A stretch of 64,000 nucleotides of DNA from Maribacter arcticus (GTDB lineage: Bacteria > Bacteroidota > Bacteroidia > Flavobacteriales > Flavobacteriaceae). The translations under genes were made by a program, and so were the position numbers. The stretch spans positions 186,001 through 250,000 of the forward strand of contig NZ_FUYL01000002.1 in assembly GCF_900167935.1 (NCBI RefSeq). Direction: 5' to 3'. The stretch's first letter is position 1. Each line of letters opens with the position of its first letter. The notes beneath the pieces are model-generated. The model did no database searches and was not told where the DNA came from. It worked only from the letters and a program-made list of their open reading frames with translations. Shown here in pieces: positions 1 through 64,000 of this stretch.

Positions 1-718
1 CGCCAAAAATTAATCCTTTATCTACCTCTGGGTTACCTGAATAGTTTACATTAGTTTCACCATAGCATGTAACTTTTAATCGGTCCACAACATTCACCCT
101 AAAGTTACTTTCACCGTAGGCGGTAATTTTAGTTTCGTCAGCAACCATACCTTCGGTATTTACTTCGCTTTCTCCATATGCTCTAAACACTTGGCGTGAT
201 ACCGTGCCTTCACCAATTTCCAAATAACTGCTACCATAAATTGCAACGGTCATTTCATCTATAGAAACCGAGTCAAAATAAACTTTTGCCTCACCATACA
301 AGGACATTTTAAAATCATCGGCATTAAAAAGATTTTTACATCTTACTATCTCTTCGCCTCTAATAGATAAATTCTCGAGCTTTCTATAGGTTACTGTAAC
401 CGATGCCATGGTACCATTATATAATGGCTTACTGCCTCGCCATTGATTACTAGATATACGCTCAGACTTTGTTACCATCTTAGCACCATCTAAGTACAAT
501 CGTAAGGTTCTACCCTCTACTTCTACGTTTATTTTATCTAATGAAATTTTTGCATTATCAATTACAACGCTTTCTTCATCACCTTCAACAAGGTTTACTT
601 CAATATGCGGACTTACAATTAACTTATCAAATGATTTAACGTTATATGTTTTTTCTTGAGCTTGAATTCCGCCTATAATGAATACCAAGGTTAAAGCAGT
701 AAAAATTAATTTTTTCAT
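1..718 (-). CDS. DUF2807 (GIN-type) surface protein, N-terminal part only
   Basis: Reading from the ATG at 718 leftwards gives an open frame that runs off the left edge after about 239 codons, so the C-terminus is missing. The protein starts with a Sec signal peptide (MKKLIFTALTLVFIIGG, then IQAQ as a likely cleavage site) followed by a repetitive beta-rich region. The repeating short strands such as VYFDSVSID, MTVAIYGSS and TKITAYGESN recur about every 20 residues, as in the right-handed beta-helix of DUF2807 proteins (putative auto-transporter adhesin head GIN domain). Family members in Bacteroidota are exported and of unknown function; adhesion is only a database label. It follows the EamA gene in the same direction with an 88-base gap, so co-transcription is possible. 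Confidence 0.85.
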   Translation of the reverse strand, partial: MKKLIFTALTLVFIIGGIQAQEKTYNVKSFDKLIVSPHIEVNLVEGDEESVVIDNAKISLDKINVEVEGRTLRLYLDGAKMVTKSERISSNQWRGSKPLYNGTMASVTVTYRKLENLSIRGEEIVRCKNLFNADDFKMSLYGEAKVYFDSVSIDEMTVAIYGSSYLEIGEGTVSRQVFRAYGESEVNTEGMVADETKITAYGESNFRVNVVDRLKVTCYGETNVNYSGNPEVDKGLIFG

Positions 719-806
719 GAGTTCTAGTTTTTAATCTAATTACTTCTGTTAAAAGACAATACTATATTTTATTTGTTACAGTTGTTTTTGATTTAACCCC
801 CACTAA

Positions 807-1682
807 TTATTGTTTTTTTCGATTTACAAGCCATACACCAAACAAAATAATCAGTCCGCCTAATAACTGAACCATTGAAATTCGTTCACCATCTAAAAAG
901 CCCCATAATACTGCTACAAGAGGTATTAAGTATGTTACGGACGCTGCAAAAACCGGGCTAGAAAGCTTGATAAGCTTATTAAATAATATGTTCGCCAATG
1001 CTGTACCCAATAATGCCAATGCCAACAGATACCAAACTGCTTGCTGCATAGCAGCACTATCTACAAAATGACTGAAAACCCCTGAATATATAAGCAAAAT
1101 TAAAGCTGGAAAAAAAGATACTCCAAAACTTGCAGTCGTTACCGCCAATGGGCTTAAATGTGATAAGTGCTTTTTAATGATATTGATATTAAAGGCATAG
1201 CCTAATGCAGAAAAAATAATAAAGAACGAATACCAATAGTTTTGATTGATGTTATTCTCCATTCCTGCAGCGATAAGCACTACAGTTCCTAATAGCCCAA
1301 TAAACACCCCCAGAATCTGCCGGCCTTTTAAGGCTAGTCCAAAAAGAGCAATTCCGACCAAAGTGGTGAACAATGGCGCAACAGAATTTAAAATCGATGT
1401 AATGCCACTACTTATTTCCGTTTGCGCTAAAGCAAAGAAAAATGGAGGAAAAAATGAACTACACAGACCAGCAACAACCACCCATTTCCAATCGGCTTTT
1501 TCTAGAGTTTTCAATGACTTAAAGCCTATTAAAAAAAGTAAAAGGGAAGCAAATAAAATACGTAGCCCCCCAACTTGAATAGGTGTAAAGCCCAACAATG
1601 ATTTTTTAATCAGAATAAAAGATGAACCCCATATCATTGATAGAATAATAAGGTAACCCCACTTTTGATCAATATTTTTCAA
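807..1682 (-). CDS. EamA-family (DMT) transporter
   Basis: This 291-residue protein is almost entirely hydrophobic, with about ten predicted membrane segments arranged as two similar halves of five, the usual EamA/drug-metabolite transporter layout. The N-terminal half contains the family-like stretch WGSSFILIKKSL after the first helix, and the second half ends with a short basic tail (VNRKKQ). Length matches the family norm of about 290-300 residues. Members export amino acids or other small metabolites through the inner membrane; the substrate here cannot be told. It is transcribed away from the HMA gene at 1840, so the 157-base interval between them is a divergent promoter region. Confidence 0.9.
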   Translation of the reverse strand: MKNIDQKWGYLIILSMIWGSSFILIKKSLLGFTPIQVGGLRILFASLLLFLIGFKSLKTLEKADWKWVVVAGLCSSFFPPFFFALAQTEISSGITSILNSVAPLFTTLVGIALFGLALKGRQILGVFIGLLGTVVLIAAGMENNINQNYWYSFFIIFSALGYAFNINIIKKHLSHLSPLAVTTASFGVSFFPALILLIYSGVFSHFVDSAAMQQAVWYLLALALLGTALANILFNKLIKLSSPVFAASVTYLIPLVAVLWGFLDGERISMVQLLGGLIILFGVWLVNRKKQ

Positions 1683-1752
1683 CTCCTTAAATTTTAAGCA
1701 AAAGTGGCTTTTTTTCTAAGATAATGATTGGTCTAAGCTCTTATTTTAATAA

Positions 1753-1781
1753 TTGTTTACGGTATGCATTTTCGATATTTG
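1753..1781 (+). promoter_or_regulatory. Possible promoter for the HMA-protein/lipoprotein unit
   Basis: A TTG at 1753-1755 is followed after 18 bases by GATATTTG (1774-1781), which differs at one position from the Bacteroidota -7 consensus TAnnTTTG. It lies about 60 bases before the ATG at 1840. The match is imperfect and unsupported by expression data. Confidence 0.35.
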
Positions 1782-1839
1782 CTATCTTTACAAAAGCATC
1801 TTTTTAAGTATTACTTTTTATTAACCATAAAATGTTAAA

Positions 1840-2196
1840 ATGAAAATCAACTATTTACTTCTAAACATTATTATGTTCTGTTTAACAGCAAATATTTTGG
1901 TAGCTCAAGACACTTCTAACACAATTACTGTAATTAAATCTGCCTCATCTACAGTCGTTACTCTCGAAATTGATGGTATGGCTTGTCAAGAAGGTTGTGC
2001 AGACAAGATAGCTTCGAACCTAAATGAAACAAAAGGTGTTATCTCAGCAGAAGTTAGTTTTAAAGATAAAAATGGAGTTGTCACTTTCGACCAAAATTTA
2101 GTTTCTATTGAAGATTTGAAATCTGTAATAACGAGCACCAAAGTAAAGGATTACGAGTATACTATAAATTCAGTTACCACTAAAGATAAAAATTAA
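1840..2196 (+). CDS. Secreted heavy-metal-associated (HMA) domain protein
   Basis: The 118-residue product has a signal peptide (about residues 1-22, ending VAQ) and one HMA-like ferredoxin fold from about residue 38 to 112. The metal-binding loop reads DGMACQEGCADKI, so the two cysteines (49 and 53) are spaced C-x3-C rather than the classical C-x2-C of copper chaperones and MerP. The TLEIDGM strand before it and the SAEVSFKDKNGVVTF strands after it fit the fold. The signal peptide predicts a periplasmic or surface metal-binding protein, not a cytoplasmic chaperone. The next gene begins two bases after the stop codon, so the two are co-translated. Metal identity is unknown. Confidence 0.85.
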   Translation: MKINYLLLNIIMFCLTANILVAQDTSNTITVIKSASSTVVTLEIDGMACQEGCADKIASNLNETKGVISAEVSFKDKNGVVTFDQNLVSIEDLKSVITSTKVKDYEYTINSVTTKDKN

Positions 2197-2197
2197 A

Positions 2198-2620
2198 ATG
2201 AAAAAATTATTTACACTTCTAACTATCGTCGGCCTACTAAGCATAACCTCATGTAAGGAATCTAAAAAGGCAGAAGAAACTTCACGAATGGAACAAGTTA
2301 TGGACATTCATAATGAAGTAATGCCAAAAATGGGAACTTTAGGTAAACTAGTAGGGCAATTAAAACCTATAGCAGATTCACTTGGCGCAGAGTCTATAGA
2401 AGCAAAAGCGATGAAAGATTTACAACAAGCAAATAAATCTATGATGGATTGGATGCAAGGTTTTGGAAATCGTTTTGATCCTGAAGAAATAATGAACGGA
2501 AAAGAACTTTCTGAAGAAAAAGAGCAATGGCTAAAGGAAGAAGAAGTGAAGGTTAAAAAAGTGAAAGAGGATATCAATTCTAGCATTCAACGTGCTGAAG
2601 AAATTTTAAAAAAGCAATAA
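2198..2620 (+). CDS. Small alpha-helical lipoprotein
   Basis: The 140-residue product begins with a lipoprotein signal (MKKLFTLLTIVGLLSITSC), the lipidated cysteine being residue 19. The mature part is charged and helical, with methionine-rich stretches (MEQVMDIHNEVMPKMG, KSMMDWMQGFG) and a Glu/Lys-rich C-terminal half likely to form a coiled coil. Similar flavobacterial proteins are often labelled viral A-type inclusion protein, which is a name without functional meaning. It begins just after the stop of the secreted HMA protein, so a joint role in metal handling in the cell envelope is a fair inference; its methionines and histidine could bind metal, but no clear site is visible. It converges on the dehydratase gene at 2645. 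Confidence 0.8.
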   Translation: MKKLFTLLTIVGLLSITSCKESKKAEETSRMEQVMDIHNEVMPKMGTLGKLVGQLKPIADSLGAESIEAKAMKDLQQANKSMMDWMQGFGNRFDPEEIMNGKELSEEKEQWLKEEEVKVKKVKEDINSSIQRAEEILKKQ

Positions 2621-2644
2621 ACAATTCTAGGAGAACTTAGAGAA

Positions 2645-3595
2645 TTAAAAAGGAAGATTAGATAAATCGACATTTCCACCTGAAATTATAATTCCCACTT
2701 TTCTATTTTTTAAAGCCTCTGGGTTCTCTTTAGATTGCCTAATAACTGCAGCTAAAGTTACCGCGCTAGATGGTTCAATGATAATTTTCATTCGTTCCCA
2801 AACAAGTTTCATTGCGGCTATAATTTCATCTTCATGTACTCTAATTATTCCGCTAACCAGCTCCTTTATTATAGGAAAATTAATATCACCTAATGTAGTT
2901 TTGAGCCCGTCTGCAATGGTATTAACGGTGTCATTACCTTCAATTTTTCCACTCAATAAAGAACGATAAGCATCATCTGCCTCAAAAGGCTCTGCTCCAT
3001 ATACTTTACAATTATCCCCAAAATATTTTGCAGCTAACGCCGAGCCTGCTATGAGTCCGCCTCCACCAACAGGACAAAAAATAAAATCTAAATCAGGATG
3101 TTCTTTTAGTAATTCTAAAGCAGCTGTACCTTGACCTAGTATAACATTCGCATCGTTAGAGGGATGTATAAATGTTGCACCAGTCTTTATGGCAATTTCA
3201 TCTGCTAAAGCCTGCCTAGCCGGCACTGTTGGCTCACACAAATAAATATTGCCACCGTATTCTTTTACGCCAACTTTTTTAACTTCTGGCGCTGTATTTG
3301 GCATAACGATATGCGCAGTTATACCAACACTTTGTGCTGCCAAAGACAATGCTTGGGCAAAATTACCAGATGAATGTGTTACCACTCCGTTTTTCTTCTG
3401 TTTCTCCGATAATTGCAAAATTGCATTTGTAGCACCTCGCATTTTATAAGCACCTGCCCTTTGAAAATTCTCACATTTAAAAAAGAGATTTGCATTTACT
3501 TCCCTGTCTATTAATCTAGAAGTAAGCACTGCGGTATTATGAATAAATGGCTGTATTCGCTTATGACAGTTTAAAAGATTATCTTTTGTCATCAT
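2645..3595 (-). CDS. PLP-dependent threonine/serine dehydratase (or serine racemase)
   Basis: This fold-type II PLP enzyme deaminates threonine or serine to the 2-oxo acid. The PLP lysine is Lys51 in GAYKMRGA; the substrate loop SSGNFAQALS and the phosphate-binding glycine loop GGGGLIAG are present, as is the late ISGGNVD motif. At 316 residues it lacks the C-terminal ACT domains of the biosynthetic IlvA, so it resembles catabolic threonine dehydratase and eukaryotic-type serine racemase. I chose the ATG at 3595; a TTG three codons upstream directly abuts the gldD stop. The gene is last in the mutY-ssb-gldE-gldD direction and only 9 bases after gldD, so it is probably read in the same transcript. 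Confidence 0.9.
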   Translation of the reverse strand: MMTKDNLLNCHKRIQPFIHNTAVLTSRLIDREVNANLFFKCENFQRAGAYKMRGATNAILQLSEKQKKNGVVTHSSGNFAQALSLAAQSVGITAHIVMPNTAPEVKKVGVKEYGGNIYLCEPTVPARQALADEIAIKTGATFIHPSNDANVILGQGTAALELLKEHPDLDFIFCPVGGGGLIAGSALAAKYFGDNCKVYGAEPFEADDAYRSLLSGKIEGNDTVNTIADGLKTTLGDINFPIIKELVSGIIRVHEDEIIAAMKLVWERMKIIIEPSSAVTLAAVIRQSKENPEALKNRKVGIIISGGNVDLSNLPF

Positions 3596-3604
3596 AGTAT
3601 ACAA

Positions 3605-4162
3605 TTAGTTTTTCCACCTAAGGGTTTCTATAATTCCCCTAATATCATTCTGAAGATATGATGCCGCCGGTAGAATAGAATCATAATTAGGTTTTGTATA
3701 AAAATAAACCGAGCCCGTAAGAAAATGATTGACACTATCAGTTACAAAAAACTGTGACTGTGAAGCAGCATTGCCCTGAACTTCAAATAAAGCTCCGTAT
3801 ATCTTTTCATCAGGGTTTACGTAAGGTTGCTCCACAATATTATCTGCTTTTACAGCATGCTCGTAACTAAGTCGTTTTGAATCGTTGATTAGTTGTTCCA
3901 AATTATTATCTACTTTCTTATAGCTAAGAAAAATAGCTCCCTTCATTTCTGGATACGAAATGGTATATGCCTTATCTCCATTCAACTTAGCCACTGCTAG
4001 CTGATTATATTTAAAACTAAAATTTTCAGTTTCTAAATCTGCTAACTTACCTTGCGGATACTCTAAACGAATTTTAGCCTTTGGTTTAGGAATGGGCTCA
4101 TCTTGACAGCTCATGACAAAAAGAACTACACTCAAAATACCTACTAACGATTTAAGCTTCAT
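3605..4162 (-). CDS. gldD: Gliding motility lipoprotein GldD
   Basis: The 185-residue product has a lipoprotein signal ending MSC (Cys19) and the GldD hallmarks: a proline/lysine-rich linker (EPIPKPKAKIRLEYP), an FKYNQLAVA segment, and the C-terminal SVYFYTKPNYDSILPA block. GldD is required for gliding and for function of the type IX secretion/gliding machinery in Flavobacterium johnsoniae; it sits in the envelope as a lipoprotein, though its exact biochemical role is unknown. The gene starts inside the 3' end of gldE (11-base overlap), the conserved arrangement in flavobacteria, implying translational coupling. Confidence 0.93.
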   Translation of the reverse strand: MKLKSLVGILSVVLFVMSCQDEPIPKPKAKIRLEYPQGKLADLETENFSFKYNQLAVAKLNGDKAYTISYPEMKGAIFLSYKKVDNNLEQLINDSKRLSYEHAVKADNIVEQPYVNPDEKIYGALFEVQGNAASQSQFFVTDSVNHFLTGSVYFYTKPNYDSILPAASYLQNDIRGIIETLRWKN

Positions 4163-5480
4163 GGGGCAGGGTTACTTTTATTTGTTTCAATCTTTTTTTA
4201 TCCATACCCTCAACCATAAAAGTATAAGATTCAAATAATATCTTTTCACCTCGTTTTGGAAAGCTTCCTGCTTTCTCTAAAACAAAACCTGCAAGGGTTT
4301 CTGATTCTCCTTTATTTTCTTCAAAGATATCGCTGTCCTCTAATTTTATTACACGATAAAAATCTTTAAGTGGAGTTTTGCCTTCGAAAACATAATTAAA
4401 ATCATCCAATTTAGAAAAAATCAAATCTTCATCATCAAATTCATCACTAATATCACCAACTATTTCCTCAATAATATCTTCTAATGTGACCAACCCTGAA
4501 GTACCACCATATTCATCTACTACAATTGCCAAGTGATTTTTCTTTTCCTGAAATTCTGCCAATAAATCATCAAGCTTCTTATTTTCAGGAACAAAGTATG
4601 GTTCACGTATCAACGTCATCCAATTGAAAGTCTTTCTATCTAAATAAGGCAACAAATCTTTCACATATAAAACGCCTTTAACCGTGTCTATGTTTTCACC
4701 AAATACAGGAATACGAGAATAACCGTTTTTCTTTATTTCACCTATAACTTCTAGAAACTTCATCTGCTCATTAAGGGCAAAAATATCGATACGAGGGCGC
4801 ATTACCTGTTTCGTATCTGTATTACCAAAGGTCACGATACCCTCTAAAATTTTCTTCTCTTCTTTGGTCGTATCGCCATGAGAAGTCAAATCTAATGCTT
4901 GAGACAAATGATCTATACTCAAATTCGATTTCTTTTTGCCTAGTTTGTTGTATAAAAACAATGTTCCTGAACGCATAGGTAAACTTAATGGCGAAAAAAC
5001 AAAATCTAATACACGCAATGGAAATGCCATTAAATGCGAAAAACTCATTCTATTTCTATTAGCATAGACCTTAGGTAGAATTTCACCAAACATTAAAATT
5101 AGAAAAGTCGCTACAACTACTTCAAGTAAAAATCGCACAGATACTACTCCAAATAATACTTGATTAACATTTTTGAACAATGTATCTCCAATAATGCTGA
5201 ACAATAAAACAACACCAATATTAATGGCATTATTGGCAATCAATATGGTAGCCAGTAGTTTTTTTGGGCGCTCAAGCAACTTAATAAGAATAGTACTTTT
5301 TGCCGATTTTTCATCTTGTAATTCTTTTATTTCATTTGGCGAAAGACCGAACATTGCCACTTCAGCGCCAGAAATAAGAGCAGAGCACATAAGCAATACA
5401 CATAGTACGATTATATTAATTGTAAACACACCGTTTACAGCCAATGAAGTCACTAAAAACGGAAAGGGGTCTGGGTCCAA
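4152..5480 (-). CDS. gldE: Gliding motility-associated CBS-domain membrane protein GldE
   Basis: The 442-residue protein has an N-terminal CNNM/DUF21 membrane domain (about residues 15-190), a pair of CBS domains (about 205-340, with the typical MRPRIDIFAL, YSRIPVFGENIDTVKGVLYVKDLL and VVDEYGGTSGLVTLEDIIEEIVG motifs) and a C-terminal CorC/HlyC transporter-associated domain (about 350-435). It belongs to the CorB/CorC magnesium-cobalt transport-associated family; in flavobacteria the copy paired with gldD is called GldE and, when overexpressed, suppresses some gldB mutants. The start is a TTG giving MDPDPFPF; no ATG precedes the first helix. It follows ssb by 19 bases and overlaps gldD by 11. 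Confidence 0.93.
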   Translation of the reverse strand: MDPDPFPFLVTSLAVNGVFTINIIVLCVLLMCSALISGAEVAMFGLSPNEIKELQDEKSAKSTILIKLLERPKKLLATILIANNAINIGVVLLFSIIGDTLFKNVNQVLFGVVSVRFLLEVVVATFLILMFGEILPKVYANRNRMSFSHLMAFPLRVLDFVFSPLSLPMRSGTLFLYNKLGKKKSNLSIDHLSQALDLTSHGDTTKEEKKILEGIVTFGNTDTKQVMRPRIDIFALNEQMKFLEVIGEIKKNGYSRIPVFGENIDTVKGVLYVKDLLPYLDRKTFNWMTLIREPYFVPENKKLDDLLAEFQEKKNHLAIVVDEYGGTSGLVTLEDIIEEIVGDISDEFDDEDLIFSKLDDFNYVFEGKTPLKDFYRVIKLEDSDIFEENKGESETLAGFVLEKAGSFPKRGEKILFESYTFMVEGMDKKRLKQIKVTLPHEA

Positions 5481-5499
5481 TAGTATCTATTATTTATTA

Positions 5500-5961
5500 T
5501 TAAAAAGGAAGATCATCCTCGGCCTCTTGGCTTAAAGGTGCAGGAGCCTTAACTGGCTTACTGTTATCATTACTTGCTTTTGGGGTAATAGAAACAGAAC
5601 TGTTATCATTTGCCCCAGCATCTTTTTTGGTGGTTAAAAAGGTGAAATCTGTTACATGTACTTCAGTACTATATCTTGTGTTACCATCTTCACCTTGCCA
5701 TTGACGATTTTTCAACCTTCCTTCGACATATACTTTATCGCCTTTACTTAGGTATTTTTCGCAAATTTCGGCAGCTTTGTTTCTAACTACAATGTTATGC
5801 CAGTCGGTATTAGTAACTCGCTCACCAGTAGATTTATTGGTGTATGTCTCATTTGTGGCAATTGGAAATCTACCAATACTGCCGCCTCCTTCAAAATAAT
5901 GCATTTTCACCTCATCACCTAAATGTCCAATCAACATTACCTTATTTAATGTACCGCTCAT
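5500..5961 (-). CDS. ssb: Single-stranded DNA-binding protein
   Basis: This 153-residue protein has the OB-fold at residues 1-110 (MSGTLNKVMLIGHLG, then TDWHNIVVRNKAAEICEKYLSKGDKVYVEGRL) and a disordered linker rich in Asn, Ser and Pro that ends in the acidic tip EAEDDLPF, the docking tail for replication and repair partners. It protects single-stranded DNA in replication, recombination and repair. The gene lies 27 bases after mutY and 19 before gldE in one direction, a neighbourhood conserved across flavobacteria. Confidence 0.96.
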   Translation of the reverse strand: MSGTLNKVMLIGHLGDEVKMHYFEGGGSIGRFPIATNETYTNKSTGERVTNTDWHNIVVRNKAAEICEKYLSKGDKVYVEGRLKNRQWQGEDGNTRYSTEVHVTDFTFLTTKKDAGANDNSSVSITPKASNDNSKPVKAPAPLSQEAEDDLPF

Positions 5962-5988
5962 AACTTAAAGATATAAAAATCAAAAGTA

Positions 5989-7038
5989 CTAAAATTTAAA
6001 CGCTTTAATAAAATCTGCAATTAAAACAGGCACAGGAAAATTCTTGATTTTTTCAAAGGAAATTTGATTCGGAATTTCAGTGTTAGTGTTTAATATCCAA
6101 AATTTAGTGTGTAAATGCTGATGTGATAACTTATGGATGATAGCAACCTCATTAAATTCGATTAATTCAATTTCGCCATTACCTTCAAATAATTGCTTAT
6201 ACCTATTATCTACATCTTCAATTTCTAACATAGAATTTGATTCAATTAATGGAAACTCCCATAAATTTTGCCAAATACCCTTTCCTTTTCTCTGTTGAAG
6301 ATTTGTAAATCGATTTCCGTCTGCATCAATATATATAGGTATAATATAATTAAAGAATCGATTTCTCACTTTTGTCTTTTTCAGCTTTACGGGCAATTGA
6401 CCAACAATTCCTTTTTGCAGCGCTACACAGCTTTCATTTAAAGGACAGTGTAAACAAAGTGGTTTTTTTGGTGAGCATTGTATAGCACCAAACTCCATTA
6501 TACCTTGATTATAATCTCTTATATCATTGACATCCATTACTTTTTCAGCCAATGATTTAAAATACTTTATGCCTTCAGCACTATTAATTGGGATATCGAT
6601 TCCGAAATATCTAGATAAAACTCTGTACACATTACCGTCTACTACTGCTTGAGGTTCGTTAAAACATATAGAAGAAATGGCACTTGCAGTATAATCACCC
6701 ACACCTTTCAACTTTAAAAGCTCGTTATAGGTATCTGGAAACTCTCCATTATATTGATTAACGACAATTTTTGCGGTAGCATGTAAATTTCTAGCCCTAG
6801 AATAATAGCCCAAACCTTGCCAAAGTTTTAAAACTTCTTCTTCACTTGCATTGGCCATATGATGTACAGTTGGAAATTGCTCAACAAACCTTAAGTAATA
6901 CGGTGCTCCCTGGGCTACCCGAGTCTGTTGAAGAATAATTTCTGAAAGCCATATTTTGTACGGATCTAAAGATTTGCGCCATGGTAATGAACGCTTATTT
7001 TGATGATACCAATCTAAAATTATACCCGAAAATGACAT
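5989..7038 (-). CDS. mutY: A/G-specific adenine glycosylase MutY
   Basis: The enzyme removes adenine mispaired with 8-oxoguanine. It carries the helix-hairpin-helix LKGVGDYTASAI followed by the catalytic VVDGNVYRVLSR segment, and the iron-sulfur loop with exact C-x6-C-x2-C-x5-C spacing (CSPKKPLCLHCPLNESC). The C-terminal third (about residues 225-349) is the NUDIX-like 8-oxoG recognition domain. I chose the ATG at 7038 (MSFSGIILDWYHQNKRSLPWR) over a TTG three codons upstream. It is the first gene of the minus-strand mutY-ssb-gldE-gldD cluster and diverges from HU. Confidence 0.95.
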   Translation of the reverse strand: MSFSGIILDWYHQNKRSLPWRKSLDPYKIWLSEIILQQTRVAQGAPYYLRFVEQFPTVHHMANASEEEVLKLWQGLGYYSRARNLHATAKIVVNQYNGEFPDTYNELLKLKGVGDYTASAISSICFNEPQAVVDGNVYRVLSRYFGIDIPINSAEGIKYFKSLAEKVMDVNDIRDYNQGIMEFGAIQCSPKKPLCLHCPLNESCVALQKGIVGQLPVKLKKTKVRNRFFNYIIPIYIDADGNRFTNLQQRKGKGIWQNLWEFPLIESNSMLEIEDVDNRYKQLFEGNGEIELIEFNEVAIIHKLSHQHLHTKFWILNTNTEIPNQISFEKIKNFPVPVLIADFIKAFKF

Positions 7039-7119
7039 GCTCTTCAATACTAAGTGATAAAAGTAGCAGTTTATATACTTAAAATTAACCCATTAGAAAG
7101 AAAGATTGAATTTAATTTA

Positions 7120-7127
7120 TATATTTG
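7120..7127 (+). promoter_or_regulatory. -7 element of the HU gene
   Basis: TATATTTG matches the Bacteroidota -7 consensus TAnnTTTG exactly and lies 38 bases before the HU start codon, giving a predicted leader of about 30 bases. No convincing -33 TTTG is found at the expected distance. Confidence 0.55.
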
Positions 7128-7165
7128 CAACCCGAAAAAACATACAGAAAATCTAATATTGAAAG

Positions 7166-7456
7166 ATGACGAAAGCGGAAATTGTATCGAAAATCTCAGA
7201 TAAGCTGGGAATTGAAAAAGGAGATGTACAAGCTACAGTTGAATCCTTTATGGAAGAGGTAAAAACATCATTGGAAAGTGGTGATAATGTATACCTTAGA
7301 GGTTTTGGAAGTTTTATTATTAAAACCAGAGCCGAAAAGACCGGTAGAAATATTTCCAAGAATACAACCATTAAAATACCCGCTCACAACATTCCAGCAT
7401 TTAAACCTGCAAAGGTTTTTGTAGAAGGAGTTAAGAGCAACGTACACGTAAAATAA
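7166..7456 (+). CDS. HU/IHF-family DNA-binding protein
   Basis: The 96-residue protein is a typical HU: the N-terminal helices (MTKAEIVSKISDKLGIEKGDVQATVESFMEEV), the dimer strand DNVYLRGFGSFIIKTR, the flexible DNA-binding arm (AEKTGRNISKNTTIKIPAHNIPAFKP) with the intercalating proline context, and the last helix. HU bends and compacts chromosomal DNA. The gene has its own -7 element and is followed within 22 bases by the small basic gene at 7479, with which it is probably co-transcribed up to the terminator at 7559. Confidence 0.95.
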   Translation: MTKAEIVSKISDKLGIEKGDVQATVESFMEEVKTSLESGDNVYLRGFGSFIIKTRAEKTGRNISKNTTIKIPAHNIPAFKPAKVFVEGVKSNVHVK

Positions 7457-7478
7457 TTAATCTTAAAAAAAGAACTTT

Positions 7479-7568
7479 ATGCCAAGTGGTAAGAAAAGAA
7501 AGAGACATAAGGTAGCTACACACAAGCGCAAGAAGCGTAGAAGAGCTAACCGACACAAGAAAAAGTAG
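7479..7568 (+). CDS. 29-residue very basic protein, probable ribosomal protein
   Basis: The frame ATG 7479 to TAG 7568 encodes MPSGKKRKRHKVATHKRKK followed by RRRANRHKKK; 21 of 29 residues are Lys, Arg or His. It is short but convincing: it has a clear A-rich leader, sits 22 bases after HU, and a perfect 12-bp hairpin terminator begins over its stop codon. The composition and KKRKRHK..HKRKKRR spacing recall the AURKAIP1/COX24-like short ribosomal proteins (actinobacterial bS22, mitochondrial mS38). Flavobacterium ribosomes are also reported to contain an extra small protein named bL38. Which of these, if any, it equals cannot be decided from memory; an rRNA-embedded role is an inference from composition and length. 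Confidence 0.75.
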   Translation: MPSGKKRKRHKVATHKRKKRRRANRHKKK

Positions 7569-7590
7569 TTTTATAACTACTTTTTCTTTT
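7559..7590 (+). terminator. Intrinsic terminator after HU/small basic gene
   Basis: A perfect 12-bp inverted repeat (GAAAAAGTAGTT at 7559-7570, AACTACTTTTTC at 7575-7586) with a TTAT loop is followed by a short T run. The left arm overlaps the last codons and the stop of the 29-residue gene. Confidence 0.8.
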
Positions 7591-7669
7591 TACGTTCATT
7601 GACATAGAGATCCATATATTGGATTTCGGCAGGTACAATGGTATCTGTCTATGGTATTGTTTAATCAGT

Positions 7670-7695
7670 TCGTTCCCTACATTTAGTTGGAACGA
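7670..7695 (+). promoter_or_regulatory. Hairpin in the leader of RNase G
   Basis: TCGTTCC (7670-7676) and GGAACGA (7689-7695) form a perfect 7-bp stem with a 12-base loop, ending 16 bases before the GTG start at 7712. RNase E/G mRNAs in other bacteria are autoregulated through 5' leader structures; that this hairpin serves such a role is only an inference. Confidence 0.35.
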
Positions 7696-7711
7696 CTAAA
7701 AATATATTCAG

Positions 7712-9259
7712 GTGAATAGAGAATTAATCGTAAGATCTAGTTCCCAAGCCGTTGACTTTGCCTTGCTAAAGGACGGAAAACTCACTGAACTGCATAAAGA
7801 AGAAAATAGTAATGATTTTTCTGTAGGCGATATTTTTCTCGCTAAAATCAGAAAACCGGTAACCGGTCTCAATGCTGCGTTTGTTAACGTTGGTTATGAG
7901 AAAGATGCATTTTTGCATTACCATGACCTTGGTCCTCAATTATCTTCAATGCTTAAGTTCATAAAACAAGTGAGCTCAGGAAAATTACAGGATTACTCCT
8001 TAAAAAGCTTTCCATTCGAGACCGATATTGACAAAAACGGTGTAATAACCGATGTCATTAAAGCCAACCAATCCTTATTGGTTCAAATTGTAAAAGAACC
8101 TATATCTACTAAAGGACCAAGAATTAGTTCCGAGCTATCAATTGCCGGACGTTACTTGGTAATGGTTCCTTTCTCAGACCGTGTTTCTGTATCCCAAAAG
8201 ATAGAAAGCAAGGAAGAGAAAGACAGATTAAAACGTCTAGTTAGAAGTATTAAACCAAAAGGATTTGGTGTAATAATTAGAACAGTTGCAGAAGGACAAA
8301 AAGTTGCGGAGCTGGACAAAGATTTAGAAAACTTGCTGAACAAATGGACAGCAATGTGTAAAAAATTAAATCGTGCTCAAACACCATCAAAAGTATTTGT
8401 TGAACTTAATAGAGCATCTTCAATTTTAAGAGATGTATTTAATGATAGTTATACGGGTATTCATGTAGATGACCTTACTTTATATAATGAAGTTAAGGAG
8501 TACGTGGCAGAAATTGCTCCAGACAAGGAGAATATCGTGAAGCACTATGACTCTAGTGTACCTATTTTTGAGAAATTTGGTATAGAAAGACAAATAAAAA
8601 CTTCTTTTGGCCGAACTGCCACTATGAGCAAAGGTGCCTATTTAATTATAGAGCATACTGAAGCACTACATGTAGTAGATGTGAATAGCGGAAATAGATC
8701 CAATAAAGCTAAAAACCAAGAAGACACTGCCCTTGAGGTTAATCTTTTGGCAGCCACAGAAATTGCAAGACAATTGCGATTACGAGATATGGGAGGCATT
8801 ATTGTAGTTGATTTTATCGACATGGTAAAAGCACAACATAGAAAGAGGCTTTTTGAACATCTTAGAGATGAGATGAGTGATGATCGCGCCAAACACAAAA
8901 TACTACCTCCTAGTAAATTTGGTTTGATTCAGATTACCCGACAAAGGGTACGCCCTGAAATGAATATTAAAACAACCGAAGAGGACCCTAATAATGCAGG
9001 GAAAGAGGTGGAAGCACCTATTGTTTTAATAGACAAAATTACAGTGGATCTTGAAAAACTCCTAAAAGGGCCAGCAAAGGACAATAGTATAACACTAAAT
9101 ATACATCCTTTTATAGCGGCCTATATAACTAAAGGATTTCCATCTATGAGAACAAAATGGTTCTTAGAATACAAAAGATGGATCAAAATACAACCACGTG
9201 ATGCGTATACGTATCTTGAATACCGTTTTAAGAACAAAGACGGCAAAACAATATATTAA
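7712..9259 (+). CDS. rng: Ribonuclease E/G (RNase G type)
   Basis: The 515-residue endoribonuclease has an N-terminal S1 domain (FLAKIRKPVTGLNAAFVNVG, then DAFLHYHDLG) and the RNase E/G catalytic core with the metal-binding aspartates in HVVDVNSGNRS and GGIIVVDFIDM. It lacks the long C-terminal scaffold of E. coli RNase E, so it is RNase G-like; it processes rRNA ends and turns over mRNA. The start is a GTG (VNRELIVRSSS, read as Met); no ATG lies between the upstream terminator and the core. A bulged GC-rich hairpin terminator follows at 9262. Its place beside a putative ribosomal microprotein fits an RNA/ribosome theme. Confidence 0.93.
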   Translation: MNRELIVRSSSQAVDFALLKDGKLTELHKEENSNDFSVGDIFLAKIRKPVTGLNAAFVNVGYEKDAFLHYHDLGPQLSSMLKFIKQVSSGKLQDYSLKSFPFETDIDKNGVITDVIKANQSLLVQIVKEPISTKGPRISSELSIAGRYLVMVPFSDRVSVSQKIESKEEKDRLKRLVRSIKPKGFGVIIRTVAEGQKVAELDKDLENLLNKWTAMCKKLNRAQTPSKVFVELNRASSILRDVFNDSYTGIHVDDLTLYNEVKEYVAEIAPDKENIVKHYDSSVPIFEKFGIERQIKTSFGRTATMSKGAYLIIEHTEALHVVDVNSGNRSNKAKNQEDTALEVNLLAATEIARQLRLRDMGGIIVVDFIDMVKAQHRKRLFEHLRDEMSDDRAKHKILPPSKFGLIQITRQRVRPEMNIKTTEEDPNNAGKEVEAPIVLIDKITVDLEKLLKGPAKDNSITLNIHPFIAAYITKGFPSMRTKWFLEYKRWIKIQPRDAYTYLEYRFKNKDGKTIY

Positions 9260-9261
9260 GT

Positions 9262-9296
9262 AAAAAAAGCGACTTCCTAACGGAGTCGCTTTTTTT
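9262..9296 (+). terminator. Intrinsic terminator of rng
   Basis: AAAAAAAGCGACT (9262-9274) pairs with AGTCGCTTTTTT (9284-9295), the loop being able to extend the stem with TCC/GGA around a TAAC tetraloop. A T run follows at once. Confidence 0.85.
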
Positions 9297-9316
9297 GTTT
9301 AGTATTTTTGAGAAAT

Positions 9317-9793
9317 ATGAATCAGAAAACAAAAGGATATACCATTCGAGAAGCGACAAAAAAAATAGAGAGTTATTGCGCCTATCAAGATCGTTGCCAT
9401 AAAGAGGTTAATGGCAAACTGAAAGAAATGGGTATGATTCCGCTAGCTATTGATACTATAATCGGTCAGCTTATCGAAGATAGATTTTTGAACGAGGAAC
9501 GCTTTGCCAAGAGTTTTGCTAGAGGTAAATTCAATATAAAAAAGTGGGGAAAGAATAGAATTGTCAACGAATTAAAATTTAGAAACATTTCTAAATACAA
9601 CATAACTACTGCTTTAAAAGAAATAGACCCTCAAGAGTATTTAAATACCTTAGACACCCTAGCAATAAAAAGATTAGGGCAAATTTCAGAGTCTAATATT
9701 CAAAAAAGGAGGAAAAAACTAGCTGATTATCTACTTTATAGAGGATGGGAAAGCCACCTAGTTTATGAGAAATTACAAGAACTCATAAAATAA
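9317..9793 (+). CDS. recX: RecX-family regulatory protein
   Basis: The 158-residue protein is made of three-helix RecX repeats: KIESYCAYQDRCHKEVNGKL, then LIEDRFLNEERFAKSFARGKF, then WGKNRIVNELKFRNIS. Basic residues dominate the helices. RecX proteins bind RecA filaments and limit recombination. I chose the ATG at 9317; a TTG three codons upstream is possible. The gene lies 57 bases after rng beyond a terminator, so it needs its own promoter, and no recA is adjacent. It converges with the cupin-like gene, the stop codons being 8 bases apart. Confidence 0.88.
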   Translation: MNQKTKGYTIREATKKIESYCAYQDRCHKEVNGKLKEMGMIPLAIDTIIGQLIEDRFLNEERFAKSFARGKFNIKKWGKNRIVNELKFRNISKYNITTALKEIDPQEYLNTLDTLAIKRLGQISESNIQKRRKKLADYLLYRGWESHLVYEKLQELIK

Positions 9794-9801
9794 AATTCAT
9801 C

Positions 9802-10674
9802 TTAATTTTTAACAAATGCTTCAAGATTTTTGTTGGTTCTAGAAATCGCCTCTTCATTCTTCCAATCTATCCAATTTTGACCTTTCAATTTACGCATCAG
9901 CACGTCGTAATAACGCATAATCAATATATTATAGGAGGCTTTAGCTAAATTTTTTGGATTACGTGACATAGCACGAAGGCTCATTGAAAACCCAGGAGAT
10001 TTATACTTCATGTAGTGCCAATATCCTTCAGGCATATATAAAACTTCACCATGCGAAAGTGTAGTCTTAAATCCTGAAGCTTTTTCTAATACCGGCCATT
10101 TTTTATAATCGGGATTAGAAAAATCTATACTTTCATGCGTAATTAATGAATGTGGTACTTTATAAAGATTCTTTGTTTCCTCTTGCGGGAATAGAATGAC
10201 CTCTTTTTCTCCATCAAAATGAAAATGAAATATGTTTGCCAAGTCAATATCATAATGCATGAAGGTGTACGAATCTTTACCCCCAAAAAATAACATAGGC
10301 AGTCCCTTAAGTAGTTTCAATCCAAAATCAGGAAAAGTATAATCCTTCTGTAACTCGGGCACTTCTTTTAAAATATTCCAAAGAAATATTCTATATTTAG
10401 TCGGCTCGCGCTTCAATAAATCGACATAATCAGCCATCTTCATTTTAGCATGTGGCTCGTTAAAACCATCTTTATGCTGTACTGGTCTGTTATCATACAG
10501 AGGCACCGTAATGTCACCCGCAACACTTTTTATGTACGACAGATTCCATTTGTCAAAAGCCGGCCAACCTTCAATAGCCCTTTGTATAACTACAGGCTTT
10601 TGAGGTTTAAAATAGTTCTCGATAAAATCTTCCTTGGTAATATTATTTACCCTTGGAATTTCTGCTAACTTCAA
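9802..10674 (-). CDS. Cupin-like (JmjC/Cupin_8) putative 2-oxoglutarate oxygenase
   Basis: The 290-residue protein belongs to the cupin-like JmjC group. The N-terminal NYFKPQKPVVIQRAIEGWPA segment is typical. The iron site appears as HxD in FMHYDIDLANIF and the distal histidine in MPEGYWHYMKY, giving the 2-His-1-carboxylate facial triad. Relatives hydroxylate protein side chains or tRNA-linked bases, using Fe(II) and 2-oxoglutarate; the substrate here is unknown. The C-terminal 70 residues are basic and helical. It is transcribed alone; bioB starts 79 bases downstream of it on the same strand coordinates and may share no promoter because the order on the minus strand is bioB first. Confidence 0.85.
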   Translation of the reverse strand: MKLAEIPRVNNITKEDFIENYFKPQKPVVIQRAIEGWPAFDKWNLSYIKSVAGDITVPLYDNRPVQHKDGFNEPHAKMKMADYVDLLKREPTKYRIFLWNILKEVPELQKDYTFPDFGLKLLKGLPMLFFGGKDSYTFMHYDIDLANIFHFHFDGEKEVILFPQEETKNLYKVPHSLITHESIDFSNPDYKKWPVLEKASGFKTTLSHGEVLYMPEGYWHYMKYKSPGFSMSLRAMSRNPKNLAKASYNILIMRYYDVLMRKLKGQNWIDWKNEEAISRTNKNLEAFVKN

Positions 10675-10752
10675 TTACTCATGGTTTTTTTAGGGAAGCC
10701 AAAGGTAATTAACGAATAGAAAAGATATTCTTAAAAATGTATTAATGTAATA

Positions 10753-11847
10753 CTAATCGATAATTTTAGCCTTTTGCTTAGCAGTTTCATTACGCTCGAT
10801 AGAATGACCCGGTCGAGACCATTTAGGTTTTTCACCCATTGCCTGTAATTGCGAATCTGTTGCTTCTACTGTTTTTGGCTGAGAGACTTTTGTAAATGGT
10901 TTTTGAGGATTCAAACCCAACATTTTGAACATGGCCATATCTTCATTTACATCTGGGTTTGGCGTAGTCAACAATTTATCACCTGCAAAAATTGAGTTTG
11001 CACCAGCGAAGAAGCACATTGCTTGACCTTCTCTACTCATTTGAGTACGACCTGCGGACAAACGAACCTGAGTCTCCGGCATTACAATTCTTGTAGTAGC
11101 CACCATACGTATCATCTCCCAGATAGATATTGGCTCAATATCTTCCATAGGTGTTCCTTCAACAGCAACTAGCGCATTAATAGGAACAGATTCTGGTTGA
11201 GGGTTCAAAGATGTTAAAGCAACTAACATGCCCGCTCTATCTTCTAAAGCCTCACCCATACCAATAATACCACCGCTACAAACAGTTACATTACTCTTAC
11301 GAACGTTTTCTATAGTATCTAAACGGTCTTCAAATGCGCGTGTAGAAATAACGTCTTTATAATAATCTTCAGAAGTATCTAAATTATGGTTGTAGGCGTA
11401 AAGTCCGGCTTCTGCCAAACGCTTTGCCTGATTTTCGGTAATCATGCCCAATGTGCAACATACCTCCATATCTAATTTATTAATAGTTCGAACCATTTCT
11501 AAAACTTGGTCGAACTCAGGGCCATCTTTTACGTTTCTCCAAGCGGCACCCATACAAACTCTTGAGCTCCCAGATGCTTTCGCACGTAATGCTTGAGCCT
11601 TAACTTGAGAAACAGCCATAAGATCATTACCTTTAATATCGGTATGATAACGAGCTGCTTGAGGGCAATACCCGCAATCTTCAGGACAACCACCAGTCTT
11701 TATTGAAAGTAACGTAGAAACTTGTACCGTATTGGGGTCATGATTCTTTCTATGTACAGTTGCAGCCTCATAAAGAAGCTCCATTAAAGGCTTATTATAT
11801 ATTTCTAGAATTTCCTCTTTTGACCAATTATGTCTTGCTTCGCTCAT
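10753..11847 (-). CDS. bioB: Biotin synthase
   Basis: BioB is a radical-SAM enzyme that inserts sulfur into dethiobiotin, the last step of biotin synthesis. The radical-SAM cluster cysteines are at 54, 58 and 61 (KTGGCPEDCGYCPQA). The auxiliary-cluster ligands expected for BioB are visible in SSRVCMGAAWR, MEVCCTLGM, VTVCSGGIIGMGE and QVRLSAGRTQM. Length (364) is slightly above the E. coli enzyme because of a C-terminal basic extension. A perfect -7 element (TATTTTTG) lies about 24 bases upstream. It is separated from the other bio genes by the NfeD-flotillin pair and the bioA-ketoacyl synthase pair, but all read in the same direction. Confidence 0.97.
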   Translation of the reverse strand: MSEARHNWSKEEILEIYNKPLMELLYEAATVHRKNHDPNTVQVSTLLSIKTGGCPEDCGYCPQAARYHTDIKGNDLMAVSQVKAQALRAKASGSSRVCMGAAWRNVKDGPEFDQVLEMVRTINKLDMEVCCTLGMITENQAKRLAEAGLYAYNHNLDTSEDYYKDVISTRAFEDRLDTIENVRKSNVTVCSGGIIGMGEALEDRAGMLVALTSLNPQPESVPINALVAVEGTPMEDIEPISIWEMIRMVATTRIVMPETQVRLSAGRTQMSREGQAMCFFAGANSIFAGDKLLTTPNPDVNEDMAMFKMLGLNPQKPFTKVSQPKTVEATDSQLQAMGEKPKWSRPGHSIERNETAKQKAKIID

Positions 11848-11870
11848 ATAATCTCATATTCTTTCTGCCC

Positions 11871-11878
11871 CAAAAATA
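11871..11878 (-). promoter_or_regulatory. -7 element of bioB
   Basis: On the minus strand TATTTTTG matches TAnnTTTG exactly, 24 bases before the bioB ATG. The same octamer occurs upstream of bioF at 20256-20263. Confidence 0.5.
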
Positions 11879-11935
11879 GTGGAATTCTAGTTTATATCTT
11901 AATTATACGATTTTTAAAATCAGGATAATGAAAAA

Positions 11936-13369
11936 TTATTTGCCCTCTTTATTCTTAGTTGCACCTGAAGATTTAGTTTGTTCTTCAATTGACTCGGAGG
12001 CAACTTCTTTGCCTTTTAAATATTCAGGTAACTGCATTCCTGCCATATTAAACATTTCTTGAAGTGGCGGTACCGATTTATACATGCCAGAAATGAAATT
12101 AGCCGTAGAACTTTTTCCATCTTCTCCTTTGGATCCAGAATCCCAAACGGTCACTTTATCAATTTTAATATTTTTAATAGCTTCAGCCTGAGTTCTAACC
12201 AATTCTGGAAGCTTATCAGCAATCAATAATAGTACGGCATCTTTTGGACTATTACCTGCCGCTTTAACTATTTCATCTAAACCTTGCGCTTGCTTCGTCA
12301 AAACCTCTAAAAGCCCTTGTGCCTCGGCCTGTGCCTTAAATAAGATGGCATCTGCCTCCCCTTTAGCAATACGTCTTGTTCTTTCAGCATTAGCTTCAGC
12401 ATCAATCTCAACCTTTTTCTTATCTATTTCGGCCGGAACGACAATATCAGCCATTTGAGAACTACGAACACGCTCTGCTCTTGCTAATTCGGCCATTTGC
12501 TCAGCTGCATATGATTCTTCCAATGCTTTAGCAGTTTGTACCTTTTCTGATGCAATCGCGGTTCGTTCTGCTTCCGCTTCACGTTGACGACGTAATGAAT
12601 CTGAATTAGCCACATTGATTTTTGCGATGTTCTCACCCTCTACCGCTTTTGCATTTGCAGCTGCAACTTGAGTACGTTCATCTTGTACTGCATTTGCCTC
12701 ACCAATAGAACCATCTCTGTTTTTTTCTGCAACTGATTTACGTGCCGCGTTTATAGCATGTGCAGCCGCCTCTTTACCTAATGCCTCTATATAACCAGAC
12801 TCGTCAACAATATCAGTAATATTTACGTTAATCAGCTTAAGACCAACTTTCTTCAATTCTGATTCTACACTCTGTGAGATATTGGTTAAAAACTTATCTC
12901 TATCTGAGTTTATTTCTTCAATATCCATGGAAGCTACAACCAAACGTAACTGACCAAAAATAATCTCTTGTGCTAATTCTTGAATTTCATTTTGTCCTAA
13001 TCCAAGTAAACGCTCTGCAGCATTTTGCATAATACCAGGCTCCGTAGATACCCCTATAGTAAATCTTGAAGGTACATTTACACGTATATTCTGCTTACTT
13101 AAAGCATTTACCAAATTAACCTCGATAGAGATGGGCGTCAAATCTAAAAATTGATAGTCTTGAATTACCGGCCAAATAAATGCTGCACCACCATGAATAC
13201 AACGCGCAGAATTACCACCGCCTACTTTACCATATACTACAAGAATACGATCTGAAGGACATCTTTTGTACCTTCTGATAAAGGAAATTATAATGATAAA
13301 GAAAAAGAGAATTGCAAATCCGATAGCAATCAAAGATGCACCTCCACCTAATTGTAATGGTAATAGCAT
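11936..13369 (-). CDS. Flotillin-family SPFH protein
   Basis: The 477-residue product has one N-terminal membrane hairpin or helix (residues 8-32, GGASLIAIGFAILFFFIIIIS), an SPFH/PHB domain (about 45-215) and a long Ala/Glu-rich coiled coil (about 220-370) with repeated RTAIASEKVQTAKALEES-like heptads, the standard flotillin layout. Flotillins form large cages or rafts at the inner membrane that influence membrane order and protein assembly. It directly follows the NfeD-like gene (4 bases apart), the same partnership as YuaF-FloT in Bacillus and YqiJ-YqiK in E. coli. Confidence 0.92.
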   Translation of the reverse strand: MLLPLQLGGGASLIAIGFAILFFFIIIISFIRRYKRCPSDRILVVYGKVGGGNSARCIHGGAAFIWPVIQDYQFLDLTPISIEVNLVNALSKQNIRVNVPSRFTIGVSTEPGIMQNAAERLLGLGQNEIQELAQEIIFGQLRLVVASMDIEEINSDRDKFLTNISQSVESELKKVGLKLINVNITDIVDESGYIEALGKEAAAHAINAARKSVAEKNRDGSIGEANAVQDERTQVAAANAKAVEGENIAKINVANSDSLRRQREAEAERTAIASEKVQTAKALEESYAAEQMAELARAERVRSSQMADIVVPAEIDKKKVEIDAEANAERTRRIAKGEADAILFKAQAEAQGLLEVLTKQAQGLDEIVKAAGNSPKDAVLLLIADKLPELVRTQAEAIKNIKIDKVTVWDSGSKGEDGKSSTANFISGMYKSVPPLQEMFNMAGMQLPEYLKGKEVASESIEEQTKSSGATKNKEGK

Positions 13370-13373
13370 AGGG

Positions 13374-13952
13374 TTATTTATTTAATAGTTCAACGATTAA
13401 TATTCCATTTGCGGTCACCTGCTTTACACGCACCACATTGCTTTGTGTTAAATCTTGATTTTCATCTGTTAAGGCTTCTAATTCTCTTAACGTGCCTTGT
13501 ACATTAATACTCACCTTACCAATTCTAGATCTATTGGCGCCTATAGTTAAGTAAACTTCCCCTACTTGATTCAGCGCATTACTCAATTTTAGTGTGCCAC
13601 TACTCTGTAATTTGGCCAAATAATAAAAAAGGGATGCCATAGCAACCATCATTAATAAGCCACATATAACTGAAATAATTACTGTAAGAGTGTGAGAAAG
13701 CCCATTATCTAAACATGCAATGCCGGTCCATCCAAAAATGGTAAAAAAGCCTGTTAAATTTTTAAAGGATAAAAACTGAAAACCTACCCCGTGGTCACCA
13801 TCAATATCAGTATCTACATCTCCGCTCATTTCGTCTGCATCTCCCCCAAAAAGAGTCATAACCAAAAAAATCAATAAAAAGCAAGATGCAATACAAGCAA
13901 CTACCCAGTATACTTTCTCAAAAACAGTTAATGCAGTAAACCAAGTTTCCAT
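13374..13952 (-). CDS. NfeD-like (YuaF/YqiJ) membrane protein
   Basis: The 192-residue protein has three or four membrane segments (about residues 12-35, 65-85, 92-112) and a C-terminal OB-fold-like soluble domain (about 125-190: VGEVYLTIGANRSRIGKVSINVQGTLRELEAL). A very acidic loop (GGDADEMSGDVDTDIDGD) links helices 1 and 2. NfeD-type proteins bind flotillins and tune their assembly. The pair is read together, this gene first. The acidic loop could bind a divalent cation, but this is inferred only from composition. Confidence 0.88.
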   Translation of the reverse strand: METWFTALTVFEKVYWVVACIASCFLLIFLVMTLFGGDADEMSGDVDTDIDGDHGVGFQFLSFKNLTGFFTIFGWTGIACLDNGLSHTLTVIISVICGLLMMVAMASLFYYLAKLQSSGTLKLSNALNQVGEVYLTIGANRSRIGKVSINVQGTLRELEALTDENQDLTQSNVVRVKQVTANGILIVELLNK

Positions 13953-14046
13953 AAAAATCCTATTTAGTTGATATTTGAAAGATAGTACTTAAAGCTAATT
14001 AGAGAAAAACTTCAAGCGTTTTTATTTGGAAGCCTCGAATTAGCTA

Positions 14047-15255
14047 TTAACTTTTAGACAACAAAATACTTACTGCATTTCCGCCAAAACCAACAGAATT
14101 CACCATCACTTTCTTAATGTTTTTTTTTACCCCTTCTTGTTTTAAAAATGGCACCGGTATGAATTCATTAAATTGAAGCATTAAAAGTGACATCTCTAGA
14201 TTAAGCATACCCGAAGTAGCAAAAGTGTGACCTAACTTCCATTTGTTGGTTGTTAACGAAGGTATGTTGCTGCCAAAAACTTTCTGAATAGCATTATACT
14301 CTGATAAATCACCTTTTATAGTTCCTGGAGCGTGCATTACTATTGCATTAACCTCAGAAGGGTGTAAATCACCCAAGGCCATTTTCATCGATTTTTGAAA
14401 ACAAACGGCATTTGCAGAAATGGATGTGTTGTGTTTTAAAATTTCAGTTGCATAGCCCAATCCATCAATTGTAGCTAAAGCATTTTTTACAACTCCTTTT
14501 TCTAAACACGCTACCGATGCTCCTTCGCCTAGAATCATACTGTTATTCTCCTTTTCTAAATTTAATGCTTGGCAAGGATAGTTTTGATTACGCTCTATTA
14601 CCTTTGATAAATTATCTATCGAAGTCGAACCAGACTCGTCATATTTTGCATAGATTTTTAAAGCCTTCATTTGGGCTATCGTAAAATCAGTTAATGGTGC
14701 TTCACTTGCGCCTACCAAAAACTTATTGGCCATACCACTATTAATCCAAGCAACACCATTTAATACAGAATGTAAACCTGTGGAACAGGTAATGGAATGA
14801 GAAATTTCAGGACCTGTAGCTCCTAAATCATGGGACACCCACGAAGAGATATTACCTAACGTGGTGGTGGGCGAACTTAAAGTAGATGCTAAACCTGTTT
14901 CTAAAAACTCTGTATGAAATTGTTCGAATAACTTAGTTGCCCCTCTAGAAGAACCTAAATTGATTCCGAATTCTACATCGCTTTTCCATCCAGAATTTCT
15001 TACAGCCAATCTTGAAGCTACCATTGCATTTAAGACACTATCGTCTAATTTCCTGTACTTGGAATCAGATACACGAAGCTTCTCTACAAGTAATCTCCCC
15101 GATTTAGACATTGGCGCAACCCAAGACTTTTCACCATTATTATCTACCAATGAGAAACAATGTTCTTTATTTTGATAAGACTGCCAAGTTTCTTCTAATG
15201 TGCTACCTAAAGGTGAGAGTGATGCTATAGCTGTTATGGATATTTTCTCTTTCAA
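14047..15255 (-). CDS. Beta-ketoacyl synthase (FabF-like) in the biotin unit
   Basis: The 402-residue thiolase-fold enzyme keeps the condensing-enzyme triad: Cys157 in SITCSTGLHS, the histidine in VMHAPGTIKGD and the histidine in KLGHTFATSG. It should perform decarboxylative Claisen condensation of acyl thioesters. It differs from housekeeping FabF around the active sites (for example HAPGTIKGD rather than HGTSTPLGD), so a specialised substrate is likely. It starts 9 bases after bioA (TTG start, as no ATG is available), which suggests service in biotin precursor (pimeloyl thioester) assembly; this is inferred from context. A lipid or pigment role cannot be excluded. Confidence 0.85.
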   Translation of the reverse strand: MKEKISITAIASLSPLGSTLEETWQSYQNKEHCFSLVDNNGEKSWVAPMSKSGRLLVEKLRVSDSKYRKLDDSVLNAMVASRLAVRNSGWKSDVEFGINLGSSRGATKLFEQFHTEFLETGLASTLSSPTTTLGNISSWVSHDLGATGPEISHSITCSTGLHSVLNGVAWINSGMANKFLVGASEAPLTDFTIAQMKALKIYAKYDESGSTSIDNLSKVIERNQNYPCQALNLEKENNSMILGEGASVACLEKGVVKNALATIDGLGYATEILKHNTSISANAVCFQKSMKMALGDLHPSEVNAIVMHAPGTIKGDLSEYNAIQKVFGSNIPSLTTNKWKLGHTFATSGMLNLEMSLLMLQFNEFIPVPFLKQEGVKKNIKKVMVNSVGFGGNAVSILLSKS

Positions 15256-15264
15256 AATCGTAAT

Positions 15265-16539
15265 CTAAATAGTTTCTAGTGCGGCTGTAATGGTTTCGTA
15301 AATTTTTTGAAGTTCGGAATTTGTAATTACATAAGGCGGTAGCACATAAATTGTATTACCGAGCGGTCTTAATAAAACCCCTCTCTCTACAAAGAAATCA
15401 TATAAGTCATCACGTAAATTACCATAGCGCTCCATTTCTATGTTTAAGTCTATGGCCAGAATAACTCCCATCACTCTTACATTACCAACTTTTTCATGCT
15501 TCTCAATTCTTGTAGCAAAAGAATTATGGGCGCTTTCAATATATTTTCTTCTTTCTGCAATTTCAGGTGAATTTAAAAGTTCAATACCCGCTAAAGCAGC
15601 GGCACAACCAATAGGATGTGCACTAAATGTATGGGCATGAAAGAACCCTTTATGAACCTCATCACTTAAAAATCGATTAAAAACTGCTTGTGAACAACTT
15701 GTAATACTTAAAGGAAACATACCTGCCGTAAGTGCTTTACTTAAACAAATAATATCAGGTTTGTTTTCAAGATAATCTGAAGCAAAATTCCTTCCTGTTT
15801 TACCGAAACCGGTCATTATTTCATCGGCAATACTTAAAACATTATTTTCTTGACACAGATTAATTAATTCATCAAGACCTTTGGCCGAGTGAAACTTCAT
15901 ACCAGCTGCACCTTGAACTAAAGGCTCAAACACAAAAGCTGCACATTTGTTTTCTTGCAGAATTTTAGCTAGCCTACTTTTTACTTCCTGTATATTATTC
16001 TCTTGTGGTGTAGGTATTCGTACAACCTTCAAAAGAAATTTTTCAAAAGGACCGTTGTATGATGAAAGTCCTGATGCGCTCATGGCACCAAACGTATCGC
16101 CATGAAATCCATTTTCAAATGCTATAAGCGTATCTCTTAATTCACCCTTGTTATGATAAAATTGCAATGCCATTTTTATTGCCGCTTCAATTGCGGTAGA
16201 ACCATTATCATTGAAAAAAATCTTTGCCTGATTTGCTGGCAAAATCTCCATCAATTTTTCAGATAACTCAATTGCTGGTTCATGTGTTAGACCGCTGAAC
16301 ATTACAAAATCCAACTTATTCATTTGCTTGGTCATTGCCGAAACAATATGCTTGTTAGAATGACCATACATTACCGTGTACCAAGAGGCTATACCATCAA
16401 TATATTCTTTTCCATTCTCATCAAACAATAGCGCATCTTTAGCTCTAACAATAGCCAATTGCCGTTTATTCAACTTATGTTGCGTTAGCGGATGCCATAA
16501 GTGTTTTTTATCTCGAGTAGATAGATTTTCCACGGTCAT
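15265..16539 (-). CDS. bioA: Adenosylmethionine-8-amino-7-oxononanoate aminotransferase
   Basis: BioA transfers an amino group from S-adenosylmethionine to KAPA, giving DAPA. The class III aminotransferase fold shows the BioA-specific N-terminus (LWHPLTQHKLNKRQLAIVRA and IDGIASWYTVMYGHSN), the FNDNGSTAIEAAIKMA cofactor loop, DEIMTGFGKTGRNFA, and the PLP lysine in CLSKALTAGMFPLS. The length of 424 is normal. It heads a unit with the ketoacyl synthase and diverges from the glycosyltransferase at 16603 across 63 bases. Confidence 0.96.
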   Translation of the reverse strand: MTVENLSTRDKKHLWHPLTQHKLNKRQLAIVRAKDALLFDENGKEYIDGIASWYTVMYGHSNKHIVSAMTKQMNKLDFVMFSGLTHEPAIELSEKLMEILPANQAKIFFNDNGSTAIEAAIKMALQFYHNKGELRDTLIAFENGFHGDTFGAMSASGLSSYNGPFEKFLLKVVRIPTPQENNIQEVKSRLAKILQENKCAAFVFEPLVQGAAGMKFHSAKGLDELINLCQENNVLSIADEIMTGFGKTGRNFASDYLENKPDIICLSKALTAGMFPLSITSCSQAVFNRFLSDEVHKGFFHAHTFSAHPIGCAAALAGIELLNSPEIAERRKYIESAHNSFATRIEKHEKVGNVRVMGVILAIDLNIEMERYGNLRDDLYDFFVERGVLLRPLGNTIYVLPPYVITNSELQKIYETITAALETI

Positions 16540-16602
16540 AGAATTTATAATTCGTCATTTTATCTATCTTGCAAAGATCGGGAAATAAACCGCAACAAAG
16601 AG

Positions 16603-18087
16603 ATGCCCTCAAAAAGAAACAAAAAAGCATTTTTAGATTTTTTCGAGTTAAAGAGTAGCTTGGTATTCCTAATCTTTTTGATAGTTACCTTTTTTATTCG
16701 TTTTCCCTTTTTCTTTCGAGATTATATTGACCGAGATGAAAGTACTTTTATTCTTTTAGGCCAATCGTGGGTAGATGGTTTTCTACCCTATACCCAATTA
16801 TGGGATTTAAAACCTCCGTTAACTTTTGCTTTTTTTGCGGCAATTATATCTGTTTTCGGCAAAAGCTTTATTGCCATACGATTAGCAGGCGTTTTTTTAG
16901 TTGTCATTACTGCTTACTATACTTATAAGATAGCATTTTTGGTACTATCTAAAAAGGCTTCTATTATTGTTGGCTTGCTTTGTATTTTTCTTTTAAGTCT
17001 TTTCGGAAGCCTACAAGGCGTAATGTCAGAACATATTTGTATCGCGTTTTTTATACCAGCCCTCTATTTTTTACAAAGTAAAAAGACATTAGGTTTTACT
17101 TTCTTGGCAGGCTTATTAATGGGAGCTACCGTTATGGTGAAATTGAATATGGCTTTTCCTATATTCTTTATCGGCCTTTATCTTATTTACGAAGCATTAT
17201 CCTCGAAAAAGCATATCAATTTGCTTCATGTAATATTATTTGGAGTGGGTGTTTTAGCTGTTATTTTTGCCACAATACTGCCTTACTATCTTTCTAACCA
17301 AGCCATTATTTGGTGGGAATCTGTGGTTTTAGCTCCATTAGAATACACAGAAGCCAGAAGGTATTCTATTTTTAAACTAGCTCCAATATTTGTCATTATT
17401 GGTCTTTTTCTTTTCTACGCTTATAAAAGCAGCAGTCTTAATTTCAGAAATAGAACGATACTAATATTACTAGTTGCTATTGCCGGTGTATTGGTGTCTT
17501 TTGTAAAAGGCGGAAGAATTAATGGCCATTACCTTATACAATTACACCCTATGCTATTGATTTTGGTTGCAATTGTCATTCAGAAACTGACCACAGCTTA
17601 TAAGGCTAAAGTACCGAAATATGCACTACTCCTAGTTTTATTAATACCAGCGGAAAGTTATTTGGAATATGCCAATATTATAAAGAATAAATATGAACGC
17701 AACACCTTCTTTAATGGAGAGGGATTTTCTGTCCCTGCTTATATTAAAAACAAAAACTTAGAAACTAAAAACATATTGTTTTTTGAATACCATATCGGTT
17801 ATTGGAATTTAGACACCTTACCGCCAACGATTGCTTCGACCCACCCTAGTAACATTTGTAGAGATGAACTTTTTACTTTCTTTGACAACCCAAGAAAAAA
17901 TTCTATAGAAGAATTGAAATTTATTATGGAGGAATTACAACCAAAAACGATTGTCATACGCAAAGGCAGACGGATTTTGGACAAGAAAGAAATTGAAGAA
18001 AATGAATATATTGACGCGTATTTAGCCAAACATTATCACACATTTGCTACCGTTGAAAATGCAGAAATTCTACAACGTTTAGAGTGA
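16603..18087 (+). CDS. GT-C (ArnT/PMT-like) membrane glycosyltransferase
   Basis: The 494-residue integral membrane protein has about 10-12 helices over residues 18-350 and a soluble C-terminal domain. After the first helix the extracytoplasmic loop carries the acidic motif D43-R-D45-E46, the hallmark of GT-C enzymes that use polyprenyl-phosphate sugars (ArnT, PMT, GT39/GT83 families). The acceptor, lipid or protein, is unknown. It stands between the two halves of the biotin genes on the opposite strand, so it is not part of that pathway. Its last 9 bases overlap the 3' end of bioD tail to tail. Confidence 0.85.
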   Translation: MPSKRNKKAFLDFFELKSSLVFLIFLIVTFFIRFPFFFRDYIDRDESTFILLGQSWVDGFLPYTQLWDLKPPLTFAFFAAIISVFGKSFIAIRLAGVFLVVITAYYTYKIAFLVLSKKASIIVGLLCIFLLSLFGSLQGVMSEHICIAFFIPALYFLQSKKTLGFTFLAGLLMGATVMVKLNMAFPIFFIGLYLIYEALSSKKHINLLHVILFGVGVLAVIFATILPYYLSNQAIIWWESVVLAPLEYTEARRYSIFKLAPIFVIIGLFLFYAYKSSSLNFRNRTILILLVAIAGVLVSFVKGGRINGHYLIQLHPMLLILVAIVIQKLTTAYKAKVPKYALLLVLLIPAESYLEYANIIKNKYERNTFFNGEGFSVPAYIKNKNLETKNILFFEYHIGYWNLDTLPPTIASTHPSNICRDELFTFFDNPRKNSIEELKFIMEELQPKTIVIRKGRRILDKKEIEENEYIDAYLAKHYHTFATVENAEILQRLE

Positions 18088-18696
18088 CCTTAATATGCCT
18101 TCAAACTTATCGGCATATTTTTTAATGACCTCTTTATCAAATTTTTCCTCTTCATCAATTCTACCTAATGATGATACCCCAGTTTTTAACAAAATAATAT
18201 TTTCTGTTTGTGGATTAGATTCTCCACTAAACAGAACAGAAACTTCATATCCTTTATACTGCAACCAATTTATGGTCAATAAAGAATGATTAATACTGCC
18301 TAAATAATTTCTTGACACAACGACAACCTTATAATCTGGCATAATAATATCGAACAAAGTATCTTCCTCATTTAAGGGAACCAAAATTCCGCCAGATCCT
18401 TCTATTATTAAATTATTTTCTGTTTCAGGTTCATTGATATGAAATCTATCAATTCGAATACCATCGATTTCAGCAGCAGCATGCGGACTCATAGGAGATG
18501 TCAACTCATAACTACATGGGTGAAATTTGGTTTTACTATTCGAGATTAAACTTTTAACCCTGTCGGTATCTGAATTATCTAAATCTCCTGCTTGTATAGG
18601 CTTCCAATAATCTGCCTGTAAAGCTTCCGTAAAAATGGCCGAAGCAATAGTTTTTCCTACTCCTGTTGAAATTCCGGTAACAAAAATCTTCTGCAT
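18079..18696 (-). CDS. bioD: Dethiobiotin synthetase
   Basis: BioD closes the ureido ring of dethiobiotin from DAPA, CO2 and ATP. The P-loop is FVTGISTGVGKTIAS at the N-terminus; the substrate lysine lies in DYWKPIQAGD, and EGSGGILVPLNEEDT is the second conserved block. At 205 residues it is of normal length. It is the last gene of bioF-DUF2007-bioD, 7 bases after the middle gene, and its 3' end overlaps the glycosyltransferase on the other strand by 9 bases. Confidence 0.95.
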   Translation of the reverse strand: MQKIFVTGISTGVGKTIASAIFTEALQADYWKPIQAGDLDNSDTDRVKSLISNSKTKFHPCSYELTSPMSPHAAAEIDGIRIDRFHINEPETENNLIIEGSGGILVPLNEEDTLFDIIMPDYKVVVVSRNYLGSINHSLLTINWLQYKGYEVSVLFSGESNPQTENIILLKTGVSSLGRIDEEEKFDKEVIKKYADKFEGILRSL

Positions 18697-18703
18697 TCTG
18701 TTT

Positions 18704-19087
18704 TTACTTTAAGTTAGTGATCATACCACAATTTAGGCACTTATATTTTCTTTTTTCAAAAAATGGAAAAAGTTTATAAAAAACTCCTTTCCTATTATAA
18801 TAGGCTTCTGATTTTTGAGCTTTACAATTTGGGCAAACAATTGGTTCGCCTTCATTATCAATAGCATAAGCCCTAATTTCATTATATATAGCTACTGCCC
18901 TTTCTTTATCTTTAGAATAAACCTGTAATTTAACACCACCAATAGCATTGCTGATTATAGGGTCTGAATTCAGCGTATTTTCATCTCTAAGAAATACCGG
19001 TATCCCCTCAGATTCAAGTTTCCCCTTCACTATCTGTACATCTGCTACATATTCAAAAGTGGCAAGTTGGTAAAATTTATCTTCCAT
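18704..19087 (-). CDS. DUF2007 protein with zinc ribbon
   Basis: The 127-residue protein has a DUF2007 (signal-transducing-like) domain at about residues 5-75, recognisable from FEYVADVQIVKGKLESEGIPVFLRDE and the GGVKLQVYSKDKERAVAIYNEI strand-helix. A C-terminal zinc ribbon follows, with two CxxC pairs (IVCPNCKAQ and YKCLNCGM). No enzymatic role is known for the family. It lies between bioF and bioD with gaps of 6 and 7 bases, so it is co-transcribed with biotin synthesis; whether it acts in the pathway is unknown. Confidence 0.85.
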   Translation of the reverse strand: MEDKFYQLATFEYVADVQIVKGKLESEGIPVFLRDENTLNSDPIISNAIGGVKLQVYSKDKERAVAIYNEIRAYAIDNEGEPIVCPNCKAQKSEAYYNRKGVFYKLFPFFEKRKYKCLNCGMITNLK

Positions 19088-19093
19088 ATATAT

Positions 19094-20251
19094 CTAAATA
19101 AAGCCCGCTAACAATTTTACTAAAAGACCTATTTCTTCTTTTGAATTAAAACTGTGTAAACAAATTCTAAGTCTTTCTTGCCCTTCTGGCACTGTTGGTG
19201 CAAGAATCGCTTTTACATTAAAGCCTTTGTCAATGAGTTTTTTAGAAACTAGTTTTGCTTTTTTTGAACCAGCAATAATACAACCTTGTATAGCAGTATC
19301 ACTAGGTATAAAAAATTCATTTATCTTTTGAGAACTAATTTGCTTTTTGAAAAACTCAATGTTCTCTTTTAATATGTCTTTTGGCTCCTCACTCAATTCC
19401 TTAAAAAATGTATGCGCTGTTATTATAGATGCTAAAGTATGTGGTGTTAATGCTGTTGTATAGATAAAAGGTTTGGCGAAATTCACCAAATAATCTTTCA
19501 AATCTTCGGAACCTAATATAGCTGCACCGTGGCAACCAAACCCTTTTCCAAAAGTAACCGTTCTTGCAAATATCTCATTTTCAAGTCTTAACGCTGGTAT
19601 TAAACCTTCACCGTTTTCCCCTAATACCGCAACTGCATGAGCCTCATCTACTATTAAATTATAACCATTCGCTTTGGTGTACTTTGCAAATCCTTTTAAA
19701 TCAGGAGTATCACCATCCATAGAAAAAACACTTTCCGTAACTACATAAATAACCAGTTCATCATTCTTATTTCTATCAGAATTTAATTCTACTTTCTCTT
19801 TTAAACTATTTAGATCATTATGTGAAAAACTATACGCCTTCGCATTGCTCATACGTATACCTTCTCGAATACTGGCATGAACGAACTCATCATAAAAAAT
19901 TAAATCTCCACGTTGCGGTATGGCACTAAACAACCCCATATTGGCATCATAACCAGAATTAAAGACAAGCGCGGCATTTGATTTATAAAATGTCGCCAAT
20001 AATGGTTCTAGAATAGTATATAATTTATGATTACCCGACAATAGCCTTGATCCACCTGATCCGTTTGAAGCAACACTTTCGTTTAATAACAACTGAAACG
20101 TTTTTGAAAACAAGGTTTCATTTGTTGCAAAACCTAAATAGTCATTTGATAAAAAATCAATTAAACCATTTATAGCGTTTAATTGCCGAAAAGTCTCTTC
20201 CTTTTTACGGCTTGCTAAAATATTAAGCAATTTGTTGGGTATTTGGCTCAT
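19094..20251 (-). CDS. bioF: 8-amino-7-oxononanoate synthase
   Basis: BioF condenses pimeloyl thioester with alanine to give KAPA, the first committed step of biotin ring assembly. This alpha-oxoamine synthase shows FLSNDYLGFATN, NGSGGSRLLSGNH, the cofactor aspartate in LIVDEAHAVAVLG and the PLP lysine in VTFGKGFGCHGAAI. Length 385 is typical. It is the first gene of the bioF-DUF2007-bioD unit. A perfect -7 element ends only 4 bases before its ATG, so the transcript may be nearly leaderless. Confidence 0.95.
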   Translation of the reverse strand: MSQIPNKLLNILASRKKEETFRQLNAINGLIDFLSNDYLGFATNETLFSKTFQLLLNESVASNGSGGSRLLSGNHKLYTILEPLLATFYKSNAALVFNSGYDANMGLFSAIPQRGDLIFYDEFVHASIREGIRMSNAKAYSFSHNDLNSLKEKVELNSDRNKNDELVIYVVTESVFSMDGDTPDLKGFAKYTKANGYNLIVDEAHAVAVLGENGEGLIPALRLENEIFARTVTFGKGFGCHGAAILGSEDLKDYLVNFAKPFIYTTALTPHTLASIITAHTFFKELSEEPKDILKENIEFFKKQISSQKINEFFIPSDTAIQGCIIAGSKKAKLVSKKLIDKGFNVKAILAPTVPEGQERLRICLHSFNSKEEIGLLVKLLAGFI

Positions 20252-20543
20252 TCAACAAAAATAGCTTTTCTATGAAATGAAACTAACGTAATTAACGAAT
20301 TGACAAAGTTTTTCTCACTATATACTTCAAAATATTCAAAATTCACCAAGCAAACCTCAATTTCAATACGAAATTCATTTCACATACCTGATTAATAACC
20401 ACTTACAAAAATTAAAAAAATATTTTTATAGGATAAAATTAATGCCAGATGTTCTATTGACAAAGATATACCATACTTTTGCTTCTTTTTTTTAAAGAAA
20501 TTTCCTACTTTGGAAATTGCTTATCTCAGTTTGTGATGATACT
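20252..20543. other. 292-base divergent intergenic region bioF / PAS kinase
   Basis: AT-rich interval with no open frame of note. On the minus side it holds the bioF -7 element (20256-20263). On the plus side TACTTTTG at 20474-20481 matches TAnnTTTG exactly and could drive the PAS protein at 20544, with a TTGA at 20457 at a shorter spacing than ideal. No hairpin terminator or repeat was seen. Confidence 0.5.
20256..20263 (-). promoter_or_regulatory. -7 element of bioF
   Basis: Minus-strand TATTTTTG, an exact TAnnTTTG match and identical to the bioB element. It ends 4 bases before the ATG, which would put the transcription start at or next to the start codon. Confidence 0.4.
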
Positions 20544-23189
20544 ATGGAAGGGAATAATATTTTAGATAAAGAAAGAATTAAAACTTTAATGTCGTTCGAT
20601 GTTATGGACACTCTTCCTGAATCCATATATGATGACATTACATCACTTGCAGCTTCTATTTGCAAAACCCCAATTAGTCTTATATCATTAGTAGATAATA
20701 AACGACAATTTTTTAAATCTCACCATGGTTTAGATTTCAATGGAACATCATTAGAAGATTCTTTCTGCAAACATATTATAAGTAATGACAAAGATTTAAT
20801 GATTGTTGAAAACACTAATGATGATGAAAGATTTACGAATTATTCTCTAGTAAAAGAAAATCCAGGAGTTAGCTTTTATGCAGGTGCTTCACTAACCGCT
20901 TCGAATGGTAATCGTCTTGGGAGCTTATGTGTTATTGATTATGAAGCTCGAAAACTTAGTGAACAGCAAATAAATGGCCTTAAAACCCTAGCCAAACAAG
21001 TTGTAAAATTATTTGAGTTAAGAAGGTCAAAAAAGAATGAAGAAGATCAAAAAATAGATTTAGAAAGAAAAGGCAAACTATTAGAAAATATTGTAAAGGC
21101 TACAGAAATTGGTGTCTGGGAGCGTAATATTAAAGAAGACTCCATCATGCTCAGCGATGAAGCACTCCAAATAATTGGTTTGGATAAAGTGCCAATACAT
21201 CATTTTAAAACCAATAAATGGTTAGGTCTTATTCACCCAGAAGATTTAGCCATGGTTAAGGAACAATTTTTGAATTGTTGCGATTACCAATCTGTAGGTT
21301 GTGAAATTCAGTACAGAATAATGCATAAGAATGGTCAATTTAAATGGGTTCATGAAAATGGCAAAGTTCTGTCTTGGAACGATAAGCAAGAACCACTATT
21401 AATGTATGGCACCTTGCAGGATATCACTGAAAAAGTCCATAATCGTATCGAACTTGAAAGGGTGAAGAACAACCAAGAGGCCATGATTAATAGCACAAAA
21501 GATTTTATGTGGGCTATAGATTTAGACTTAAAATTAATTACTGCTAACACCTCATTTCATCAACTGATAAAAAGAAATTTAGGTCATTTTATTAAGGAAG
21601 GTGATTATGTGATTTCTGAAACCTTTAATGCTGAAATAAATAATAAATGGAAGGATTTCTATAACCGAGCTTCAACAGGTGAAAGGTTTTCAATTAAACA
21701 TAAAATTAAAGATCCATCAAAATACTTAACAAGTTATAATCAAACATCATTTAACCCATTGTATAATAAAGAAAGTAAACAAATTGGCATAACCTGTTTT
21801 TCAAAAGATATTACATCTGAGGTTTTGTCTCAACAAGTTTTATTGACTGCAAAGGAAGAAATGGAAAAAATAATGAATGCCTCATTAGATATTATTTGCA
21901 CTATAGATGAAGAAGGTTATTTCTTAAGTATTAATAAGGCTTGCAAAAGAATATGGGGTTATGAACCTAAAGATTTAATTGGCACTAATTATAAAGAATT
22001 AGTTTATGAAGAAGATATTGCATTAACACAAGACTCTGCAGATTCTGTTTTAGCAGGTGAAAAAGTTGTCAATTTTGAAAACAGATATCTACATAAGAAT
22101 AAAACGATTGTGCCAATGCTGTGGTCTTCTAACTGGGACGAAAAAGATGGAGTAATCTATTGTGTAGCTCGAGATATTACCGAAAAGAAAAAGGCTGAAC
22201 TTCAATTGGAAAATAGTGAGCGTCGTTTTAGAACATTGGTACAAGAAGGAAGTGATTTGATTGGCATATTAGATAAGGACGCGAATTTTATTTATGTAAG
22301 TCCGACATCAACACGAATTTTAAATACAACACCCCAAGGTTTTATTGGTAATAAAGTCTTTGATTTTGTACATGTTGATGATTATGAAATGTTTTACAAT
22401 CAGTTTCAAACCATATATAATAAAGCACAGATAACTATTGAACCATTTAGATTTAAGAACAAAGAAGGTAAATTAGTATGGATTGAAACTATTGCCACAA
22501 ACAAATTAGATGACCCTTCTATAAATGGAATAATTCTTAACTCAAAAGATATAACAGAAAAGAAAAAAGCTGCAGTACAATTAGAACAAAGTGAAAAGCG
22601 CTTTAAAACATTGGTGCAAGAAGGTAGCGATATGATTTGTATTGTTGATGAGCATGCAAATTTTTCTTATGCCAGTCCTACATCCACAAAAATACTAAGT
22701 ATAACACCCGAAGAATTCATTGGCACTAATGCTTTTGACTACGTTCACCCCGACGATTACGAAACCATTCATAATCAATTTATTAAGATTTTTGAAATAC
22801 CACAAGTTACAATTGGGCCTTTTAGGTTTAAACATGGAGATGGTAATTGGATATGGATGGAAACCATTGCGACAAATAAGCTTTATGAACCAACAATTAA
22901 TGGAATTGTAATCAATTCTAAAGATGTAACCACTAAAGTTCAACATTTAAACGCTATTGAAAAACAGAATGAGCAGTTAAAAAAAATCGCCTGGACGCAA
23001 TCTCATATTGTTAGAGCTCCTGTAGCACGATTAATGGGATTGATAAATTTAATAAGAGATGAAAAAAAGAATCTTCCATTTGAAGAAAAACAACGTATAC
23101 TCAATTATATAATTACTTCGGCAGATGAAATTGATTCCGTTATTAAAGAAATAATCAAAACTACCGCCAACGCAATAGATACAGAATAA
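20544..23189 (+). CDS. GAF/multi-PAS histidine-kinase-like protein without ATPase domain
   Basis: The protein (881 residues from the ATG at 20544; a TTG nine codons earlier is less likely) has a GAF domain (about 15-160), then five PAS-type sensor domains starting near residues 178, 308, 437, 558 and 682, and a short C-terminal DHp-like segment with the H-box TQSHIVRAPVARLMGLINLI (His821). It ends about 60 residues later, with no N-box, G1 or G2 motif, so the HATPase_c domain is absent. It cannot autophosphorylate by itself as written. The PAS pair at 558 and 682 is a near-repeat. The response regulator starts 5 bases after the stop codon, so the two form an operon. Confidence 0.9.
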   Translation: MEGNNILDKERIKTLMSFDVMDTLPESIYDDITSLAASICKTPISLISLVDNKRQFFKSHHGLDFNGTSLEDSFCKHIISNDKDLMIVENTNDDERFTNYSLVKENPGVSFYAGASLTASNGNRLGSLCVIDYEARKLSEQQINGLKTLAKQVVKLFELRRSKKNEEDQKIDLERKGKLLENIVKATEIGVWERNIKEDSIMLSDEALQIIGLDKVPIHHFKTNKWLGLIHPEDLAMVKEQFLNCCDYQSVGCEIQYRIMHKNGQFKWVHENGKVLSWNDKQEPLLMYGTLQDITEKVHNRIELERVKNNQEAMINSTKDFMWAIDLDLKLITANTSFHQLIKRNLGHFIKEGDYVISETFNAEINNKWKDFYNRASTGERFSIKHKIKDPSKYLTSYNQTSFNPLYNKESKQIGITCFSKDITSEVLSQQVLLTAKEEMEKIMNASLDIICTIDEEGYFLSINKACKRIWGYEPKDLIGTNYKELVYEEDIALTQDSADSVLAGEKVVNFENRYLHKNKTIVPMLWSSNWDEKDGVIYCVARDITEKKKAELQLENSERRFRTLVQEGSDLIGILDKDANFIYVSPTSTRILNTTPQGFIGNKVFDFVHVDDYEMFYNQFQTIYNKAQITIEPFRFKNKEGKLVWIETIATNKLDDPSINGIILNSKDITEKKKAAVQLEQSEKRFKTLVQEGSDMICIVDEHANFSYASPTSTKILSITPEEFIGTNAFDYVHPDDYETIHNQFIKIFEIPQVTIGPFRFKHGDGNWIWMETIATNKLYEPTINGIVINSKDVTTKVQHLNAIEKQNEQLKKIAWTQSHIVRAPVARLMGLINLIRDEKKNLPFEEKQRILNYIITSADEIDSVIKEIIKTTANAIDTE

Positions 23190-23194
23190 CTTAA

Positions 23195-23593
23195 ATGATT
23201 TACCAATTACTATTAATAGAAGACGATCCTATATTCACTTTTTTATTAAAAAAAGGAATTGAGGCCGCAGCACTAGAAGGTGATATACACAATTTTTCAA
23301 ATGGCTTAACTGCACTTGAATTTCTAACCAAAGAATATTCAAAAGAGGTCAATTATATTATTTTTCTTGATTTAAATATGCCTGTCATGAATGGGTGGCA
23401 GTTTATGGAGAAATTTGAAAAAATTGCAAGTACTGAAAACTGTATGGTCTTTGTTCTAACCTCTTCCGCCTATCAACAAGACATAGACAAACTAAAAGAA
23501 AAGCCATTGGTAGAGGAATTTGTAACTAAACCCATTACAGACTTTATATTAAAGGGAATTAAAAAAACTGTTGTAGCAAAGTTTGAAAATTAA
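23195..23593 (+). CDS. Single-domain response regulator
   Basis: The 132-residue protein is a lone receiver domain of the Rcp1-like group: acidic pocket LLIEDDPIF near the start, phospho-acceptor aspartate in IIFLDLNMPVMNGWQF, switch threonine/serine in VFVLTSSA, and lysine in VTKPIT. It has no output domain, so it probably signals through protein contacts or as part of a phosphorelay. It follows the GAF/PAS protein by 5 bases and is its expected partner. The two response regulators at 57790 and 58399 belong to the same subgroup. Confidence 0.93.
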   Translation: MIYQLLLIEDDPIFTFLLKKGIEAAALEGDIHNFSNGLTALEFLTKEYSKEVNYIIFLDLNMPVMNGWQFMEKFEKIASTENCMVFVLTSSAYQQDIDKLKEKPLVEEFVTKPITDFILKGIKKTVVAKFEN

Positions 23594-23690
23594 TACCCTA
23601 CCGAATTCACCTAAGTAGCATTTTATAATATAAAATTAAAGTTTTCAAATACATGAATTAGCTTCATTATCTTAGCTATAAAATCATTGT

Positions 23691-25487
23691 ATGCGATACT
23701 TACTCCTAATTTTTCTATCTGGTTTTCAGTCAATTCAACTATCTGCACAGATTAACAATTATTCTATTTCTTTTGAAAATGCTGTTCACCATGAGGCTAC
23801 TATAGTCGCATCTTTCGAAGAAATTACTACAGACACTTTAGCGTTAAGAATGAGCAGAACCTCACCAGGGCGCTATGCATTGCATGAATTTGCCAAAAAT
23901 GTATACAATTTTACTGCGAATGACGGTGAGGGTAATCCTTTGAAAATAACAAAAGAGAATCCGTATGAATGGAAGGTTTCAGGTCATGATGGTCAGGTAA
24001 ATATAAAATACACCTTATTTGCAAATAGAGGTGATGGTACCTATTCTCAGATAGATGAGAGCCATGCTCATTTAAATATACCAGCAACCTTTATGTATGC
24101 TCCTTCCCTAGCAAAGCGTAAGATTTTGGTTGACTTTAACCTTAGAGAAGATTTAAATTGGAAAGTTGCCACCCAACTACCCCATTTAAAGGATAATAAT
24201 TATAGCGCCCCAGACCTGTATTATTTTATGGATAGCCCTACAGAACTAAGTAATCATAAGGTTAGGGAATTCAATATTGACAATCAAACCGTAAAACTTG
24301 CTCTTCATGATCCAGGAACTGAGGAAGAAGCAGATGCATATTTTGAAAAGGTTAAAAAAGTAGTAATCACTGAAAAGGAAGTTTTTGGAGCACTACCCAC
24401 TTTTGATTATGGCTCCTATACTTTTTTAGCTTGCTACACACCAAATGCCTCTGGTGATGGTATGGAGCATAGAAACTCTACCATATTAACTAGCACCAGA
24501 ACTTTGGCAAACGGGGGTATGGAAGGAAATATAGGAACAGTCTCTCATGAATTTTTTCATAGTTGGAATGTTGAACGTATTCGACCAAAAACATTAGAGC
24601 CCTTTAATTTTGAAGAAGCCAATATGAGTGGAGAACTTTGGTTTGCAGAGGGCTTTACAAGTTACTACACCAACCTTATACTTTGTAGAGCACAGTTAAT
24701 TTCACCAGAAAAATACGTAGAGGGATTAACAGGTACCTTTAATTATGTTTGGAATTCTCCAGCCAGACAGTTTTTCAATCCTATAGAAATGAGTTTTCAG
24801 GCACCATTTGTAGATGCATCTACTTCAGTTGACCCTGTAAACCGAGAGAATACATTTATTTCTTATTATTCTTATGGAAGCGTTCTTGGTCTAGCTTTAG
24901 ATTTATCCTTAAGAGAGAAAGGCCTGAATTTAGATGATTTTATGAAGCAGGTTTGGGACACTTATGGAAAAACAGAGATACCATATTCTATAGAAAATTT
25001 AAACAAATCATTGAACTTATATGCAGGTGATGTATTTGGGAATAACTTCTTCAATAACTTCATCTACAAAAGCGATATGCCCAAGTATGCCGAACTTTTA
25101 AGCTCGGTTGGCGTAAATTACTCCCAAGAACCTAATGCCGCCTATTTTGGCGCCGCAGTATCTATAACAGACGATTTAAACGGTAAGATTCAAACCAATA
25201 CAAAAATTGGTAGTCCGGCATATAAAGCAGCCCTAGATAAAGATGATATCATTACGTCAATTAATGGAAAACCATTTCCGAACGGAGTTCAATTTGATGT
25301 CTTCATTAAAGAGTTTAAACCGAATGACAAGCTTTCGGTTACATTTTTAAGAGACACTCAGGAAAGAAATACAGAAGTGATTCTTGAGTCAGACCCAAGC
25401 TATACCATTAGTTTACAAGAAAAAAATGGTGAGAAGCTTTCGAAAAAAGTTTTAAAGGCACGAAATAATTGGTTAAAAGTTGAATAA
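23691..25487 (+). CDS. M61-family metallopeptidase with PDZ domain
   Basis: The 598-residue protein has a signal peptide (about residues 1-20), an N-terminal beta-rich domain, the zinc motif HEFFHSWN (His near residue 286) with the third ligand glutamate in LWFAEGFTSYYT, and a C-terminal PDZ domain (about 480-570: KIGSPAYKAALDKDDIITSINGKPF). This is the glycyl-aminopeptidase (M61) layout. It should act on peptides in the periplasm or outside the cell, with the PDZ domain recognising substrate ends. The acetyltransferase gene begins directly after the stop codon. Confidence 0.92.
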   Translation: MRYLLLIFLSGFQSIQLSAQINNYSISFENAVHHEATIVASFEEITTDTLALRMSRTSPGRYALHEFAKNVYNFTANDGEGNPLKITKENPYEWKVSGHDGQVNIKYTLFANRGDGTYSQIDESHAHLNIPATFMYAPSLAKRKILVDFNLREDLNWKVATQLPHLKDNNYSAPDLYYFMDSPTELSNHKVREFNIDNQTVKLALHDPGTEEEADAYFEKVKKVVITEKEVFGALPTFDYGSYTFLACYTPNASGDGMEHRNSTILTSTRTLANGGMEGNIGTVSHEFFHSWNVERIRPKTLEPFNFEEANMSGELWFAEGFTSYYTNLILCRAQLISPEKYVEGLTGTFNYVWNSPARQFFNPIEMSFQAPFVDASTSVDPVNRENTFISYYSYGSVLGLALDLSLREKGLNLDDFMKQVWDTYGKTEIPYSIENLNKSLNLYAGDVFGNNFFNNFIYKSDMPKYAELLSSVGVNYSQEPNAAYFGAAVSITDDLNGKIQTNTKIGSPAYKAALDKDDIITSINGKPFPNGVQFDVFIKEFKPNDKLSVTFLRDTQERNTEVILESDPSYTISLQEKNGEKLSKKVLKARNNWLKVE

Positions 25488-26021
25488 ATGAATATAAGTT
25501 ATACTACTGCAAGCACAAGCGAAGAATTATTACAAATTCTGTCATTGCAGCGAATGAATTTAAAATCAGCTATTTCTATCGAAGAAATGCAACACGAAGG
25601 ATTTGTAACGGTTGAACATGATTTTGAACTATTAAAACGCATGAATGACTATTGTCCACATATTATAGCAAAGGATAATGAAATCGTTATTGCCTATGCA
25701 CTTAGCATGACAGAAGATTTTAAAGATGAAATATCAGTTTTAAGGCCTATGTTCAATGAATTGGATGCCAACCATATTCAAAATTTTCTAACCATGGGTC
25801 AAATTTGCATTGCTAAAACTCACAGAAAGATGGGTGTTTTCAAAGGATTATATGGTGCAATGAAAAAATTCTCCTATCCCAAGTATGAATATATTATTAC
25901 AGAAGTTGATGCAACAAATACACGTTCTTTAAACGCTCATTTGGCAGCAGGATTTGAAAAACTATGCACCTACCACAGCTTAGGGCAAGACTGGGAATTG
26001 ATTTCCTTAAAAATTTCTTAA
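25488..26021 (+). CDS. GNAT-family N-acetyltransferase
   Basis: The 177-residue protein has the GNAT fold: the acetyl-CoA-binding region is in MGQICIAKTHRKMGVFKGLYGAMKKF, an R/Q-x-x-G-like loop in which the usual second glycine is K-M-G-V-F, followed by the strand YIITEVDATNTRSLNAHLAAGFEKL, with the conserved N-x-x-S-x-x-x-x-x-x-x-G-F pattern. Substrate is unknown. It shares a start-stop junction with the M61 peptidase, so co-expression is certain if the upstream gene is transcribed; a link such as acting on peptides released by it is only speculation. Confidence 0.85.
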   Translation: MNISYTTASTSEELLQILSLQRMNLKSAISIEEMQHEGFVTVEHDFELLKRMNDYCPHIIAKDNEIVIAYALSMTEDFKDEISVLRPMFNELDANHIQNFLTMGQICIAKTHRKMGVFKGLYGAMKKFSYPKYEYIITEVDATNTRSLNAHLAAGFEKLCTYHSLGQDWELISLKIS

Positions 26022-26101
26022 TTAATTGATAATTTATTTTTTATTATTGTTTTTCGATAATTTTTATATATATGTTATCGTTAAACAATAATTATTAAAT
26101 T

Positions 26102-26638
26102 ATGAAAAGCAAATACTCATCATTTACCATTCTAGTTAATATTTTGCTTTTTACTATATTTCTATCTATTTTCAGTAACATTATTTCAATAATAGATAAG
26201 GTTTACTTCCTTTTTAAAAATATATCGACACAGTTAAATACAAATCAATCCTTTATAGAAATCCCGAGCTATAGCGTAATTCAATTATTCGCATTTATTG
26301 AAATTCTCTTTATGATTTATATGCTTTGGCTACTTTTTAAATTTAGTAAAATAACATTTGGCGATAACACAGATTTACTTTTCACTAAAAAAAATGGTAA
26401 AATTTTTGAAGCACTTGGAAATGGGTTCCTTGTCTACTCCATTGGAATTATTTCTATTATACTAATAAAAACTGGCTTAGAAAATGTTGCATTCTTCAGA
26501 GAATTGAAAGCCTACAATCTAAATATAACTTTTAGTGAAATATTTCCTTTAATTATTATAGCCATTTTCATCCGTATAATTTCACAATTAATTAAAGATG
26601 GTTATGAGTTAAGAAAAGAAAACGACTTAACCATATAA
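26102..26638 (+). CDS. DUF2975-like membrane protein (first of a pair)
   Basis: The 178-residue protein has four predicted helices (about residues 7-35, 55-83, 103-126, 145-165) and ends with the soluble tail LRKENDLTI. The layout and its association with a small XRE regulator resemble DUF2975 proteins, which commonly occur with YozG-like HTH proteins. Function is unknown. It is the first of a three-gene unit with spacings of 10 bases each; the next gene encodes a diverged paralogue with an almost identical C-terminal tail. The A+T content is higher than in nearby housekeeping genes. Confidence 0.7.
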   Translation: MKSKYSSFTILVNILLFTIFLSIFSNIISIIDKVYFLFKNISTQLNTNQSFIEIPSYSVIQLFAFIEILFMIYMLWLLFKFSKITFGDNTDLLFTKKNGKIFEALGNGFLVYSIGIISIILIKTGLENVAFFRELKAYNLNITFSEIFPLIIIAIFIRIISQLIKDGYELRKENDLTI

Positions 26639-26648
26639 ACTCAAATTC

Positions 26649-27161
26649 ATGAAAATATTTGGCCCTAAGTCTCTCTCCGATCTATTTTATTATTTATTCA
26701 GAACCATTTCAATCTTACTGATTTTATTTCTAAGCTACATTTTCATTGCATTTACTACCAATAGATTTAGCACAAATAATGGTAGATTTGATATGGAGAT
26801 ACCCTTAACGGGAACTTCTATAAAAGGTGAATATCAATTTAGTGACATTCTTACCATACATTTAGTCCTATTTTTTGGAGTTCTCTTTTTTTATATAATT
26901 TCTAATATTTTTAAAGCATTAAAAGAATCAATCATTTTCAATAAAAAGATTATCCAAAACCTAACGCTCTTTACCATTCTAAACTTAATTATTGGACCTG
27001 TATTATACTTTGTTATTCATTACCCAATAATGAAAAAAGCAGATTTTGGAGATGTTCATAATTTGATATTACTTTTGATATTTGGAGTGATCTCTTTATT
27101 TCTGACCAACATTTTTAAAAAAGGATATACTGTGCAATCTGAAAACGACCTAACTATATAA
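26649..27161 (+). CDS. DUF2975-like membrane protein (second of a pair)
   Basis: The 170-residue protein has four predicted helices (about residues 13-36, 72-95, 105-128, 138-157) and ends VQSENDLTI, matching the tail of the preceding gene. A polar extracytoplasmic loop (residues 37-70) separates helices 1 and 2. The pair probably arose by tandem duplication and may form a heterodimer, an inference from sequence shape only. The XRE regulator starts 10 bases after this gene. Confidence 0.7.
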   Translation: MKIFGPKSLSDLFYYLFRTISILLILFLSYIFIAFTTNRFSTNNGRFDMEIPLTGTSIKGEYQFSDILTIHLVLFFGVLFFYIISNIFKALKESIIFNKKIIQNLTLFTILNLIIGPVLYFVIHYPIMKKADFGDVHNLILLLIFGVISLFLTNIFKKGYTVQSENDLTI

Positions 27162-27171
27162 CTATATAACT

Positions 27172-27378
27172 ATGAGTATAGTCGTAAATCTCAATAACGT
27201 ATTATCAGAACGGAATTTAAAAAGTAAGGAGCTTGCTGAAATGATAGGTATTACTGAAGCCAACCTTTCTATACTTAAATCAGGAAAAGCTAAGGCTATT
27301 CGTTTTTCTACACTAGAAGCAATTTGTAAAGCTTTAGATTGTCAGCCAGCTGATATTTTAGCTTATAAAAAGGAATAA
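27172..27378 (+). CDS. Small XRE/Cro-type transcription regulator
   Basis: The 68-residue protein is a bare HTH_XRE domain of the YozG kind: SERNLKSKELAEMIGITEAN, then the recognition helix NLSILKSGKAKAIRFSTLEAICKALDCQPADILAY. Such regulators usually control their own unit with the adjacent DUF2975 gene. It is the third gene of the cassette and is followed at once by a strong bidirectional terminator. Confidence 0.9.
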   Translation: MSIVVNLNNVLSERNLKSKELAEMIGITEANLSILKSGKAKAIRFSTLEAICKALDCQPADILAYKKE

Positions 27379-27410
27379 AAAAAGGCTACACTTTTCAGTG
27401 TAGCCTTTTT
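27379..27410. terminator. Bidirectional terminator between the XRE gene and atpC
   Basis: AAAAAGGCTACAC (27379-27391) pairs with GTGTAGCCTTTTT (27398-27410) around a 6-base loop. The A tract and T tract on either side let it serve both the plus-strand XRE unit and the minus-strand atpD-atpC unit. Confidence 0.88.
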
Positions 27411-27432
27411 AATTTATTAAGTTATGTAATCA

Positions 27433-27711
27433 CTAATCTGCTAGTACAATAACTTTATTGTTCTTCAACTCAATAGTACCACTAGAAATTGGTAATACCG
27501 TATTTCCATCAGCATCTTTACTGAACTTTGAGGCATAGTCCTTATCCAAATTAACATTCCCTTCAAACTTTACCTTACCTTCTTGTAATAAGGAAACAAT
27601 AGGTGCGTGATCTTTCAACATTTGAAACTCTCCATTAATACCTGGTACGGTTACTGAAGTAACTTCCCCAGCAAATAATGTAGCTTCTGGTGATACAATT
27701 TCTAAATACAT
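27433..27711 (-). CDS. atpC: ATP synthase F1 epsilon subunit
   Basis: The 92-residue protein is the beta-sandwich domain of epsilon (LEIVSPEATLFAGEVTSVTVPGINGEFQMLKDHAPIVSLL, interrupted here only for length). It lacks the C-terminal inhibitory helical hairpin of the longer E. coli subunit, as is usual in Bacteroidota. Epsilon is part of the F1 rotor stalk. It follows atpD by 72 bases that contain a hairpin and a heptanucleotide repeat. The rest of the ATP synthase is not nearby, matching the split atp operon of this phylum. Confidence 0.93.
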   Translation of the reverse strand: MYLEIVSPEATLFAGEVTSVTVPGINGEFQMLKDHAPIVSLLQEGKVKFEGNVNLDKDYASKFSKDADGNTVLPISSGTIELKNNKVIVLAD

Positions 27712-27716
27712 AATTT

Positions 27717-27751
27717 TTCAGTATTCAGTATTCAGTATTCAGTACTCAGTA
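27717..27751 (-). repeat. Heptanucleotide tandem repeat in front of atpC
   Basis: Four exact copies of TTCAGTA (27717-27744) and a fifth with one change (CTCAGTA, 27745-27751) stand head to tail. Read on the minus strand they end 5 bases before the atpC ATG. Confidence 0.95.
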
Positions 27752-27752
27752 G

Positions 27753-27783
27753 TAAAACTAGCACCGCAAACCGTTTACTAGTT

Positions 27784-27786
<3 letters not shown>
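27753..27786 (-). promoter_or_regulatory. Intercistronic hairpin between atpD and atpC
   Basis: TAAAACTAG (27753-27761) and CTAGTTTTA (27778-27786) are perfect 9-bp complements with a 16-base loop; the right arm reaches the atpD stop codon. It may protect the atpD 3' end or lower atpC expression. Confidence 0.55.
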
Positions 27787-29310
<1,524 letters not shown>

Positions 29311-29353
29311 TTACGTTTAATATAACCTTAAAAATGCTCTCATTTTCAGGCTG

Positions 29354-29382
29354 CAAAGATATAGTATTCAGATTTAAACAAA
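29354..29382 (-). promoter_or_regulatory. Promoter of atpD-atpC
   Basis: On the minus strand TTTG (29382-29379) is followed after 17 bases by TATCTTTG (29361-29354), an exact Bacteroidota -33/-7 pair. The -7 element is 61 bases before the atpD ATG. Confidence 0.7.
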
Positions 29383-29411
29383 AACTGTTTTTTACCTTTT
29401 TTACAAAAGTA

Positions 29412-29436
29412 AAAAGGTGCCTATTCGGCACCTTTT
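29412..29436 (-). terminator. Terminator of the TonB-receptor/GDSL unit
   Basis: AAAAGGTGCC (29412-29421) and GGCACCTTTT (29427-29436) form a perfect 10-bp stem with a 5-base loop, 24 bases beyond the stop codon of the GDSL lipoprotein gene. Confidence 0.85.
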
Positions 29437-29459
29437 ATATATTACTATTCTATATGTTT

Positions 29460-30992
29460 CTATTGAAGTATAGGAGAGAAGTTAGTTGGATAATCACCAA
29501 CGTTCAATAAATTACCTGAAGCTTCAAAATTTGAACCATATGTTACATCTATGGCTTTCATAAATTCATTAGCCAATAATGCATATCCCCTAGCAGTAGG
29601 GTGAATACCATCTAATGAAAAAGCACTACCCGTTACTAAACTAGATGTCAATGTGAAATCTCCACTTGTTATTCCGCCATTAGCCAATTGATTCAGTAAT
29701 GAATTTGCATCTACTAATGCCAAGCCAGCTTGACTTGCTGCGGCAGCTATTATTTGATTGAATGCTTCAGTCGCAATAGCAATTTCAGCTTGCTCGCTAG
29801 GTATAAGTACCCATTTATCAGCAAGAGGAATTGCAACACCATTTACTGTTAAAGGATTACCCGGAACAGCAAGAGTACCTATAAAACTGGCCGCTGGCAA
29901 AACTATTAAATCAGCCTCAGTAGCTTGTCTTATTTTAGGCAATGCTGCAAAAGCAGGATTAATCGCACCTAAATCTGTCAAAGTTTCATCTTCTATAACT
30001 ACTGCATTATTTGTTCCAGCAGCAAAACTAATGGTTCTTGCATCTAACTCTTCTTGAGTAAATAGCCCTGTTCCTGTCAAAGCACCAAATGCCGCTTGTA
30101 ATCCCCCATTATAAGGAGCATACGCACCATTTACAGCAGCAGCTGTTGCAGCGTCTAAAGGCACAGGATTATGAGGTACCGTTGTAAAATGTGGAACATC
30201 GGTCACATTAGGTATGTTAGCCACAACCCCTTGTGCTCCTCCAGCAGTTAGCGTAGCAATTAAAGCTCCATAACTACCATCAAAACCAACACCAGGTGCT
30301 CCCGAAACGGGAGTAATAGGATTAGTCCCGTCACCACCAGTAGTTGCATAACCTAAAACATCATTATTACCTATCCAAAGAGTGAAAAAACTAGGTGCTT
30401 GTGCTACCGCCAACTCTAAAACACTTGCATTTGGTGTTGAACCTGTCATTCTTACAAAATACGGATTTGCAAGTCCTAAAGATACGTTTGCCAAATTACC
30501 GTAACCAGGGGCTAAAAGATGAAAACTTTTTGCACCAGGTACACCCAAATTATTGAAAGGACCCGTAGGATTGTTTAATGCAATATCTGTTGTTACAGTT
30601 ACGGGACCAATTAAGGTTTCTAACCCTACTGGGCCAGCACCCCCAAAAACTAATCTTGGACCCTGTATTCTAGCACCCCCAGCGGCAAGTCCACCAATGT
30701 TATCATTAGTTAATGGCTGAGTAAAGCTACCACCACCTACTAAACTAAATTTTTGTGATAACAAATTAGGCAAAGACAAAGTCTGACTTGCTTGAAATAA
30801 GGCACCATCAGTGAAACCAGCGGTTAAAGAATTTCCTAAAGAAACATAGTTAGAAAAATCTGCAGACCCCGCTGTTAATGCAACCGACTCTTCAACTAAC
30901 ACTTCTGGAGCAATGTCCACGTCTTCTGGGTCATTACAAGCCGTAAAAGCTAAAACCCCAAGTGATATATATATAAATTTTATTTTTTTCAT
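29460..30992 (-). CDS. GDSL/SGNH-type lipoprotein hydrolase
   Basis: The 510-residue protein (ATG at 30992; an ATG four codons upstream is also open) starts with a lipoprotein signal ending FTAC (Cys19). SGNH signatures: the nucleophile block YVSLGNSLTAGF (Ser55; the usual GDSL is GNSL here), block III WIGNNDVLGYA and block V LDGIHPTARGYALLA, supplying Ser, Gly/Asn and Asp-His. The mid region (about 90-400) is Ala/Gly/Pro-rich and beta-like. It is likely a surface esterase or lipase. It lies 18 bases after the TonB receptor gene and is co-transcribed with it. Confidence 0.88.
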   Translation of the reverse strand: MKKIKFIYISLGVLAFTACNDPEDVDIAPEVLVEESVALTAGSADFSNYVSLGNSLTAGFTDGALFQASQTLSLPNLLSQKFSLVGGGSFTQPLTNDNIGGLAAGGARIQGPRLVFGGAGPVGLETLIGPVTVTTDIALNNPTGPFNNLGVPGAKSFHLLAPGYGNLANVSLGLANPYFVRMTGSTPNASVLELAVAQAPSFFTLWIGNNDVLGYATTGGDGTNPITPVSGAPGVGFDGSYGALIATLTAGGAQGVVANIPNVTDVPHFTTVPHNPVPLDAATAAAVNGAYAPYNGGLQAAFGALTGTGLFTQEELDARTISFAAGTNNAVVIEDETLTDLGAINPAFAALPKIRQATEADLIVLPAASFIGTLAVPGNPLTVNGVAIPLADKWVLIPSEQAEIAIATEAFNQIIAAAASQAGLALVDANSLLNQLANGGITSGDFTLTSSLVTGSAFSLDGIHPTARGYALLANEFMKAIDVTYGSNFEASGNLLNVGDYPTNFSPILQ

Positions 30993-31010
30993 TTCAACTC
31001 TCATTTAAAA

Positions 31011-33794
31011 TTAGTTGTTTATTGTCCAAGATAAGTAGTACATAGACCCAATGAATCCGGTACCGAATGCCGTATAGTATTCCTTATTAGTCAAATTGGT
31101 ACCTCCCAATTTGAATGAAGACTTAATACTAGGAACATCATAGTTAATCTGCGCATCCACAACATGAAATTCTGGAATAACACCGTTTCCAAATGTAGCC
31201 TCCCAGAAATAGTCATCACTGAACCTATAAGAAACATTGAAACCAAAATTGTCGAACAATTGTCTATTCCCAAAAGAAGCTTTGAACTTATGCTCAGGTG
31301 TGTTAAAATTTAACATCACATCTGGATTTGCTTCACGATCAAAATCAAGTTTCGTGTAGGTATAGCTACCTTCTAGGTCGAAATTACCAAGAACTTTCAT
31401 GCTTAATCCTAAAGATGCGCCATATGAATTTACGTCTGCATCTGTATTTGTATATGCACTATACGCTTGATAATCACCATTAGCAATTGCCGCAACAGAT
31501 AATGCCCCATCACCAACAGTACCATAATAAGGAGCAATAACGACTTCTTGTGAAATAAAGTCCTTATAACTGTTATAATAGGTGCTAAAATCAATTACTA
31601 ATTTTTCAACTTTACCTCTATACCCAATTTCGAAAGAAGTTACTTTTTCAGGATTAATAATGTCTGGATTTGCAATCTCCAATACTGCCGGATTTCCTGT
31701 TGCTCCCAATTCAGTAACCGAGGCCAACGAATATGAATTATTATATGCTGCAGCACCTGTTTGGGTAATTGTTGCTGGTTGGCCTAATAATTGGCCGCCA
31801 CCGCTTACAGCGAAAGGTGTAGAATATCGATCTAGATTACTCGCCGCTGAACCAACTAAAATTGCTCTTCCCGCATCTAATCCTATGAATAAATCTTGAG
31901 TTGTTGGGTTTCTAAACCCTGTTTGAGCCGAAGCTCTTATATTATGATTTCTATTTATAGTAAACCCTGCGGATAATCTTGGGGAATAAAATCCGTCAAA
32001 CAATTCAGACTTGTCATAACGAATAGAACCTGTCAACTTTAAACTTTTTTCACCTTCCAAAGGAAGACTTTTTTGAATTTGCGAATAAATTCCAAATTCA
32101 GAATAATTAATTGGTCCGTCAGCATCTGTATAAATAGTTCCTGAAGAATTTAAACTGTATTCCCTAAAGGAACCTCCAACTTGAATATCCGCAAAATCAA
32201 TCAGGTGACTAAAATTATAATTAGCATCTGCATGATAATACTTTGAAGCATCTTGAAACTTAGATCCTGTAGTTAAATCAGGGTCATTGACACTTCTATT
32301 GAATGCCGCTTGAAATTCGGGGGATCCGGGTAAGTATCTTCCTGACTCTGCTTGTGCTCTTGCAGCAGCATGTGCTTGTACATCTGTAGCACCCCCCAGA
32401 GTAGCTAGTACATAAGTACCTGTATATTCTCCGAACCAAGTATTATCATCTTTCCAAGCTCTATTGATATTAATACCGGTAAAAACCATATCGTAGGAAT
32501 CACCCGATTTATCGCCTACCAAATACCCTCTTATAAAAAAGTTGTCATTCTTAATTTCCAACTTATGCTGTTCTTGAAAGAAACCTTTAATATTATATCT
32601 ATTTGTTCCTTGATAAATGGTATTACCAGTACCTACTTTGCCTACATACGAAAGCTCTAAACTATTATCCTCTATTGGTCTATAATATAAACCCCAATCA
32701 GCTTTAATGCTTTCTGCATTATAATTAGTAAGATCGCTTTCATTATAACCGGTTCTACTTACAACCTGAGAAGGCACTAGGGCATTAGCTCCAGCAGGTA
32801 AAATACCCAGACCTTCAAGAGTAAGCGCTACACCTTTAATATCTGTTGATACTTCATCACCATACACATTTATACCATCATAGTTTAAATCGGCTCTTGT
32901 TCCACCAGGAGTTGTTTTATCAACTTCACTTGTTGCAGCCCAATCAGTACCCTTTAGGTAACCGAAATTTACTTTCGCCGCAAACTTATCACTGAATTTG
33001 TGTGCAGCCCTAATACCTAAATCTGTATAAGCATTATCACCTGCAGCTTTTTGCGAAGTGATGCCTCGTTTTATTGATACGCTAATACCTTCATAATCAA
33101 ATGGACTTTTGCTTCGCATGAATAAAATTCCATTGAATGCGTTTGCTCCGTAAAGAGCTGAAGATGCTCCTGGTAACAGTTCAACACTTAAAACATCTGT
33201 TTCTACCATACCTACCAAGTTACCGATAGGGAAGTTTAAGGCTGGTGTAGAATTATCCATACCATCCACCAATTGCATAAATCGTGTATTCGCAAATGAT
33301 GCAAAACCCCTTGTATTTACAGATTTAAATGTTAGGCTGTTTGTATTGACATCTACACCCTTTAAATTTTCGAGTCCGCCATAGAAATCTGCAGCAGTAG
33401 TACTCTTGATAGTCTCTAGTCCCATACGTTCTACGGTAACGGGTGATTCAAAAATACGTTCAGGTGTTCTAGATGCTGATATTACAACTTCATCTAGAAA
33501 AGTTTGTGACTCATTTAAAGAAATAGTCAATGTTTGATTATTACCAGTAATAGCCTCAGTAGCACTAGAGTAACCAATACTGGAAATTTCTATTTTAAAT
33601 GGCGGAACTTCAGAAGTAGCCAAATTAAAATTACCATCAAAATCAGTTACTGTTCCAATGGTCGTGCCAACAATTACAATATTGGCCCCGGGGATAGGCT
33701 CGTTGTTTTGATCAACAACATTACCATTGATATTGGTCTGGGAAAACCCAAATGTACCAATAGCCATCAATGCTATAAATAGTATTGCTCTCAT
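31011..33794 (-). CDS. TonB-dependent receptor partnered with GDSL lipoprotein
   Basis: The 927-residue outer-membrane protein has a signal peptide (about residues 1-18), a carboxypeptidase-D-regulatory-like domain (about 20-105: INGNVVDQNNEPIPGANIVIVG), a plug (about 115-235: VVISASRTPERIFESPVTVERMG) and a 22-strand barrel ending YYLSWTINN. No SusD-like gene is adjacent; instead the gene is followed by a GDSL lipoprotein, which suggests uptake of a product released by that hydrolase. The substrate is unknown. The 188-base upstream region holds a 12-bp palindrome and the glmS terminator. Confidence 0.93.
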   Translation of the reverse strand: MRAILFIALMAIGTFGFSQTNINGNVVDQNNEPIPGANIVIVGTTIGTVTDFDGNFNLATSEVPPFKIEISSIGYSSATEAITGNNQTLTISLNESQTFLDEVVISASRTPERIFESPVTVERMGLETIKSTTAADFYGGLENLKGVDVNTNSLTFKSVNTRGFASFANTRFMQLVDGMDNSTPALNFPIGNLVGMVETDVLSVELLPGASSALYGANAFNGILFMRSKSPFDYEGISVSIKRGITSQKAAGDNAYTDLGIRAAHKFSDKFAAKVNFGYLKGTDWAATSEVDKTTPGGTRADLNYDGINVYGDEVSTDIKGVALTLEGLGILPAGANALVPSQVVSRTGYNESDLTNYNAESIKADWGLYYRPIEDNSLELSYVGKVGTGNTIYQGTNRYNIKGFFQEQHKLEIKNDNFFIRGYLVGDKSGDSYDMVFTGININRAWKDDNTWFGEYTGTYVLATLGGATDVQAHAAARAQAESGRYLPGSPEFQAAFNRSVNDPDLTTGSKFQDASKYYHADANYNFSHLIDFADIQVGGSFREYSLNSSGTIYTDADGPINYSEFGIYSQIQKSLPLEGEKSLKLTGSIRYDKSELFDGFYSPRLSAGFTINRNHNIRASAQTGFRNPTTQDLFIGLDAGRAILVGSAASNLDRYSTPFAVSGGGQLLGQPATITQTGAAAYNNSYSLASVTELGATGNPAVLEIANPDIINPEKVTSFEIGYRGKVEKLVIDFSTYYNSYKDFISQEVVIAPYYGTVGDGALSVAAIANGDYQAYSAYTNTDADVNSYGASLGLSMKVLGNFDLEGSYTYTKLDFDREANPDVMLNFNTPEHKFKASFGNRQLFDNFGFNVSYRFSDDYFWEATFGNGVIPEFHVVDAQINYDVPSIKSSFKLGGTNLTNKEYYTAFGTGFIGSMYYLSWTINN

Positions 33795-33871
33795 TCTTAA
33801 TTAAAGTTTAAAATTAGTTGGGGCTCAAGATACAGATTATTTTATGCGAATAATAGTAATTTGAAAAAAAT

Positions 33872-33883
33872 TATGCATGCATA
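33872..33883. promoter_or_regulatory. 12-bp palindrome upstream of the TonB receptor
   Basis: TATGCATGCATA is a perfect self-complement about 78 bases before the receptor start codon. It could be an operator; nothing else supports this. Confidence 0.3.
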
Positions 33884-33933
33884 GTATTATTATGATAATC
33901 ATATACCGGTTTAATTCACATATATGCAATAAA

Positions 33934-33963
33934 AAAGGGGCATGAAATATTTCATGCCCCTTT
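33934..33963 (-). terminator. Terminator of glmS
   Basis: AAAGGGGCATGAA and TTCATGCCCCTTT are perfect complements around ATAT, forming a 30-base palindrome that starts 20 bases beyond the glmS stop codon. Confidence 0.88.
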
Positions 33964-33982
33964 AAATATAATTAGTTAAAGT

Positions 33983-35827
33983 TTATTCTACCGTTACCGA
34001 TTTTGCAAGGTTTCTAGGTTGGTCTACATTACAACCCCTCATTACCGCAATATGGTAAGAAAGTAATTGTAATGGTATAGTAGTCAACAATGGGGTTAAA
34101 CTTTCTAAAGTTTCTGGCACCTCAATTACATGATCTGCCAAATCTCTTACCTGTTCATCACCTTCAGTAACAATAGCTATAATTTTACCTTTTCTTGATT
34201 TGATTTCCTGTATGTTACTTACTACCTTTTCATAATGACCTTTTTTGGTCGCTATTACGAAAACCGGCATATGCTCATCAATCAATGCTATTGGACCATG
34301 CTTCATTTCTGCAGCTGGATAACCTTCTGCATGAATGTAACTTATCTCTTTTAATTTAAGGGCACCTTCTAAGGCAACCGGAAAATTATAACCTCTTCCT
34401 AAATAAAGACAATTTGTCGAATCCTTATATACATCGGCAATAATTTCAATCAATGTATTTGACTGCAATGCCTTTTCTACTTTACTAGGTATAGTCTCTA
34501 ATTCAGTTAAATACTCATGATATCTAGATTCTGAAAAAACACCTTTTGCTTTTGCCAATTTTAAGGCAATTAGGGTAAGTACAGTTATTTGCGTCGTAAA
34601 AGCTTTTGTAGAAGCAACACCTATCTCTGGTCCAGCATGAGTATAAGCTCCTGCGTCAGTTTCCCTTGCAATTGACGAACCAACCACGTTACAAACTCCG
34701 AAAACAAAAGCACCCTTTTCCTTAGCCAGTTTAATTGCCGCTAAAGTATCCGCTGTTTCACCTGATTGTGAAATAGCTATTAAGATATCCTTATCAGTAA
34801 TCACAGGATTTCTATATCTAAATTCTGAAGCGTATTCAACTTCTACAGGAATTCTCGCTAAATCTTCAAATATATATTCTGCAACTAAACCTGCATGCCA
34901 TGAAGTACCACAAGCAACAATAATAATTCTATTGGCATTAAGGAATTTTTCCATATTCTGGTCAATTCCCGCCATTCTAATCAACCCTTGATCAGCTAAT
35001 AAACGTCCTCTATAGGTATCTTTAATAGCCCTTGGTTGTTCATAAATCTCTTTCAGCATAAAGTGGTCATAACCACCTTTTTCAATTTCTTCTAAGTTCA
35101 TTTGCAATTCTAAAATTCTAGGATATGCAACTGAATCATCTTTAATCTTTCTAAGCTTTATTTCTTTACCTAGCCTAATAATAGCCATTTCCTCATCTTC
35201 AAGATAAACAGCATTATTTGTAAACTCTATAAAAGGAGAAGCATCTGACGCAATGAAAAATTCTTTTTCACCAATACCAATTGCTAAAGGACTACCTAAC
35301 TTAGCTACCACGATTTCATCTGGTTTCTTAATATCAAAGACTGCAATAGCATAAGCCCCAACAACTTGATTTAATGCAATTTGCACAGCTTTACCTAGTT
35401 TTACGCCTTCTGTTTTCTTAACCTCTTCAATAAGATTTATCAATACCTCCGTATCAGTATCGGACTGAAATTTATACCCTCTTTTAGTCAATTCTTGCTT
35501 AATAGCCTCATAGTTCTCTATGATTCCGTTATGGATAATTACTAATTCTCCAGAATTCGAATAATGTGGGTGAGAATTCACATCATTTGGAACACCATGT
35601 GTAGCCCAACGTGTATGACCAATACCTATACTTCCTTTTTGAGAAATACCCTCAGCCTTCTTCTTTAAATCTTCTACTTTACCCTTAGTTTTAGCGAGGT
35701 TAATCTGACTACCATCAAACAAAGCAATCCCCGCACTATCGTATCCACGATATTCTAAACGCTGAAGACCTTTTATTATAATAGGAAAAGCATCCCTATA
35801 ACCTATATAACCTACAATTCCACACAT
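33983..35827 (-). CDS. glmS: Glutamine-fructose-6-phosphate aminotransferase
   Basis: GlmS makes glucosamine-6-phosphate for peptidoglycan and lipopolysaccharide. The 614-residue protein has the class II glutaminase domain (Cys2 after Met removal, MCGIVGYIGYRDA; GHTRWATHGVPNDVNSHPH; HNGIIENYEA) and two SIS domains (VACGTSWHAGL with ISQSGETADTLAA; LGRGYNFPVALEGALKLKEISYIHAEGYPAAEMKHGP broken here only for reading). It ends with the conserved DQPRNLAKSVTVE. Alone in its unit with a -7 element upstream and a terminator downstream. No glmS ribozyme was seen in its short leader. Confidence 0.97.
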   Translation of the reverse strand: MCGIVGYIGYRDAFPIIIKGLQRLEYRGYDSAGIALFDGSQINLAKTKGKVEDLKKKAEGISQKGSIGIGHTRWATHGVPNDVNSHPHYSNSGELVIIHNGIIENYEAIKQELTKRGYKFQSDTDTEVLINLIEEVKKTEGVKLGKAVQIALNQVVGAYAIAVFDIKKPDEIVVAKLGSPLAIGIGEKEFFIASDASPFIEFTNNAVYLEDEEMAIIRLGKEIKLRKIKDDSVAYPRILELQMNLEEIEKGGYDHFMLKEIYEQPRAIKDTYRGRLLADQGLIRMAGIDQNMEKFLNANRIIIVACGTSWHAGLVAEYIFEDLARIPVEVEYASEFRYRNPVITDKDILIAISQSGETADTLAAIKLAKEKGAFVFGVCNVVGSSIARETDAGAYTHAGPEIGVASTKAFTTQITVLTLIALKLAKAKGVFSESRYHEYLTELETIPSKVEKALQSNTLIEIIADVYKDSTNCLYLGRGYNFPVALEGALKLKEISYIHAEGYPAAEMKHGPIALIDEHMPVFVIATKKGHYEKVVSNIQEIKSRKGKIIAIVTEGDEQVRDLADHVIEVPETLESLTPLLTTIPLQLLSYHIAVMRGCNVDQPRNLAKSVTVE

Positions 35828-35852
35828 AATACTATAGTTTGATGATTTTAAG

Positions 35853-35860
35853 CAAAATTA
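35853..35860 (-). promoter_or_regulatory. -7 element of glmS
   Basis: Minus-strand TAATTTTG matches TAnnTTTG exactly and lies 25 bases before the glmS ATG. Confidence 0.5.
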
Positions 35861-35980
35861 ATCTTCACGAAATTATGTTAACGTGATTAAAAATTAACCT
35901 ATTTAAGATGTATAACGTGAATATTCTTTAAAATGGTATGTATAGCTAAACAAATACCAAAATCCATGATTATACCTTAT

Positions 35981-37888
<1,908 letters not shown>

Positions 37889-37890
37889 GA

Positions 37891-38700
37891 TTATTTTAAA
37901 ACTTCTGTGTTATAAAAATTAGCATATGCCTCTTCAAATTCTTGAACGGGTACATATGGTAACACTGGTTTTTCTTGGTTGGAAATATGGTTTTCTAATT
38001 CTTCTGGAATGTCTTCCGACGCTAAAATAATAGCATCTGAATAATCTACAGCTATCTTTAACAAATTATTATAGGTAGGTTCTGCTAAAGAAGCAATCGC
38101 CTCTTCTGGAATACCATCAAAAGCTATTTTTTTAATCATATCCTTATCTAGCGCACCTTCGAAAGTTCTACCATAAACAGACAATACAATTTTACTATCA
38201 GCGAAAAGTGGTTCATCAGCATAATATTTTTTCAAATACAATGGTAACAAACTAGCCATCCATCCATGAACATGAATAATGTCAGGAGACCAATTCAATT
38301 TTTTCACAGTTTCCATAACACCCTTTGCAAAGAAAATTGCGCGTTGGTCATTATCTGGAAAAAGATTTCCTTGCTTATCGGTAAATGTTGCTTTACGCTT
38401 AAAGTACTCTTCGTTATCTATAAAGTAAACCTGTATTCTTTCTTTTGGGATAGATGCTACTTTAATGATTAATGGCATATCCATATCATTAATTACCAAA
38501 TTCATTCCGGAAAGCCGAATTACTTCATGTAATTGATGCCTTCTTTCATTGATGTTCCCATATCTTGGCATGAATATCCTTATTTGACCACCATTGCTGT
38601 TGACCATTCTAGGCGCTTCATAAGACATTAAAGAAACTTCGTTTTCGGGTAAGTAAGGAACTAATTCAGAAGATACAAACAATATCTTTTTACCATTCAT
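37891..38700 (-). CDS. Short starch/glycogen-synthase-like protein (GT5 N-terminal domain)
   Basis: The 269-residue protein aligns with the N-terminal Rossmann half of GT5 glycogen synthases: KKILFVSSELVPYLPENEVSLMSYEAPRMVNSNGGQIRIFMPRYGNIN, of which I rely on FVSSELVPY, MPRYGNINERRHQLHEVIRL and DIIHVHGWMASLLPLYLKKYY. The usual K-x-G-G-L at the ADP-glucose site is absent, replaced by VNSNGGQIR, and the C-terminal GT-B half (with the E-x7-E motif) is missing. So glycogen synthesis by this protein alone is unlikely; a binding or regulatory role is possible. It diverges from panC, as in many flavobacteria. Confidence 0.8.
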   Translation of the reverse strand: MNGKKILFVSSELVPYLPENEVSLMSYEAPRMVNSNGGQIRIFMPRYGNINERRHQLHEVIRLSGMNLVINDMDMPLIIKVASIPKERIQVYFIDNEEYFKRKATFTDKQGNLFPDNDQRAIFFAKGVMETVKKLNWSPDIIHVHGWMASLLPLYLKKYYADEPLFADSKIVLSVYGRTFEGALDKDMIKKIAFDGIPEEAIASLAEPTYNNLLKIAVDYSDAIILASEDIPEELENHISNQEKPVLPYVPVQEFEEAYANFYNTEVLK

Positions 38701-38736
38701 AAAGGTTATATTTTATTTTTCACTGGAACGTAAGTG

Positions 38737-38744
38737 CAAAATTA
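38737..38744 (-). promoter_or_regulatory. -7 element of the starch-synthase-like/DUF4270 unit
   Basis: Minus-strand TAATTTTG, an exact TAnnTTTG match, 36 bases before the ATG at 38700. It lies 31 bases from the panC element on the other strand, so the two promoters overlap. Confidence 0.5.
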
Positions 38745-38775
38745 CAAAAAATATAGAGATTAGCAGTAATTATAG

Positions 38776-38783
38776 TAAGTTTG
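38776..38783 (+). promoter_or_regulatory. -7 element of panC
   Basis: TAAGTTTG matches TAnnTTTG exactly. Its expected transcription start (about 38788-38791) falls on the first ATG at 38791, which favours the second ATG at 38803 as the panC start. Confidence 0.55.
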
Positions 38784-38802
38784 CTCGCTAATGAACTTTT
38801 CA

Positions 38803-39648
38803 ATGCTGTTAGTTAAGACCGTAAATGAACTTAAAGACGAACTAAATAAAATCGATGACTCAACTAACCTTGGTATGGTACCGACCATGGGAGCTCTGCA
38901 TCAAGGGCATATGTCTCTTCTTAAAAAAGCCCTGACAGAAAATCAAAATGTAGTAGTCAGCATATTTGTAAACCCTACCCAGTTTAATAATACTGAGGAT
39001 CTTGAAAAATATCCAAAGACTTTAGTTGATGATGTTGATTTAATATCTTCTATTTCAAAGAACATAATTGTCTTTGCACCTTCAATCGCTGAAATTTATC
39101 AGGACAGAGTTAAATCCAAAATTTATGACTTTGCTGGTCTTGATAAAGTCATGGAAGGGGAGTTCAGAGATAATCACTTTAATGGGGTCGGAACTATTGT
39201 TGAAGCACTTTTTAGTCTTGTTAAACCAAAAAGAGCCTATTTCGGCGAAAAAGATTTTCAACAATTACGTATTATCCAAAAGCTCGTAGAGCTACAGAAA
39301 ATACCTGTTGAGGTTATTGGCTGCGAAATAGTACGTGAAAATCATGGCCTAGCCATGAGCTCTAGAAATGAAAGGTTGAGCCCAACAATACGACAAAATG
39401 CTGCATTCATTTACGAAACCTTGAAAACTGCCAAACATAAATTTGGCATGGAAAGTGTATTAAATGTTAAAGATTGGGTAGCAAAGCAATTTAAGAACAG
39501 TACCGATTTTAAACTAGAATATTTTGAAATTACTGACGTTGAAACTTTGACTCCAGCAAAGAATAAAAATATTAAAATAAAATATAGGGCCTTTATTGCT
39601 GTTTATGTAGAAGGTGTAAGACTTATAGATAACATTGCCCTTAATTAA
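38803..39648 (+). CDS. panC: Pantothenate synthetase
   Basis: PanC joins pantoate and beta-alanine using ATP. The 281-residue protein shows the HIGH-like TMGALHQGHMSLLKKA, IFVNPTQFNNTEDLEKYPKT, the DNHFNGVGTIVEALFSLVKP block, YFGEKDFQQLRIIQ (KMSKS-equivalent upstream) and MSSRNERLS. I prefer the ATG at 38803 (MLLVKTVNELKDELN) because the promoter -7 element places the transcript start at the earlier ATG (38791). It is followed by panD after 13 bases, so the two enzymes of pantothenate synthesis are co-expressed. Confidence 0.95.
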   Translation: MLLVKTVNELKDELNKIDDSTNLGMVPTMGALHQGHMSLLKKALTENQNVVVSIFVNPTQFNNTEDLEKYPKTLVDDVDLISSISKNIIVFAPSIAEIYQDRVKSKIYDFAGLDKVMEGEFRDNHFNGVGTIVEALFSLVKPKRAYFGEKDFQQLRIIQKLVELQKIPVEVIGCEIVRENHGLAMSSRNERLSPTIRQNAAFIYETLKTAKHKFGMESVLNVKDWVAKQFKNSTDFKLEYFEITDVETLTPAKNKNIKIKYRAFIAVYVEGVRLIDNIALN

Positions 39649-39661
39649 TTAATTTTGCATT

Positions 39662-40012
39662 ATGCAAGTAGAAGTAGTAAAATCAAAAATACATCGAGTA
39701 AAAGTTACCGGCGCAGACCTTAATTACGTAGGAAGCATCACTATTGACGAAGATCTTATGGATGCCGCAAACTTTATTCGTGGTGAAAAAGTACAGATTG
39801 TAAACAATAATAATGGAGAACGTCTTGAAACTTATATTATTCCTGGTCCAAGAAAAAGTGGTGAAATCACTTTAAATGGCGCGGCGGCAAGAAAGGTTTC
39901 GGTAGGTGATGTGCTTATTTTAATTTCGTATACTTGGATGGATATTGAAGAAGCAAAAAAATTCAATCCGTCATTGGTTTTTCCAAATGAAGAAAATAAC
40001 TTATTGACTTAA
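39662..40012 (+). CDS. panD: Aspartate 1-decarboxylase
   Basis: PanD makes beta-alanine for PanC. The 116-residue proenzyme has the self-cleavage site Gly24-Ser25 in [17 protein letters not shown], which generates the pyruvoyl cofactor, and the conserved [20 protein letters not shown]-like segment (here [20 protein letters not shown]). It lies 13 bases after panC and 2 bases before the YbhN-like gene. Confidence 0.97.
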
Positions 40013-40014
40013 TC

Positions 40015-40980
40015 TTGACGAATACGCTAAAAAAAAATCTTAAAATTATACTCCCAATAGCATTGGGAGTTTTTTTAGTTTGGTATTCTTATAATTCGAC
40101 CACACCTGAAAATAGAAAAGAAATAATTTTTTATATTAAGGAAGCGGATCCTCTTTACGTTTTCCTTTCTGTTCTTTTAGGTGTTCTAGGTCATATCTCT
40201 AGAGCAGTTCGATGGAATTACCTTTTAGAACCTTTAGGCTACAAACCTCGTATCAGCAATAATATCTTAATAATTTTAACTTCGTATTTTGCAAATCTTG
40301 GCATACCAAGAACAGGTGAAGTTTTGAGAGCTACTGCACTTACCAGCTATGAAAATGTACCCTTTGAAAAAGGATTTGGAACTATAGTTACCGAAAGGGT
40401 CATAGATGTAATAATGTTGCTTTCAATTGTTCTTTTAGCATTTTTACTACAGACAGATGTTATTATGAACATGCTACAAGAACGTGGCTTTAATTTAAAC
40501 GGCCTTCTCCTACTTGCTGGCACAGGAATTATATTCTTCATTTTATTCGTTGCTCTGATTAAAAAATCTAAAAATGCATTTGCTCAGAAAATCAAAACCT
40601 TTGTAAAGGGATTACTTGATGGTGTATTCAGTATTTTTAAAATGAAGCATAAGTGGCTTTTTATTTTTCATACTTTGTTTATTTGGGGATGCTATATAGG
40701 CATGCTATGGATTATAAAATTTACAGTACCCGAAACTATTTCTCTTACCCTAAGTCAATTGCTCGTAGCCTTTGTAGCAGGCGCTTTTGCCATGGCAACC
40801 ACGAATGGAGGCATAGGTCTTTACCCCATCGCAGTTAGTAGTGCTTTAACAATTTTCGGCATCAGTGCCGTCTCTGGTGATGCCTTCGGATGGATAATTT
40901 GGATTGCCCAAACATTAATGATAGTAGTTTTTGGTGCAATATCTTTTATTTTATTACCGTTATTGAACAGAATCAAATAG
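40015..40980 (+). CDS. YbhN/LPG-synthase-TM family membrane protein
   Basis: The 321-residue protein has seven or eight membrane helices and matches the lysylphosphatidylglycerol synthase TM region/YbhN family: ILGHISRAVRWNYLLEPLG (here VLGHISRAVRWNYLLEPLG), YFANLGIPRTGEVLRATAL, GFGTIVTERVIDVIMLLS, and the late AFAMATTNGGIGLYPIAVSSAL. It has no aminoacyltransferase domain, so it is a flippase-like or lipid-linked transporter of unknown cargo. The start is TTG, two bases after the panD stop; no ATG precedes the first helix. Co-transcribed with panC-panD. Confidence 0.9.
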   Translation: MTNTLKKNLKIILPIALGVFLVWYSYNSTTPENRKEIIFYIKEADPLYVFLSVLLGVLGHISRAVRWNYLLEPLGYKPRISNNILIILTSYFANLGIPRTGEVLRATALTSYENVPFEKGFGTIVTERVIDVIMLLSIVLLAFLLQTDVIMNMLQERGFNLNGLLLLAGTGIIFFILFVALIKKSKNAFAQKIKTFVKGLLDGVFSIFKMKHKWLFIFHTLFIWGCYIGMLWIIKFTVPETISLTLSQLLVAFVAGAFAMATTNGGIGLYPIAVSSALTIFGISAVSGDAFGWIIWIAQTLMIVVFGAISFILLPLLNRIK

Positions 40981-41007
40981 TTTCCGTACTATTTACAATT
41001 ACCATAT

Positions 41008-42150
41008 ATGCGTTTTGTAGCCCTAATATTCGCACTTTTATTTGGCGTAATATCTTATTCTCAAACAACTCAAGAAATTTTTGAGTCTTTTAAACTTCAA
41101 GAAAGACGAGACGTACATTACTATTTTCCTGAGAATATGGATGAGGACAAAAAATATCCTCTTATTATAGTTCTTGATGGAGAATATCTTTTTGAACAAG
41201 TTGTTGCCTCCTCAAAATTCTATAGTCGTTTTCATGGCATGCCTCAAAGCATCGTCGTTGGTATAGATCAAAGCAAGAATGATTTAAGATTTGAAGATTG
41301 TGCATTTGATGCTGAAAGCGGTTTACCTTCTGAAAAAGGTAAAAGCTTTTATGAGTTTATAGGCATGGAACTTATTCCATATTTAGACTTAAACTATAGC
41401 ACTGCTCCTTTCAAAATGATTGTGGGTTACGACATCACAGCTAACTTCATGAATTACTGGTTATTTAAGGATAATTCAATTTTTGATGCTTATATAAGTA
41501 TTTCGCCTACTCTCGCTCCAGAAATGGAAACTAGAGTGCCAATGAGACTTAATACTTTTGAAAATCAAATATTCTATCAGGTTATAGTAGAAGGTGAGCA
41601 AAACAAGGTTACTCAACGAATAGCAGCTATGGACCAAGGTATTAAAGCTTTGGAAAAAGAATCGTTACATTACTATTACGATGAATATAAAAATGCCGAC
41701 CACATTTCAGTAGCTACATATGGCATAGGCAAAGCATTTGATAATATTTTCGGCATGTTTAAACCTATTAGTCCTAAAGAATATAAAACACAGATACTTA
41801 CTAGCGAAGAACCGGTTTTTAATTATTTAGAAAGTAAATACCAAGGTATTGTTGACATATTCGGTTTTAGCAAGCCTGTAGAACTGAATGATATCATGGC
41901 GATATACGCAGCTTCAAGAAAAAAAGAAGATTTTGAATCATTAAAACCGCTTTCTGATCTTTGCAAAAAAGAATATCCTGAAACTATGCTCGGCTTTTAT
42001 TTTGAAGCCGAATATTATGAACAATTAGGAGAACCTAAAAAAGCGCTTAAAACATTTGAAAAAGCTTTTCAAATGGAAGAAATAGATTTTTTAACTAAAG
42101 AAATGGCCCTTGAAAAAATGGATGCATTAAAAGCCGATTTCGGATTTTAA
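41008..42150 (+). CDS. Esterase-fold protein lacking the catalytic serine, with TPR-like tail
   Basis: The 380-residue protein has a signal peptide (residues 1-18) and the putative-esterase (Fes/EstD-like) alpha/beta-hydrolase fold: YYFPENMDEDKKYPLIIVLDGEYLF at the N-terminus and SIVVGIDQSKNDLRFEDC. At the nucleophile elbow, GxSxG is replaced by GYDIT (Asp142 in place of Ser), and the following residues (ANFMNYWLF) are unusual. A candidate acid/base histidine remains in NADHISVA (His232). The C-terminus (about 320-380) has a TPR-like pair (FYFEAEYYEQLGEPKKALKTFEKAF). It may be a pseudo-enzyme or use another chemistry. It follows the YbhN gene by 27 bases. Confidence 0.85.
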   Translation: MRFVALIFALLFGVISYSQTTQEIFESFKLQERRDVHYYFPENMDEDKKYPLIIVLDGEYLFEQVVASSKFYSRFHGMPQSIVVGIDQSKNDLRFEDCAFDAESGLPSEKGKSFYEFIGMELIPYLDLNYSTAPFKMIVGYDITANFMNYWLFKDNSIFDAYISISPTLAPEMETRVPMRLNTFENQIFYQVIVEGEQNKVTQRIAAMDQGIKALEKESLHYYYDEYKNADHISVATYGIGKAFDNIFGMFKPISPKEYKTQILTSEEPVFNYLESKYQGIVDIFGFSKPVELNDIMAIYAASRKKEDFESLKPLSDLCKKEYPETMLGFYFEAEYYEQLGEPKKALKTFEKAFQMEEIDFLTKEMALEKMDALKADFGF

Positions 42151-42194
42151 TATATTTAAACAGCTAGTTCCCAAATTAGCCCAACCTACTTATT

Positions 42195-42365
42195 ATGATA
42201 AAAATTAACGCAATGTATTTCGTGTTTTCCGGAGTACTGTTTACCTATTTCGGATTGAAAGGAGATTTTATTATTCCCTACAGTGGTATTGCCCTATTTA
42301 TGGCCTGGGCATCCTTTTTCTTAGCATTTAGCGCTCATAAAAAAGAAAGCTCACAAGATAATTAA
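42195..42365 (+). CDS. 56-residue membrane protein
   Basis: The frame from ATG 42195 to TAA 42365 encodes MIKINAMYFVFSGVLFTYFG followed by LKGDFIIPYSGIALFMAWAS and a polar tail HKKESSQDN. It has two likely membrane segments separated by a Gly-Asp turn, ending in a positively charged cytoplasmic tail. No family is recognised. It fits neatly in the 288-base gap between the esterase-like gene and radA, in the same direction as both. Base composition and third-position use are like those of its neighbours, which supports a real gene. Confidence 0.6.
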   Translation: MIKINAMYFVFSGVLFTYFGLKGDFIIPYSGIALFMAWASFFLAFSAHKKESSQDN

Positions 42366-42411
42366 CGCTTAATTACTAAGCGACATCCGCTCATTTCAAA
42401 CTTCTTGTTAC

Positions 42412-42438
42412 CTTTAGCTCTTTCAGTAAAAGCTAAAG
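42412..42438 (+). promoter_or_regulatory. Hairpin directly before the radA start codon
   Basis: CTTTAGCT (42412-42419) and AGCTAAAG (42431-42438) are perfect 8-bp complements with an 11-base loop, the right arm ending at the base before the radA ATG. It could block initiation on the mRNA, or be a protein-binding palindrome. Confidence 0.45.
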
Positions 42439-43800
42439 ATGGCCAAAACAAAAACTGCATTTTTTTGTCAAAATTGTGGAACACAATATGCTAAATGGGT
42501 AGGACAGTGCTCTGCCTGTAAACAATGGAATACCGTTGTTGAAGAAGTTGTACAAAAAGAGGAAAAGGTAAATTGGAAATTACCTTCGCAAACTTCAAAA
42601 AGAGTCTCAACACCACTTTTGGTAAATGAGATTAGCATTGAAAAAGAAGTTCGCCTAAATACCTTCGACCTTGAATTCAATAGGGTTTTAGGTGGCGGAT
42701 TAGTGCCTGGCGCTTTAGTTTTATTAGGCGGAGAACCTGGTGTGGGAAAAAGCACCCTTTTACTTCAGATTGCCTTAAAACTTCCTTATAAAACTTTATA
42801 CGTTTCTGGAGAGGAAAGTCAGAAGCAGATTAAGATGCGGGCCGATAGAATTCACCCAAATAGTGAAACCTGCCTTATTCTAACAGAGACAAAGACACAA
42901 AATATCTTTAAGCAGATTGAGGCCACGGAGCCAGACATTGTAGTTATCGATTCAATTCAGACCCTACATTCAGATTATATCGAATCTGCTGCAGGTAGTA
43001 TTTCACAAATACGTGAGTGCACTGCTGAACTTATAAAATTTGCCAAAGAAACCAATACACCCGTAATTCTCATTGGTCATATTACTAAAGATGGCTCTAT
43101 TGCAGGACCAAAAATTTTGGAGCACATGGTCGATACCGTTTTACAGTTTGAAGGTGACCGTAATTATGTGTATCGCATTCTAAGATCATTAAAAAATAGA
43201 TTTGGCTCTACAGCAGAACTTGGTATTTATGAAATGCAAGGCAGTGGCTTAAGAGAAGTCAATAACCCATCAGAAGTACTGATTTCTAAAAATGATGATG
43301 GGTTAAGTGGTACGGCAATTGCCTCTACCGTTGAGGGTATGCGCCCACTACTTATTGAGATTCAAGCACTGGTTAGTACTGCGGTATATGGCACACCTCA
43401 ACGTTCCACTACAGGCTACAATGCCAAACGTTTAAATATGCTATTGGCTGTTTTAGAAAAACGTGCTGGTTTTAAATTAGGTGCAAAAGATGTTTTCTTA
43501 AATATTACCGGTGGAATATCTGTTGATGACCCAGCTATTGATTTAGCTGTTATAGCTGCCATACTATCGAGTAATGAAGACATACCAATTGATAAAGGAA
43601 TTTGTTTTGCCGCAGAAGTTGGCTTGGCTGGTGAAATTAGACCAGTTCAACGTGTAGAGCAACGTATATTAGAAGCAGAAAAATTAGGCTACACCACAAT
43701 TATAGTGTCCAAAAACAATAAAATAGGTCTCAAATCAACAAAGATAAAAATTCTATTGGCCTCTAAAATTGAAGAAGTTGCCCGCAACCTATTCGGTTAA
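42439..43800 (+). CDS. radA: DNA repair protein RadA (Sms)
   Basis: RadA is a hexameric helicase-like ATPase that promotes branch migration in recombination. In order: N-terminal zinc finger (FFCQNCGTQYAKWVGQCSACKQW), RecA-like core with Walker A GGEPGVGKSTLL and Walker B IVVIDSIQTL, the RadA-specific LKNRFGSTAELGIYEM motif, and a C-terminal Lon-protease-like domain (about 290-453, LEKRAGFKLGAKDVFLNITGG). Length 453 is standard. Its stop codon overlaps the end of a small minus-strand gene by 4 bases. Confidence 0.97.
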   Translation: MAKTKTAFFCQNCGTQYAKWVGQCSACKQWNTVVEEVVQKEEKVNWKLPSQTSKRVSTPLLVNEISIEKEVRLNTFDLEFNRVLGGGLVPGALVLLGGEPGVGKSTLLLQIALKLPYKTLYVSGEESQKQIKMRADRIHPNSETCLILTETKTQNIFKQIEATEPDIVVIDSIQTLHSDYIESAAGSISQIRECTAELIKFAKETNTPVILIGHITKDGSIAGPKILEHMVDTVLQFEGDRNYVYRILRSLKNRFGSTAELGIYEMQGSGLREVNNPSEVLISKNDDGLSGTAIASTVEGMRPLLIEIQALVSTAVYGTPQRSTTGYNAKRLNMLLAVLEKRAGFKLGAKDVFLNITGGISVDDPAIDLAVIAAILSSNEDIPIDKGICFAAEVGLAGEIRPVQRVEQRILEAEKLGYTTIIVSKNNKIGLKSTKIKILLASKIEEVARNLFG

Positions 43801-43904
43801 CGCTTATCCCGCATTATCCTTGCAAATACCATAATAACTATTACTACGGCTAGTATAACTACTATTTGCCAAAAACCAACCTTTAAAAAAACAAGACTTT
43901 CCAT
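43797..43904 (-). CDS. 35-residue single-helix membrane microprotein
   Basis: From ATG 43904 to TAA 43797 the product is MESLVFLKVG, then FWQIVVILAVVIVIMVFA, then RIMRDKR: one clear membrane helix with a basic cytoplasmic end. The ATG begins one base after the stop codon of the aldo/keto reductase gene, so translation could be coupled, and its own stop overlaps the radA stop region by 4 bases. Such tight packing on both sides argues for a real gene. No family is recognised. It could be a membrane-anchoring partner or regulator; nothing in the sequence says which. Confidence 0.6.
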   Translation of the reverse strand: MESLVFLKVGFWQIVVILAVVIVIMVFARIMRDKR

Positions 43905-43905
43905 A

Positions 43906-44946
43906 TTACGGTGCAGGATTAGGTATTAAATTATGAATCGCCTCAATTTTTTGAAGTATATCATCAGACAAGTCAACATCTATACTTCCAATATTCTCTT
44001 CTAGTTGACGCATTGTGGTTGCTCCAATAATCGTGCTTGTCACAAAGGATCTTGAATTTACAAAAGCTAACGCCATCTGAGCCAAGGTAAGACCATTTGC
44101 TTGCGCCAACTCATAATATTTTTTTGTTGCCTCTACTGCAGTAGTACCAATATACCTACTATAATTAGGAAAAAGAGCTAAACGTGAACCTTCTGGCATA
44201 CGATTACCCAAATATTTACCACTTAAGGCACCAAATCCTAATGGAGAATATGCCAACAAGCCAACTTGCTCCCTAGCTGATATTTCGGCCATACCAACTT
44301 CAAACAATCTATTTAAAAGACTATAAGGGTTCTGTACGGTTATAGTTCTGGGCAGTGTTCCATGAACTTTGCTTTCCTCTAGAAAACGCATCATACCCCA
44401 TGGGGTTTCATTAGACACACCCACATGTCTTATTTTACCCTCTCGAATTAAATCTCGCAATGTTTCTAAAACCTGATGAATATTATCTTCCCAATGATCT
44501 GTTATATCATGTGTAAAACCTCGTTGTCCGAAATAATTGGTACTACGATCTGGCCAATGCAATTGGTACAAATCTATATAATCAGTTTGTAATCTCTCCA
44601 AACTACCTTCAACAGCTTCAATAATTGATTCGCGTGTAAAACCTGTTGTACGAATGAATTTAGACATCTCTGCCTTTCCTGCTATTTTCGATGCAAGAAC
44701 CAGGTCTTCCCTATTTCCATTCTTCTTGATCCAACTACCTATAATTTTTTCTGTGGCTGCGTATCTATCTTTATGAGCAGGTATTGGATATAACTCTGCC
44801 GTATCTAAGAAATTTATACCCTTATCCACTGCAAAATTAATTTGTTCATGACCTTCGGCTTCCGTATTCTGATTGCCCCAAGTCATTGTGCCCAAACATA
44901 ATTTACTTACTTCAATATCGGTATGTGGTAAATTAGTATAAATCAT
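43906..44946 (-). CDS. Aldo/keto reductase (Tas-like)
   Basis: The 346-residue NADPH-dependent reductase has the (beta/alpha)8 fold with the active-site Asp and Tyr in NFLDTAELYPIP, Lys in LVLASKIAG and His in LYQLHWPDRS, and the C-terminal cofactor loop TSTIIGATTMRQLEENI. The long insertion after the first catalytic motif (PAHKDRYAATEKIIG) is typical of the Tas/YajO-type group. It reduces aldehydes or ketones; the substrate is unknown. It follows xth by 71 bases and is followed immediately by the microprotein. Confidence 0.92.
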   Translation of the reverse strand: MIYTNLPHTDIEVSKLCLGTMTWGNQNTEAEGHEQINFAVDKGINFLDTAELYPIPAHKDRYAATEKIIGSWIKKNGNREDLVLASKIAGKAEMSKFIRTTGFTRESIIEAVEGSLERLQTDYIDLYQLHWPDRSTNYFGQRGFTHDITDHWEDNIHQVLETLRDLIREGKIRHVGVSNETPWGMMRFLEESKVHGTLPRTITVQNPYSLLNRLFEVGMAEISAREQVGLLAYSPLGFGALSGKYLGNRMPEGSRLALFPNYSRYIGTTAVEATKKYYELAQANGLTLAQMALAFVNSRSFVTSTIIGATTMRQLEENIGSIDVDLSDDILQKIEAIHNLIPNPAP

Positions 44947-45017
44947 TAAATTTTGATTTTTTCATAATTAAAACGCAAAACTACTAAATATATTGAGGGC
45001 ACCTGTAACTCATACGC

Positions 45018-45782
45018 CTAACTATCTATCTCTATCAATATAGGGCAATGATCACTATGCTTAGCACCAGATAAAATTACCGAACGAGATAATCGATTTT
45101 TTAAAGACTTTGCGACCATCCCATAATCTAACCGCCACCCTTTATTATTATTCCTGGCATTAGCCCTATAACTCCACCATGTATAATTATCTGGTTCAGA
45201 ATTGAATTCTCTAAAACTGTCTATAAAACCACTATCGATAAAATCTCCAATCCATTCACGTTCTACAGGTAAAAATCCTGATACATTCTTTAAACCAACC
45301 GGGTTATGAATATCTATTGCTTCATGACAAATATTATAATCTCCAAGGATAATAAGGTTCGGATTGGTTTTGCGCAATTCATTTGTATATTCTTTAAAAT
45401 CTGCCATATACATCAGTTTATGGTCTAGTCGCTGAATATTTGTACCTGAAGGCAAATACATGCTCATGATTGATACATCTCCAAAATCTGCTCTAATATT
45501 TCTACCCTCAAAATCCATATATTCAATACCAGTACCAAATACTACAGTATCAGGTTTAGTTTTAGAAAGTATTGCAACGCCACTATACCCCTTCTTTTGA
45601 GCACTAAACCAATAATTATATTTGTATCCAGCTTCTTCAAATAAAGTAAGATCCAATTGATCCTCGTTAGCTTTTATTTCTTGTAGACAAACAACGTCTG
45701 GTGATACCGTAGCCAGCCAGTCTAAAAACCCTTTTTTTACAGCTGCTCTGATTCCATTAACATTGTAGGAAATAATTTTCAT
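45018..45782 (-). CDS. xth: Exodeoxyribonuclease III
   Basis: The 254-residue AP endonuclease/exonuclease III shows the family motifs in order: MKIISYNVNGIRAAVKKG, VVCLQEIKANEDQL (metal Glu), YSGVAILSKTKP, LIILGDYNICHEAID (Asp-Asn), GWRLDYGMVAKSL (Asp) and AKHSDHCPILIEI (catalytic His). It cleaves DNA at abasic sites in base excision repair. It diverges from the beta-barrel gene at 45909 over 126 bases. Confidence 0.95.
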   Translation of the reverse strand: MKIISYNVNGIRAAVKKGFLDWLATVSPDVVCLQEIKANEDQLDLTLFEEAGYKYNYWFSAQKKGYSGVAILSKTKPDTVVFGTGIEYMDFEGRNIRADFGDVSIMSMYLPSGTNIQRLDHKLMYMADFKEYTNELRKTNPNLIILGDYNICHEAIDIHNPVGLKNVSGFLPVEREWIGDFIDSGFIDSFREFNSEPDNYTWWSYRANARNNNKGWRLDYGMVAKSLKNRLSRSVILSGAKHSDHCPILIEIDS

Positions 45783-45857
45783 CCTTTGTTTTTAGGTTAA
45801 AAATAGAAAAGTGTAATAGATTATGTGGGCATACAAACTATTAATATCCAAATTTCA

Positions 45858-45865
45858 TAGCTTTG
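45858..45865 (+). promoter_or_regulatory. -7 element of the barrel/TonB receptor unit
   Basis: TAGCTTTG matches TAnnTTTG exactly and lies 43 bases before the ATG at 45909. Confidence 0.45.
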
Positions 45866-45908
45866 GAACATTATTTGTATTGCTAGTACCATTACTAAAA
45901 ATATTTTC

Positions 45909-46430
45909 ATGAACAAGATTGTACTTTCGGTTCTATTATTTACATTTTCAACATATTCATTTGCGCAAGCCTATCACAATAACTTAAATAGCCATGAGAT
46001 AAAATTCAATATTGGTCAGTTTTTGGTCACCACCGCTGTAGAAGGATCTTATGAATACTATTTAAATGAGGATACTAGTATAGGGGGATCCATTTATTTT
46101 AATGGTGATGCAACTAATTACAATGGAAACTTTGGAATTGGCCCTAATTTTAGAGCTTATTTCGGCTATGAGCCTCGTAGTGGTTTCTTTGCCGAGGTAT
46201 TTGGGCTGTACTATACTGGTGAGAACGATGAAGTTTCACAAGAATTGGGTAGCAGAAATTATGATTACTCAACAACCGCTATTGGTTTAGGTGCGGGTTC
46301 AAAATGGACTACTAGAAGCCAGCGATTTATCATTGAGATAAATGGTGGACTAGGAAGAAATATTAATCCTGAAGATTTTCAAAATGACTTTATGTTTAGG
46401 ACTGGCCTTTCTATAGGTTTTCGTTTTTAA
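45909..46430 (+). CDS. Small outer-membrane beta-barrel protein
   Basis: The 173-residue protein has a signal peptide (residues 1-19, ending SFAQ) and alternating amphipathic strands typical of an 8-stranded barrel (SIGGSIYFNGDATNY, GPNFRAYFGY, GFFAEVFGLYYT, TTAIGLGAGSKW, RFIIEINGGLGRNI), closing with the aromatic C-terminus SIGFRF needed for BAM recognition. No specific family is assigned. It lies 27 bases before a TonB receptor gene and is probably co-transcribed with it. Confidence 0.8.
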   Translation: MNKIVLSVLLFTFSTYSFAQAYHNNLNSHEIKFNIGQFLVTTAVEGSYEYYLNEDTSIGGSIYFNGDATNYNGNFGIGPNFRAYFGYEPRSGFFAEVFGLYYTGENDEVSQELGSRNYDYSTTAIGLGAGSKWTTRSQRFIIEINGGLGRNINPEDFQNDFMFRTGLSIGFRF

Positions 46431-46457
46431 TAAGTATTTTTGAGGTTTTAATTCCCT

Positions 46458-48545
46458 ATGAAAAAATCTATTTTATTCATTCTTTTATTTGTAATCGCTT
46501 TCAGTGTAAGGGCGCAAATTAAATCTGTAAAGGATAGTGTCACCATTTTAGATGAAGTTATTTTAATTGACACACTTACCGCAAAAAACGCGATAGGTAT
46601 TATTCCATCACAAATAATTGGAGCAAATGTTTTTAAAAATTATAGCCCTGTTGATTTCATAAGCTCAATCAATCAAATTTCTGGAGTATATGCATTATCT
46701 GGCGCCCTGAATACCAATAGAATTACCATTCGAGGGGTAGGTTCAAGAACAGCATTTGGCACCGACAAACTTAGACTTTACTATAATAACATACCCGTAA
46801 CAAATGGAACGGGATTTTCTACTATTGAAGCTTATGATTTAGAAAACTTAACCTCAGTGGAAATCATTAAAGGTCCCAAGGGAACTGGCTTCGGTACAAA
46901 TTTAGGCGGTTCTATAATTTTAAACACCAAACAACTGAGCAGCCAACCTACAAAACTTACTAATAGTTCTACCCTTGGCTCTTATGGTTTATTTAAAAAT
47001 AGTTTAGGATTTACGCATTCGCAAGATGATTTTTATATGACCTTACAATACGGACATATGGAAATTGATGGATACCGCGAAAACAATAGATTTGAACGTG
47101 ACGGATTTCTTTTAAACTCAATTTTTAAGCTATCCGAAAAAAGCGAGTTAGGTCTTTTAGTAAACCATATTGACTACTCAGCTCAAATAGCTAGCTCAAT
47201 TAGTCAAGCAGATTTTGATGAAGACCCAACACAAGCTGCATTCACATGGAAAGCATCACAGGGTTACGAAGACAATAACTATAGCCTTATTGGCCTATCA
47301 CACACCTATAAAGCTAGCACAAAACTAAAAAATACTACAAGTTTATTCTACACGTATTTAGACCATTATGAACCTCGCCCTTTTAATATTTTAGATGAAT
47401 ATACAAACGGATATGGTCTACGAACCTTGTTTTCTGGGAATTTAAATATTTCTGAAAACTTACTTTCTTATACCTTCGGGGGCGAATTATATAAAGATGA
47501 ATATGCATGGGGAACCTTTCAAAATCTTTATGAAGAAAATAATGGTAACGGTAGTTTACAAGGTGATAGATTATCTAAAAACAAAGAATTTCGAAGCCAA
47601 GTTAATAGTTTCGCTACCATCTCATACCCCTTTACAACAAAACTTACTGCGCAGTTGGGCTTAAACGTTAATAAAACACAATATGACTTTAGAGACTTGT
47701 TTAATTCAGGAGGAACGAACACTAGCGCAAATAGAAACTTTAAAGCACTTTTCTTACCTAGTTTAGATGTCAACTATTCAATTACAGCAACAAGTCAATT
47801 GTATGCGAATATTAGTCGTGGTTTTTCAAATCCTAGTTTGGAAGAAACCTTAACTCCCGATGGAATTATAAATCCTGATATAGTTCAGGAAACAGGTACT
47901 AATTATGAACTCGGTATTGAACATAAAAGCAAAGATGATAGAATGAAACTAGATATTGCTTTCTATTTAATGCCTATAAAGAATCTACTTGTTGCGAAAA
48001 GGGTTGGTGATGACCAGTATATTGGTCGTAATGCCGGTAAGACAAAACATCAAGGCATTGATTTAGATTGGAATTACAAATTCAATATTTCAAGTAAAAT
48101 AATACTTACCCCATTTATAAGCTACACATTTAACAATCATTCTTTTGTTGAATTTATTGATGAAGAAGCAAATGAAGATTATAGTGGAAATTCATTAACT
48201 GGTGTTCCTAAACATAAATTAAATACCGGAGTACAGACTACATTCGGTAACGGCCTATATGCAAATATTATACATCAATTTATAGATGAGATTCCGTTGA
48301 CAGATGGCAACACTCTTTATAGTAAATCGTTTAATTTACTCAACGTAAAATTAGGGTACAAGAAACAGATTTTAGAGAAACTATTACTCGGATTAGATTT
48401 TGGTATCAACAATTTAACAGATACCAAGTACGCACAATCCGTGTTGATAAATGCTAGTAGCTTTGGGGGGAATGCCCCAAGGTATTTCTACCCTGGGAAC
48501 AATATAAATTATTATGGAAGTTTAAAACTAAGCTATACGCTTTAG
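46458..48545 (+). CDS. TonB-dependent receptor, siderophore/cofactor type
   Basis: The 695-residue receptor has a signal peptide (about residues 1-19) and goes straight into the plug (about 30-155: NRITIRGVGSRTAFGTDKLRLYYNNIP and VEIIKGPKGTGFGTNLGGSI), without the carboxypeptidase-like N-terminal domain found in SusC-like receptors. The barrel closes with NINYYGSLKLSYTL. This is the shape of receptors for iron chelates or small cofactors; ligand unknown. Its stop codon is one base from that of glyS on the other strand. Confidence 0.92.
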   Translation: MKKSILFILLFVIAFSVRAQIKSVKDSVTILDEVILIDTLTAKNAIGIIPSQIIGANVFKNYSPVDFISSINQISGVYALSGALNTNRITIRGVGSRTAFGTDKLRLYYNNIPVTNGTGFSTIEAYDLENLTSVEIIKGPKGTGFGTNLGGSIILNTKQLSSQPTKLTNSSTLGSYGLFKNSLGFTHSQDDFYMTLQYGHMEIDGYRENNRFERDGFLLNSIFKLSEKSELGLLVNHIDYSAQIASSISQADFDEDPTQAAFTWKASQGYEDNNYSLIGLSHTYKASTKLKNTTSLFYTYLDHYEPRPFNILDEYTNGYGLRTLFSGNLNISENLLSYTFGGELYKDEYAWGTFQNLYEENNGNGSLQGDRLSKNKEFRSQVNSFATISYPFTTKLTAQLGLNVNKTQYDFRDLFNSGGTNTSANRNFKALFLPSLDVNYSITATSQLYANISRGFSNPSLEETLTPDGIINPDIVQETGTNYELGIEHKSKDDRMKLDIAFYLMPIKNLLVAKRVGDDQYIGRNAGKTKHQGIDLDWNYKFNISSKIILTPFISYTFNNHSFVEFIDEEANEDYSGNSLTGVPKHKLNTGVQTTFGNGLYANIIHQFIDEIPLTDGNTLYSKSFNLLNVKLGYKKQILEKLLLGLDFGINNLTDTKYAQSVLINASSFGGNAPRYFYPGNNINYYGSLKLSYTL

Positions 48546-48546
48546 C

Positions 48547-50091
48547 TTATTCCATTTTTTTCAACCAAGTCTTCATGTCAACAGCTGCATGTATAATGCC
48601 GTTTAAAGCTGAAATCGCTACACGCTCTTGCTCCATCGAATCTCTATGTCTAATGGTTACTGTTTGATCCTCTAAAGTTTGATGATCTACGGTAATGCAA
48701 AATGGTGTGCCATTAGCATCTTGTCTCCTATAACGCCTACCGACAGCATCTTTTTCATCGTAAGTAACGTTAAAATCCCATTTAAGATCATCTACGATGC
48801 TTTGCGCCACTTCTGGCAAACCATCTTTCTTAAGCAATGGTAAAATGGCTGCTTTAACAGGAGCTAAAACCGCTGGCAACTTAAGAACAGTTCTGGTGGT
48901 ATTATTTTCCAATTCTTCTTCCTTAAGAGAATTTGAGAACACCGCTAAAAACATTCTATCTAAACCTATTGAAGTTTCAAGTACGTATGGCACATAATTT
49001 CTATTCACTTCATGATCGAAGTATTGAAGTTTCTTTCCTGAAAATTTCTCGTGACTACTTAAGTCAAAATCGGTACGGGAATGTATTCCTTCCAATTCTT
49101 TAAATCCAAAAGGAAAACGAAATTCTATATCTGCAGCTGCATCAGCATAATGTGCTAATTTCTCATGGTCATGAAAACGGTAATTATCTTGCCCTAAGCC
49201 TAAAGATAAATGCCATTTCATTCTCTTCTCTTTCCAAATCTCATACCATTCTTTTTGCGTGCCAGGCTGTATAAAGAATTGCATTTCCATTTGCTCAAAT
49301 TCACGCATTCTAAAAATAAATTGTCTAGCAACAATTTCATTTCTAAAAGCCTTACCGGTCTGTGCAATTCCGAAAGGAATCTTCATTCGGCCAGATTTTT
49401 GAACATTTAAAAAGTTAACAAAAATACCTTGAGCTGTTTCTGGCCTAAGAAATAAGTCCATCGCACTTTCTGCATTGGCGCCCAACTTAGTACCGAACAT
49501 AAGGTTGAATTGCCTTACATCGGTCCAGTTTTTAGATCCAGACATAGGGCAGGCTATATCCAATTCCTCAATAAGGGCTTTAACATCTGCCAAATCTTCA
49601 TTTTGCAATGATTTACCCAATCTAGTTAAAATGATTTTCCCTTGTTCTTGATAATCAACTACTCGTTGATTCGTTTCTAAGAATGTCTTTTTATTAAAAG
49701 CATCACCAAAACGTTTTTGAGCTTTGCTAACCTCTTTTTCAATTTTAGCGTCTATTTTGGCTACATAATCTTCGACCAAAACATCAGCTCTATATCTTTT
49801 TTTAGAATCCTTATTATCTATTAATGGATCATTGAATGCATCAATATGACCAGAGGCTTGCCAAGTAGTTGGATGCATAAAAATCGCTGCATCTAACCCA
49901 ACAATATTGTCATTGAGTTGTACCATGGCTTTCCACCAATATTCGCGAATATTCTTTTTTAGCTCAACACCATTCTGACCATAGTCATACACAGCACTTA
50001 AACCATCGTAAATTTCACTTGATTGAAATACGTAACCATATTCCTTTGCGTGAGATATTACACGCTTAAAATCATCTTCTTGCTTTGCCAT
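48547..50091 (-). CDS. glyS: Glycyl-tRNA synthetase (alpha2 type)
   Basis: The 514-residue class II synthetase is of the dimeric type: FQSSEIYDGLSAVYDYGQNGVELKKNI (motif near the N-terminus, here from residue 18), LFLRPETAQGIFVNF (motif 2 region), GIAQTGKAFRNEI, and the motif 3 stretch YVLETSIGLDRMFLAVF. The C-terminal anticodon-binding domain (about 400-514) carries KAAILPLLKKDG and YRRQDANGTPFCITVD. It charges tRNA-Gly. It lies 37 bases after the coiled-coil gene on the same strand. Confidence 0.96.
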   Translation of the reverse strand: MAKQEDDFKRVISHAKEYGYVFQSSEIYDGLSAVYDYGQNGVELKKNIREYWWKAMVQLNDNIVGLDAAIFMHPTTWQASGHIDAFNDPLIDNKDSKKRYRADVLVEDYVAKIDAKIEKEVSKAQKRFGDAFNKKTFLETNQRVVDYQEQGKIILTRLGKSLQNEDLADVKALIEELDIACPMSGSKNWTDVRQFNLMFGTKLGANAESAMDLFLRPETAQGIFVNFLNVQKSGRMKIPFGIAQTGKAFRNEIVARQFIFRMREFEQMEMQFFIQPGTQKEWYEIWKEKRMKWHLSLGLGQDNYRFHDHEKLAHYADAAADIEFRFPFGFKELEGIHSRTDFDLSSHEKFSGKKLQYFDHEVNRNYVPYVLETSIGLDRMFLAVFSNSLKEEELENNTTRTVLKLPAVLAPVKAAILPLLKKDGLPEVAQSIVDDLKWDFNVTYDEKDAVGRRYRRQDANGTPFCITVDHQTLEDQTVTIRHRDSMEQERVAISALNGIIHAAVDMKTWLKKME

Positions 50092-50128
50092 GCGGCAAAA
50101 ATAGAATATTAGCCCAAAAAAAGAATGA

Positions 50129-51028
50129 TTATTTCAATTGAAATTCTGAAGAAGTAATCAATCGTTCATCTTCAAAGACATTTAAGGTATAGTTACCCTC
50201 CATTAATGAACCTTCTGGTATGGTAATAGACTCGCATACATACGTATCTATACCTGTGAAAACGAATTCTACTCTTTTGCTATATACATTTCCGTTTACG
50301 GTAATGGTATTCGCATTGTCTTCTATAATTTGTTTGTTAGGATCTAAAAACTGTAAATAAATAATTTTATCATTATTTGCCTCGCTTTCATCGGCCAAAA
50401 TAGTGACACATCCTCTTAATTTTTCAATAATAGAAGCCTTATTGGTCTTTGTAGGCCTTGTGTTTCTAATAAGTCTAAAACCACTGCCTTCTGCATTGGC
50501 CATCTTTAGATAGCTCTTCGTTTTTAATTTTTGGTTTAATTCAAGAATCTTTCTTCTTTGTAGTGCTTCTGCCTCAGCCAAAGAATTTGAGTTAGCTCTC
50601 AATTGCTCTATTTGCTTACGCGATTCATCGTATTTATCGGTGAGAAGCATATTGTTATATCGTAGAAAGTTATTTTTTAATAGTAAACTATCATTCTTAG
50701 ATTCTAATCTGCGAAGTTCTGTTTTAAATTCTCTCAGTTTTTGAACAGTAAAATTTAATCGTCCTACTGAATCTAAAAGTTCTTGAACCCTGTATTTAGA
50801 ATCTTGAAGTTCAATTTCATTCATTTCGCTTTTGGCAGACAAACGATCTACGTCAGCCTTCATGATGGTAAGATCCTTTATCAAAATCGCTTTCTCATCT
50901 TCTAAGAAACTTATTTGAGCATTTGATTGAGCGTAACTATAGTAGAATGCAATCAATAATGCTATAATAACCGCTACAAATGCTGCGAGTATTATTTTAT
51001 AATTGAATTTGTTATCTTGACTGTCCAT
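50129..51028 (-). CDS. Membrane-anchored coiled-coil protein
   Basis: The 299-residue protein has one N-terminal helix (about residues 10-33, YKIILAAFVAVIIALLIAFYYS), then a long coiled coil (about 38-175) rich in Leu, Glu, Lys and Arg, and a C-terminal beta domain (about 185-299) ending MEGNYTLNVFEDERLITSSEFQLK, which resembles a small sandwich fold. No family is recognised. A topology with the coiled coil in the periplasm is likely. The start codon is 38 bases from that of comF on the opposite strand, so both promoters lie in that gap or inside the genes. Confidence 0.8.
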   Translation of the reverse strand: MDSQDNKFNYKIILAAFVAVIIALLIAFYYSYAQSNAQISFLEDEKAILIKDLTIMKADVDRLSAKSEMNEIELQDSKYRVQELLDSVGRLNFTVQKLREFKTELRRLESKNDSLLLKNNFLRYNNMLLTDKYDESRKQIEQLRANSNSLAEAEALQRRKILELNQKLKTKSYLKMANAEGSGFRLIRNTRPTKTNKASIIEKLRGCVTILADESEANNDKIIYLQFLDPNKQIIEDNANTITVNGNVYSKRVEFVFTGIDTYVCESITIPEGSLMEGNYTLNVFEDERLITSSEFQLK

Positions 51029-51066
51029 TTAATAGGTGGGCTGTAGGTTAATTTAATCTGTAAGAT

Positions 51067-51777
51067 TTGATACAAAACAGAATTTCAAATATACTAAAGG
51101 ATGTTACCAACGTACTGTTGCCCATATCATGTTTTGGATGTAATGCACGATTATATAGAGGAGAGGTCTTTCTTTGTACATCTTGCCGACATCAATTACC
51201 TCTCACCGAGTATAACTTTAACGAAGAAAATGCCGTTGACCGTATTTTTTATGGTCGAATTAACATTAAAAAGGCAAATTCATTCTTATTCTTTACCGAA
51301 ATTGGAATAGTAAAAAATTTGATTCACTTTTTAAAATACAAGAATCAAGAAAGTATTGGACAATTTTTGGGTGATTGGCAGGGACAGATTTTAAAAGAAC
51401 AAGGCCATTTAACAGACATTGATTTTGTAATTCCTGTTCCATTACATAGAAAAAAATTGAGACAACGCGGCTATAACCAAGTTGCACTCTTTGCTAAACA
51501 AATTGCTTTACACATTAATGCCAGTTATGCCGATGATATACTTATAAAAACAGCTAATACTAAAACACAGACCAAAAAGAATAGATTAAGCAGGTGGCAT
51601 GATAACCGGTCTCTGTATGAAATTAATAATAAACAAATACTTAAAAACAAAAACATTTTATTGGTTGATGATGTTATTACTACCGGTGCTACGATGGAGA
51701 TTTGTGCTAATACCTTCAAAGACATTGAAGGTATAACCATTTATATGTCGAGTATGGCAGTTGTACCAAAGGCTTAG
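51067..51777 (+). CDS. ComF-family phosphoribosyltransferase
   Basis: The 236-residue protein starts with a zinc-binding segment (ISCFGCNARLYRGEVFLCTSCRHQL, four Cys in two C-x2-C pairs) and ends with a phosphoribosyltransferase domain whose PRPP loop is ILLVDDVITTGATM; PVPLHRKKLRQRGYNQVALFAKQI is the ComF-typical middle. ComF is needed for DNA uptake in competent bacteria, though its reaction is not established. The start is TTG; the zinc region begins 20 residues later and no ATG lies between. Confidence 0.9.
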   Translation: MIQNRISNILKDVTNVLLPISCFGCNARLYRGEVFLCTSCRHQLPLTEYNFNEENAVDRIFYGRINIKKANSFLFFTEIGIVKNLIHFLKYKNQESIGQFLGDWQGQILKEQGHLTDIDFVIPVPLHRKKLRQRGYNQVALFAKQIALHINASYADDILIKTANTKTQTKKNRLSRWHDNRSLYEINNKQILKNKNILLVDDVITTGATMEICANTFKDIEGITIYMSSMAVVPKA

Positions 51778-51822
51778 TTTTCTATAAAATATGTTGTTTC
51801 TTTGTGATTGATAATCGCACTT

Positions 51823-53439
51823 ATGAGTAGAAAAATTCTTGGATTTATATTTGTTTTTATCATTGTATTAGTCTCATACCAATGTGCGCAACGAGGCACA
51901 CCTACTGGAGGACCTAAAGATATTGCACCTCCAGAATTAATAAGGGCAGAACCACCCAATATGTCTATTAATTTTAAGGAACAAAAAATTAGACTTTATT
52001 TTAATGAGTTGGTAAAATTGAAAGACATTCAAAAACAACTTATTATATCTCCTCCTTTAAAGTATACACCGATTCTTTCCCCGCAGGGCAACGCTAATAA
52101 ATATGTTGAAATTACGATTAAGGATACCTTAGCCGATAATACTACGTATACTTTAAATTTTGGACAAGGTATTGTAGATAACAATGAAGAAAATCCGCTT
52201 CCATTTTTTACCTACGTGTTTTCCACTGGTGATTATATTGACTCTTTAGAACTAACAGGGGTAATAAAAGATGCATTTAATAAAAAAGTCGATGAATTTG
52301 TAAGTGTAATGCTTTATAAAATAGACTCAAGCTACACCGATTCTACCCTTTATAAAAAACCACCTAATTATATCACTAATACTCTTGACAGTTCGGTAAT
52401 ATTTAAGCTTAAAAATTTAAAAGAAGGTAAATATGCATTATTTGCCCTTAAAGATAATGCTGGCAATAATTTATTTGATCAGAAGACAGATAAAATTGGC
52501 TTTGTAGAAGACACCATAAATTTACCTACAGATTCTATATACTTATTAAATCTTTTTAAAGAGATTCCTGATTATGGTGTTGCTGTTCCTAGTATGGGGG
52601 CAAGTAATAAAATTAGTTTTGGATATTATGGCGACGGTTCAGCAATAAATATTGAAACGATTACCAAATTACCCGATACCGTAAAATCAATAATCACCAA
52701 AGAAAGGGAAAAAGACACCTTAAATTTCTGGTTTACTCCATATGCAATGGATTCTATCCTTTTTGCTATTACCAATGATAATTTAAAGGTTTCTGACACC
52801 TTTAATGTAAAAAGCCGCAAAGTTGCTTTTGATTCTTTACGATTATCATTAAACCAACAGGGCAATATTGAATTTGATAAACCAATTAATATTTTAGTTA
52901 ATACGCCATTGGTTAGTTTTGATTCTACTAAAATTAAACTTACTGACAAGGATACGTTACTGGTAGCCAATAATTTAAAGTTAGACACTCTCGAAAATCA
53001 GTTAAATTTTGATTTTAAAATTCTGCCTAATCAAAGCTATAAAATTGAACTTTTACCCGGAGCGATTACAGATTTTTTTGATAATACCAATGATACCGTA
53101 GTATATAATCTAAGAACAAAAAGCGTTGCAGATTATGGTAATCTTAGTTTAGAACTAAATGGCAATAATATTAAATACCCTATAATTGTTCAACTTACCA
53201 ATGAAAAGGGTGACCTACAAAGGGAAATTTATGCAAACCAACCGCAAACCTACGCGTTCAATAATTTAAACCCTGGCAAGTATATGGCTAGAGTCATATT
53301 TGATTCCAATAAAAATAGAAAATGGGATACCGGTAATTTTTTAAAGAAAATACAACCAGAAAAGATAAGTTATTACCCGAGCTTAATAGAGTTGCGAGCC
53401 AATTGGGAAAAAATAGAAACCTTTAATCTAATAAATTGA
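51823..53439 (+). CDS. Ig-like (Big_5) domain lipoprotein
   Basis: The 538-residue protein (ATG at 51823) begins with a lipoprotein signal ending VSYQC and the conserved mature start AQRGTPTGGPKDIAPP. Residues 35-130 form the Big_5-type Ig domain (INFKEQKIRLYFNELVKLKDIQKQLIISPPL, broken here at the LYFNEL core) and a C-terminal region (about 430-530) resembles a carboxypeptidase-regulatory-like sandwich (VQLTNEKGDLQREIYANQP). It is a common flavobacterial surface lipoprotein of unknown function. Its last 17 bases overlap the 3' end of the nitrilase-family gene on the other strand. Confidence 0.85.
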   Translation: MSRKILGFIFVFIIVLVSYQCAQRGTPTGGPKDIAPPELIRAEPPNMSINFKEQKIRLYFNELVKLKDIQKQLIISPPLKYTPILSPQGNANKYVEITIKDTLADNTTYTLNFGQGIVDNNEENPLPFFTYVFSTGDYIDSLELTGVIKDAFNKKVDEFVSVMLYKIDSSYTDSTLYKKPPNYITNTLDSSVIFKLKNLKEGKYALFALKDNAGNNLFDQKTDKIGFVEDTINLPTDSIYLLNLFKEIPDYGVAVPSMGASNKISFGYYGDGSAINIETITKLPDTVKSIITKEREKDTLNFWFTPYAMDSILFAITNDNLKVSDTFNVKSRKVAFDSLRLSLNQQGNIEFDKPINILVNTPLVSFDSTKIKLTDKDTLLVANNLKLDTLENQLNFDFKILPNQSYKIELLPGAITDFFDNTNDTVVYNLRTKSVADYGNLSLELNGNNIKYPIIVQLTNEKGDLQREIYANQPQTYAFNNLNPGKYMARVIFDSNKNRKWDTGNFLKKIQPEKISYYPSLIELRANWEKIETFNLIN

Positions 53440-54208
53440 ATTGATCTCGGTCTTCTAAAAATGTAAGTTTATTACGCAGCTTTTCAATCTCATTTTTAGT
53501 AATCTCAACAATTAATATTTCTTCTTTTTTAGAGAGAGCCATTTCATTACCGAGCGGAGAGTATATACTTGTGTGACCTGGATATTCATGCCCTTCGTTA
53601 TCCTCTCCAATTCTATTGACTCCAATACAAAATACCATATTTTCAATGGCACGTGCTTTCAATAAAGCATTCCAAGCATTTATTCTTGGCGCTGGCCAAT
53701 TAGCTGAATAAAGTAAAATGTCAATATTCTCGGTATTTCTACTCCAAACAGGAAACCGTAGATCATAACATATCAAGGGACAAAAATTAAATCCTTTATA
53801 AGCTACCACCAATCTTTGTTTACCAGATTGATATTTTTTATGTTCCCCTGCCAACGTAAACGTATGTCTCTTATCATATGTATAGGTTTCGCCATCAGGT
53901 TTTACAAAAAAAAGTCGATTAAAATAGGTCTCTTTTTCATTATAAACTATACTACCAATAATTGCACAGTCTTTTAGAGTAGCTATCTCTTTCATCCAAC
54001 TTAAAGTTAGGGAACCTTCTTCACTTGCTATATTTTGTGGTGACATAGTAAAACCAGTAGTAAACATTTCTGGCAAAACAATAACATCAATATCTTCTTC
54101 AATTTGTTCAATTTTATCACTGAACATTGCTCTATTGGCATTTGGGTTTTCCCAATGTAGAATGGATTGAACGAGAGCTATTTTTAAAGTATTATTCTCA
54201 TTTTTCAT
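53423..54208 (-). CDS. Nitrilase-superfamily amidase (omega-amidase-like)
   Basis: The 261-residue carbon-nitrogen hydrolase has the Glu-Lys-Cys triad in VIVLPEMFTTGF, YDKRHTFTLAGEH and PLICYDLRFPVW. The close spacing and the PxFTAG variant TLAGEH match the YafV/omega-amidase (NIT2-like) branch, which hydrolyses 2-oxoglutaramate or 2-oxosuccinamate. It follows the ankyrin gene by 8 bases, so the two are co-transcribed. Its 3' end overlaps the Ig-like lipoprotein gene on the opposite strand by 17 bases. Confidence 0.92.
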   Translation of the reverse strand: MKNENNTLKIALVQSILHWENPNANRAMFSDKIEQIEEDIDVIVLPEMFTTGFTMSPQNIASEEGSLTLSWMKEIATLKDCAIIGSIVYNEKETYFNRLFFVKPDGETYTYDKRHTFTLAGEHKKYQSGKQRLVVAYKGFNFCPLICYDLRFPVWSRNTENIDILLYSANWPAPRINAWNALLKARAIENMVFCIGVNRIGEDNEGHEYPGHTSIYSPLGNEMALSKKEEILIVEITKNEIEKLRNKLTFLEDRDQFNLLD

Positions 54209-54216
54209 AAAACAAC

Positions 54217-54681
54217 TTATTCAAGTAAATCAATGAAAGCATTTAAACCTTGGGTTTTGGCATGATCTAAAGCTGAATTACCTCTATTATCTTTAATGGT
54301 TTTATCCGCGCCATTAGCTATCAATAATTTAGCAATCTCAAAACGATTAAACTGAGCGGCATAAATAAGGCATGTTGCACCCATTGCATTTCTCTCATTT
54401 AATTGAGCTTTTTTCTCAATTAAAAGTTTAGCTATATCGGTAAACCCTTTGAAACAAACACCCATTAGGGCCGTATTTCCCGAAGCATCAACAGCGTCTA
54501 TTTTAGCTCCTTTATCTAACAACAAAGTTGCTATCTCCATTTCATCATAATACGTAGCCAGAATCAATGGTGTAGACCCCCGAGCATCTTTACTATTAAT
54601 TAGTACCGGGTTCTTTTCTAACATAGGTTTAACCTCGTTTAAATTACCCTCTCTAATTGCTTTAAAAAAGAATTCGTTCAT
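54217..54681 (-). CDS. Ankyrin-repeat protein
   Basis: The 154-residue protein is four to five ankyrin repeats without any other domain: RGSTPLILATYYDEMEIATLLLDKGA, SGNTALMGVCFKGFTDIAKLLIEKKA, MGATCLIYAAQFNRFEIAKLLIANGA and a final RGNSALDHAK, each about 33 residues. It has no signal peptide, so it acts in the cytoplasm as a protein-binding module. It is the first gene of a two-gene unit with the omega-amidase-like gene; what it binds is unknown. Confidence 0.93.
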   Translation of the reverse strand: MNEFFFKAIREGNLNEVKPMLEKNPVLINSKDARGSTPLILATYYDEMEIATLLLDKGAKIDAVDASGNTALMGVCFKGFTDIAKLLIEKKAQLNERNAMGATCLIYAAQFNRFEIAKLLIANGADKTIKDNRGNSALDHAKTQGLNAFIDLLE

Positions 54682-54818
54682 AGCTGTAAATTATTATTAA
54701 ACCTCATGAATCTGTAAAATCACATGCAAGAATTTAAGTTGAAGTATTTTCTTACTTACTAACTATTTTTTCCTACTTTATTAGAAATATGTACCTTTAA
54801 ATTATAAACAGAACCAGA

Positions 54819-57776
54819 TTGAAAACATTAGCCACTGATTTTCTCTTAAAAGAGTCACCCAATGCAATTGCTATCGTGGACACTAAGTTAAACTTTATTA
54901 ACTACTCAAACCAATGGCAAAGCGATTTTACGCCAAACAAAACAGATATAATTGGTAAGCCTCTTTTTGATGGCATTTCAGAAATGCCAATTTTATTCAA
55001 TTATGCAATTAAAGTAGGATTAACTGGTAAAGAAAACATAAATGCTGGGCAAAAATTCATTTTACCAAGCGGAAAAGTACAATGGCTTAAATGGAAGATT
55101 TCTCCAATTAGAAACGATATTAATATTTTAGAAGGATTAGTTATTTACTTAGAAGATATTACCGCTGATAAAAGAGAGCTCGAACTACTACAAAAGGCGG
55201 AAACTGTAGCAAGAATAGGAGGTTGGGAGGTTGACCTTCAAAAAAATTCGCTTTATTGGACCAAAACAACCAAGGACATACACGAGGTACCAGAAGATTT
55301 TGTGACGGATTTAGCACAGGGTATCAATTTCTATAAAGAAGGATTTGACAGAGATAAAATAGCCAAATTGGTCAGTGCTGCAATTGAAAAAGGTAAACCT
55401 TGGGACACCGAATTAATCATTATTACACAAAAAGGCAATGAAGTATGGGTAAGGGCAATAGGTGAGCCTGAGATGCTTGACAATAAGGTGATTCGAATTA
55501 TTGGTACTTTTCAAGATATTGATGAAAGAAAAAAAATTGAACTAGCACATGAGGAAATTACGGAACGCTTAAAAATTGCTACACAAACTGCCCATATTGG
55601 TATTTGGGAGTATCATATTCAGAAAAATGAATTGGTTTGGGATGATAAAATGTATAATGTCTTTGGAGTGGCCAAAGATCAATTTTCAGGAGTATTTGAA
55701 GCCTGGGAATCTACCCTTCATCCAGAGGATAAAGAGAGGGCCTTAGCAGCAACCAGCAAAGCTATCTCTGGAGAAAAAGATTTTGATGAGGAGTTTAGGA
55801 TAATATTACAGGATGGAAGTGTAAAACATATTAAAGGTATTTCAAAAACCATTAAAGATATTAATGGCACAGCTATTAAAATGACCGGTGCCAACTGGGA
55901 TGTTACAGAACTTAAAAGAACACAGTTAAAATTAGAGAGAAACGAAGAATCCTTTATTAAGACCTTTGATAATTCCATAATTGGCATGGCAATGGTAGGC
56001 TTTGATGGAAAATTCATCAAGGTCAATAAAAGTCTTGCCAATAGTTTAGGGTATAGTGCCAATGAATTAACAGAATTAACATTTCAAGACCTTACCCACC
56101 CAGAAGATTTAGCAAAAAACGTAAGTCTATTGCAAAAGGTCTTAGATCATGAACTTGAGAGCTACCAAATAGAGAAAAGGTATGTTCACAAAAATGGAAG
56201 TCTTGTCTATGTGGTACTTACTACAACAATGGTAAAAGATTTGGATGGCAACCCTTCTTATATGATTTCTCAGGTTCAGGATATCACGTCTAAAAAGGAA
56301 GCTGAACATAATTTTAAGGAAACGTCTGAACGACTCAATGTGGCTACCCGTGTTGCCAATATAGGCATATGGGAATATCACATTGCAAATAACACGGTTC
56401 AATGTAATGATAACATGTATGACATATATGGCATTCCCAAAGGCACCGCTGACCTTCTTGATGAATGGTTGAAGCATATTCTCCCGGAAGACGTAGAAAA
56501 AGTCACAACTGCTTTGCAAAGAACCATCAATAATCATGCTCCTCTCAACATAAAGTTCAGAGGCATTAAACCCAATGGGAAAATAATTCATTTAGTAGTG
56601 ATTGGGGAAGCCCAAAGTGGAAATGATGGGAAAATAGAAAAAATAATTGGCTCCAATTTAGATATTACTGCTTTAAGAAGTACAGAGCTCCAATTAGAAC
56701 GAAATATAGAGTCTTTTACAGAAACATTTGAAAATGCGGCCATAGGAATGGCACTAGTGAGTCCCCAACATGATTGGTTAAAAGTCAATAAAAGTTTATC
56801 AGATATTCTAGGATATTCAGAAGAAGATCTACTACAATCAAAAACCTTGGATATAACCCACCCAGATGATTTGGATAAAAGTACGAAAGTTCATGATAAA
56901 GCCTATAAGGGGGAAAAAGACACCTATCAATTAGAGAAAAGATATTTCCATAAAGATGGTCATTTGGTGCACGTACTTTTAGGGGTAACGGTCGTAAAAG
57001 ACTTAGACGGAAATCCTATCCATTCCATAGCACAAATTCTAGATATAACAGATAGAATCGAATCTGAAAAAAAATTACAATCCTTGGTTGAAGTCACAAA
57101 AAGTCAAAATGATAGTCTAATGAACTTTGCCCATATCGTTTCTCATAATCTACGCTCACATTCAACTAACATGACAATGCTTACGAAATTTTTGTCACAA
57201 GAAGAAGATAAAAAAGAACTGAAAAATATTAATCGAATGATTTCTGATGCTGCTGAAAGTCTATCTGAAACCATAACGCATTTAAATGATGTTGTTCAAG
57301 TTAAAACAGGAGCTCTAGAGAATCTTCAAAGTACTAGCGTATTAAATACAATTGAGCATATTAAAAAGAGTATAGGCGGTTTATTAGAAGAGCATGACGC
57401 CATTATAAAAATTGATATTGAAAAATCACATTTTGTAAATGCTGTACCTGCATATTTAGAAAGTATATTTTTAAATATTCTAACCAATGCATTAAAATAT
57501 AGTTCCCTAGACCGTACCCCTGTTATTGAAATAAAATCGAAGCTTAAAAAAGAAACTGTGCTAATTACATTTAAAGATAATGGACAAGGAATCGATTTAA
57601 AGCGGCATGGCAATAAAATATTTGGTATGTACAAAACATTCCATAAACATAAAGACGCGAAAGGCATCGGTTTATTCATCACAAAAAATCAAATAGAAGC
57701 TATGAGTGGAAGCATTAAAATAGAAAGTGTCATAGATGAAGGTACCACCATTTTTATAGAATTAAAACAAAGCTAA
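54819..57776 (+). CDS. Multi-PAS sensor histidine kinase
   Basis: The 985-residue soluble kinase starts with a TTG (no ATG precedes the first PAS domain). PAS domains lie at about 10-115 and 125-240, followed by a duplicated two-PAS module: A (248-368), B (369-487), A' (503-620), B' (624-741). The DHp helix has the H-box FAHIVSHNLRSHSTNMTML (His776), and the HATPase_c domain (about 870-985) shows the N-box ILTNALKYS, G1 DNGQGIDLK and G2 KGIGLFITKN. It has no membrane helix, so it senses a cytoplasmic signal. A single-domain response regulator starts 13 bases later. Confidence 0.95.
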   Translation: MKTLATDFLLKESPNAIAIVDTKLNFINYSNQWQSDFTPNKTDIIGKPLFDGISEMPILFNYAIKVGLTGKENINAGQKFILPSGKVQWLKWKISPIRNDINILEGLVIYLEDITADKRELELLQKAETVARIGGWEVDLQKNSLYWTKTTKDIHEVPEDFVTDLAQGINFYKEGFDRDKIAKLVSAAIEKGKPWDTELIIITQKGNEVWVRAIGEPEMLDNKVIRIIGTFQDIDERKKIELAHEEITERLKIATQTAHIGIWEYHIQKNELVWDDKMYNVFGVAKDQFSGVFEAWESTLHPEDKERALAATSKAISGEKDFDEEFRIILQDGSVKHIKGISKTIKDINGTAIKMTGANWDVTELKRTQLKLERNEESFIKTFDNSIIGMAMVGFDGKFIKVNKSLANSLGYSANELTELTFQDLTHPEDLAKNVSLLQKVLDHELESYQIEKRYVHKNGSLVYVVLTTTMVKDLDGNPSYMISQVQDITSKKEAEHNFKETSERLNVATRVANIGIWEYHIANNTVQCNDNMYDIYGIPKGTADLLDEWLKHILPEDVEKVTTALQRTINNHAPLNIKFRGIKPNGKIIHLVVIGEAQSGNDGKIEKIIGSNLDITALRSTELQLERNIESFTETFENAAIGMALVSPQHDWLKVNKSLSDILGYSEEDLLQSKTLDITHPDDLDKSTKVHDKAYKGEKDTYQLEKRYFHKDGHLVHVLLGVTVVKDLDGNPIHSIAQILDITDRIESEKKLQSLVEVTKSQNDSLMNFAHIVSHNLRSHSTNMTMLTKFLSQEEDKKELKNINRMISDAAESLSETITHLNDVVQVKTGALENLQSTSVLNTIEHIKKSIGGLLEEHDAIIKIDIEKSHFVNAVPAYLESIFLNILTNALKYSSLDRTPVIEIKSKLKKETVLITFKDNGQGIDLKRHGNKIFGMYKTFHKHKDAKGIGLFITKNQIEAMSGSIKIESVIDEGTTIFIELKQS

Positions 57777-57789
57777 AGCCAAATATATT

Positions 57790-58197
57790 ATGAAGAAGAA
57801 TGTACAAGTATGTTGTATTATAGATGATGACCCCATTTTTATATACGGTACCAAAAGAATCATGAAAGAAGTTGATTTTGCAGAAAATATAATCGTTTAC
57901 AATAACGGCCAAGAGGCAGTAGACGGCCTTAAAGAAATCATTAATGAGGGAGGCCTTCTGCCAGAAGTGATATTTTTAGATTTAAATATGCCTATTATGA
58001 ACGGTTGGGAATTTTTAGATGAGTATGAAAATTGCCGTCACGAGATATCAAAAAAGACCATTATATATATTATTAGTTCTTCAGTAGACCCTAGAGATTT
58101 AGAGCGTGTTAAACACTATAATCAAGTTGACACGTATATTTTAAAACCCATTACACCGGATGATTTAGGCAAAATCATAAGCGCAACAACAGTATAA
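57790..58197 (+). CDS. Single-domain response regulator
   Basis: The 135-residue receiver has the acidic pocket VCCIIDDDPIF, phospho-acceptor Asp in VIFLDLNMPIMNGWEF, switch Ser in YIISSSV and Lys in ILKPIT. No output domain. It starts 13 bases after the multi-PAS kinase and is the obvious partner. It is closely similar to the product at 58399. Confidence 0.93.
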   Translation: MKKNVQVCCIIDDDPIFIYGTKRIMKEVDFAENIIVYNNGQEAVDGLKEIINEGGLLPEVIFLDLNMPIMNGWEFLDEYENCRHEISKKTIIYIISSSVDPRDLERVKHYNQVDTYILKPITPDDLGKIISATTV

Positions 58198-58398
58198 TCT
58201 ATACTGACATCTTGGTATTTTAGTTTTAATAAATATAAGCCTAACACCCTATAAATGTTATACTTATATTGTTTTTTGTTAATAAAAGTTATTGTAAATT
58301 ATTCTCTTAATTACTTCAACACCTAACTAATTACTTATCTTCGCCCTTTATTATTTAGACTTTTTACAAACCTAAATCACAGAAAGATTTAATTAAGA
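58198..58398 (+). other. 201-base gap between two response regulators
   Basis: AT-rich, no open frame. Near-consensus -7 element TATCTTCG at 58336-58343 (one mismatch), about 55 bases before the next start codon. No hairpin terminator seen. Confidence 0.4.
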
Positions 58399-58806
58399 AT
58401 GAGCAAATTTCATAGCTGTTGCATCATTGATGATGACGAGTTTTTTTCTATAAGTAGTAAAAGAGTTTTAAAACATTTTGACTTTTCTGATAACATCTTG
58501 TATTACACAGGTGGTCAAGAAGCACTTGATGGTTTAATTGGTCTATTAGTAGAAAATATACCTTTACCCACTATAATTTTTCTTGATTTAAATATGCCTC
58601 GAAGAGATGGGTGGTCATTTCTAGAAGAGTTTCAAGACCTACCTGAAGATAAAATAGCACATGTTCAAATTTATATCACCAGTTCTTTCATAAGCCCAGA
58701 ACTTATGAAAAAGGCAAAAAACTACAGCATGGTAAAAGATTATATCGTTAAACCCTTAACCGATAGTGCTGTTAAAAAAATAATTGATTCACAAGAATTA
58801 GAGTGA
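58399..58806 (+). CDS. Single-domain response regulator (second)
   Basis: The 135-residue receiver has HSCCIIDDDEFF at the start, phospho-acceptor Asp in IIFLDLNMPRRDGWSF, switch Ser in IYITSSF and Lys in IVKPLT. It resembles its neighbour at 57790 in length and motifs, so a duplication is likely. A 201-base gap separates them, with a TATCTTCG (58336-58343) one mismatch from the -7 consensus, so it may have its own promoter and respond separately to the same kinase. Confidence 0.92.
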   Translation: MSKFHSCCIIDDDEFFSISSKRVLKHFDFSDNILYYTGGQEALDGLIGLLVENIPLPTIIFLDLNMPRRDGWSFLEEFQDLPEDKIAHVQIYITSSFISPELMKKAKNYSMVKDYIVKPLTDSAVKKIIDSQELE

Positions 58807-58808
58807 TG

Positions 58809-60179
58809 CTATCTTACGCCAGGCGTAAAATCTAGAGGAGCATTTTGTGGTAGATTTACAGTACCATTATTACCCGTGTCATTATATATAATCCATTCAC
58901 TTTCTGTGAAAACCGTGTTTCCTGATATGACCTCTATTTTTCTTTCTGCCTTGCCATCTTCAAATTCATGGTTTGTATTACTACCATCTTCCCCAATAAC
59001 ACCAAATATATCTATTACAGTACCGAAAGGGTCTATTAAAGCAATATTATCATCGCCATTAGAATCTGCTGGTGAATTTGTACCCACAGTAATTGTTGGT
59101 AAAAACCCATAGACCGTTTCAAATTCTAAAGCATTTGGCGAAATTACTATAAGTCCGTTGGCGTTTATACTATAGTCAGATAAGTCTATAGATGAGCTCA
59201 CTTCTGTGCTTGAATTCGTATATCGCACCAAGGTCCAGCCATTTAATGATAAAGCTTCATTTGAAGAATTATATAATTCTAAAAATCGAGCTCCGGCATT
59301 ATTATTTGGGTCAGCAATTTCAGAAATAAAAATAGAGTTAGATGTAAACTCATCTATTAACTCTTCACAGCGTACTTTATTAAAATCTAAATCATCTACC
59401 GTTCTAATAATTAATTGAAACTCATTTTTATCCATCGTTAAAACACCAGTAGCGGTTCCCATTTTATCAGGGATAATTTGCGCTTGAAAATCAGAATAGC
59501 CACTATTTAAAAGTATTAACTCATTATCATCACAATCAATTAAAGTTCTTTGTGTCTCTTCTTTTTCAACTGCAAAAGATTTACCTAATTCATCTTCTTT
59601 AAACTCAACATTAGCTATACGCACCAACGTATTAACCATACTTTCGTTTAACTCTAAAATAGAAACCGATTTTGGCAATATGTTTTCAACTGGGTCACAG
59701 GACACTAAAATATGATTAAAAATTACGCTGTTAGGTAACCTACCTACACTACGATTACCAAAAGAGGTAAATACACCTCCTATCTTAAATAAACCGTTCG
59801 ATTGACCTAAATACAGACCTTTTAATTTTATAAAAACTGTCTGGCCAATATCAAAAAATAAATGGGAATCTCTTAATTCTAATTCTATTTGTAAGCCCTT
59901 TGTAGGATTACTCGATGCGTCTTGAAAATGAAGTATATTGAAAAAATTACCTGACTTATCAGAAGAAACAACATACCCTTTAACAACCCAATCTTCTTGA
60001 ATCTGAACAGTCTCGCCAGCGTACAAATTTTTTAGTTCTGATATACTTAAGATACTGAAATCTTCATCAGAACAAACTAATTCAGGTTCATCAAAGTCTC
60101 TATTTTTTACACATGCGCTAAACACTAGCATAATGCTTAAAACATAAATTTTAAATAAAAAATTGTTTTTAAAAATCAT
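58809..60179 (-). CDS. DUF5689 / lamin-tail-domain surface lipoprotein
   Basis: The 456-residue protein (ATG at 60179) has a lipoprotein signal ending FSAC. Residues about 40-270 form a DUF5689 region with OB-like strands (IQEDWVVKGYVVSSDKSGNFFNILHF, then GQTVFIKLKGLYLGQSNGLFKIGG), similar to the YhcR-type OB folds of extracellular nucleases. Residues about 280-405 form a lamin-tail domain (SIFISEIADPNNNAGARFLELYNSS, LNGWTLVRYTN), also frequently found in secreted nucleases. No catalytic nuclease domain is visible, so it is more likely a binding protein. It follows the TonB receptor gene by 16 bases. Confidence 0.85.
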   Translation of the reverse strand: MIFKNNFLFKIYVLSIMLVFSACVKNRDFDEPELVCSDEDFSILSISELKNLYAGETVQIQEDWVVKGYVVSSDKSGNFFNILHFQDASSNPTKGLQIELELRDSHLFFDIGQTVFIKLKGLYLGQSNGLFKIGGVFTSFGNRSVGRLPNSVIFNHILVSCDPVENILPKSVSILELNESMVNTLVRIANVEFKEDELGKSFAVEKEETQRTLIDCDDNELILLNSGYSDFQAQIIPDKMGTATGVLTMDKNEFQLIIRTVDDLDFNKVRCEELIDEFTSNSIFISEIADPNNNAGARFLELYNSSNEALSLNGWTLVRYTNSSTEVSSSIDLSDYSINANGLIVISPNALEFETVYGFLPTITVGTNSPADSNGDDNIALIDPFGTVIDIFGVIGEDGSNTNHEFEDGKAERKIEVISGNTVFTESEWIIYNDTGNNGTVNLPQNAPLDFTPGVR

Positions 60180-60195
60180 CTTAATCACATCATAT

Positions 60196-62937
60196 TTAGA
60201 AACTAAACGCCATATTTAAAAAATAGGTTCTACCGAAACCATACCAATACTTTGGTGCAAAAGATGGGTTACCGCTAAAATTATCTTGCTTCAATTGTCC
60301 ATAATTACCATTTCTGCTTTGTTCATACCCACCAGTTCTAAAGGCTGTATCAAAGACATTGTTGACACTTGCAAAGACACTAAAATATTTCCCCTTCTTT
60401 AACCAAGACTTACCTCCAACTAGATTTAATAAATAGAAATTATCTAACCGATTTTGTTTTAAAAGCTTTTGAACATTTTCATCAGTAGCATCTGGAAATC
60501 TTTGTCCCGTTTCTGGATCTATTAAAAAACTTTTAGTTCTGGTTATTGTAGAAATGTTTGCATAATTATTGGCTAAGTAATTCGCGGTCATGCTTACCCA
60601 CCAATATTTTGGATCCCTATATTCAATACCTACAGCAATTGCTTTTTGCGGCCCTTGAGCCAATTTATATCCTTTAATAGCAGATTGACCTAAAAACTTT
60701 GAACCAGAAACATCAATTAAATCTTCGGTCGCCCCTGCAGTATCAAAGTTAATTGTTACGAAAGGGTCGCTAGCATATAGATACTTTGCAACCGAAGTAA
60801 CCAATGACAATTTTACCGCGCTTGACAGCTGATATTCAAAGCCTAGTTCAGTACCTAAATGCAATTTATCTAAATCGGTCAATACCTCTTGCACAAAATC
60901 TGAACCTATACCAGAATCAACGAAAAAGAAATTTACATCAGTGCCATCTTGAAAGCGGGTATAAAAACCTGTAAGCCTTCCTGTAAGTTTTGGCATTCTC
61001 AAAAAATAATTAGCATCTACACTTGTAATCTTTTCACTTTGCAGATTAGGCACAATAGCATTATTTTCCCTCGGATTTATAAAAACATTTTGAAGTACCG
61101 GAGCCCTATTAATATATGCTGCATTAGCAGTAACCCAGTGTCTTCCCGTTATATTATATGTGATTCCTGATTTAAATGACCAATTCGAAAATCGTATTCG
61201 TTCACTTTCACCGTATGAATTTTCTAAAAAGCGTTCATTCATAAACAATCCATTTCTTTGATAATTTACATAGCTGTATTTACCAGAAATAAATGCATTT
61301 ACTTTATTATAGTTTAAATTTAGTTGGGCATACATGTCTGTCATATTCCCTTCAAAATCATATTTGTAATTAAAAATATCGCCTTTCTTTTTATTGACAT
61401 CTCCATCGATATCGTTAAGCGTTTCAGAAAATGTATCGATATCTCGATGAAATTCAGCGCCTATCAAATCGTCGATTAGAGCATAATTTTTAGACATTAA
61501 ATGTTTATAGGTTAGTCCAAAATCAACCCTTAAATGACTATTAATATCTATGTTAGTATTTACCCTAGCCGCAAGCTGATTATCTTTTGTCGTATCATCA
61601 TACAAAACATATGCGGCTTTACCTTCTTGGCCTAAACTGGTATTAGCTTTAAATATATTGCTCCAATTCAACTGTGCGTTTTGAATAAAACCTTCTTCAG
61701 CCAAAACCGCACTTTCAAAATTTGCCCCAATTGGACTATTCAAATAAAAACTCGGTAAATATCTATAATAAGTAGGGTCAGGATTTGGAGCATTAAAATA
61801 ACCCAACCTACTTCTTTTATAAATTCCGGTTTGGTAAGCCAAACCTGCATTTATTACTAATCCGTTAGATTCATGATTATAGTTCAATAAAAATAATGGT
61901 TCACGTATATTTCGCTCTCTAGAATTTCGAATCTTACCATTCTGAAAACCCCAATATGGATTGTATCTATTTCCTTGAATTTGAAATACTTCTTCGGTAA
62001 TTGCAGAAGAACGACCTCTTCTGTTCGAAGCTACAATAGCAGTTGCAGATAGTGTATTTTGCTCATTTAGTAGATATTCAAAAGAGCCATATACAGAATA
62101 TGAATCATATAAAGTGCCAGCGATATAACCTTCCTTAGCCCATCTTCTAGAAGCCGAAAGCATATAAGCATACTTTTCCTTTTTAACTCCAGAATTATAA
62201 GTTGCCATAAGCCTACCACTATATGTTCTGTTCGATAAAGATGATGATAGCCGAGTGCCAGGTCGTAACCCTGATGGTCGTAAATCTATATTTGTATTTC
62301 CTAGTATACCACCAAAAGTAAAATCGGAAGCACTTAACCCATTAGCGTATTGTTGATTTCTGATAACATCATTTAACCCGCCCCAGTTATTCCATTGTGG
62401 TCTACCGTCGTACATTTTGTTCATGGGTATACCATTTAGCTGCACCTCACCATATTGTGAATCATATCCTCTTACCCTAAAAAATGCTTGTCCGAAATCA
62501 AAAGCAGCCCTATTAAGAAAAATGTCTTTAGTAGACTGAAGCAACGCTAATGCATTAGAGTTAACTTCATCATCAAGCAGCTCATCATCAGTAATGTTTA
62601 CCAGATTAATAATTTTCTCAAAAGTTATATCACGCTCTAAACGTATTGTTCCTAAGTCTAAATCAACACCATTAAGAAAAATAGGTATTCGCTTAATAAC
62701 ATAATCTGGTGCAGTAATATTTAAAATAAATTGTCCTTTCTTCGAAGTAGTAATGCTAAACTCTCCCATATCATTACTGCCAATTGAAAAGACGCTCCCC
62801 TCAACCATTACTTCTGCATTCGTAATTTTCTGCCTATTTGTTGTCTCTTCGACAACTCCTATAATAGTAGAAGTGGCCTGAGATTGTAGGGTGCAAATTT
62901 TAAACACTACTAATAAAAACAGTAAATGTTTTATCAT
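60196..62937 (-). CDS. TonB-dependent receptor of the DUF5689/nuclease locus
   Basis: The 913-residue receptor has a signal peptide (about 1-20), a carboxypeptidase-D-regulatory-like domain (about 22-95: IIGVVEETTNRQKITNAEVMVEG), a plug (about 110-230) with the motif FFRVRGYDSQYGEVQLNGIPM and WNNWGGLNDVIRNQ, and a barrel ending YFLNMAFSF. It forms an operon with the DUF5689/lamin-tail lipoprotein, in the position where SusC and SusD-like proteins pair in nutrient-uptake loci. Its likely cargo, from that context and the divergent nuclease, is a nucleic acid breakdown product. Confidence 0.93.
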   Translation of the reverse strand: MIKHLLFLLVVFKICTLQSQATSTIIGVVEETTNRQKITNAEVMVEGSVFSIGSNDMGEFSITTSKKGQFILNITAPDYVIKRIPIFLNGVDLDLGTIRLERDITFEKIINLVNITDDELLDDEVNSNALALLQSTKDIFLNRAAFDFGQAFFRVRGYDSQYGEVQLNGIPMNKMYDGRPQWNNWGGLNDVIRNQQYANGLSASDFTFGGILGNTNIDLRPSGLRPGTRLSSSLSNRTYSGRLMATYNSGVKKEKYAYMLSASRRWAKEGYIAGTLYDSYSVYGSFEYLLNEQNTLSATAIVASNRRGRSSAITEEVFQIQGNRYNPYWGFQNGKIRNSRERNIREPLFLLNYNHESNGLVINAGLAYQTGIYKRSRLGYFNAPNPDPTYYRYLPSFYLNSPIGANFESAVLAEEGFIQNAQLNWSNIFKANTSLGQEGKAAYVLYDDTTKDNQLAARVNTNIDINSHLRVDFGLTYKHLMSKNYALIDDLIGAEFHRDIDTFSETLNDIDGDVNKKKGDIFNYKYDFEGNMTDMYAQLNLNYNKVNAFISGKYSYVNYQRNGLFMNERFLENSYGESERIRFSNWSFKSGITYNITGRHWVTANAAYINRAPVLQNVFINPRENNAIVPNLQSEKITSVDANYFLRMPKLTGRLTGFYTRFQDGTDVNFFFVDSGIGSDFVQEVLTDLDKLHLGTELGFEYQLSSAVKLSLVTSVAKYLYASDPFVTINFDTAGATEDLIDVSGSKFLGQSAIKGYKLAQGPQKAIAVGIEYRDPKYWWVSMTANYLANNYANISTITRTKSFLIDPETGQRFPDATDENVQKLLKQNRLDNFYLLNLVGGKSWLKKGKYFSVFASVNNVFDTAFRTGGYEQSRNGNYGQLKQDNFSGNPSFAPKYWYGFGRTYFLNMAFSF

Positions 62938-63033
62938 TTAAAAACTCAACGTATTGTTACTAAGCCATTAAGATACATTTTTAAGAAATAATTAACGTGA
63001 AAATTCCGTATACTAGCTAATAATTAAGACACA

Positions 63034-64000
63034 ATGCCCTCGATGAAGCTATATCTATTCTATTTTTTACTTTTTTCTCAAATGGGTTTAATTGCACAAG
63101 AGGCAGCCAGTTATCAAATCAGAACCGTTGCTTTTTACAATTTGGAAAATCTTTTTGACACGAAAAATGACACATTAATTTTTGACGATGACCGGACTCC
63201 AACAGGCAAAGATCACTGGACGGAAGAACGCTATATAGAAAAAATTGCTCAGATGTCTAAAGTGATTTCTGAAATTGGTTCTTCAGAAAACAAAACTGCT
63301 CCTGATATTATTGGTGTTTGTGAAGTTGAAAACTTAAGTGTCTTACAAGATTTGGTACACCATAGTAATCTATTACAGACCAATTATGGTATTATACATT
63401 TCGATTCGCCAGATGAACGTGGTATTGATGTAGCGCTGCTATATAAAAAGGATGCATTTATTCCCGTAAATTTTAATAGTCATCGGTTATTACTTTTCGA
63501 TTTAGATGGAAAACGCAACTACACTAGAGATCAACTTATCGTTGAAGGATTATTGGACAACGAAAAAATATACTTTTTAGTAAATCATTGGCCATCTAGA
63601 AGTGGAGGTGAGGCCAGAAGCAGACCTTATAGGTTAGAGGCAGCTAAACTTAACAAACGCATTATAGACTCTGTAAGAAGGCAAGATATCTATGCCAAGA
63701 TCATTAGCATGGGTGATTTTAATGATGACCCTGTTGACCCTAGTTTTAAAAAAATATTAAATGTACAGAAGAGCTATAAAAATCTAGATTCTCTTAGCCT
63801 CTATGGCCCTATGGAAAAGCTTTATAAAAAAGGAAAAGGTTCTTTGGCATATAGAGATAAATGGAATCTTTTTGACCAACTATATATGACCTCTACACTA
63901 TTAGATAAAGAAAAACATACGTACAGTTATTGGAAAGCAGGTATTTTTACACCCAGCTATTTAATGGACCCAAAAGGAAAATATAAAGGCTATCCCTTAC
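63034..64000 (+). CDS. Secreted endonuclease/exonuclease/phosphatase-family protein, 3' end missing
   Basis: The open frame starts at ATG 63034 (or ATG 63043) and runs off the right edge after about 322 codons. A signal peptide (ending LIAQ) is followed by the DNase I-like fold: FYNLENLFDTKND, GVCEVENLSVL (metal Glu), VNHWPSRSGGEARSRP (catalytic His and Arg-rich region) and SMGDFNDDPVDPSF (Asp-Asn). The last catalytic His lies beyond the edge. It is probably an extracellular DNase or phosphodiesterase. The divergent TonB receptor starts 96 bases away and may share a control region. Confidence 0.88.
   Translation, partial: MPSMKLYLFYFLLFSQMGLIAQEAASYQIRTVAFYNLENLFDTKNDTLIFDDDRTPTGKDHWTEERYIEKIAQMSKVISEIGSSENKTAPDIIGVCEVENLSVLQDLVHHSNLLQTNYGIIHFDSPDERGIDVALLYKKDAFIPVNFNSHRLLLFDLDGKRNYTRDQLIVEGLLDNEKIYFLVNHWPSRSGGEARSRPYRLEAAKLNKRIIDSVRRQDIYAKIISMGDFNDDPVDPSFKKILNVQKSYKNLDSLSLYGPMEKLYKKGKGSLAYRDKWNLFDQLYMTSTLLDKEKHTYSYWKAGIFTPSYLMDPKGKYKGYPL

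Follow-up and report, generated by a model that had tools for sequence, protein, structure and literature searches.

The question raised by this locus is what a TonB-dependent receptor, a DUF5689 lipoprotein and a DNase I-fold enzyme do together at the cell surface: feed the cell on nucleic acid, as an earlier note had proposed, or bring DNA into it. The window, that is, the whole stretch of DNA that was analysed, comprises 64,000 nucleotides (G000:C12:186001-250000), and the features that matter here are the following.

58809 to 60188, minus strand: lipoprotein; open reading frame with a signal peptide, lipid-bearing Cys26 followed by VKNRDFDEPE, DUF5689 at residues 47-266 and a lamin-tail domain (LTD) at residues 283-397.
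60196 to 62937, minus strand: TonB-dependent outer-membrane receptor of 913 aa; open reading frame, Pfam.
62938 to 63033, no strand: divergent intergenic region of 96 bp between the receptor and enzyme starts.
63034 to 64000, plus strand: DNase I-fold endonuclease/exonuclease/phosphatase (EEP; PF19580), predicted to be exported; open reading frame, Pfam; cut by the window edge.

The full enzyme gene, read from a longer locus (L003), extends from 63034 to 64086 in window numbering and encodes 350 aa. Open reading frames and Pfam agree with the proposed layout of one operon, with 7 bases between the receptor and the lipoprotein on the minus strand, facing head to head an enzyme gene on the plus strand that starts 96 bases from the receptor start. 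The lipoprotein more likely starts at the ATG at 60179 than at the GTG at 60188. Its DUF5689 was detected by Pfam with an E value of 3.4e-68 and its LTD with 1.4e-13 (51.6 bits, cut-off 34.3), and the enzyme matched PF19580 (Exo_endo_phos_3) with 1.1e-101 for the truncated frame and 2.6e-116 for the full 350-aa gene. The beta-barrel was the sole receptor domain to pass its Pfam cut-off (38.1 bits, cut-off 27), the plug (22.1 bits, cut-off 23.9) and CarbopepD_reg_2 (26.7 bits, cut-off 32.2) falling below theirs.

Genes for a PAS-rich histidine kinase and two single-domain response regulators (54819-58806) adjoin the lipoprotein gene. They were rejected as partners of the three genes, hereafter the trio, as relatives were found beside it in only four of 40 same-family loci, L064-L067, which are close relatives. 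Also present on the longer locus (L003 10728-17078) are genes for a 152-aa protein (p152), a second TonB receptor (TBDR2), a glucose-6-phosphate isomerase (PGI) and an M23 peptidase (M23); in many same-family loci these genes, or some of them, occupy the same position next to the trio.

That the three genes belong together is borne out by their conservation within and outside the family. A receptor match (E <= 1e-20) was found in 57 of a sample of 60 same-family genomes; two of these, G249 and G134, were weak paralogues, which left 55 genomes, the window's own included. Loci were fetched from 40 of the other 54 receptor genomes, these being the best-scoring ones and no random draw. The lipoprotein gene was downstream of the receptor on the same strand in all 40 loci, overlapping it or at most 221 bases away in 39 and 850 bases away in L086, and the enzyme gene was divergent and at most 185 bases away in 37. 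The exceptions were L070, with the enzyme 1.2 kb off, L079, where the contig ends inside the receptor, and L086, where no enzyme was found nearby and whose genome (G268) carries one elsewhere. Adjacency was counted in those loci, 52 out of 60, whose receptor scored above 150 bits; in L065, L074, L092 and L095 overlapping frames gave a false sign, and the lipoprotein is downstream by its coordinates.

In a sample of 247 genomes of the phylum, DUF5689 was detected in 114, of which 26 belong to the same family (27 were drawn); the match was strong, above 110 bits, in 13 of the others and weak in 75. Counting both arrangements, 11 of the 13 strong loci outside the family contain the trio, nine times divergent and twice with all three genes on one strand (L115 and L116); the other two comprised the pair (L108) and a lipoprotein beside a different TonB-type barrel (L107). 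The trio crosses order and class borders, co-directionally in L115 and L116, and neither p152, TBDR2, PGI nor M23 was seen beside it there. It was absent from all seven weak-DUF5689 loci examined, picked from the 75 weak genomes. The trio is a real, conserved unit.

Several variations were seen around these genes. Two receptor-lipoprotein pairs lie in tandem in L073 (5947-14694), and some lipoproteins, in the genome of L073 and in others, contain several copies of DUF5689. A second, diverged EEP gene stands on the lipoprotein side in 11 of the 40 same-family loci (L071, L076, L077, L080, L084, L087, L089, L091, L094, L095 and L098), scoring 246 to 273 bits, or 234 bits in L077. Among viral contigs, 10 stretches matched a pattern and none held a relative of the lipoprotein.

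The lipoprotein was compared with its relatives in an alignment of 53 homologues, from which a fragment (L111) was omitted. The lipid Cys is invariant in all 53, although a lipobox pattern overlooked 10 of 54 lipoproteins. It is often followed by an acidic stretch of the type C-V-x-D-D-D-[FY], which we take to resemble the surface-export signals of Bacteroidota. DUF5689 was found in all 53 homologues, DUF5017 in 25, LTD in 12 and an OB family (PF01336) in two, with a best E value of 0.0016. With an LTD in only 12 of 53, the lamin tail is a variable end and not the core of the protein. An AlphaFold2 model of the mature window lipoprotein from its single sequence had a mean pLDDT of 31.8 and no usable fold. 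The earlier note's description of a lipoprotein combining DUF5689 with a lamin tail thus holds by sequence, whereas the qualification of DUF5689 as OB-like was not proven by the two PF01336 matches and this model. Sequence searches of the PDB returned no matches for the receptor and the enzyme, and profiles built from lipoproteins and from enzymes returned none either; a match of the lipoprotein to a ribosomal protein (E 0.076) was taken as chance. As was also proposed, the lipoprotein, downstream of the receptor, occupies the place of SusD. The order of TonB receptor and surface lipoprotein is that of SusCD-type importers, but the window lipoprotein contains only DUF5689 and LTD, and no SusD domain was found by Pfam.

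The proposed link to nucleic acid is real in kind, since five of the seven weak-DUF5689 loci encode DUF5689 fused to an EEP or PLD domain. DUF5689-EEP proteins with a type IX tail were found in L119 (4375-7614), L120 (5854-7644) and L121 (5875-7746), the tail of L120 scoring 26.8 bits, under the cut-off of 27, and DUF5689-PLDc proteins with such a tail in L122 (5929-8121) and L123 (5932-8295). In L117 and L118, DUF5689 stands without such a fusion. These fusions provide independent evidence for an action of DUF5689 on nucleic acid or some other phosphodiester. The EEP fusions share DUF5689 and EEP with the trio, and in L119 the LTD too; however, they are single chains with a secretion tail and without a trio receptor within about 6 kb, whereas the window has separate genes. 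PF18942 also scored above its cut-off in the controls B. subtilis and Bacteroides ihuae, so this domain alone is no mark of a trio locus.

Six DNase I-type residues of the enzyme (E99, H185, D228, N230, D336 and H337 in window numbering), which we take to be catalytic, are invariant in the 51 trio enzymes compared. The N-terminus of the window enzyme is hydrophobic and resembles a signal peptide, and its chain ends about 20 residues past the start of the SDHFPV motif; across the 51 enzymes the end lies within about 25 residues of SDHxP. No type IX sorting domain was found in the full window enzyme with NCBIfam or Pfam, and no tail was seen in any of the 51. The lipobox pattern was present in one of them (L090), a count that is a lower bound because the pattern misses 10 of 54 lipoproteins. 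Since it has an export signal but is too short at its C-terminus to accommodate a type IX tail, the enzyme is probably periplasmic. It had been called secreted, for which "exported" is the better word. The matches to the ExeM/NucH family were under the cut-offs (56.3 bits against 1300, and 25.3 against 300). ExeM/NucH of Shewanella is described with the same types of modules, namely an LTD, an oligonucleotide-binding region and an EEP nuclease (PMC6085458), in one chain, whereas in the window they are split over the lipoprotein and the exported enzyme, with the TonB receptor gene between them.

The closest experimental evidence comes from Riemerella anatipestifer, in which markerless deletion of RA0C_RS04915, encoding an outer-membrane protein with a carboxypeptidase-regulatory domain, or of RA0C_RS04920, encoding a DUF5689 protein, is reported to abolish natural transformation (PMC8459023). 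The receptor-and-channel model of this pair is the authors' own speculation; in the relevant sections of that paper, RS04910 served solely as a control for transcripts, and the conversion of double- to single-stranded DNA was left to an "unidentified" protein. The same source reports R. anatipestifer to be without pilus homologues, and the nuclease gene is not among its listed transposon hits, from 3,000 mutants, a number that is non-saturating for a genome. Mutants in tonBA and tonBB also transform less, the former with no iron-uptake defect, effects that their authors read as nutrient supply (PMC8383284).

We located an R. anatipestifer record, from strain CCUG25054 and not ATCC 11845, with a comEC primer taken from PMC8383284. 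The order there is recA, dinB, sdhB, sdhA, sdhC, comEC, two genes, enzyme, receptor and lipoprotein, names that were assigned by eye except for comEC. The enzyme gene should be RS04910, as the gene order fits the published tags in steps of five. It lies on the minus strand and the receptor and lipoprotein genes on the plus strand, the same order as in the window, with the nuclease gene divergent at the equal place and 31 bases between receptor and lipoprotein on one strand (L126; 7 in the window). The proteins are 40% (enzyme), 32% (receptor) and 29% (lipoprotein) identical to those of the window. The window receptor and that of R. anatipestifer (G304:C22:115601-118345) are reciprocal best hits with wide margins (464.5 against 80 bits and 469.5 against 69.9 bits), and each of the two genomes has one DUF5689 match. 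On the reciprocal receptor hit, the single DUF5689 match and the gene order, the window pair can be regarded as orthologous to RS04915/RS04920.

The two loci also differ. The lipoprotein ends in an LTD in the window but in a choice-of-anchor J domain in R. anatipestifer, and the distance between comEC and the trio is about 2 kb in R. anatipestifer, whereas the two are on different contigs in the window's genome. The NCBIfam family NF052645 (M949_1556) gives 590.8 bits for the R. anatipestifer protein and 182.5 bits, below the cut-off of 475, for the window lipoprotein. An M949_1556 mutant is named among live attenuated vaccine candidates, and the study cited there has a role in antigenicity and pathogenicity in its title (PMC12566107). 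F. johnsoniae is said to have the homologues, but it could not be transformed in the tests reported (PMC8459023; PMC7965970). Among the matches listed in searches of the literature on TonB and transformation or on DNA as a nutrient, there was no study of the trio nuclease gene.

The distribution of the receptor was compared with that of ComEC. Among 199 same-family genomes at least 95% complete, the receptor (absent when no match reached E <= 1e-60) was missing from 14, ComEC from six and both from five; some absences could be false, since at most four receptor candidates were scored per genome, although every candidate of G275, G134 and G290 was scored in the 60-genome survey. ComEC was absent in 5 of the 14 receptor-less genomes against 1 of the 185 receptor-bearing ones (Fisher p 4.7e-6), and, above 2.5 Mb (sizes read by hand), in 2 of 5 against 1 of 175 (p 0.0018), p values that are only a guide because the genomes are related and reduced genomes weigh heavily. 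In the 60-genome sample, five genomes had neither a receptor orthologue nor DUF5689; ComEC was absent in three of these and in two of the 55 receptor genomes (G292 and G299, both less than 90% complete; p 0.0028, to be read with the same caution). DprA was absent in two of the five and partial in a third, and absent also in G299.

A ComEC match was found in 184 of the 185 receptor-bearing genomes, the split copy of the window's genome (G000) being counted and G369 being the exception, and ComEC is present in 9 of the 14 receptor-less genomes, with frames of at least 674 aa in G134, G424 and G430. In two genomes with no receptor match, G290 and G329, the ComEC frames are 544 and 459 aa long, against about 680 in most genomes listed. 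A trio-type enzyme was found in all 14 receptor-bearing genomes chosen (10 of them at most 2.5 Mb) against two of the 14 receptor-less ones, with a dividing line of 343 bits that was set after the scores were known and is valid within the family only. The two keepers are G134 and G430; G309 is doubtful (296 bits), and G424 holds a 50-residue scrap with two stops. Absence of the receptor is associated with that of ComEC and with that of the enzyme, much of the joint absence lying in reduced genomes.

The window's genome has DprA, but its comEC is broken into two fragments, both of them open frames, with about 29 kb between them. At one end of the 29-kb element that splits it (L127 2250 to L128 11718; G000:C5, about 35.75-65.02 kb) lies a gene for a large serine recombinase; the element also carries a second gene of resolvase type, a helicase, and an MvaI/BcnI-type restriction enzyme adjoining a cytosine methylase. 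A 17-base inverted repeat was read by eye at both of its ends, where a script that looked for direct repeats found none longer than 7 bases. In the congener G318, comEC is a single uninterrupted frame of 675 aa. Because of this split, the strain is probably not transformable now, unless the element leaves. An intact trio together with a split comEC is compatible either with feeding or with a recent insertion.

Taking together the orthology, the conserved gene order, the conserved residues and the joint absence, we consider it probable that the trio forms the outer-membrane stage of DNA import for natural transformation in Bacteroidota. Double-stranded DNA would be captured by the surface lipoprotein and passed across the outer membrane by the TonB receptor, which would draw on TonB energy; the exported DNase I-fold enzyme, whose likely place is the periplasm, would trim or digest the incoming DNA, so that one strand could enter via ComEC and the remainder would be degraded. 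DUF5689 would be the DNA-binding part; the pair presumably has the same function in the window's genome as in R. anatipestifer, and the place and role of the nuclease are likewise presumed. The low identity of the window lipoprotein to its R. anatipestifer counterpart and its ending in another domain count against this reading, as do the split comEC of the window's genome, the failure to transform F. johnsoniae, the nutrient-supply reading of the tonB effects, the genomes with only one of receptor and ComEC, and the enzyme in G134 and G430 despite their lack of the receptor. More tentatively, the importer may be independent of a pilus, and the periplasmic DNase I-fold enzyme could be the protein that the R. 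anatipestifer model left without a name, making the single strand for ComEC; we regard this as possible, with the balance somewhat against it.

The best of the alternatives is the one nearest to the earlier note, a nutrient locus in which the lipoprotein would bind extracellular nucleic acid, the enzyme would degrade it and the receptor would import the oligonucleotides for phosphate, nitrogen and carbon. Receptor-lipoprotein pairs of such layout usually import nutrients, and an intact trio persists in a genome whose comEC is split. The enzyme and the lipoprotein together recall the three modules of ExeM, through sub-cut-off matches (PMC6085458), and Lutibacter, a flavobacterial genus, is reported to have degraded DNA in marine sediment (PMC8289736). 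However, R. anatipestifer requires the orthologous pair for transformation (PMC8459023), the trio is jointly absent with ComEC, and the enzymes, with no type IX tail in 51 and a lipobox in one by an imperfect pattern, are unlike the tailed DUF5689 nuclease fusions.

The intergenic region does not favour a nutrient locus either. The pho box sought at 62938-63033 was not found: none of the four pho-box-like matches in the window, against a chance mean of 5.6, falls there, the consensus used being the enteric one, which need not apply to Bacteroidota. The promoter-like motif TAnnTTTG was present in 22 of 47 intergenic regions toward the enzyme (shuffle mean 5.75) and in 23 of 47 toward the receptor (6.28), the shuffles being crude two-base-block ones and the gene starts set by rule of thumb; it is absent from the window's own intergenic region. 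Nutritional scavenging as the main job of the trio is therefore unlikely, given the essential R. anatipestifer pair and the lack of a pho-box-like site, while scavenging as a second or lineage-specific use is possible.

A dual use, in which DNA is imported whole, eaten and, with a working ComEC, recombined, feeding being the selected function in lineages that have no competence, would account for the receptor without ComEC in G369, for ComEC in receptor-less genomes and for the window's trio beside a split comEC, but the ComEC match in nearly all receptor-bearing genomes makes it improbable. Finally, as the EEP superfamily is broad, p152, TBDR2, PGI and M23 are likewise syntenic within the family, and the enzyme is present in G134 and G430 although the receptor is not, the enzyme could act on another phosphodiester (phospholipid, nucleotide or phosphoinositide) in a neighbourhood of old synteny and not of shared function, but this is very improbable for a trio that crosses order and class borders and stands co-directional in L115 and L116 where those neighbours were unseen, whose enzyme is missing from 11 to 12 of the 14 receptor-less genomes and matches, weakly and below the cut-off, the ExeM/NucH DNase family.

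As far as our literature searches show, the conserved nuclease as a third part of the proposed DNA importer, the LTD variant of the lipoprotein and the insertion in comEC are new. DNA uptake by Gram-negative bacteria is described as driven primarily by type IV pili in a 2025 review (PMC12236230), in whose main text no occurrence of Riemerella, Flavobacter-, Bacteroid- or TonB was found. The R. anatipestifer pair can be linked to a trio that includes a conserved nuclease and is found widely among Flavobacteriaceae. This link offers a testable candidate for the missing steps at the outer membrane and in strand processing, and it points to DNA uptake as a possibly common ability in a phylum with few demonstrated cases.
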